Of a stretch of DNA of 29,025 nt, positions 1 through 29,025 are shown one piece after another. Each line of letters opens with the position of its first letter. Within the stretch, counting starts at the first letter, position 1. A model generated the notes under the pieces. That model saw nothing but the letters and a program-made list of their open reading frames with translations, did no database searches and was not told where the DNA came from. The DNA comes from a virus: the IMG/VR virus record IMGVR_UViG_3300042453_000121, positions 1-29,025 of that record, one strand, 5' to 3'. The position numbers and the translations under genes were made by a program.

Positions 1-1
1 T

Positions 2-262
2 ATTTCCTTAATTGTTGTTGCTTTTTCGCAACTAACTTTTGCCCAAACTTATGTGGTGACCGACCCACAAGGCAATGTTTCTTATTATGTACAAAAACAG
101 GGTAATTCGGCTCAAATAGTAAACAATCAGGGTCAGGTGATGCAAAACGCCACAATTTACCCAAATCAGGTCGTTACCCCGCAAGGATGGGCGATTGGCA
201 CACCGTCTTATACCGTGCCTATGTCACCACCAAGCCCACCATCACCAAGAGTATTGCAATGA
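2..262 (+). CDS. Secreted or periplasmic small protein, 5' end missing
   Basis: The open frame runs in from the left edge without a start codon and ends at TGA 260-262. The first visible residues (ISLIVVAFSQLTFAQT) look like the hydrophobic core and cleavage region of a signal peptide, with probable cleavage after the FA or AQ position. The mature part is short, rich in Gln, Asn and Val (YYVQKQGNSAQIVNNQGQ) and ends in a Pro/Ser-rich tail (PMSPPSPPSP). An in-frame GTG at 53 would remove the signal sequence, so I prefer the read-through frame. The family is not recognised; an exported phage protein acting at the host envelope is inference. Confidence 0.6.
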   Translation: MSLIVVAFSQLTFAQTYVVTDPQGNVSYYVQKQGNSAQIVNNQGQVMQNATIYPNQVVTPQGWAIGTPSYTVPMSPPSPPSPRVLQ

Positions 263-444
263 GCCGAGCCTACGAACTAGCCGATATGCTAGAAACTTTG
301 TGCCGTAAATCCGAAATTAAAGTCGGATTGGAAGAATTTGAGATTATGTTGCAATCGGCTGAATTACTTAAAGAACAAAGCCTAAAAATCCGTGAATTAC
401 AGATGCGATTGGATTCCACAACTGTATGGATGGAGTATTTATGA
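259..444 (+). CDS. Small helical protein of unknown function
   Basis: This 61-residue protein starts at an ATG that overlaps the stop of the upstream gene as ATGA (259-262). The same frame is open back to an ATG at 187, but that start would bury 76 bases in the upstream gene, so the coupled start is preferred. The product is charged and predicted helical (MSRAYELADMLETL, then LLKEQSLKIRELQMRL), with a coiled-coil-like heptad pattern in the second half. No known family recognised. It sits in a chain of translationally coupled tiny genes typical of the early region of phages. Confidence 0.6.
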   Translation: MSRAYELADMLETLCRKSEIKVGLEEFEIMLQSAELLKEQSLKIRELQMRLDSTTVWMEYL

Positions 445-635
445 CTACATTTACTACTGATGACCGTATAAACGCTTATAGCCATTACAAAATCTATGAT
501 GAGCATGGTGAATTAATGCGTACCGTTAAGACTAAACACGAAGCCGAGCATTTAATACAGACCTATACCGACTGGACTTATCAGTTTGTAAAAGCCGACA
601 AAATTAAATTGGATTTGCCCGATGCTCCTTTTTAA
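441..635 (+). CDS. Small protein of unknown function
   Basis: This 64-residue protein begins at ATG 441, again overlapping the preceding stop as ATGA; an upstream in-frame ATG at 426 is possible but less compact. It starts MTTFTTDDRINAYSHYKIYD and contains an H-x-A-E-H segment (KTKHEAEHLIQ) and aromatic residues (YTDWTYQF). The mix of charged and aromatic residues suggests a small folded cytoplasmic protein. No family is recognised and no catalytic motif can be claimed. Confidence 0.6.
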   Translation: MTTFTTDDRINAYSHYKIYDEHGELMRTVKTKHEAEHLIQTYTDWTYQFVKADKIKLDLPDAPF

Positions 636-858
636 ATGGACTGGTACATTTTTGTGTTTAATTGGTATTGGGCTAACCAGTATTAATGAATACCCTGCTA
701 ACATTGTTTTTGGCTTTGTAGGTAGTGTCATGTGGGCTATAGCGGGTTGGAAGCAAGATGATTGGGCGTTGTTTTTAGTAGAATTTGCTGCGGTATTGAT
801 GTACTTTTTTGGTTTGTATTTGTATATTTTTAACAATCTATCTAAATGGGGGATTTAG
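622..858 (+). CDS. Small membrane protein with two or three transmembrane segments
   Basis: This 78-residue protein overlaps the previous gene by 14 bases. It is strongly hydrophobic: segment one around residues 7-20 (GTFLCLIGIGLTS), a second around 27-42 (NIVFGFVGSVMWAIAG) and a third around 48-70 (DWALFLVEFAAVLMYFFGL), separated by NEYP and KQDD. Small membrane proteins of this layout are common in phages of aquatic bacteria, but I cannot assign a role. It lacks the charged tail expected of a typical holin and is not beside an endolysin, so a lysis role is not supported. Confidence 0.6.
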   Translation: MLLFKWTGTFLCLIGIGLTSINEYPANIVFGFVGSVMWAIAGWKQDDWALFLVEFAAVLMYFFGLYLYIFNNLSKWGI

Positions 859-859
859 T

Positions 860-1234
860 GTGGAATTTGAGAAATTTTGGGAAGTATGGCCTAAAAAAGT
901 GGCTAAGAAAAAGGCTGAATCTGCTTGGGGGAAGTTATCCCAGCTTGAAAAGCGAGAAGCTTTGGAAGCCTTGCCAAACCACATCAAATACTGGGAACTT
1001 AAACGAACCCACATAGATTTCGTGCCATATCCAGCGTCTTGGATTAACGGTGAGCGTTGGACTGACACCCTTGATATGACACCCGCTAAAGAAAAGGTGG
1101 ATAGGTCATGGATGTTTAGTCAGCAAGGCATTGAAAACAAGGCAAAAGAACTTGGCATTTTGGGTAATGGCTACGATACTTACGAAACTTTGAAACGCAA
1201 GTGTATGGTGAAGTTAGGAATGGAACTTGAATGA
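860..1234 (+). CDS. Replication-organiser-type C-terminal domain, stand-alone
   Basis: The start is GTG 860, two bases after the preceding TAG and behind a GGGGGA ribosome binding site (847-853 region). The 124-residue product starts VEFEKFWEVWPKKVAKKKAE and carries a later PASWINGERW signature. A W..(Y/W)P.K..K..A...W pattern followed by a P.(T/S)W(L/I)NG.RW motif is what I know from the C-terminus of phage replication initiators and helicase-loader-like proteins (phage O or DnaT-like). The usual N-terminal helix-turn-helix half is absent, so this is either a separate partner subunit or a reduced version. Function in helicase loading is inference. Confidence 0.6.
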   Translation: MEFEKFWEVWPKKVAKKKAESAWGKLSQLEKREALEALPNHIKYWELKRTHIDFVPYPASWINGERWTDTLDMTPAKEKVDRSWMFSQQGIENKAKELGILGNGYDTYETLKRKCMVKLGMELE

Positions 1235-1409
1235 GCAGGAACATAAATATCGCTGCGGTGTTAGGCAGTTGTGTAAATGGCGGTCAGAATGGGGGTTAGC
1301 AAAGTTTAGGGAATATCTATCAAACTACAAACTTGATAGTCAATTACTAACAGATTTTGCTGACCAATGGAAAAAAGGTAACAAGGGTAATAAGGGGGAA
1401 TGGTTATGA
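1227..1409 (+). CDS. Small basic protein of unknown function
   Basis: This 60-residue frame starts at TTG 1227 with a GGAA element about 8 bases upstream and overlaps the end of the replication-domain gene; no in-frame ATG exists near. The overlapping ATG at 1231 is in another frame and gives only a 22-residue peptide. The product contains CGVRQLCKWRSEWGLAKFREYL and ends in a KKGNKGNKG basic stretch. The two cysteines and aromatic/basic character could suit nucleic-acid contact, but no family is recognised. The next gene is coupled by ATGA. Confidence 0.5.
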   Translation: MNEQEHKYRCGVRQLCKWRSEWGLAKFREYLSNYKLDSQLLTDFADQWKKGNKGNKGEWL

Positions 1410-1735
1410 AAGAGTACGACCCACACGAAGCAATAGATTTTATATTTAAAACCGCACCGCAATACGCTAAAGCGTCAGGTGAATTAGCCCAGCTTGAAAA
1501 CTTTCGGCATAGCCTAAAAGCTATCAAAATGTCACAAACTGAGGAACAATCGCTAGGCGCACAGGAACGAGAAGCCTACCGTAGCCAAGACTACCAAGAC
1601 CTTTGCAAAGCCATAGGCGTAGCTGTAGAGCAAAAAGAAGCCCTACGGTGGCAACTCGAAGCCGCCAAAATGCGGTTTGAAGCATGGCGCACCCAACAAG
1701 CTAACGATAGACAAATAGAAAGACTAACCAAATGA
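1406..1735 (+). CDS. Helical protein of recombination region, unknown function
   Basis: The start is ATG 1406, coupled to the preceding stop (ATGA) and behind a strong GGGGGA site at 1394-1399; an ATG at 1400 is also in frame. The 109-residue protein is almost entirely helical, with a long amphipathic C-terminal half (CKAIGVAVEQKEALRWQLEA, then RFEAWRTQQANDRQIERLTK). I associate this pattern of charged helices ending in a W-R-x-x-Q-A motif with small phage proteins that lie next to recombination nucleases, as here, but I cannot name the family. A structural or accessory role in DNA recombination is only suggested by position. Confidence 0.6.
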   Translation: MKEYDPHEAIDFIFKTAPQYAKASGELAQLENFRHSLKAIKMSQTEEQSLGAQEREAYRSQDYQDLCKAIGVAVEQKEALRWQLEAAKMRFEAWRTQQANDRQIERLTK

Positions 1736-1899
1736 GAGAATTTGCCGAAGTATTTTTAGACCTAAACCGTGCCATTAAAAAAGTACACAACGCCAAACTA
1801 AAGCAAGACCATACCCAAGCCTATCTGATTGGTTGTGATGTGACCGACTTAGCCCAAGAACTTGAGGATGTTTTGCAAAACGATGCAAACATTCAATAA
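1732..1899 (+). CDS. Very small protein of unknown function
   Basis: A 55-residue frame starts at ATG 1732, overlapping the previous stop as ATGA, and ends at TAA 1897-1899. It reads MREFAEVFLDLNRAIKKVHN and continues with a mixed-charge helical segment ending DVTDLAQELEDVL. It exactly fills the space between two coupled genes, which is the main support for it being real. No family recognised. Confidence 0.55.
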   Translation: MREFAEVFLDLNRAIKKVHNAKLKQDHTQAYLIGCDVTDLAQELEDVLQNDANIQ

Positions 1900-2269
1900 G
1901 ATAATGCGTAACGCTTATGCGACCCATATTGACTATGGTGCGTTTAAAGCCTTAATTCCTAGCAACCCAGCCTTTTGCCCTAGCAATATTGACGGCATAG
2001 CCGAGCGCAATGGCAAATTTTTGGTGATGGAATGGAAGCGCCCTAACGAAAAGGTCAGCGAAGGTCAGCGCAGATTACTGCAAGCTTTTGCCAAAACACA
2101 TAACTTTACGGTGGTTATTGTGCAAGGCAATACGGATGATGAACTAGTTATCCAAGACTTTTGGCAAGTGCAACCGTATGGCTCATGTGTAAAATTGGGC
2201 CAAGGAGTAGAGGAATTTAAAGCCTTTTATGTAATGTGGTATGAATACGCAAACCAAAAAACACTATGA
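1883..2269 (+). CDS. PD-(D/E)XK nuclease (VRR-NUC / Holliday-resolvase-like)
   Basis: The core shows the PD-(D/E)XK arrangement: an acidic residue in SNIDGIAERNGKFL, then the E-x-K strand in LVMEWKRP, then a glutamine-bearing helix (EGQRRLLQAFAK) and a hydrophobic strand TVVIVQG. This is the fold of phage VRR-NUC and resolvase-type nucleases that cut branched or damaged DNA with a metal ion. The start is uncertain: ATG 1883 gives 128 residues and a 17-base overlap with the upstream gene, while ATG 1904 just after that gene's stop also works. It is followed by a second nuclease gene, so it belongs to a recombination/repair module. Confidence 0.65.
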   Translation: MQTFNKIMRNAYATHIDYGAFKALIPSNPAFCPSNIDGIAERNGKFLVMEWKRPNEKVSEGQRRLLQAFAKTHNFTVVIVQGNTDDELVIQDFWQVQPYGSCVKLGQGVEEFKAFYVMWYEYANQKTL

Positions 2270-2519
2270 CAAAGTTGCATCCCTTGGCTGTATCTTATGC
2301 CGACAATTTGGATTTAAAGACACCCCCGCAGAAATCCACCACATTAGAAGATTTGGTGGGCTGCGAGAAAACGCAGAGGTTATACCGCTATGCCCCGAAC
2401 ATCATCGAGGGAATACAGGTGTTCACGGACTTGGGGCTAAAGGATTTGAGCGTAAATACAATCTTACTCAAGAAGATTTGCTTACCTTCACGACACGGTT
2501 GCTCGCTATAGATGAATGA
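2241..2519 (+). CDS. Ref-like HNH nuclease (recombination enhancement family)
   Basis: This 92-residue protein has paired cysteines in LGCILCRQFG, an EIHHIRR segment, a PLCPEHHRG segment and a GVHGLGAKGFERKYN tail. That is the HNH-type, zinc-binding layout of the P1 Ref family, known for RecA-dependent DNA cleavage that promotes recombination. The family is named from recall. The protein is shorter than P1 Ref and corresponds to its nuclease part. It overlaps the PD-(D/E)XK gene by 29 bases, fitting a joint role in phage recombination or repair. Confidence 0.8.
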   Translation: MNTQTKKHYDKVASLGCILCRQFGFKDTPAEIHHIRRFGGLRENAEVIPLCPEHHRGNTGVHGLGAKGFERKYNLTQEDLLTFTTRLLAIDE

Positions 2520-2598
2520 TTTAGCACTTTATTTTGGAATCGTTATATTAACGCTACCTTTAATAGCCGCTTGGATTGTTTTATGCAACAGCAAATAG
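2512..2598 (+). CDS. 28-residue single-span membrane peptide (tentative)
   Basis: A short frame from ATG 2512 to TAG 2596-2598 reads MNDLALYFGIVILTLPLIAA followed by WIVLCNSK. It is one hydrophobic span with a short charged start and end. It starts in ATGAATGA overlapping the stop of the Ref-like gene, and its end overlaps the methyltransferase start, the same overlap style as surrounding genes. Without it there would be 63 bases with no gene between these two. No strong ribosome binding site is visible, so this may be only a coupled leader or chance. Confidence 0.4.
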   Translation: MNDLALYFGIVILTLPLIAAWIVLCNSK

Positions 2599-3344
2599 GT
2601 AACGCAACGCTTTATTTGGGGGATTGTGCCGAAATATTGCCTACATTGGGGCAGTTTGATGTTGTAATTACAAGCCCACCTTATAACAAAGCTGGTTATG
2701 AGGGGTTTATTAGAAAACGACATGAAAAAGATTCTTGGGGGCAAAGAAATGTCGATTATGGAGATAACCCTGAAAATGATTTTATGTTGGAATCAGAGTA
2801 TCAAGATAGTCAAATTAAAATATTAAATGAGATTTGGAATCATCTAGCAAACGATGGAAGTCTTTTTTATAACCATAAAATAAGAGTTGCCAATCACAAA
2901 GCCAGCCACCCTATTGAATGGCTTATAAAAACTAATTTTGTATTTAGGCAACAATTAATTTGGGATAGGTCAAATTCTCCTGCCGTAGCACCTATAAGAT
3001 TTTTACCAACAACGGAACTAATTTTTTGGATGACAAAATATCAAAAACAACCAAATTTTAATAGGGCTAAAGATTTAGAATTTAAAGGCGAGGTATGGAA
3101 ATTTATGGCAGAACAAAATCCATTGCATCCAGCACCATATCCTATTAATTTGCCAACAAATATTTTAAAAAACATTGAAGGTGATATTGTTGTTTTTGAC
3201 CCATACTTAGGCTCTGGAACAACTGGTGTTGCTTGTGCCAAAATGGGCAAAACCTTTGTAGGAATAGAACGGGAACAAAAATACTTTGATATTGCCTGTA
3301 AGCGTATAGAACAAGCCTACGCACAAGGCGATATGTTTATTTAA
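2583..3344 (+). CDS. Beta-class DNA methyltransferase (N6-adenine or N4-cytosine)
   Basis: The catalytic motif IV TSPPY lies at residues 30-34 and the S-adenosylmethionine motif FDPYLGSGTT at 205-214, followed by GIER at 228-231. Motif IV before motif I is the beta-class order of the N6_N4_Mtase family, and SPPY suits either amino-methylation type. Length 253 from ATG 2583 is normal; an upstream TTG at 2571 is less likely. No recognisable partner restriction enzyme is adjacent, so this looks like an orphan phage methylase that may protect phage DNA from host restriction or mark it for packaging or replication. Target sequence cannot be read from the gene. Confidence 0.88.
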   Translation: MQQQIGNATLYLGDCAEILPTLGQFDVVITSPPYNKAGYEGFIRKRHEKDSWGQRNVDYGDNPENDFMLESEYQDSQIKILNEIWNHLANDGSLFYNHKIRVANHKASHPIEWLIKTNFVFRQQLIWDRSNSPAVAPIRFLPTTELIFWMTKYQKQPNFNRAKDLEFKGEVWKFMAEQNPLHPAPYPINLPTNILKNIEGDIVVFDPYLGSGTTGVACAKMGKTFVGIEREQKYFDIACKRIEQAYAQGDMFI

Positions 3345-3694
3345 AGCTCTAACGGGTCAAATCCCAACTCGTTAGCCACCGCTTTAGCACGGTTTCTAAA
3401 GGTTTTATCGTGCTTAGTCCACGCATGGGTAACCGTATTCCACCTAGACGCATGAATCATCTCGTGGGCCATTGTCCTAATTACTGTATCTAAATGCCCA
3501 CAACGGGCATCGGAAATAGTAATGGTATGGGCGTGTTTTTCGCCATCGTCATAAAGGTATGTACCCATCGCTTCAGGGTCGCTATCCACTATAAACTTAA
3601 TTTCTTCAGGTAATGGTAACTCCCAAGACGAAAACGGCTCTACGCAGTAAAGCATGGCGTATATATTTTCAATAATCTTGGGGGTTAGTTTCAT
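3341..3694 (-). CDS. SprT-like zinc metallopeptidase
   Basis: The 117-residue protein has the zinc-peptidase motif HEMIH at residues 77-81 within TMAHEMIHASRW, and a third probable ligand His95 in KHDKTFRNRAK. This is the core of the SprT/Spartan family, some members of which degrade proteins crosslinked to DNA. The C-terminal zinc ribbon of bacterial SprT is missing. It is transcribed with the phosphoesterase: its ATG overlaps that gene's stop as ATGA. Its own stop shares the palindrome TTAA (3341-3344) with the convergent methyltransferase stop. The proteolytic target in the phage cycle is unknown. Confidence 0.82.
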   Translation of the reverse strand: MKLTPKIIENIYAMLYCVEPFSSWELPLPEEIKFIVDSDPEAMGTYLYDDGEKHAHTITISDARCGHLDTVIRTMAHEMIHASRWNTVTHAWTKHDKTFRNRAKAVANELGFDPLEL

Positions 3695-4647
3695 ACTTTC
3701 ATAACTTGCCCACGGAAGTAGTACAAGCCTTTATCCTCATCAACGACTTCTGCTAGTTCGGGTGGCATAAGCTTACCGTTATTAAAGGTTAGCACAGCAA
3801 AACCTGACCGCCAGTTAAGGGGATTATTTTCCGCATAAATAAACTGCTGGTCTTTAACGCAAGCCATCGTACCTGTATCTACACCGTACCGTGTACCTGT
3901 GTAGTCAGTCCACGGGGTTACCTTTAGGCTATGTAAATGACCGCTAACAAACGAAGTGCCTGATTTTAAAATGTTGTTGTAAACCGCATGAACGCCATTG
4001 TGCCAACGGTGCTTAATCATGCAGTTACCATTAACCATAATGCTCCAGTACCATTTCCACAAAGGGGTATGGTCGGCTATGTCAAAACCTTTAATGCCCT
4101 CATATTGGGGCAATATGTTGGATAATTTGCCCGAAAAGCGTAAGTCATGGTTGCCGATGGTAATCAGTAGTTTGCACCCCGCAGGTCGCACGGCTTCAAT
4201 ATCTGCCAATCTTGCTTGAGTTTCGTCTAATTCTTCTTTAACTGTAGGGTGGTGTTGCCAGCCAATACGGTGATGGGCTGAAATGGTGGCAAAGTCAAAC
4301 AAATCGCCATTAAGGATTACATACTTTGGTTTTAGGTGTTTGACGCATTGCACAAAGGCACGATGGGCGGTGGTAATGTATTTGGGGTTGTAGTGGCAAT
4401 CCGAACCTACGATGATGACCCCATTATCTAAGTTAATGTTGCATTGCGTTTGTTCATCGGGTATGTAAATATCAGGTCGGCCTCTATTATCTAAGGACTT
4501 TAGTATGATGTCGTGGCGTTTTTCAATACTTTGCCGCCTTTTTAGCACGGCACGATACGCAATTCCTGTAATTTTTGCGATTGCACCAACTGATTCATGT
4601 TGTTTCCAAAGTGCTATGAAATCTTCATCGGAGATTTTTGTAGTCAT
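3691..4647 (-). CDS. Calcineurin-like metallophosphoesterase with N-terminal HTH-like region
   Basis: All metal-binding blocks of the calcineurin-like family are visible in the 318-residue product: GSDCH (81-85), NGDLFD (113-118), GNHD (165-168), His213 in IKHRWH, and GHLH (236-239). The enzyme therefore probably hydrolyses phosphodiester or phosphomonoester bonds with two metal ions. The first 45 residues (SVGAIAKITGIAYRAVLKRR) resemble a helix-turn-helix, which suggests DNA binding and a nuclease or DNA-end-processing role; that is inference. It is first in a two-gene minus-strand operon with the SprT-like gene, divergent from the nuclease gene at 4705. Confidence 0.85.
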   Translation of the reverse strand: MTTKISDEDFIALWKQHESVGAIAKITGIAYRAVLKRRQSIEKRHDIILKSLDNRGRPDIYIPDEQTQCNINLDNGVIIVGSDCHYNPKYITTAHRAFVQCVKHLKPKYVILNGDLFDFATISAHHRIGWQHHPTVKEELDETQARLADIEAVRPAGCKLLITIGNHDLRFSGKLSNILPQYEGIKGFDIADHTPLWKWYWSIMVNGNCMIKHRWHNGVHAVYNNILKSGTSFVSGHLHSLKVTPWTDYTGTRYGVDTGTMACVKDQQFIYAENNPLNWRSGFAVLTFNNGKLMPPELAEVVDEDKGLYYFRGQVMKV

Positions 4648-4704
4648 ACAAGACCTGATTCGTGATAAAGTTAGCTTATCTTAACCGAAAATTGTTAATA
4701 ATCA
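4648..4704. promoter_or_regulatory. Divergent intergenic region with two adjacent inverted repeats
   Basis: These 57 bases separate the only divergent gene pair in the window and so should hold promoters for both directions. I see GATAA (4664-4668) paired with TTATC (4676-4680), and directly next to it TTAAC (4681-4685) paired with GTTAA (4694-4698). Such paired half-sites could be operators, but arms are only 5 bases and the region is AT-rich. No consensus -35/-10 pair stands out on either strand. Confidence 0.3.
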
Positions 4705-4998
4705 ATGCCATACGCTCGTAAGGTTGATGTAAACCAAACAGAAATAGTAGAAACCCTTAGAAAAGCGGGTGCTGATGTGTATATTTTGTCAATGGTAGGT
4801 AGGGGAATCCCTGATTTAATGGTGTGCTACAACGGAGAAACCATCTTGATGGAAGTCAAGCGTGACGCAAAAGCCAAATACACCCCCGACCAACTGAAGT
4901 TTATTGCGAATTGGAAGGGTGGCCCACTTAGTCGTGTGGATAGCCCTGAAGCTGCGCTACGAGCGATTGGATTAGTTCGTGTTGCTGACCAATCTTAA
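4705..4998 (+). CDS. VRR-NUC-type nuclease
   Basis: The 97-residue protein has the compact VRR-NUC/PD-(D/E)XK core: GRGIPDLMV (the PD element), then ILMEVKRD (E-x-K), then KYTPDQLKFIANW with the conserved glutamine. Stand-alone VRR-NUC proteins of about 90-110 residues are common in phages and cleave branched DNA such as Holliday junctions. It is the second PD-(D/E)XK protein in the window; the other (1883-2269) is distinctly different in sequence. It is first in a plus-strand unit divergent from the phosphoesterase, and its end overlaps the next gene by 20 bases. Confidence 0.85.
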   Translation: MPYARKVDVNQTEIVETLRKAGADVYILSMVGRGIPDLMVCYNGETILMEVKRDAKAKYTPDQLKFIANWKGGPLSRVDSPEAALRAIGLVRVADQS

Positions 4999-5659
4999 AG
5001 TCACCGAATACAACCAAGATTACTATGACGAGCATAAAGATGCTGGTCTTGATTATCTTGGGCATGGCTACTGGCAAGAGGAATACGCCAAAATGGTTGT
5101 AGAAGCCTGTAAAACGCCCCGTGACGGCTTTGTGGTGGATGCTGGGTGTGCGTGTGGCTCAATTTTAAAAGGCTTTCACAAGCTGAATATGCGGGTTTTA
5201 GGAGTAGATTTGAATGAATCCATGATTGGGTTGGGTCGTACCCATTTTGGGTATTACGCCAATGAATTGGTTTGTGGCTCAATCGCTGACACACCCGCTT
5301 TGACTGAAAGCGTTGACTTGGTGCATACCGCACAAGTGCTAGAGCATATCCCCGAAGAACAAATGGATGCAATTCTTCAAGAATTTTCAAGAATTATCAA
5401 GAAAACTGGGCGTTTGTTTATTTGCTTAGACGCAGTCAAGGATGGCGAAACTAAAGAAATGTATATGGGTGACCCTACCCATGTGAACATTCAACCAATA
5501 GACTACTGGTATCGGCTATTCCATAAGCACGGTTTTGTGTTTGATGTAGAAGCGTATAACAAATTTGTTAGGTCTAAATACAAGCCGACAGAGGACAAAG
5601 ATGAGAACTTTTTTAACGCTTACCCTTACTGGTCGGTGTGGATTTTGCAAAAAACCTAA
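4979..5659 (+). CDS. Class I SAM-dependent methyltransferase
   Basis: The Rossmann SAM-binding motif I is VDAGCACGS (residues 53-61), followed by an acidic ribose contact in GVDLNES (Asp77) and a motif resembling HTAQVLEHIPEEQ typical of the Methyltransf_11/25 superfamily. The C-terminal 70 residues are rich in Tyr, Phe and Lys. No SPPY or Cys catalytic motif is present, so DNA-base methylation is unlikely; a small molecule, sugar or protein target is more probable. Start is GTG 4979 (overlapping the nuclease gene by 20 bases); TTG 4982 is the alternative. A TATAAT box follows its stop directly. Confidence 0.75.
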   Translation: MLLTNLKVTEYNQDYYDEHKDAGLDYLGHGYWQEEYAKMVVEACKTPRDGFVVDAGCACGSILKGFHKLNMRVLGVDLNESMIGLGRTHFGYYANELVCGSIADTPALTESVDLVHTAQVLEHIPEEQMDAILQEFSRIIKKTGRLFICLDAVKDGETKEMYMGDPTHVNIQPIDYWYRLFHKHGFVFDVEAYNKFVRSKYKPTEDKDENFFNAYPYWSVWILQKT

Positions 5660-5686
5660 TATAATGAGATATGTAAAGGAGTTTCT
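5660..5686 (+). promoter_or_regulatory. TATAAT -10 box and strong ribosome binding site
   Basis: A perfect TATAAT lies at 5660-5665, directly after the methyltransferase stop, and AAAGGAG follows at about 5675-5681 before ATG 5687. No convincing -35 hexamer is found 16-18 bases upstream, so the promoter would need an activator or a phage-modified polymerase. The Shine-Dalgarno sequence itself is near consensus and predicts strong translation. Confidence 0.45.
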
Positions 5687-6043
5687 ATGGAAAATTGCGC
5701 CCTGTTTCTAGCAACATTGCTACATTCTGCGACTAATACGCATTTTTTTCATTGGAGTACAGGCTCATACGCCCAACACAAAGCTCTTGGCAATTATTAC
5801 GATGAAATCGTGGAGTTAGTCGATACTTTAGCGGAATCTTACATGGGTAAATACGGAAAGCTAACCACTTTCCCAAGCGTTTACCACCAACCAAAAGACC
5901 CAATTAAGTACATGGAATCGCTACAAAACTTTGTGGCTGATGCTCGCCAAGATTTACCGCAAGATTCTGAGTTGCAAAATTTAATTGACACTATTGCTGA
6001 ATTAATTAATACAACTACTTATAAACTTAAGTTCTTGAAATAA
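5687..6043 (+). CDS. Ferritin/Dps-like phage protein (DUF5856-type)
   Basis: The 118-residue helical protein has a THFFHWSTGSYAQHKALGNYYDEIVELVD stretch whose His, Asp and Glu spacing (H-x3-W, H-x2-L, Y-x-E-x2-E/D) resembles the metal-binding helices of Dps and ferritin-like proteins. I recognise it as the phage family I know as DUF5856. Whether it binds iron, protects DNA or is a virion component is not established. It follows a TATAAT box and a strong AAAGGAG site, so it is likely well expressed and may begin a new transcription unit. Confidence 0.7.
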   Translation: MENCALFLATLLHSATNTHFFHWSTGSYAQHKALGNYYDEIVELVDTLAESYMGKYGKLTTFPSVYHQPKDPIKYMESLQNFVADARQDLPQDSELQNLIDTIAELINTTTYKLKFLK

Positions 6044-6054
6044 AAGGATATTTT

Positions 6055-6294
6055 ATGCCTTTGACTATGCAAGATTCTAGCAAATTGGTGGATATGTTAC
6101 GAAGTTCAGCAACTTTGCCAGCCGCCAAAATAGACGGTGATGTATTTGTTCGTGCTGCTCAAAGTGCTGGTATTCCTGATGATATGAATACTTTAAACAA
6201 AATAGTAAATTTAGTAAATCAAGGTAAATCCCCCAACGAAGCCGCCTTAATTGTGGCTGGAAAACTACAAGGAGTTCAAAATGCCACTCGTTAA
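6055..6294 (+). CDS. Small helical protein of unknown function
   Basis: The 79-residue product starts at ATG 6055 behind AAAAGGA. It begins MPLTMQDSSKLVDMLRSSAT and contains a segment DMNTLNKIVNLVNQGKSPNEAAL, giving an all-helical prediction. It overlaps the next gene by 14 bases. The next gene also begins with MPL, but I see no further similarity. No family recognised. Confidence 0.65.
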   Translation: MPLTMQDSSKLVDMLRSSATLPAAKIDGDVFVRAAQSAGIPDDMNTLNKIVNLVNQGKSPNEAALIVAGKLQGVQNATR

Positions 6295-6466
6295 ATCAGG
6301 TAGCAAAGAAGCGGTCGGTAAAAACATCAAGGCTGAGATGAAGGCTGGCAAGCCTAAAAAGCAAGCCGTAGCCATTGCTTTAGCTACTGAGCGTAAATAC
6401 GCTAAAGGTAGCCGTAAGAATAAGCTAGAAGAAGCATACGGTAAGTACATTGAAGAAAAAGCATGA
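6281..6466 (+). CDS. Lysine-rich small protein (DUF6496-like)
   Basis: ATG 6281 is preceded by AAGGAG at the right spacing, making it better than the upstream in-frame ATG at 6251. The 61-residue product is highly basic (KSGSKEAVGKNIKAEMKAGK, then KKQAVAIALATERKYAKGSR). The pattern of G-K-x-x-K-Q-A-V-A-I-A-L is one I associate with the small phage/bacterial family DUF6496. Function is unknown; a DNA- or RNA-binding role is suggested only by charge. It opens a run of four tiny basic genes. Confidence 0.7.
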   Translation: MPLVKSGSKEAVGKNIKAEMKAGKPKKQAVAIALATERKYAKGSRKNKLEEAYGKYIEEKA

Positions 6467-6729
6467 GTAGGCGTGACCAAATCCGTGCTGCAATGGATAA
6501 GCACGATAAGCCTATACCTAAAACTACAAAGGGCAAAGGTCGCAATTACTTATCTACAGAAGAAGGTGCTGGCATGACCGCCAAAGGTCGAGCCGCCTAC
6601 AATCGTAAAAACAACGCAAATTTACAAGCCCCCCAATCTAGTGGGCCACGCCATGATAGTTTCTGTGCAAGGTCTAAAGGCTGGACTGGGGAACGAGGAA
6701 AAGCAGCAAGAGCGAGATGGAGTTGCTAA
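6463..6729 (+). CDS. Small basic protein (DUF6321-like)
   Basis: The 88-residue protein is coupled by ATGA to the preceding gene. It has a GAGMTAKGRAAYNRKNNANL segment and a SFCARSKGW segment, ending in GERGKAARARWSC. The arrangement of a T-A-K-G-x-x-x-Y core, an S-F-C-A-R motif and a C-terminal R-W-x-C is what I know from the aquatic-phage family DUF6321 (name from recall). Two cysteines placed at the end of each half could coordinate a metal, but this is not shown. Function unknown. Confidence 0.7.
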   Translation: MSRRDQIRAAMDKHDKPIPKTTKGKGRNYLSTEEGAGMTAKGRAAYNRKNNANLQAPQSSGPRHDSFCARSKGWTGERGKAARARWSC

Positions 6730-6911
6730 TGAAAAACGGACTATACGCAAACATACACGCCAAGCGTGAGCGGATTAAAGCTGGTTCAGGCGAAAAGATG
6801 AAAAAGGCTGGGGCTAAAGGCGCACCAACCGCCCAAGACTTTAAAGATGCCGCCAAAACTGCTAAAAAGCCCCGCAGACAAGTAATCTCTGACGCTATGA
6901 AGGATATGTAA
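6729..6911 (+). CDS. Small lysine-rich protein of unknown function
   Basis: ATG 6729 overlaps the previous stop as TAATG and has GGAG six bases upstream; the ATG at 6717 is the alternative. The 60-residue product contains NIHAKRERIKAGSGEKMKK followed by GAPTAQDFKDAAKTAKK. I recall this R-I-x-A-G-S-G-E-K-M pattern from many environmental phages next to DUF6321-like genes, always without assigned function. High Lys and Ala content suggests a disordered, nucleic-acid-associated peptide. Confidence 0.6.
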   Translation: MKNGLYANIHAKRERIKAGSGEKMKKAGAKGAPTAQDFKDAAKTAKKPRRQVISDAMKDM

Positions 6912-6912
6912 T

Positions 6913-7059
6913 ATGTTTAAAAAAGAAAAGATTAAACCTGAGAATTCTTTGTTGCAACCGCATAAACAGACCACGCTAGAAAAGAACGAAGATAAGCGTA
7001 TGAAGCGTAAAGCAGCATTGATGAAGCACTTTAATAAGTTTGCAAAGGATATGGCATAA
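6913..7059 (+). CDS. 48-residue basic peptide
   Basis: A short frame from ATG 6913 to TAA 7057-7059 fills the space exactly between the previous stop and the next ATG at 7060. It reads MFKKEKIKPENSLLQPHKQT and ends in a basic helix (KRMKRKAALMKHFNKFAKDM). The lysine-rich composition matches its three upstream neighbours. There is no recognisable family; the compact fit and coupling to the next gene (TAAATG) are the support. Confidence 0.55.
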   Translation: MFKKEKIKPENSLLQPHKQTTLEKNEDKRMKRKAALMKHFNKFAKDMA

Positions 7060-8100
7060 ATGGCTACATTGGCTGAAGTTCTACGCCAAGCTGGATATGT
7101 AACACCCCAAGGTCAGGTGGTAGGCCCACGCACAACCACGGCTCAAACTATGAGCAACTACATTCGTAACATCATTCCTAATGCTGCCCAAAACCTAGCC
7201 CAACAACGCTCAGATATTGACGCTGCCTTAACTATGGGTGACCAAGGCATACAAGTGGGCGATAGAGCCGCATTTGAACGCCAAATGGCTCAAGTACCCA
7301 ATTTGATGGGATTGACCGCTTATCATGGCACACCGCATACTATTAAGGGCAAATTTGACATAAACAAGGTAGGAACTGGCGAAGGCGCACAGGCTTATGG
7401 ACATGGGATGTATTTTGCTGAATCTAAAGACTTAGCTGATGTTTACCGCAAAAAATTGACCAATGAAGCAGGTAATCCAGTTACAGACCCTAATAATTCT
7501 ATTCAACTGCAAATTGGTAGGTTAGAAGACCAAATAAAACAGTTAAAACAATCGGATGACCCTAATGCAGGTTCAATGATTAAAGCCTATCAAAGCAGAA
7601 TTGATGAAATAAATAAGGCTGGCAATCTTTACAAAGTAGATATACCTGATGAATACATTCCTAATATGCTTGATTGGGATAAGCCTATTAGTCAGCAATC
7701 TGATTTGGTTAAAAATGCGTTATTAAATCATCCTGAAGTGCAAAAATATCTTGCAGAAGGTGAAGCAAAGCGTATTGCTATGAACAAAGCACAACCTGCA
7801 AGATTAGAAAAGTTGCCACAAATAGCAAATAAAGTATTTGATGAAAACAGGGTTTCAGGACAACAAGTTGTAGATAGACTAAATCAAGTTATAGGCGACC
7901 CTAAAAAAGTAAGCGAAATGCTTAATGAATTAGGCATTAAAGGCATACGCTACAAAGATGCTATGTCTAGGGGTGCTGATGAAGGCACAAGTAATTTTGT
8001 TGTATTTGACCCCGCAGAAGTCAAAATACTAGAACAAAACAGTAAACCACTAAGCCGCAAAGAAATAATTGAACAAGAATTAGAAAAAGTATCAAAATAG
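7060..8100 (+). CDS. ADP-ribosyltransferase-like protein (ART-PolyVal type)
   Basis: Residues 87-120 hold the pattern AYHGTPH ... GTGEGAQAYGHGMYFAE, with His89 and Tyr118 in the positions of the NAD-binding His and Tyr of H-Y-type ADP-ribosyltransferases. The domain closes with GIRYKDAMSRG and SNFVVFDP near 295-318. I recognise this as the ART domain described in phage polyvalent proteins. The first 85 residues are different, Gln/Ala-rich and of unknown role, and about 130 residues of charged helix are inserted mid-domain. Predicted activity is transfer of ADP-ribose from NAD to a host or phage target; the third catalytic residue is not clear by eye. It lies just before the terminase genes. 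Confidence 0.72.
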   Translation: MATLAEVLRQAGYVTPQGQVVGPRTTTAQTMSNYIRNIIPNAAQNLAQQRSDIDAALTMGDQGIQVGDRAAFERQMAQVPNLMGLTAYHGTPHTIKGKFDINKVGTGEGAQAYGHGMYFAESKDLADVYRKKLTNEAGNPVTDPNNSIQLQIGRLEDQIKQLKQSDDPNAGSMIKAYQSRIDEINKAGNLYKVDIPDEYIPNMLDWDKPISQQSDLVKNALLNHPEVQKYLAEGEAKRIAMNKAQPARLEKLPQIANKVFDENRVSGQQVVDRLNQVIGDPKKVSEMLNELGIKGIRYKDAMSRGADEGTSNFVVFDPAEVKILEQNSKPLSRKEIIEQELEKVSK

Positions 8101-8141
8101 TATTAGAATTTACCCTAACTAAATCAATCACTTGAGGTAGT

Positions 8142-8432
8142 ATGGTTAATAAACAATTAAAAAATAATCCTAAGGGGGCAGGCAGACCAGCAGGAAGCCC
8201 TAATAAAAGCACCGCATTGGCTAGAGAAGCCATAGCACGCTTTGTTGATGGTAATAGCCATAAGTTACAAGAGTGGCTAGAAGCCATTGCTGATGACCCT
8301 AAATACGGCCCTAAACACGCATTTGATTGCTTTATGCAAGTGGCTGAATACCATGTACCTAAACTAGCCCGTACTGAGCATACTGGTAGCGAGGATAAAC
8401 CCATTCGATATGTGGTTACATGGAAGAAGTAA
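8142..8432 (+). CDS. terS: Terminase small subunit
   Basis: The 96-residue protein starts with a basic GAGRPAGSPNKSTALAREAI segment and continues with helices ending EYHVPKLARTEH. The G-R-P-x-G-S-x-N-K start with a helical region and a Lys-Ala-Arg-Thr-Glu end is typical of small terminases of this phage group, which bind the packaging start site and recruit the large subunit. It begins behind TTGAGGTAGT and overlaps the large-subunit gene by 13 bases. The 41-base gap before it shows no clear promoter. Confidence 0.75.
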   Translation: MVNKQLKNNPKGAGRPAGSPNKSTALAREAIARFVDGNSHKLQEWLEAIADDPKYGPKHAFDCFMQVAEYHVPKLARTEHTGSEDKPIRYVVTWKK

Positions 8433-9781
8433 TCGAATATACAGACCTCAATATTGAACTGTATAAGCCTAGAGATGTATTTTTAGACTTTCACGATAGA
8501 ACCCAACGATGGGCTGTGATTATTGCCCACCGCAGGGCTGGCAAGACTGTAGCCTGTATTAACGATATTCTTTGGCGAGCTTTGACCGAAACTAAGGAAA
8601 ATGCCCGATATGCGTATATTGCCCCTTACTATGCCCAAGCTAAGTCTATTGCTTTTGATTACCTTATGCAGTTTAGTGAGCCTGCACGGGTTAAGCACAA
8701 TATTTCAGAGTTGTGGGTCGAACTATTTAACGGGGCTAGAATTCGTTTGTTTGGTGCAGACAATCCTGACGCACTTAGGGGTTTATACCTAGATGGCGTA
8801 GTGCTTGACGAATATGCCGACATGAAGCCAAAGATATGGGGCGAGGTTATCCGACCATTACTGGCTGACAGGCAAGGTTGGGCTACCTTTATCGGCACAC
8901 CAAAAGGCCACAACACCTTTTACGACATATACCAATACGCCACGCTAAACAAGGATGAGTGGTATAGCACCGTCTTACGGGCTAGTAAAACCAAGATATT
9001 GCCCCAAGCTGAATTGGATGATGCTCTTAAATCTATGAGCATAGACCAGTTTCAGCAAGAGTTTGAATGTAGCTTTGAAGCTGCCATACTGGGTGCTATA
9101 TACGGCACGGAGATGCGTTTACTCACCGATGCCGACCGAATCACCAAAGTAGAGTGCGACCCTATGTTTCCTGTACATACAGCATGGGATTTGGGCTACA
9201 ACGATGCTACGGCTATTTGGTGGTATCAAGTGGTGCATGGCGAGATTAGAGTATTGGATTACCACGAAGCACACGGTCAACCCATTATTTACTATGCCAA
9301 CCAAATTAAAGAACGACCTTATGAATATGGCACACATTGGCTACCCCATGATGCTCGTGCAAAAACACTAGCAAGTGGTGGCAAGTCAATAATTGAACAA
9401 TTAATGGATAAATTACCCCTAAAAAGCGGAAATTTGTTTAAAATTGTTCCAAATCTGTCATTACAAGACGGTATTCAAGCTTCAAGGATGGCATTAGCTA
9501 GGACTTGGTTTGATGCCTTTAAATGTCAAGACGGTATTGAGTGCTTGCGACAGTATCAAAGGGAATACGATGAGGATAAGAAAGTATTTCGAGATAAGCC
9601 TAGACATGATTGGACTAGTCATGGAGCGGATGCTTTTAGGATGCTTTCTATTGCTTGGCGAGATGAAACAGAAATTGAAAGACAAAATCAGCCGATTAAA
9701 GGCTTATTTGTCGGACAGACTGATGTGACCCTTGAGGAAATGTGGAAAAGCACACCAAAAACTAATTACCAAAGGTATTGA
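8420..9781 (+). CDS. terL: Terminase large subunit (packaging ATPase and nuclease)
   Basis: The 453-residue protein has an N-terminal ATPase with Walker A AHRRAGKT (36-43), Walker B GVVLDE (126-131) and coupling motif GTPKG (159-163). The C-terminal half has RNase H-fold nuclease acidic residues in AWDLGYNDATAIW (Asp257), probably Asp311 in HDAR and Asp404 in HGADAF. It powers DNA translocation into the prohead through the portal and cuts the concatemer. Length is normal for the family. It overlaps the small subunit gene and is followed directly by the portal gene. Confidence 0.95.
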   Translation: MEEVIEYTDLNIELYKPRDVFLDFHDRTQRWAVIIAHRRAGKTVACINDILWRALTETKENARYAYIAPYYAQAKSIAFDYLMQFSEPARVKHNISELWVELFNGARIRLFGADNPDALRGLYLDGVVLDEYADMKPKIWGEVIRPLLADRQGWATFIGTPKGHNTFYDIYQYATLNKDEWYSTVLRASKTKILPQAELDDALKSMSIDQFQQEFECSFEAAILGAIYGTEMRLLTDADRITKVECDPMFPVHTAWDLGYNDATAIWWYQVVHGEIRVLDYHEAHGQPIIYYANQIKERPYEYGTHWLPHDARAKTLASGGKSIIEQLMDKLPLKSGNLFKIVPNLSLQDGIQASRMALARTWFDAFKCQDGIECLRQYQREYDEDKKVFRDKPRHDWTSHGADAFRMLSIAWRDETEIERQNQPIKGLFVGQTDVTLEEMWKSTPKTNYQRY

Positions 9782-9783
9782 GT

Positions 9784-12063
9784 ATGAAAGATACGCTAAA
9801 CAAGACTTACGAAGATTGGTACAACACCATTGCCCAGTATGACAAGTCATTTCGGGAATGGGAAGCTAGAGTACCCCGTATTATCAAGCGTTATCGTGAT
9901 GACAGCCGTACCCGCAATAACCCAAATGCTCGCTTTAATATCCTTTGGTCTAATGTTCAGGTTATCAAGCCAGCTATCTTTGCTAGACTGCCCCGCCCTG
10001 ATGTAAGTCGTAGATTCCGTGATAACGACCCGATTGGGCGTGTAGCGTCAATGATGCTTGAACGGGCCTTGGAGTATGAGGTTGAGCATTACCATGACTA
10101 TCGTTCAGCAATGGATAACGCTGTGCTTGACCGCTTATTGGGTGGGCGTGGCACGGCATGGGTTCGTTATGAGCCACACATCGTTGCAGAACAAAACGAC
10201 CTAAACACAGGATTGGCTGGTCAAGATGTAGGTAATGGAGTACAGATTACAGAGGATGCCGATGAAGCCGAAACGCAAGACGCTGAACTATTGGAATCGC
10301 AGGAAAGAATTGAGTATGAGTGCGCTCCCGTGGACTATGTTCATTGGCGGGATTTTGGTCATACTGTTGGTCGAACATGGGAAGAAGTAACAGCCGTATG
10401 GCGTAAAGTCTATATGAGCCGCCAAGCCCTGATTGACCGCTTTGGCGAAGAAGTAGGCGGTAAGATTCCGCTAGATACTAAGCCTGACACGGACAGATGG
10501 GCTACCAAACAGATGGTTGCCGAGCATTACCAAGCCTGTATCTATGAAATTTGGGATAAAGAGCAAGGCAAAGTCTTTTGGATTAGCAAGTCAATGGGTG
10601 AGATTCTTGACGAGAAAGATGACCCATTACAGTTAGAAGGCTTTTTCCCTTGCCCTAAACCTATGTACGCTACGCTGACAACTGACAGCTTAGAGCCTGT
10701 ACCTGACTTTGTTCTATATCAAGACCAAGCCAAGCAATTAGATACATTGGCTGACCGCATTGATGGCCTTGTAAACGCTCTGAAAGTTCGTGGTGTTTAC
10801 GATGCTTCCGAGCCAAGCCTTGCACGATTATTTTCTGAGGGTGAGAACAATACCTTGATTCCAGTCAAGAACTGGGCTGCCTTTGCTGAGAAACAGGGCA
10901 TGAAAGGTGCTATTGACCTTGTAGATATAACCCCAATCGCCCAAGCTCTGACGATGGCTTATCAGGCAATGGAGCAAATCAAGGGTCAAATCTACGAGAT
11001 TATGGGTATTGCCGACATTCAGCGTGGTCAAACCGACCCCAATGAAACGCTTGGCGCACAGATTATCAAGTCCAATAATGCTGCTGGCAGATTAAAGAAT
11101 ATGCAACACGCAGTCGTGGACTTTGCTACCGAACTGCTCAGTATTAAAGCACAGATTATCTGTAAGCATTTCACAGACGATACGATTGTCAAGATTAGTG
11201 GTGCAATGCAACTAAGCCCACAAGACCAAGCCTTAGTACCGCAAGCCCTACAGTTATTGAAAGACGAACCTGCTAAGAACTTCCGCATTGAAGTCACTAG
11301 CGATTCAATGATTTATCAGGATGAGCAACAAGAAAAGGCTGACCGTGTTGAGTTCTTATCAGCCGTTAGCCAGTTTATGAACAATGCGTTGCCGATTGCT
11401 ACAACCGCACCTGAATTAACCCCATTACTGATGGAAATGCTCAAGTTTGGTGTTACTGCGTTTAAAGCTGGAAAAGGTATGGAAGGGCTTATTGATGAAA
11501 CTGCCGACCAATTTAGAAATCAAGCTAAAGCGATGGAAAACCAACCCAAGCCACCCCCAGTTGAGGTGCAAAAGATTCAGGCTCAATCACAGGCTAAGAT
11601 TCAAGAAATGCAGATGTCAGTCCAGCTTGAACAGCAGAAGATGGCTGCTCAGGTTGAATTGGAGAAAGCTAAACAAGAGTATCAGGCACAAGAGAATCAG
11701 CTTAAATTCCAACTGGAAGAACAGCGTAATGCTCAAGAGCGTGAGATGGAAATGAAGCTGGCCCAAATGAAGATGATGACCGAGCGCAATACTCAGTTGC
11801 TATTGGCTTACATTAACAACGGAGCTAAGATTGAAACCGCCCGTATTTCTGCTGGTGTAGATAGTGGTGAGGGTATAGCCGAAGAATACACAATGGATGA
11901 GGACATGATTAAGGCTCAAGAACACCCATTAGCCCCGATTGCTAACGCTATTGCACAAGGTAACCAAGAAATGACAGCTACTTTAGGTGCTTTAATAGAT
12001 AGACTAAACCAACCTAAACAAGTTCTCCGTGATGAAAATGGCAAGATTGTAGGGGTTCAATAA
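9784..12063 (+). CDS. Portal protein, P22-type, with long C-terminal coiled coil
   Basis: The 759-residue protein has the pattern of P22-like portals: an N-terminal helical region with [21 protein letters not shown], a [18 protein letters not shown] strand, a [10 protein letters not shown] segment and a [21 protein letters not shown] clip/stem region. It forms the dodecameric ring at the head vertex. Residues about 595-690 are a long Gln/Glu/Lys-rich coiled coil ([18 protein letters not shown]...), similar to the barrel that extends into the P22 head. ATG 9784 has AAAGG about 8 bases upstream; TTG 9778 is the alternative. The stop overlaps the fibre start as TAATG. Confidence 0.88.
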
Positions 12064-14903
12064 TGGCTATTACAGTCAAACATAGTAAAGTTAGCACAAT
12101 TCCTGACGAAGCAGATACAAATCTTGTACGCCCTAGTGATTGGAACGCTGACCATACCATAACAGGTACGATAGACATAGCCGATGGTGGTACAGGACAA
12201 ACTACAGCTAATGCTGCTTTTAATGCTTTAGTTCCATCTCAGACAGGCAATGCAGGCAAATACCTAACGACTAATGGAACAGATACTTCATGGGCTACAA
12301 ACCCATTAGGCACAGTTACATCTGTGGCGGCAACTGCTGGAACAGGCATTTCTGTTACTGGAAGCCCAATCACTACTAGCGGCACTTTAAATATTACAAA
12401 TACCGCTCCCGACCAAACAGTTGTATTGAACTCAGGTACAGGTATTAGCACTAGCGGTACATATCCTAACTTTACAGTTACCAATACTGCACCTGACCAA
12501 ACAGTAGCTATTGCTAGTGGTACAGGAATATCTGTTACTGGCACTTATCCTAACTTCACGGTAACTAATACAAGTCCATCGTCAGGTGGTGATGTGGTTG
12601 GCCCTGCATCCGCTACAGACAATGCCATAACAAGATTTGATGGAACTACTGGCAAGTTAATTCAAAATTCAACCGTAACCCTTGACGATAACGGCAACAT
12701 CATTAACGCCAATTCGATTGGGTTAGATACAACCCCTGCAACCGTACCTACGACTGTAGGCACAATGTCTTGGGATGATGGCGATGGAGTGCCAACCGTT
12801 GCTCTTAAAGGCGGCAATGTTAATCTGCAAATCGGTACGCAAGAATACGCACGGGTTTATAACGATAGCGGTACAACCTTAACTAAAGGTCAAGCAGTCT
12901 ATATCTCAGGCGCACAAGGCAACCGTGTAGCAGTAAAACTAGCTAGGGCTGATGTAGAAGCAACATCTTTTGGCACGATTGGATTGGTTGCTGAAACCAT
13001 GACAAGCGGTGCAGAAGGCTTCATTATCGTATCGGGTGCTTTGTATAAATTAAACACACAAGGTTTGACGGCTGGAGCTACGGTATATTTATCGCCTACG
13101 ACTGCGGGTGCAGTTACGACAACTAAGCCCCAAGCCCCTGACCAACTTGTTGTTATTGGTTGGGTTGAGCGGGTTGATAACATCGTAGGGTCTATCTATG
13201 TCAAGATTGACAATGGCTACGAACTAGACGAACTCCATGATGTACGGATTACTAGCCCCCAAAGCGGTAATGTATTGATTTATGACGCATCTACTACCCC
13301 GATTGGCGTATGGAAGAACGCAAACTTAACAGACGGCACAGGCATTTCAATCACCGAAGGGGCGGGTTCAGTCACCATAGCGAATACTGGTGTTACCGCT
13401 CTCTCTGCTGGCACAGGAATATCCGTATCGGGTTCGACTGGTAGCGTAACCGTAACCAACACAGCCCCCGACCAAACGGTAAGCATTACTGGTGCTGGAA
13501 CTACAACGGTAACTGGTACTTACCCTAACTTTACTGTTACAAGTAACGACCAATACACAGGAACGGTTACTAGCGTAGGTGGTACAGGCACAGTAAACGG
13601 TATTACCTTAACTGGAACGGTCACAAGTAGCGGTAATTTGACCCTTGGCGGCACACTATCGAATGTAAGTCTAGCTACCCAAGTAACAGGCAATTTACCT
13701 GTAACTAATCTAAATAGCGGTACTGGGGCAACTTCTAGCACTTTTTGGCGTGGTGATGGCACATGGGCAACACCTAGCGGTGGTGGTATTTCTTGGCAAT
13801 CCGTAAAAACTTCTAACTTTACAGCCGTTGCAAATGAAGCATATCCTGTAAACACAACATCTGCAGCAATTACAGTTACCTTGCCAGCAAGCCCAACAGC
13901 AGGGCAAATTATTACCTTAACTGACTATGCAAGAACATTTGGCACAAACAATCTAACCATTAATCCAAACGGCAACAAGATTCAATCTAGCACTTCTAAT
14001 GTCATTGTTAATACAAGCGGTGCTTCTGTTGGTTTGGTCTACATTGATTCAACTCAAGGCTGGATTGCTTACTATGGTTTTTCTGTTTCGCCTATTGCCA
14101 ACTATTCAGTTGAATATTTGGTTGTTGCTGGTGGCGGTGGGAGCGGTTCAGGTCTTGGTGGTGGCGGAGGTGCTGGCGGTTTATTAACAGGAACAACTAC
14201 ATTAACGGCTGGAACAGCTTACACAATTACATTAGGTGCTGGTGGTGCTGGTGCTGCCGCAGGAACAACAAATAGCGGAACAGCTGGAGCAAACAGTTCA
14301 ATAAGTGGTGTTTCCATTACAGCTACTGGGGGTGGTTTTGGTGGAGGAATTTACTTAAATGGTGGCTCAGGTGGCTCAGGCGGTGGTGGAGGTAGTACAG
14401 ATAATTCAGGGCCTACTCAAAAAACTGGAGGAGCGGGAACATCTGGGCAAGGCAACGCTGGAGGTAATGGGTGTCCAACAACACAAACTGGCTATACCTC
14501 AGGGGGTGGTGGAGGTGCTTCAGCAGCAGGAGCAGCTTCTTCAGGAGCTGTATCAGGCAATGGCGGAAACGGAACTGCATCGTCAATAACTGGTTCTTCT
14601 GTAACTTATGCTGGCGGTGGCGGTGGAGGATGTTTTACAGGAACTGGAACTCCCGGAAATGGTGGAACAGGCGGTGGTGGTAATGGTTCAAGCACTACCA
14701 TAGGGGCTGCTGGCACAGTCAATTCAGGCGGTGGTGCTGGCGGCTCAGGATATGTTACAAGTTATCCCGGAGGAGCATCAGGAGGTTCGGGTATTGTTGT
14801 TGTTAAGTATTTAGGTTCTCAAAGAGGAACAGGAGGTACTGTTACAACAAGTGGTGGCTACACTATTCATACATTTACATCTAGTGGTACATACACAGCA
14901 TAG
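12063..14903 (+). CDS. Long tail fibre / adhesin with 28-residue repeats and a glycine-rich tip
   Basis: The 946-residue protein is a beta-rich fibre. It has an N-terminal [14 protein letters not shown] segment and [16 protein letters not shown] motif common in fibres, three copies of a 28-residue unit ending TYPNFTVT, a domain near 400 rich in Val/Ile, and a [14 protein letters not shown] motif. From residue 690 to about 913 it is dominated by Gly runs ([17 protein letters not shown]), followed by a closing [15 protein letters not shown] motif. Glycine-rich tips of this kind are known from phage adhesins as host-binding modules. It directly follows the portal rather than the tail genes, which is unusual. 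Confidence 0.85.
12399..12566 (+). repeat. Tandem 84-bp repeat in fibre gene (two units)
   Basis: Residues 113-140 and 141-168 of the fibre are adjacent copies of a 28-residue unit: NTAPDQTV ... SGTGIS ... TYPNFTVT. The DNA has drifted, mostly at third positions, so the duplication is old or under selection for protein sequence. A third copy lies at 13458-13541. Confidence 0.85.
13458..13541 (+). repeat. Third, distant copy of the 28-residue fibre repeat
   Basis: Residues 466-493 read [12 protein letters not shown] ... TYPNFTVT, the same length as the tandem units, about 890 bases downstream of them. Between the copies lies a non-repeat Val/Ile-rich domain, which suggests the fibre grew by internal duplication and domain insertion. 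Confidence 0.75.
14130..14801 (+). repeat. Glycine-rich low-complexity adhesin tip
   Basis: The coding sequence of fibre residues 690-913 is a run of GGN-rich codons with short Ser, Thr, Ala and Asn spacers. Runs of four to six Gly recur at intervals. This composition is known from phage adhesins with polyglycine-helix bundles whose loops vary to change host range. Confidence 0.8.
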
Positions 14904-14911
14904 GTATAAAA

Positions 14912-15286
14912 ATGGGTCATTTTGCTAAAGTTTTAGATGGAAAAGTGGTGCAAGTTATTGTTGCTGACAAAGAGTTTTTTGACACTTTTGTTGATTCATC
15001 ACCAGGCCAATGGTTACGCACCTCTTACAATATGCGTGGTGGCGTTCATTATTTGCCAAATAGTAACGAACCAAATCCTGACCAATCACAGGCTTTGCGT
15101 AAAAACTTTGCTGGAGTTGGCTATACCTATGACCCTGTGCGTGATGCTTTTATTCCACCCCAACCTTATGCAAGTTGGGTTTTAGATGAGTTTTCATGTG
15201 TATGGAACGCTCCAAAACCAATGCCTACTGACGGCAAACTTTACAGTTGGGATGAATCTAAACTAGATTGGGTTGAAATAGTCTAA
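14912..15286 (+). CDS. Fibre-associated protein, common in marine and freshwater phages
   Basis: The 124-residue protein has an N-terminal MGHFAKVLDGKVVQVIVADK, a TSYNMRGGVHYLPN segment, ALRKNFAGVGYTYDPVRDAF, and a proline/tryptophan-rich end with two repeated W-x-W-like motifs (SWVLDEFSCVWNAP, LYSWDESKLDWVEI). I know this pattern from many T4-like and podo-type aquatic phages, where it sits beside fibre genes and has no proven role. A structural or fibre-capping role is inference. It follows the fibre gene by 8 bases and overlaps the next gene as TAATG. Confidence 0.7.
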   Translation: MGHFAKVLDGKVVQVIVADKEFFDTFVDSSPGQWLRTSYNMRGGVHYLPNSNEPNPDQSQALRKNFAGVGYTYDPVRDAFIPPQPYASWVLDEFSCVWNAPKPMPTDGKLYSWDESKLDWVEIV

Positions 15287-15762
15287 TGTTTCAGACTGCT
15301 TTTCAAGCTAATGCGTTTCAAAACAACGCTTTTCAGATAGGTGGAATACCGCCATCTCCAATTTCAGACACCCACGATGGCTTTACTCCTGAAGAAATCC
15401 GCAGAGCTAGACGCTTAGATGCCAAGATTCGGGCAAGACAGCTTGCGCTTTACAAAGCCCAACAAGAAGCCAAATTACGAAGAAAGCAACAAATTCGTGA
15501 CTTGGTTGACCCACCAAAAATTGTTGCAAAACAAAAACAAAATAAACTACAATCTATTCAAGAGGTTAAGGCTGATATACCGTCAGTCGATACTACAGAA
15601 CTAGAGCAGTCTATCGCCTACCTTGAGAACCAACGCAGTAAGTTACAAAGGGCGGTAGAACTAAGAAAGCAACAGGCTTATATACAAGCACAGTTAGCGA
15701 TTCTCGAAGCCCAAAGACTTGCCGAGTTGGATGACGAAGAATCATTACTGATGCTTTTATGA
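15286..15762 (+). CDS. Coiled-coil protein with N-terminal FQ-repeat, probable virion accessory
   Basis: The first 18 residues (MFQTAFQANAFQNNAFQI) form three to four copies of a short F-Q-x-N-A pattern. The rest is a long charged helix: RRARRLDAKIRARQLALYKA, and a second coiled coil around residues 100-155 ending ELDDEESLLMLL. The N-terminal motif with alternating aromatic and polar residues could pack into a virion or fibre surface. I have seen similar openings in other environmental phages near fibre genes; no function is known. It is coupled on both sides (TAATG upstream, ATGA downstream). Confidence 0.65.
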   Translation: MFQTAFQANAFQNNAFQIGGIPPSPISDTHDGFTPEEIRRARRLDAKIRARQLALYKAQQEAKLRRKQQIRDLVDPPKIVAKQKQNKLQSIQEVKADIPSVDTTELEQSIAYLENQRSKLQRAVELRKQQAYIQAQLAILEAQRLAELDDEESLLMLL

Positions 15763-16652
15763 CCCCTTACGCACACTATAAAAAGAGTTTAGACCTGCTC
15801 CACATGGGGCATTACCAATCGGGGTTTCGGCTCTATGAGTTTCGGTGGCATCCAAAAACCCGTGAAGCATCAGGCGAAAAATGGGATAAATGGGTAAAAG
15901 CCCCCAAATGGAACGGTGAACGCCTATACGATAAACACATCACCGTGCAGATGGAACAAGGCTTTGGTGACATTATTCAGTTTGCTAGGTTTTTGCCAAT
16001 GCTTAAGGCTTGGGGGGCTAGGGAAGTATCAGTCATGTGCCACAAGTCGGTCATGCAGCTTTTAGGACAAATGGACTGTATTGACACCCTTTCGTGTGTG
16101 CGTGACGAAGGCAGACCATTAGAAGCCGATTACTGGATTGGCAGCATGAGTTTGCCCCATTTTGCCCTACACGCCCCCATGTATGTACGCCAATCATTTC
16201 CTATTACTAAGGAAAAGATTGTAGGCTCTGAAGGCTATTTAAACGCCATTCCAAGCCATATTGAACGCAAAGTAGGGGTTAATTGGCACGCTAGTACAGG
16301 GCCGCTTCATTACATTAAATCCATTGATGTCAACGAAATACGCCAAATGCTAGGTAATGATGTCTATTCGCTGAACTTAAATACAGACGATATATTTCAA
16401 CCTTTGCCCCCCGATGGGTGGAAAGAGAACTTTTATTTAACCGCTTGCCACATGAAAGCCATGAAAGCGGTGGTAGCCCCTGATACAGCTACGGCTCACC
16501 TTGCTGGTGCTTTAGGAGTTAAGTGTTTTTTGCTATTGCCTGAAGATAACTACATCTGCTGGCGATGGAAGCATGGGGTATGGTACGACAGCGTTGTGCC
16601 ATTGCGTAAACAAGATTGGCATAAATTGCCACATTTACTGGAGAAACTATGA
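15759..16652 (+). CDS. Glycosyltransferase, ADP-heptose LPS heptosyltransferase-like (GT9)
   Basis: The 297-residue protein has EQGFGDIIQFARFLP at 66-80 (the acceptor-side G-x-G-D motif), then VVAPDTATAHLAGALG at 238-253, the conserved donor-binding loop of GT9 enzymes, and CWRWKHGVWYDSV near the end. The first 60 residues resemble a TPR-like extension (LHMGHYQSGFRLYEFRW) seen in bacterial TPR-GT9 fusions. It probably transfers a sugar, either to host surface glycan or to a virion protein such as the neighbouring fibre. The enzyme is in an operon with fibre genes, overlapping both neighbours. Confidence 0.78.
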   Translation: MTPYAHYKKSLDLLHMGHYQSGFRLYEFRWHPKTREASGEKWDKWVKAPKWNGERLYDKHITVQMEQGFGDIIQFARFLPMLKAWGAREVSVMCHKSVMQLLGQMDCIDTLSCVRDEGRPLEADYWIGSMSLPHFALHAPMYVRQSFPITKEKIVGSEGYLNAIPSHIERKVGVNWHASTGPLHYIKSIDVNEIRQMLGNDVYSLNLNTDDIFQPLPPDGWKENFYLTACHMKAMKAVVAPDTATAHLAGALGVKCFLLLPEDNYICWRWKHGVWYDSVVPLRKQDWHKLPHLLEKL

Positions 16653-17023
16653 TTTGCCCAAAGTGCGGTTATTCTGAAAGCAACCATGTGGAAGCTAAGA
16701 CGGACAAGGACAAATACTTAGAGTTTTGGGGGTACACATTAGGTTCGCTCGAAGCCGAGGAAGCATGGAAATTAAAGCAAGAAATGACCGCCAAAGAAGC
16801 TCCGATGGTGATGTCAGACATTGATGGCTATATATCTCAAGTCGATGGCACATGGATTAAAAGCCGTAGCCACCATAGAGAACACCTAAAACAACACAGA
16901 ATGATTGAGTTAGGCAACGATGTACCTAAGCAACATAAGCCTGTGGAATTAAGCCGTAAAGACCAAGAATCCCGTAAACGCAAGATTGCCGAGCTTGCTT
17001 ACGCCAAACTAAACTATCGTTAA
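16649..17023 (+). CDS. Small zinc-ribbon protein of head module
   Basis: The N-terminus MICPKCGYSESNH has a CxxC knuckle; no second CxxC pair is visible, so His residues may complete the site. The middle contains DGYISQVDGTWIKSRSHHREHLKQHRMIELGND, a motif recurrent in phage genes lying between portal and scaffold. The C-terminus is basic (KRKIAELAYAKLNYR). The 124-residue protein is coupled to the glycosyltransferase (ATGA) and is followed by the scaffold gene, suggesting a head-assembly role that is not proven. Confidence 0.65.
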   Translation: MICPKCGYSESNHVEAKTDKDKYLEFWGYTLGSLEAEEAWKLKQEMTAKEAPMVMSDIDGYISQVDGTWIKSRSHHREHLKQHRMIELGNDVPKQHKPVELSRKDQESRKRKIAELAYAKLNYR

Positions 17024-17032
17024 GGAGCAATC

Positions 17033-18109
17033 ATGGCAGACCGTAGAGAAATGTTGGAATCCGCATTAGAAGAAGTATTAGAGCCACAAGATGAGGGTAA
17101 ACCCGTAGATACAGAGGATACACATGAGGAAGTGCAAGAGGAAGCACCTCAAGACGAACCTGCTCGCAATGAAAAAGGTCAGTTTGTCGCAAAAGAAGAA
17201 ACGCCAACAGAGGAAGAAAGCGTTGAGGCTGTTGCAGAAGATGAGGGTGAAGCCGAACAGCCCGAAGAACAACCTGAGATTAGCGATATACCAAAGCCTA
17301 CAACTTGGAAGAAAGACCTTTTACCTTTATGGGATAAGATAGCCAAAGGCGAAACATTAACCAAAGAAGAAAGCAAAAAACACCTTGAATACCTTAACCA
17401 ACGAGAGAATGAATTTAAAAAGGGCGTTAGCGTATATAAAGCAGAAGCGGAACGAGCAAAGGCTCTTGAGGAAGCAATCAACCCGTTTGTACCTGAACTT
17501 CAAGCCCAAGGAATCCATCCAGCAGCTTGGATAAACAATTTAGGTCGGGCGCACATGATTCTGACCAAAGCACCGTATGACCAAAAAGTGCAAATGTTTC
17601 ATAGACTTGCACAAGATTATGGAGTAAACTTAAACCAAAGTAGCGAACCAGTTGCACCGACTGATGCTTATACTCAACAGTTAATGCAACAACTTTATCA
17701 AGTTAATCAAGAAGTTAGCACGATAAAGTCAAGGTTTGAGCAAGAAGAACAATCTCGTTTGAACAATGAAATCGAGCGAGTAAGAAGTGACAAAGAGCGG
17801 TTTCCGCACTTTGATATGGTTAGGGAAGAAATGGCTCAACTACTTGAGCTAGGTAAGGCCCAAGACCTTGAAACGGCTTATGCAAAAGCTGTGCGTATGA
17901 ACGATGAAGCATGGAAGGTTGAACAGGAAAAACTCCTAAGGCAAGCTACCACGCAAGCATCTAAGGCACAACAAGTAGCTAGAGCTAAAGCAACGGCTGT
18001 TAGCCCAAAATCCGTTACTCCTAGCGGAACACAAGCGAAAGTCGAAGCAAAGGACAGGCGTTCTCTACTGATGGCTCAAATGGCTGAAGCAGAGAGCGGT
18101 AGGCTTTAA
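17033..18109 (+). CDS. Scaffolding protein
   Basis: The 358-residue protein has a very acidic N-terminal third (EEVLEPQDEGKPVDTEDTHE...EEQPEISDIPKP), a helical core with PTTWKKDLLPLWDKIAKGE and HPAAWINNLGRAH, and a basic, Ala/Lys/Ser-rich C-terminus that would bind coat protein. Acidic, helical, no signal or membrane segment, and placement directly upstream of the major capsid gene are the hallmarks of phage scaffolds. It is expected to guide prohead assembly and then leave the head. RBS AAGGAG precedes ATG 17033. Confidence 0.85.
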   Translation: MADRREMLESALEEVLEPQDEGKPVDTEDTHEEVQEEAPQDEPARNEKGQFVAKEETPTEEESVEAVAEDEGEAEQPEEQPEISDIPKPTTWKKDLLPLWDKIAKGETLTKEESKKHLEYLNQRENEFKKGVSVYKAEAERAKALEEAINPFVPELQAQGIHPAAWINNLGRAHMILTKAPYDQKVQMFHRLAQDYGVNLNQSSEPVAPTDAYTQQLMQQLYQVNQEVSTIKSRFEQEEQSRLNNEIERVRSDKERFPHFDMVREEMAQLLELGKAQDLETAYAKAVRMNDEAWKVEQEKLLRQATTQASKAQQVARAKATAVSPKSVTPSGTQAKVEAKDRRSLLMAQMAEAESGRL

Positions 18110-18130
18110 TTAACTTAAAAAGGAAATATC

Positions 18131-19105
18131 ATGGCATTTGCTAACTCAGCAATCACCGATATTATCGCTACCACCATTCAAAGTCGTAGCGGTGAATTGG
18201 CTGATAACTTAACGCAGAACAATGCAATTCTGCAGAGACTTAACTCTAAGGGCAATGTACGCCCATTTTCGGGTGGTAATGTGATTTTGGAAGAAATCAT
18301 GTACAACGACCCTAACACCAACAACGCTAATTCCTATAGCGGCTACGAAGTATTGAACATTGCTCCTGACAGCCCAATTTCTGCTGCTCAGTTCAAGATT
18401 GCTCAGTACGCTGCTGCTGTAACAATGAGCGGTTTGGAAATGCTCCAAAACAGTTCTAAAGAAGCAATCATCGACTTGTTAGATGGTCGTATGCAAGTTT
18501 CTGAAGCTCGCCTTTTGAACCGCATTTCGGGTGACCTTTATGGTGATGGTACTGGTAACGGTGGTAAGAACATTGACGGTCTAGCTGCCGCAATTTCTAC
18601 AACCCCAACCACAGGTACTTACGGTGGTATTAACCGTGCAAACTGGTCTTTTTGGCAGAACCAAGCTACTACTGGCTTGACCTCTACCAACACCTTGGCA
18701 AAAATGACTGAAGCTGCTATCAAGCAGGTTCGTGGCACAGACAAGGCTGACCTTTACATTGCTGGTAACACCGCATATCAGTATTTCGTAGGCGCATTGC
18801 AAGCAATTCAGCGTATTACTACCGAAGAAAGTGGTGCAGCAGGTTTCGCATCCTTAAAGTTCTACGGTGGCGGTACATCTGCTGATGTTGTACTCGGTGG
18901 TGGTATTGGTAACCAAGAAAACGCAAACTATATGTATCTCTTGAACACCAATTACATTTTCTTCCGCCCACACAAAGAGCGTAATTTCGTACCTATCGGT
19001 GGTGAGCGTCAAGCCATCAACCAAGATGCGATTGTTAAGCTCTACGGTTGGGCAGGCAATTTAACCACCAGCAACGCACAGTTGCAGGGTATTTTGACCG
19101 TCTAA
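18131..19105 (+). CDS. Major capsid protein (HK97 fold)
   Basis: The 324-residue protein begins MAFANSAITDIIATTIQSRS, contains a VTMSGLEMLQNSSKEAIIDLLDGRM helix and ISGDLYGDGTGNGGKNIDGL loop, and ends in a Gly/Tyr-rich strand region. The pattern matches coat proteins of BPP-1-type and related podophages in my memory. It forms the icosahedral head together with the scaffold. It has an AAGGAAA ribosome binding site and more even, G/C-ended codon usage than nearby genes, consistent with high expression. No N-terminal delta domain is visible, so the separate scaffold at 17033 fits. Confidence 0.9.
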   Translation: MAFANSAITDIIATTIQSRSGELADNLTQNNAILQRLNSKGNVRPFSGGNVILEEIMYNDPNTNNANSYSGYEVLNIAPDSPISAAQFKIAQYAAAVTMSGLEMLQNSSKEAIIDLLDGRMQVSEARLLNRISGDLYGDGTGNGGKNIDGLAAAISTTPTTGTYGGINRANWSFWQNQATTGLTSTNTLAKMTEAAIKQVRGTDKADLYIAGNTAYQYFVGALQAIQRITTEESGAAGFASLKFYGGGTSADVVLGGGIGNQENANYMYLLNTNYIFFRPHKERNFVPIGGERQAINQDAIVKLYGWAGNLTTSNAQLQGILTV

Positions 19106-19124
19106 TTAGTAAAGGAAAATAATC

Positions 19125-19433
19125 ATGCCTTATTCAGTTCTCCCCATTTCAGGTGTTGACCTCAACGGTATTACCCCTGAGAGCTTTGAATACACCAACG
19201 GTACTACCTTAATCGGAATCCCTAGCTTTGGCCCTCTCGGTGCTGAAACTTTTGGTTCTGACGGTAAGCGTTATGTATTTGCCCGTGCAGCAGCAACGAT
19301 TCCAGCAGGCACAACTGCTTGTACCGTTAATGCTTCAACCTTTGCCGTAACCGCATCAGGTGGTTCTTATGTATCTCCTGCTGAGTCTATGGTTTCAGGT
19401 GACTATGGCTGGTTTGGTGCTACTAGCGTCTAA
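19125..19433 (+). CDS. Probable head decoration protein
   Basis: The 102-residue protein is beta-rich with small residues: MPYSVLPISGVDLNGITPES, RYVFARAAATIPAGTTACTV, and a SPAESMVSGDYGWFGATSV end. The pattern 'A-I-P-A-G-T-x-C-x-V' with small size and position directly behind the coat gene suits a capsid stabilising or decoration protein. It has a good RBS (AAAGGAAA) and is the last gene before the intrinsic terminator. Assignment is by position and composition; homology is not certain. Confidence 0.62.
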   Translation: MPYSVLPISGVDLNGITPESFEYTNGTTLIGIPSFGPLGAETFGSDGKRYVFARAAATIPAGTTACTVNASTFAVTASGGSYVSPAESMVSGDYGWFGATSV

Positions 19434-19456
19434 CCAAAAATTGTAGTAAAAACAAG

Positions 19457-19492
19457 GGGCTATCTCGTAATTGGGGTAGCCCTTTTTCTTTT
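19457..19492 (+). terminator. Intrinsic terminator after capsid genes
   Basis: GGGCTATC (19457-19464) pairs with GGTAGCCC (19475-19482): six Watson-Crick pairs, a T-G wobble and a closing C-G, with a 10-base loop. A T-rich tract TTTTTCTTTT follows at 19483-19492. This is the clearest transcription terminator in the window and separates head genes from connector/tail genes. Confidence 0.85.
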
Positions 19493-19502
19493 AACCGCAG
19501 TA

Positions 19503-19520
19503 CCTTAACCACTTAAGGAG
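19503..19520 (+). promoter_or_regulatory. Hairpin covering the ribosome binding site of the next gene
   Basis: CCTTAA (19503-19508) and TTAAGG (19513-19518) are perfect 6-base complements around the 4-base loop CCAC. The right arm overlaps the Shine-Dalgarno AAGGAG (19515-19520) that serves ATG 19527. In RNA this could partly hide the binding site. No promoter consensus is visible between terminator and gene, so read-through or an unrecognised phage promoter must supply the transcript. Confidence 0.45.
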
Positions 19521-19526
19521 TTTTAC

Positions 19527-20171
19527 ATGATTGATAGCGATACCCAAGATGCAGATTCTCGTTTGGCAGTTAAGTTTTATAAGCGAGCAGTCAAACTAGA
19601 GCATGAATCCAACGAAGCTGGCAGACCCATATTTAAGGACTTTGACTTTGTTCGTATTATGGTTGCTGGTGACAATCTAACGGAAATAGACACTTACGCA
19701 CAAGAAAGCCACAAACAGCGTTTTCCACGCCAATGGCTACAGTATCAAGCTACCCAAGATTCTAGTAGCGAGATAATTGGCACACCTGTAGAACAATGGC
19801 CTCTAATTAGCCAGTCGCAAGCCCAAGAACTACGGGGCGTAAAGTTTATGACCGTAGAATCCATTGCTAACGCTTCTGACCTACAGTTACAGCGTATTGG
19901 CATGATTGCTGGTATGTCACCCCACGCCTTTAGGGATAAAGCTAAAACTTTCTTAAACCTTGCTGAAGAAACCGCAGAAGCAACTAAACGAGCCGAAGAA
20001 ATTAATCAGTTAAAGCAAGAACTTGCCAAAAAAGACGAGGAAAATGCTAAAATCAAGGCTGAAACTGATGCGAAGCTCGCCCTAATGCAAGAACAAATGG
20101 CGGCTATACTTGCGGCAGTTGGTGAAAAGAAAACCCGAACTCGTAAACCAAAAGTCGTAGAGGAAGCATAA
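19527..20171 (+). CDS. Structural/connector-region protein with HhH-like segment and coiled coil
   Basis: The 214-residue protein has an FDFVRIMVAGDNLTEIDTYA segment near 40-60, RFPRQWLQYQA, then a helix-hairpin-helix-like stretch at about 98-144 (QAQELRGVKFMTVESIANAS, QRIGMIAG), a coiled coil at 145-200 and a basic KKTRTRKPK tail. I recall such proteins from many phages of this head-tail arrangement, positioned after the capsid and before the connector, without a confirmed role. The HhH and basic tail could contact DNA near the portal. It begins behind AAGGAG and is followed by the gp4-like gene after two bases. Confidence 0.65.
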   Translation: MIDSDTQDADSRLAVKFYKRAVKLEHESNEAGRPIFKDFDFVRIMVAGDNLTEIDTYAQESHKQRFPRQWLQYQATQDSSSEIIGTPVEQWPLISQSQAQELRGVKFMTVESIANASDLQLQRIGMIAGMSPHAFRDKAKTFLNLAEETAEATKRAEEINQLKQELAKKDEENAKIKAETDAKLALMQEQMAAILAAVGEKKTRTRKPKVVEEA

Positions 20172-20173
20172 TT

Positions 20174-21097
20174 ATGAGCCAAACGATGCTCCAGCTTGTG
20201 CAACAAGTGACAGCCGAATTGAATTTAGCTGTACCTACTTATGTTGCAGGCAATCCAAGTCAAGATGTGCAACAAGTTCTAGCCTTAATGAACGCTAGTG
20301 GGTATGAACTTGTTAAAGAGCATGACTGGCAGGCTTTGGAGTTGGAGTATCGTTTTTACACCGATGCAGTAACCTTTGTAGGCTCAACTATTAGCGACAA
20401 TAGTTATAACATTGTTGTAACAGGTAACGCTTCTGCCTTAAATAGCGATTATTCCATTACAGGCACAGGCATTAACCAAGACACCTATGTTTCAAGCGTA
20501 ACTTATGACGGTGGCAATAACACATCTACCATCGTTATGAGCCAATTAGCTAGTGGCACATACGCAGGCGTGACTTTTACTTTTAGCCAAACAAAGTACG
20601 ATTTACCTACCGATTTTGAAACCATTACAGACAATACCCATTGGGATAAGACAAAGCATTGGCAGATGCTAGGCCCTGAAGATGCACAGCAATGGCAATG
20701 GCTAAAGTCGGGCTATATTTCGACTGGCCCACGCATCCGTTGGCGTATTTTGGGGCAACAATTCCAAATATGGCCACCCTACAATACTAAAGAATATTTA
20801 GGTTTTGAATACCGCTCAAAAGGTTGGGCTAGAAGTGCTACAGGCGCAGTCAAAAACAGCTTTACAGTAGATACTGATACAACTGTTTATGATGACCGCT
20901 TGCTAGTCTTAGGTACAAAACTCAAGTATTTTCAGATTAAGTCGTTTGACACTACTGCATTGCAACAAGATTATTTTAGAATCCTAAATGTAGTGAAAGC
21001 CAACGATAAAGGCTCTGCTAACCTATCCTTTGCACCATACCCAACTAAGGTGCTTATTGGTTACGCTAATATCCCCGATACTGGATACGGAACTTAA
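20174..21097 (+). CDS. Head-to-tail connector / adaptor, P22 gp4-like, with inserted beta domain
   Basis: The 307-residue protein starts with a helical MLQLVQQVTAELNLAVPTYV and QQVLALMNASGYELVKEHDW, and ends with conserved blocks WDKTKHWQMLGPEDAQQWQW and FEYRSKGWARSATGA, as in P22 gp4-type tail accessory factors that close the portal. Between residues about 63 and 139 lies a Ser/Thr/Gly-rich beta domain (DYSITGTGINQDTYVSSV, GTYAGVTFTFSQ) which resembles an Ig-like insertion. The role is to bind the portal and the hub. It follows the previous gene by two bases. Confidence 0.75.
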   Translation: MSQTMLQLVQQVTAELNLAVPTYVAGNPSQDVQQVLALMNASGYELVKEHDWQALELEYRFYTDAVTFVGSTISDNSYNIVVTGNASALNSDYSITGTGINQDTYVSSVTYDGGNNTSTIVMSQLASGTYAGVTFTFSQTKYDLPTDFETITDNTHWDKTKHWQMLGPEDAQQWQWLKSGYISTGPRIRWRILGQQFQIWPPYNTKEYLGFEYRSKGWARSATGAVKNSFTVDTDTTVYDDRLLVLGTKLKYFQIKSFDTTALQQDYFRILNVVKANDKGSANLSFAPYPTKVLIGYANIPDTGYGT

Positions 21098-21099
21098 TT

Positions 21100-23109
21100 A
21101 TGGCGGTAGCTCAACAACGCAGGGCAGTTACCGCTTCCTTGCCAGCCCCTATTGGCGGTTGGAACGCAAGGGATTCTTTGGCAGAAATGTCACCCTTAGA
21201 TGCGGTGCAATTAGTCAATTTTTTCCCAACCCCAACCGATGTAACACTTAGAAGTGGCTACACCCAAACATCCCTAATTACGACAAGTACGGGAGTTCAG
21301 ACGATTTCTACGATGACAAGGGGTGGTGCAAATAACCTTGTGGCAACGGTTACCACATCTAGCGCACACAATTTAACTTCAGGTCAGCAAATATCAATAA
21401 CTGGTAGTACGCCAAGCCAATTTAATGGCGTTTACACCATTTCTGTAACAGGTTCTACGACATTTACTTACAACATGACGATAGCCCCATCGGGTAACGC
21501 TACGGTTGTAGGAACTTACACCATCGGTATTAGCGATTATGTAGAAAGTTTGATGAATTATGCAGGCCCAACAACGCAAAAATTGTTTGCTGCTGCTGGA
21601 ACTGCCATTTACGATGTCAATACAGCTACAGCGACATCAGCTTTTACAGGGCTTAATAGCGATAGATTTACACATATCAACATAACTACCGCAGGCGGTC
21701 ATTTTTTAGTGGCTTGCAACGGTTCTGATTCCGTAATGGAATACGATGGAACTCGTTGGTATAGGGTTGCTACGACCACAACGGCTGCAACCATCTCAAC
21801 TTTAAAAAATCTGTCAGGAAGCACCGCTACTGTAGTCACAAGCACGGCTCATAACTTAGCTACTGGTAATCGAGTAGTTATTTCAGGGGCTACGCCATCA
21901 GGTTATAACGGCACTTATGTCATTACAGTCGTAGATGGAACAACTTTTACTTATACTTTGGCTACTTCAGGGCTTGCAGACGCTTCACCAGTCGGTTCTT
22001 ACACCGTTACAGGGATTACAGGTATTAATTCCAACCTTTTTGCCAATGTAAACCTGTTTAAAGAGCGTCTTTATTTTGTTGAAAAGAACAGTTTAAATTT
22101 TTGGTATCTCCCAGTTAATTCGATTGGGGGCGCAGCCACACAATTTCCTTTAGGCGATGTAGCTAGAATGGGTGGTTACCTGCAAGCAATGGGAACTTGG
22201 ACTATTGACGCTGGATATGGCGTTGATGACCTAGCTGCCTTTGTGACAAGCATGGGTGAAGTCATTGTTTATAAGGGTTCTGACCCATCTGACCCAAATA
22301 ATTGGAGTTTAGTGGGCGTTTGGCAACTCGGACAAACCTACGCTCGTAAATGTTTCTTTAAATACGGTGGTGATTTGCTGTTATTGACCGAAGATGGTCT
22401 AACCCCAATGGCTGCCACCCTACAATCAAGCCGTCTTGACCCCCGTGTGAACCTAACAGACAAGATTTTTTATGCTATTAGCCAAGCGGCTGACTTATAT
22501 GCTACCAATTATGGTTGGCAGATTAATTATTTAGCCAAATTTAATATGCTCATAGTAAATGTGCCTGTAACTGGCGGTTCTGAGCAATATGTAATGCACA
22601 CTATTACAAAGTCTTGGGGAAGGTTTACAGGGGTTGATGCAATCAGTTGGGAAGTCAATAATAACGATATGTATTTTGGCGGTAAAGGCTTTGTAGCCCG
22701 TTTTTATGACAATTTATCTGATAATGGCACAAACATTACAGCCACAGCCCAACAAGCATATAACTACTTTGAAAGCCGTGGGCAATTAAAGCGGTTTACG
22801 ATGGTTCGCCCAATTCTACAGACTGCCAACGGTAATCCTAGCGTTTTATGCGGTATTAGCGTAGATTTTGACACCCAAAACCAGCTTGGGGCAGTATCGT
22901 TTAACCCTACAGCTTCTACGATTGGAACTTGGGATAACACCACATGGGATGTAGGGCAATGGGGTGGCGGCTTAAATACGAACAAAGTATGGCAAGGCGT
23001 TAATGGTCTTGGCTATGCAGGTTCGGTCAATATTAATGTTGCAGCACAAGGAATTGAACTGCATTGGGCATCAACCGATTATGTAATGGAGCGTGGCGGG
23101 GTATTGTGA
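21100..23109 (+). CDS. Tail hub / DNA-stabilisation protein, P22 gp10-like
   Basis: The 669-residue protein has the N-terminal APIGGWNARDSLAEM strand, an FPTPTDVTLRSGY segment and the C-terminal beta-propeller-like repeats TWTIDAGYGVDDLAAFVTSM, GEVIVYKGSDP and KSWGRFTGVDA. This matches the gp10-like tail hub family that plugs the head-tail junction and carries fibres. Two inserted beta domains at residues 68-142 and 231-305 share sequence with each other. The stop overlaps the following gene as GTGA. Confidence 0.78.
   Translation: MAVAQQRRAVTASLPAPIGGWNARDSLAEMSPLDAVQLVNFFPTPTDVTLRSGYTQTSLITTSTGVQTISTMTRGGANNLVATVTTSSAHNLTSGQQISITGSTPSQFNGVYTISVTGSTTFTYNMTIAPSGNATVVGTYTIGISDYVESLMNYAGPTTQKLFAAAGTAIYDVNTATATSAFTGLNSDRFTHINITTAGGHFLVACNGSDSVMEYDGTRWYRVATTTTAATISTLKNLSGSTATVVTSTAHNLATGNRVVISGATPSGYNGTYVITVVDGTTFTYTLATSGLADASPVGSYTVTGITGINSNLFANVNLFKERLYFVEKNSLNFWYLPVNSIGGAATQFPLGDVARMGGYLQAMGTWTIDAGYGVDDLAAFVTSMGEVIVYKGSDPSDPNNWSLVGVWQLGQTYARKCFFKYGGDLLLLTEDGLTPMAATLQSSRLDPRVNLTDKIFYAISQAADLYATNYGWQINYLAKFNMLIVNVPVTGGSEQYVMHTITKSWGRFTGVDAISWEVNNNDMYFGGKGFVARFYDNLSDNGTNITATAQQAYNYFESRGQLKRFTMVRPILQTANGNPSVLCGISVDFDTQNQLGAVSFNPTASTIGTWDNTTWDVGQWGGGLNTNKVWQGVNGLGYAGSVNINVAAQGIELHWASTDYVMERGGVL
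21301..21525 (+). repeat. First copy of an inserted beta domain in the hub gene
   Basis: Residues 68-142 contain TSSAHNLTSGQQISITGSTP, then FNGVYTISVTGSTTFTY. The same order recurs in copy two at 21790-22014: an S/T-x-A-H-N-L turn, a G-x-x-V/I-x-I-S/T-G strand, a Y/F-N-G-x-Y hairpin and a T-T-F-T-Y strand. Confidence 0.8.
21790..22014 (+). repeat. Second copy of an inserted beta domain in the hub gene
   Basis: Residues 231-305 contain TSTAHNLATGNRVVISGATP, then YNGTYVITVVDGTTFTY. It matches copy one at 21301-21525 in length and in all four landmark motifs but not at identity level, so duplication is old or the two domains came from a common pool of phage Ig/FCCH-like modules. Confidence 0.8.
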
Positions 23110-23543
23110 GGACTGTTACTACTGAAAATCAGCGATATTTGGGGGAATGGCTGGTTCGAATACTTAACTTTCCCTTACCCGAAACCACCCAATGTATTGG
23201 GCAGTTGCAAGACGGTAATTTGGTGGCTGTAGTTGGATACTGTAATTTCATGCCAAAAGCCTGCGAAATGCACATTGGTTCATTGGCTGAAACGAACTGG
23301 ATGAGTAGGGATTTATTATGGGCGGCTTTTGATTACCCCTTTAATAAACTTGGACTTAGCGTTATACTAGGGCAAATCTGTGCTAATAACACGGATGCCC
23401 TAAAGTTAAACCGACATTTGGGCTTTAAGGTTGTTGCAGAAATACCTGATGCCCACATGGAAGGGGATTTGGTAATTATGGCAATGCGTAAAGAGGAGTG
23501 TCGGTTTCTTAACATCCGATGCTCTTTAAATAAGGGAGAATAG
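23106..23543 (+). CDS. GNAT-family acetyltransferase
   Basis: The start is GTG 23106, overlapping the hub stop as GTGA and behind GGCGGGG. The 145-residue protein has the GNAT core: strand LVAVVGYCNF, strand CEMHIGSLAE, a helix with LLWAAFDYPFNKLGL, strand VILGQICANNTDALKLNRHL and GFKVVAEIPD. The N-D-A-x-x-L-x-x-x-L-G-F ending is the acetyl-CoA side of the fold. The usual Q/R-x-x-G-x-G/A loop is altered (NWMSRDLLW), so coenzyme binding may differ. Its position in the tail operon hints at acetylating a virion protein or host target; substrate unknown. Confidence 0.75.
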   Translation: MRTVTTENQRYLGEWLVRILNFPLPETTQCIGQLQDGNLVAVVGYCNFMPKACEMHIGSLAETNWMSRDLLWAAFDYPFNKLGLSVILGQICANNTDALKLNRHLGFKVVAEIPDAHMEGDLVIMAMRKEECRFLNIRCSLNKGE

Positions 23544-23544
23544 T

Positions 23545-24603
23545 ATGGGTGGTGGTGGATTTTTAGGATTAGGGCCTGCGCCAAGCGCACCTGCCGCCCC
23601 TGATTATCGGGGGGCTGCTCAAGAAACTGCACAAGGTAATTTGGAAGCCGCAAGAGCCGCTTCTGCTGCAAACCGTGTCAACCAAATTACGCCTTATGGC
23701 AACTTAAACTATCAAATTAGTGGGCAAGACCCTTATGGCAATCCTACATGGACTGCTACTCAAACATTAAGCCCTGCTCAACAACAACTGCTTGATTATC
23801 AAAACCAAGCAAGTATTGGGCTTGGAAGGGTGGCTGGTAAAGGTTTAGGCTATGTTGAAAATATGCTTAACACCCCGTTTGATGTAAGTGCTTTGCCATC
23901 AACAGGCTTTAATCCAAGTCAGACTTACCAAGAAGCCTATATGCAACGGCTTGCCCCACAGATTGAACAAGGCCGTGAACAATTAGCTCAAAGTCTTGCC
24001 AATCAGGGAATTCCTTTAGGTTCTAAAGCATACGAAAATGCAATGCGGATTCAAGCACAGCGTGAAAATGACCTCTTGTTAGGTGCTACAACACAAGGTT
24101 TTGGTGTTGGTCAGCAAGCAAGACAACAGGCTTTGCAAGAGCAAGCCTACCTTAGAAATGAGCCATTAAACACCCTTTCTGCGGTTCGTACTGGCGCACA
24201 AGTGCAAGGCCCAACTTTTATCAATGCCCCACAACAAGCAACTACATCGGGTGCTGACATATTAGGTGCTGCACAAATGGGCTATAACGCCCAAATGGGT
24301 GACTTTAATGCTAAACAAGCCGCACAAGCTAATCTGAATCAAGGGTTATTTGGTTTAGGCGGTGCAGGCATTATGGCGTTTTCTGACCCACGCACCAAAG
24401 AAAATATAAAAGCCATTGGCGTAATGAATAACGGTTTAACCTTGTATAGCTTTGAATACAAAGATGAGTTTAAAGAGCGTGAATTTGGCGGTCATGGCGT
24501 TCATGTAGGCGTTATGGCTGACGAAGTAGAGCAAGTATTCCCATATGCAGTTAAAACCCTTGATGACGGCTATAAAGTCGTAGATTACGGACTAATACCA
24601 TGA
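23545..24603 (+). CDS. Tail or internal virion protein with C-terminal S74 chaperone domain
   Basis: The 352-residue protein has a Gly/Pro start (MGGGGFLGLGPAPSAPAAPD), a long Ala/Gln/Asn-rich helical body and a C-terminal 73-residue block beginning SDPRTKENI at residue 280, including LYSFEY, GVMADEVEQVFPYAV and VVDYGLIP. This is the Peptidase_S74 / intramolecular chaperone fold known from phage endosialidases and fibres, with the Ser of SDPRTKENI at the expected autocleavage position. The long C-terminal helix of full chaperones is missing. It is coupled downstream as ATGA. Confidence 0.72.
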   Translation: MGGGGFLGLGPAPSAPAAPDYRGAAQETAQGNLEAARAASAANRVNQITPYGNLNYQISGQDPYGNPTWTATQTLSPAQQQLLDYQNQASIGLGRVAGKGLGYVENMLNTPFDVSALPSTGFNPSQTYQEAYMQRLAPQIEQGREQLAQSLANQGIPLGSKAYENAMRIQAQRENDLLLGATTQGFGVGQQARQQALQEQAYLRNEPLNTLSAVRTGAQVQGPTFINAPQQATTSGADILGAAQMGYNAQMGDFNAKQAAQANLNQGLFGLGGAGIMAFSDPRTKENIKAIGVMNNGLTLYSFEYKDEFKEREFGGHGVHVGVMADEVEQVFPYAVKTLDDGYKVVDYGLIP

Positions 24604-24917
24604 ATATGTACAACCCCTACATTATGCCCATGCAACAACCGCAAGATGTTAGCGGTTTAATGCCTGTTTTTCAAAATATGGCTAGTCAACAAGCTATGCA
24701 AAACGCTGCATTAGCACAGCAAAACCAATTAGTTCAAGACGCAGGGCGTACAACACAAGGCGGCATGAATCCTATGGCTATGGCAATGATGCTTAGAAAA
24801 GGTAAATCAGACCCTTACGCTAATGCCCAAGCTGCCATGAATCAGTATGGTGCAAGTAATGTTTATGGTTATGGCGGTCAAGGAACTGTACCAACAATGA
24901 CTACAGGTATGGATTAA
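24600..24917 (+). CDS. Small Gln/Met-rich protein, probable virion component
   Basis: The 105-residue protein has no clear fold: a Met/Pro/Gln start (MNMYNPYIMPMQQPQDVSGL), a central Gln/Ala stretch (QAMQNAALAQQNQ), MAMAMMLRKGK and a Tyr/Gly tail. Composition is close to its neighbours, the S74-tipped protein and the 400-residue ejection-type protein, with which it is coupled or separated by only two bases. A small internal virion protein is the most likely role, based on position. Confidence 0.6.
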   Translation: MNMYNPYIMPMQQPQDVSGLMPVFQNMASQQAMQNAALAQQNQLVQDAGRTTQGGMNPMAMAMMLRKGKSDPYANAQAAMNQYGASNVYGYGGQGTVPTMTTGMD

Positions 24918-24919
24918 TT

Positions 24920-26122
24920 ATGGCTCAAGCACAAACGCTAAATCTTGCAGGTAATCTGCCACCCGAAATACTGCAACAACAGCAATCACTAAATCGCCAA
25001 CAGCAAATGGCTCAGTTGCTTATGCAACAAGGCCAACAAATGCCGTCAGGTCAAATGGTAAGTGGGCGTTATGTTGCACCTAGCTTTTTCCAATATGCTG
25101 CACCTTTAGCTCAAACTTTTGCAGGTATGAAATTAGCAGAAAAGGGCGATAAGGCTGCTTTAGATTTGGCAGAAGCGTTGCGTAAGCGTCAATCTCAAGA
25201 AATAGAGCAATTTGGTGAATTAATGAAAACTGACCCAAATGCTGCTTATCGTTTGGCTGCACAATCTTATGTGCCTGAACTTAGGGCTACTGGTGTTAAG
25301 AAAATGTTACCTGAAGAAATTACCCTTGGTGAAGGTCAAAAACGCTTTATGGTTATGCCCGATGGTACAACCCGTGTTGTGGCACAAGGCGAAGAAAAGT
25401 TTAAACCACCTTTACAAGTTGATACGGGAACTAGTATCGAATTTCGTGACCCTCGTGACCCAACTAAAGTATTACAAGTTATACCTAAATCTCAAATGCC
25501 TACTGCTGGACAAGTGGTTGAGCGTGAAGAAGGCACTTTCTTGGTTGACACAAGAACTGGTCAAGCCAAACCTGTTGTTGGCCCACAAAACCAACCTTTA
25601 GTTGGTGGTAAGCCTTTGACAGAAACTCAATCTAACGCTGTCGCATTTGGTATGCGAGCAGTAGAAGCTAATAAAATTGCTACAGATTTGGAAAACAAAG
25701 GGTTTACTAATACTGGCGTAATCCGCACAGCGATTGGTGGAACTGTTGGAACAGCACCGATTATTGGTGAAAAATTAGAACAAGGTGTTCGTTCTACATT
25801 CAATGTGTTACCTACTGTATTAGGTGGCCCAAGCCCTGAACAACAACAAAACGACCAAGCTCGTAGGAACTTTATTAGTGCTGTATTGCGTAAAGAATCA
25901 GGTGCAGCAATATCGCCAACAGAATATGTAAACGAAGAACGCAAGTATTTCCCACAATTAGGCGATAGTCCAAAAGTCATTCAACAAAAGCAACAAGCTC
26001 GTGAACTTGCTATTAAAGCGTTGGAAGCACAAGCTGGTTCTAGTGGTAAACGCATGATTGAAAAAAATGTTGGGCAATCAGGAAATGTTGTTGACTTTAA
26101 CCAATTACCAAGTGGAAGATAA
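24920..26122 (+). CDS. Probable internal/ejection protein with conserved C-terminal region
   Basis: The 400-residue protein has a Gln-rich start (EILQQQQSLNRQQQMAQLLM), a helical region with EKGDKAALDLAEALRKRQSQ, a middle beta-type part (RFMVMPDGTTRVVAQGEEKF) and a C-terminal block RNFISAVLRKESGAAISPTE ... KYFPQLGDSP. I know the last block from internal or DNA-transfer proteins of many podophages, where it precedes the larger ejection protein. No peptidoglycan-cleaving catalytic site is convincing. It sits just before the 607-residue protein that may work with it in DNA ejection. Confidence 0.65.
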   Translation: MAQAQTLNLAGNLPPEILQQQQSLNRQQQMAQLLMQQGQQMPSGQMVSGRYVAPSFFQYAAPLAQTFAGMKLAEKGDKAALDLAEALRKRQSQEIEQFGELMKTDPNAAYRLAAQSYVPELRATGVKKMLPEEITLGEGQKRFMVMPDGTTRVVAQGEEKFKPPLQVDTGTSIEFRDPRDPTKVLQVIPKSQMPTAGQVVEREEGTFLVDTRTGQAKPVVGPQNQPLVGGKPLTETQSNAVAFGMRAVEANKIATDLENKGFTNTGVIRTAIGGTVGTAPIIGEKLEQGVRSTFNVLPTVLGGPSPEQQQNDQARRNFISAVLRKESGAAISPTEYVNEERKYFPQLGDSPKVIQQKQQARELAIKALEAQAGSSGKRMIEKNVGQSGNVVDFNQLPSGR

Positions 26123-26124
26123 GC

Positions 26125-27948
26125 ATGGATGTGCGGATGCCCGATGGTACTTTAGTAAAAAATGTACCCGATAACATAACTCAAGCCGATTTATTGGCTC
26201 GTTATCAAGCATTTAAAACGCCTGATACTAGGGGTAATATCATTAATACTGATGTGCCTACCGTTGCAGGTCAAGTACCAAATCCACCTGTAACACCTGA
26301 GCCAAAACGCACAATGCAAGAAAAAATGATGGCATTGTATGAAGTGCCAGCTACTATGCTTTCAGGTGCAGCTTTGACTGTGCCAAGTGCTATATCTGCT
26401 TTGGTTACAGGCGAAGGGCCAACAGCTATGGCACAACGCAATATGTATCAACCTAGAAGCGGTGCAAGCCAAGATGTATTGCAAAGCATTGGTAGTGCGT
26501 TTGAAGCGTCTAAATTGCCCCCAATAATGCCTACAGGTATGTTACCAAGTTATGCTCGTATGGTAGGGGCTACACAACCACAAGTAGCTCAGACTGTTCA
26601 AGCTACTAGACAGGCTGTGCCAACTATGCCTGATTTATTACGCAGACAAGCACAACCCACAATGGCTGGTGTAGGTGCTGCTGCCACTCCTGAAGCCGTA
26701 ACTCGTACACAAATGGCTAGTCAGTTGCGTGTGCCTGTACAGTTAAGCAAAGGTCAAGCAGAGCGTGAATTAGGGCAACAACAATTTGAGATTGAAACAC
26801 CTAAAATTAGCCCTGAACTTGGAAAACCCTTGGTAGAAGCACAAGCTAGACGCAACGATGCTATTTTGCAGAACTTTGATGCTTTTGTGGATGCCACAGG
26901 TAAACAATCATTCGGTTTACGAGCTACTGGAAAAGCCGTTACGGATGTGCTTAACAAAGAAGCAGAAGCCGCTAAAACCAAAATTAATCAAGCTTATACA
27001 TTGGCTAAAGAAAAAGGCGAAACTGAAGCTCCTGTTGATTACGCACCATTAAAAGCGTTTATTGAAAACGAAACGCCTACAACAAGAACCGCTAACGCCC
27101 CTATATTAAATATTGTTTATGAGCAACTTGCTAAAAACGACCCTAAAAACACAGGTCAAATATCCATTAATGCGTTAGAAGATATTTACGCAGTAATTAA
27201 TAAAAATTATGTGCCAGCCACGCCAAATGCAAGTTATGGGCGTGATATGCGTAATATTATTAATGAGATTACTGAAGGCAAGGGCGGTGATTTATACCAA
27301 AAAGCTCGCAGATTACGCCAAGACTATGCTAAAAACTTTGAGAACATTGGTGCTATTGACCGTTTAATTAGCACTAAAGCAAACTCCGATGACCGAGTAG
27401 TGGCACTTGAGGATGTATTCCAAAAGTCTATCATTAATGGTTCATTAGACGATGTTAAAAATTTAGGGTTTGCACTCAAAAAGTCAGGCACACAAGGACA
27501 ACAAGCGTTTAAAGAATTACAAGGTCAAACTATTGAATATCTAAAAGACCGTGTAACCCAATCTATTGACACCGATATGTTCGGCAACCCAGTTGTAAGC
27601 CCTGCTAAGTTTAAGTCGGCAGTTCGTGAGTTAGACCAAGACGGCAAGCTAGATTATTTGTTTGGCAAAAAAGGCGCACAAGAAATTCGTGATTTGATGG
27701 AAACCACCATTTTGGTTAATGCCCCATTAAAAGGTGCAGCTAATTACAGCAATACGGCAAGTGCCGTAATTCGTGGCTTAGACATGATTAATCGTAGCCC
27801 AATCGGTAAAATACCAGTAGTGGGCAGCCTTACCAAATACAGTTTTGAAAAGGCCCAAGAAGCGGCATTAAAGAAAAAGATTCAAGAATCCATTAATTAT
27901 TCGCCAACAAAAATGGCTGAAGAATTGAAAAAAGGAAGCAAAAAATGA
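26125..27948 (+). CDS. Large internal/ejection-type virion protein
   Basis: The 607-residue protein begins with a short motif VRMPDGTLVKNVPDNITQADLLARYQ that I recall at the start of large internal virion proteins of podophages. The rest is mostly helical with a Pro/Met-rich segment at about 55-165, including a hydrophobic stretch TMLSGAALTVPSAISALV, and a long charged helix-rich C-terminal half. Such proteins are packaged in the head or tail and leave with DNA, some spanning the envelope. Homology to T7 or P22 proteins cannot be shown by eye. The stop overlaps the next start as ATGA. Confidence 0.6.
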   Translation: MDVRMPDGTLVKNVPDNITQADLLARYQAFKTPDTRGNIINTDVPTVAGQVPNPPVTPEPKRTMQEKMMALYEVPATMLSGAALTVPSAISALVTGEGPTAMAQRNMYQPRSGASQDVLQSIGSAFEASKLPPIMPTGMLPSYARMVGATQPQVAQTVQATRQAVPTMPDLLRRQAQPTMAGVGAAATPEAVTRTQMASQLRVPVQLSKGQAERELGQQQFEIETPKISPELGKPLVEAQARRNDAILQNFDAFVDATGKQSFGLRATGKAVTDVLNKEAEAAKTKINQAYTLAKEKGETEAPVDYAPLKAFIENETPTTRTANAPILNIVYEQLAKNDPKNTGQISINALEDIYAVINKNYVPATPNASYGRDMRNIINEITEGKGGDLYQKARRLRQDYAKNFENIGAIDRLISTKANSDDRVVALEDVFQKSIINGSLDDVKNLGFALKKSGTQGQQAFKELQGQTIEYLKDRVTQSIDTDMFGNPVVSPAKFKSAVRELDQDGKLDYLFGKKGAQEIRDLMETTILVNAPLKGAANYSNTASAVIRGLDMINRSPIGKIPVVGSLTKYSFEKAQEAALKKKIQESINYSPTKMAEELKKGSKK

Positions 27949-28637
27949 GTAGAAACGGGTCAGGAACATACACATTACCTGCTGGTAACCCAGTAGTTAC
28001 AGGCACAACCATTGCAAGCACATGGGCAAATACCACACTAAGTGATATAGCTTCTGCTTTAACTGATTCGATTGCTGCTGACGGTCAAACCACAATGACG
28101 GGTCAATTAGACCTTGGTAATAACAAAATTATCAATTTGGCTAACGGAACAAATAGCACAGATGCAACCACATTAGGTCAAGTAACAACCCAAATTGCTG
28201 CTGCTTTAGCAACCGTTACTGGAAAAATAGTCCAAACAGTTGCAAGCACAACAACATCATCTTTTACTACCACATCGACTTCTTTTGTATCTACAGGTCA
28301 TACTGCAACTATTACCCCTACATCAACATCGAGCAAAATTCTTTGTTTAGTGACTTCTCAATTAGCTCAAACAAATACAAACCTAAACACCCAAATGACT
28401 TTGTTTAGGGATTCTACAAACTTGGCAGGTTCAGGAAATTCATTTTGCGATGTTTTAAGTTCTGCTGGCAATATTTACGCAAATGCTGCTATCAGCTATT
28501 TAGATTCGCCAAGCTCAACATCTGCCTTAACTTATTCCACAAGAATATTAGTAGATAGCGGTACTGGTGCGTATAACGCAGGTGGCGGTGGAGTTACTGC
28601 TGGTCGTGCAAGTATTGTTTTATTGGAGATTTTGTAA
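27945..28637 (+). CDS. Second tail fibre / appendage protein
   Basis: The 230-residue protein has the common fibre N-terminus MSRNGSGTYTLPAGNPVVTG, TTIASTWANTTLSDIASALT, and the GQLDLGNNKIINLANGT motif followed by ATTLGQV, a pattern that anchors fibres to the hub in podophages. The C-terminal 110 residues are Ser/Thr-rich beta, with a different tip from the fibre at 12063. It may therefore be a separate appendage with its own receptor. The stop overlaps the next ATG (TAATG). Confidence 0.8.
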   Translation: MSRNGSGTYTLPAGNPVVTGTTIASTWANTTLSDIASALTDSIAADGQTTMTGQLDLGNNKIINLANGTNSTDATTLGQVTTQIAAALATVTGKIVQTVASTTTSSFTTTSTSFVSTGHTATITPTSTSSKILCLVTSQLAQTNTNLNTQMTLFRDSTNLAGSGNSFCDVLSSAGNIYANAAISYLDSPSSTSALTYSTRILVDSGTGAYNAGGGGVTAGRASIVLLEIL

Positions 28638-29017
28638 TGAGCCAAACAATAGGAATACCACAAGCATTAGCCGTTTTAACACCTAACGCACAATGGGCTT
28701 TAACTGGAACTGAATATTCAGGGCTAGTTTGGTTAGATGACGCTATTCCAATGCCAACGGAAGAAGCGGTTAATGCTGAGATTGCTACTTTAACTGCACA
28801 ACAGCCATTTGATGACTGCAAGAAAAAAGCATCAGAACTGTTATACGAAACCGATTGGACTACGATTCCTGATGTTGCTGACCCAAGCAAGTCAAACCCA
28901 TATTTAGTCAATGTGCAAGATTATGTAACTTACCGTAGCGCAGTACGGCAATTAGCCGTTCACCCTGTAGCTAACCCAGTATGGCCTGTTAAACCAACTT
29001 CTCAATGGAGCGCATAA
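28637..29017 (+). CDS. Probable tail fibre assembly / chaperone protein
   Basis: The 126-residue protein has IGIPQALAVLTPNAQWALTG, a KKKASELLYETDWTTIPDVAD stretch, an RSAVRQLAVHPVANPVWP segment and a W-S-A end. The L-L-x-x-T-D-W pattern followed by Y-R-x-x-x-R-x-L-A and a final P-x-W-P is typical of tail fibre assembly or tail-chaperone-like phage proteins encoded directly after the fibre gene. Its place coupled to the fibre at 27945 fits. Whether it is a chaperone or a structural cap is not decided. Confidence 0.7.
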   Translation: MSQTIGIPQALAVLTPNAQWALTGTEYSGLVWLDDAIPMPTEEAVNAEIATLTAQQPFDDCKKKASELLYETDWTTIPDVADPSKSNPYLVNVQDYVTYRSAVRQLAVHPVANPVWPVKPTSQWSA

Positions 29018-29025
29018 TGTTTGTC
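29017..29025 (+). CDS. Start of a further gene, cut by the window edge
   Basis: The stop TAA of the fibre assembly gene overlaps an ATG as TAATG, the same junction style used at 12063, 15286 and 28637. Only ATG TTT GTC is visible, so no product can be proposed. Confidence 0.4.

What the first reader, a model, noticed from the sequence alone, without database searches (positions are those of the whole stretch)
7060..8100. ADP-ribosyltransferase-like protein beside the terminase genes
The sequence shows an H (residue 89), Y (118) and GTGEGAQAYGHGMYFAE pattern of ART-PolyVal-type domains, here as a free-standing 346-residue protein with an unrelated 85-residue N-terminus, placed between tiny basic proteins and the small terminase. 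Phage ADP-ribosyltransferases (T4 Alt/ModA type) modify host RNA polymerase, translation or defence proteins. A head-module location raises the possibility that this one is packaged and injected rather than made late. Target and packaging are inference.
Basis: partly seen in the sequence, partly recalled or inferred. Interest (0 to 1): 0.65.

Follow-up and report, generated by a model that had tools for sequence, protein, structure and literature searches.

The report
Swappable phage effector gene beside terminase
This virus gene encodes an ADP-ribosyltransferase-like enzyme on a shared front end that, in related phages, carries about fifteen other kinds of protein at exactly the same genome position, so it looks like one interchangeable warhead of an arsenal that phages probably inject into bacteria.

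Summary
The ORF, the His89/Tyr118 motifs and the position before the terminase genes are confirmed. The protein belongs to a large phage family with an invariant H-Y-N triad (H89, Y118, N312; 82/82 sequences). Pfam ART-PolyVal matches only below its cut-off (24.6 against 31.2 bits). A confident AlphaFold model (pLDDT 90.7) places H, Y and N on strands 1, 2 and 5, as in ARTs, but Foldseek retrieves no solved ART. It is an ART-like subfamily, not a T4 Alt/ModA type.

The 84-residue N-terminus is a conserved module, 88-98% identical while fused to unrelated C-termini: about 15 types, among them ART-PolyVal, R-S-E-clade ART, PBECR5 nuclease and ParB-like domains. All sit in one slot between tiny basic genes and the terminase. 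Half of the close relatives have the slot empty, with gene-exact junctions. Inside the ART domain, conserved blocks are separated by loops that assort almost independently (45 combinations in 57 proteins). There is usually no immunity gene, and no integrase was found.

Best reading: a polymorphic effector, probably packaged and injected, analogous to T-even internal proteins. Packaging, activity and target are not shown.

The parts
7060..7311 (+). Shared N-terminal module (residues 1-84), opening with an L-A-E-V-L-R motif; the same module carries about 15 different C-terminal domains in relatives
   Evidence: purifying selection against relatives, dN 0-0.057 vs dS 0.17-0.48
7312..8046 (+). ART-like catalytic domain (residues 85-329) with conserved blocks and hypervariable loops
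   Evidence: Pfam ART-PolyVal 24.6 bits; AF2 pLDDT 90.7, pTM 0.85; A4 alignment
7324..7326 (+). His89, first active-site position, predicted strand 1
   Evidence: 82/82 invariant; strand in model
7411..7413 (+). Tyr118, second active-site position, predicted strand 2
   Evidence: 82/82 invariant; strand in model
7423..7620 (+). Hypervariable loop cassette V1 (residues about 122-187), predicted helical; no DNA similarity even to close relatives
7687..7914 (+). Hypervariable loop cassette V2 (residues about 210-285), predicted helical
7972..7986 (+). Site of optional insert V3 (residues 305-309) just before the third active-site position; 41-62 aa inserts in 15 of 57 relatives, absent here
7993..7995 (+). 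Asn312, third active-site position (E, D or Q in classical H-Y ARTs), predicted strand 5
   Evidence: 82/82 invariant; 58/59 in an independent motif scan
8050..8097 (+). C-terminal tail LSRKEIIEQELEKVSK (residues 331-346), kept when the middle of the gene is replaced
   Evidence: homology resumes at 8056 in L033 and L048; tail motif in 68/103 slot proteins, 1/804 other proteins (post hoc motif)
6251..7059 (+). Tiny basic genes forming the left border of the slot (6251-6466, 6463-6729, 6717-6911, 6913-7059)
8142..8432 (+). Presumed small terminase subunit, right border of the slot
   Evidence: empty-slot relatives rejoin at 8098
8420..9781 (+). Large terminase subunit
   Evidence: PHROG 2, E=6e-44

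Best explanation
The gene is one allele of a polymorphic effector slot in a lineage of small, probably virulent tailed phages. Its 84-residue N-module, and perhaps the short C-terminal tail, are the constant 'carrier' that most likely brings the protein into the virion head. The middle is an exchangeable enzyme, here an ART-like domain with an H-Y-N triad. During infection it would be ejected with the DNA and use NAD+ to modify a host macromolecule, either to disable a defence or to take over a host process. Diversity arises at two levels: whole catalytic domains are replaced between the constant ends, and within the ART domain the loops around the active site are exchanged between conserved blocks, probably changing or hiding target contacts. 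Shown by sequence: the conserved slot, domain swaps, loop shuffling, gene-exact presence/absence, invariant triad and purifying selection. Inferred: NAD-dependent activity, packaging, injection, target.
For: ART-like; profile match of A4 to Pfam-positive ARTs. Constant N-module on different enzymes: ART-PolyVal above cut-off (L051 40.0 bits; L065 36.3 bits), ADPrib_exo_Tox (L190 66.6 bits), PBECR5 (L075 71.5 bits), ParB-like (L033). Fixed slot: in 104 of 107 distinct loci the next recognised gene is TerS, TerL or an MTase. Census of 65 TerL-anchored contigs: 32 empty, 26 with N-module and/or ART, 7 with another protein including Zeta_toxin. Gene-exact junctions at 7060/8098 and swap junction at about 7310. 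Loops: 29 V1 and 18 V2 types, 45 combinations; 49 expected if independent, 29 if fully linked. Homologous ART domains lie between portal and scaffold genes in Sulfitobacter phage phiGT1, near an internal virion protein gene in vir555, and next to a minor head protein gene in Tunturi_5. Different base composition of the ART domain (36% GC) and N-module (49%). Precedents: T-even Ip proteins share only an N-terminal packaging leader (PMC12373910), and T4 Alt is an injected ART (PMC9026906).
Against: No virion proteomics and no activity data. The third active-site residue is N, not E/D/Q, so catalysis could be weak or altered. Foldseek against solved structures gave no ART. The N-module has no known homologue and no demonstrated packaging role. 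Position in the packaging operon alone would also fit a protein made late and used inside the producing cell.
Confidence: 0.55

Rival explanations
1. Same ART-like enzyme, but not packaged: made late from the terminase operon and acting in the producing cell, for example excluding competing phages, protecting the terminase or portal from a host defence, or reprogramming late metabolism.
For: It lies among the late packaging genes, with an abutting stop/start to 6913-7059. PMC9503650 raises protection of the packaging machinery as an alternative for ARTs beside terminases.
Against: It does not explain why one N-module is kept on nuclease, ParB-like and several ART domains, nor why homologous ART domains sit in or beside head and internal-virion genes in unrelated phages.
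Confidence: 0.25
2. A polymorphic toxin of the MuF kind, used by phage or lysogen to kill competitors, with immunity proteins.
For: Constant N-terminus and variable, toxin-like C-termini including PBECR5 and ARTs, and a Zeta toxin in the same slot. A few loci (L024, L048) have a small extra ORF downstream.
Against: 69 of 76 loci have 60 bp or less between effector and small terminase, so there is no room for an immunity gene; MuF toxins have a small downstream ORF in 89% of cases and are tied to temperate phages (PMC5576092). No integrase in 13 related records. No MuF match.
Confidence: 0.1
3. A non-catalytic structural or binding protein that keeps an ART-like fold, since the acidic residue at position 3 is missing, with loops as binding surfaces.
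For: N312 instead of E/D/Q; the large variable loops are what differs between alleles.
Against: H89, Y118, N312 and the surrounding glycines are all invariant across highly diverged phages, which suggests active-site constraint. N at this position is typical of the wider family rather than a decay product. Slot neighbours carry recognised enzyme domains.
Confidence: 0.1

Closest known systems
T-even internal proteins (Ip1-Ip3 and variants) and T4 Alt
   Same: Injected head proteins in a variable locus; members share essentially only an N-terminal packaging leader; arms-race diversification (PMC12373910, PMC9026906)
   Different: The T4 leader is 10-19 residues and cleaved; here the constant module is about 84 residues, of unknown processing. 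The characterised Ip proteins are inhibitors, here enzyme-like domains. T4 Alt is an R-S-E ART. The phages are small and not T4-like.
Polyvalent proteins with ART-PolyVal domains (Iyer et al. 2017, PMC5512222)
   Same: ART of the H-Y type and the same domain repertoire (ART, ParB, PBECR), predicted to be delivered with DNA
   Different: Those are large multi-domain proteins with an H-Y-D triad; here one exchangeable domain per small protein, triad H-Y-N, and Pfam score below cut-off
MuF polymorphic toxins of temperate phages (Jamet et al. 2017, PMC5576092)
   Same: Constant N-terminus plus variable C-terminal toxin domain, encoded in the packaging module
   Different: No MuF domain; generally no downstream immunity ORF; no integrase found; slot before the small terminase, often empty

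Membership tests
Pfam PF18760 ART-PolyVal | Score above the curated cut-off (31.2 bits) | tested here: not met
   24.6 bits, E=4.7e-5, matching only the first third of the profile
ART superfamily, H-Y-[EDQ] clade | His in strand 1 and Tyr in strand 2 | tested here: met
   H89 and Y118 invariant in 82/82 and on strands 1 and 2 of the model
ART superfamily, H-Y-[EDQ] clade | E, D or Q in strand 5 | tested here: not met
   N312 on strand 5, 82/82
ART superfamily | Fold match to a solved ART | tested here: inconclusive
   Confident model but no significant PDB hit; two large helical insertions make up over half of the domain. An earlier low-confidence full-length model matched phage ART-PolyVal and polyvalent proteins only
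ART superfamily | NAD-dependent transfer or cleavage | not testable with these tools
   needs purified protein
T4 Alt/ModA/ModB (R-S-E clade) | R-S-E active site | tested here: not met
   H-Y-N; clade definition from PMC5512222
MuF polymorphic toxins | N-terminal MuF domain | tested here: not met
   no MuF model among Pfam matches up to E=1
MuF polymorphic toxins | Small immunity ORF downstream | tested here: not met
   about 41 bp to the next gene here; 69/76 loci with 60 bp or less
MuF polymorphic toxins | Temperate phage | tested here: inconclusive
   no integrase in 13 related records, which may be incomplete; only one relative in the genome-contig scan
Injected head proteins (T-even Ip/Alt kind) | Shared N-terminal module on otherwise unrelated proteins | tested here: met
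   about 15 C-terminal types on one module
Injected head proteins (T-even Ip/Alt kind) | Presence in virion and ejection into the cell | not testable with these tools
   needs virion proteomics or a translocation assay

The most novel reading that the evidence does not exclude
A previously undescribed, non-MuF and non-T4 effector-delivery module in small tailed phages: one N-module acts as a general head-packaging tag for about 15 enzyme types. Its commonest enzyme is an H-Y-N ART whose target-facing loops are exchanged in nature as near-independent cassettes, giving combinatorial re-targeting.
Probability: 0.35. Interest if true: 0.82.

Novelty: new variant of a known kind. Interest (0 to 1): 0.64.

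Why it matters
If the N-module is a packaging tag, it defines a marker by which injected effectors, including ones of no known family, can be collected from metagenomes. The many unnamed C-terminal types in this slot would be candidate anti-defence or takeover proteins. The natural loop shuffling in the ART domain gives a ready series of variants for asking what ART specificity loops recognise, and whether bacteria sense them. It extends the T-even internal-protein idea to small phages of very different type.

Tried and rejected
First AlphaFold run on the full protein with close relatives only gave pLDDT 67 and was not usable for the core. Foldseek with it gave no PDB match but did match phage ART-PolyVal and polyvalent proteins. 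Foldseek of the good domain model also gave no solved ART, so the fold claim rests on motifs, strand placement and profile similarity. Sequence search of the PDB gave nothing relevant. PADLOC and NCBIfam gave nothing useful for this protein. The near-identity phage search of the window was empty. The first Pfam search against the record by family gave nothing at its threshold. D317 was considered as the third catalytic residue and rejected because it varies (E/N/K in 17 of 69). My first census counted L161 as empty; it is occupied. The N- and C-terminal motif counts used motifs written after seeing the sequences and are only suggestive. No published H-Y-N ART was found under that term in the library held.

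Full report
The ORF at 7060-8100 encodes 346 residues with H89, Y118 and GTGEGAQAYGHGMYFAE at 105-121. It starts directly at the stop of a 48-residue basic gene and lies about 41 bp before the presumed small terminase gene. The window is a 29,025-base virus record without end repeats.

Is it an ART? Pfam ART-PolyVal matches with E=4.7e-5 but below its curated cut-off. An alignment of 82 sequences, half of them only about 30-40% identical to the window, keeps H89, Y118, N312, Y129 and several glycines without exception. A separate motif scan in phages related to Sulfitobacter phage phiGT1 gave H 59/59, Y 59/59 and N 58/59. With these sequences AlphaFold2 gives a confident model of residues 83-328 (pLDDT 90.7, pTM 0.85). 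H89 falls on strand 1, Y118 on strand 2 and N312 on strand 5, the arrangement described for polyvalent-protein ARTs, which have D at the third place (PMC5512222). Profile comparison links the family with Pfam-positive ARTs over motifs I-II. Foldseek finds no solved ART, probably because the two helical insertions make up over half of the domain; this leaves the fold claim short of proof. I therefore call it an ART-like H-Y-N subfamily and not a formal member of PF18760. It is not of the T4 Alt/ModA clade, which is R-S-E.

The N-terminus is the key. Searches with the whole protein returned loci that match only residues 1-86 or 1-94, at 88-98% identity. Their proteins continue into unrelated sequence. 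A search with the N-terminal alignment gave 70 distinct ORFs. Besides the window's ART type there are about 14 others, by my reading of the sequences. Pfam recognises ART-PolyVal above cut-off (L051, L065), ADPrib_exo_Tox (L190) and PBECR5 (L075); ParB-like and several nameless types also occur. In the same slot, with a different N-terminus, there is a Zeta-toxin kinase domain (L157). DNA comparison shows that homology to such alleles stops at about codon 84 (window 7310) and resumes at codon 333 (8056, the LSRKEIIEQELEKVSK tail) or around the stop. The N-module is under strong purifying selection (dN 0-0.057 against dS 0.17-0.48) and differs in G+C from the ART domain, 49% against 36%.

The slot is fixed. 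In 104 of 107 distinct loci the next recognised gene is a terminase gene or a methyltransferase in front of it, and the previous ones are mostly the tiny basic genes. A census anchored on the large terminase, independent of the effector, gave 65 contigs with the left border: 32 have no gene in the slot, 26 carry the N-module and/or the ART, 7 carry another protein (corrected; contigs not dereplicated). Empty alleles match the window up to base 7060 and again from 8098, that is, exactly the gene. One empty relative has 99% identical large and 100% identical small terminase proteins (L147).

The ART domain is itself mosaic. Conserved blocks (motifs I-II, NLYKVDIPD, the block before strand 5, and TSNFVVFD) flank loops V1, V2 and optional V3. 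In 57 distinct proteins there are 29 V1 and 18 V2 clusters in 45 combinations; independent assortment predicts 49, complete linkage 29. Core blocks are on average 93% identical. The window and L003 have identical N-modules at protein level and identical small terminases, yet both V1 and V2 are unalignable at DNA level around a 92% identical 65-base block. V3 sits just before the third active-site residue, where ARTs are known to carry a target-recognition loop (own knowledge), so the loops plausibly determine what is modified. This is inference.

How it most likely works. A constant carrier with exchangeable enzymes, no immunity gene (69 of 76 loci have 60 bp or less to the small terminase), no integrase in 13 related records, and homologous ART domains inside or beside head and internal-virion genes of three other phages fit an injected effector better than a competitor-killing toxin. 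The closest precedent is the set of T-even internal proteins, which share only an N-terminal packaging leader and neutralise different restriction enzymes (PMC12373910), and T4 Alt, an injected ART (PMC9026906). MuF toxins are the closest polymorphic family but differ in domain, immunity gene and lifestyle (PMC5576092). ARTs encoded beside terminase genes have been noted before and read as packaged (PMC9503650), so location alone is not new.

What is not shown: catalytic activity, packaging, injection, target, host and lifestyle. The phage lineage is known here almost only from metagenomic contigs; its terminase is about 43-45% identical to those of HTVC010P-type pelagiphages and Rhodoferax phage P26218.

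Noticed in passing
L065, L067, L069, L071-L073, L117, L185, L191, L197, L200, L206, L216 (upstream of TerL): In many relatives a DNA methyltransferase gene is inserted between the effector slot and the large terminase, often with a diverged or different small terminase, so a second exchangeable position lies next to the first.
   Followed up: partly
window 8142-8432 versus L001, L004, L018, L051, L056: The small terminase itself is swapped: large terminases 81-95% identical to the window's can be paired with a small terminase only 45-47% identical.
   Followed up: no
window 5687-6043: A gene matching a PHROG family called 'starvation-inducible transcriptional regulator' (E=5e-28) and Pfam DUF5856 lies just upstream of the tiny basic genes and is conserved there in many relatives.
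   Followed up: no
window 6463-6911: Two tiny genes (6463-6729, DUF6321; 6717-6911) match opposite parts of single longer proteins in other phages (PHROG 28131, 11180), as if one protein had been split, or fused elsewhere.
   Followed up: no
L024:8694-8873 and L048:766-984: Small ORFs preceded by GGGGGAAT sit between effector and small terminase in the ParB-like and one ART-like allele; they could be partner or immunity genes specific to those alleles.
   Followed up: partly
L205:1211-3634: An 807-residue protein without any Pfam match occupies the slot; it has a different N-terminus but the same kind of C-terminal tail (ESRRETLERLFNNQK).
   Followed up: partly
window 26125-27948: A 607-residue protein near the end of the record without a PHROG match begins MDVRMPDGTLVKNVPDNITQADLLARYQ; by position it may be an ejection protein.
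   Followed up: no
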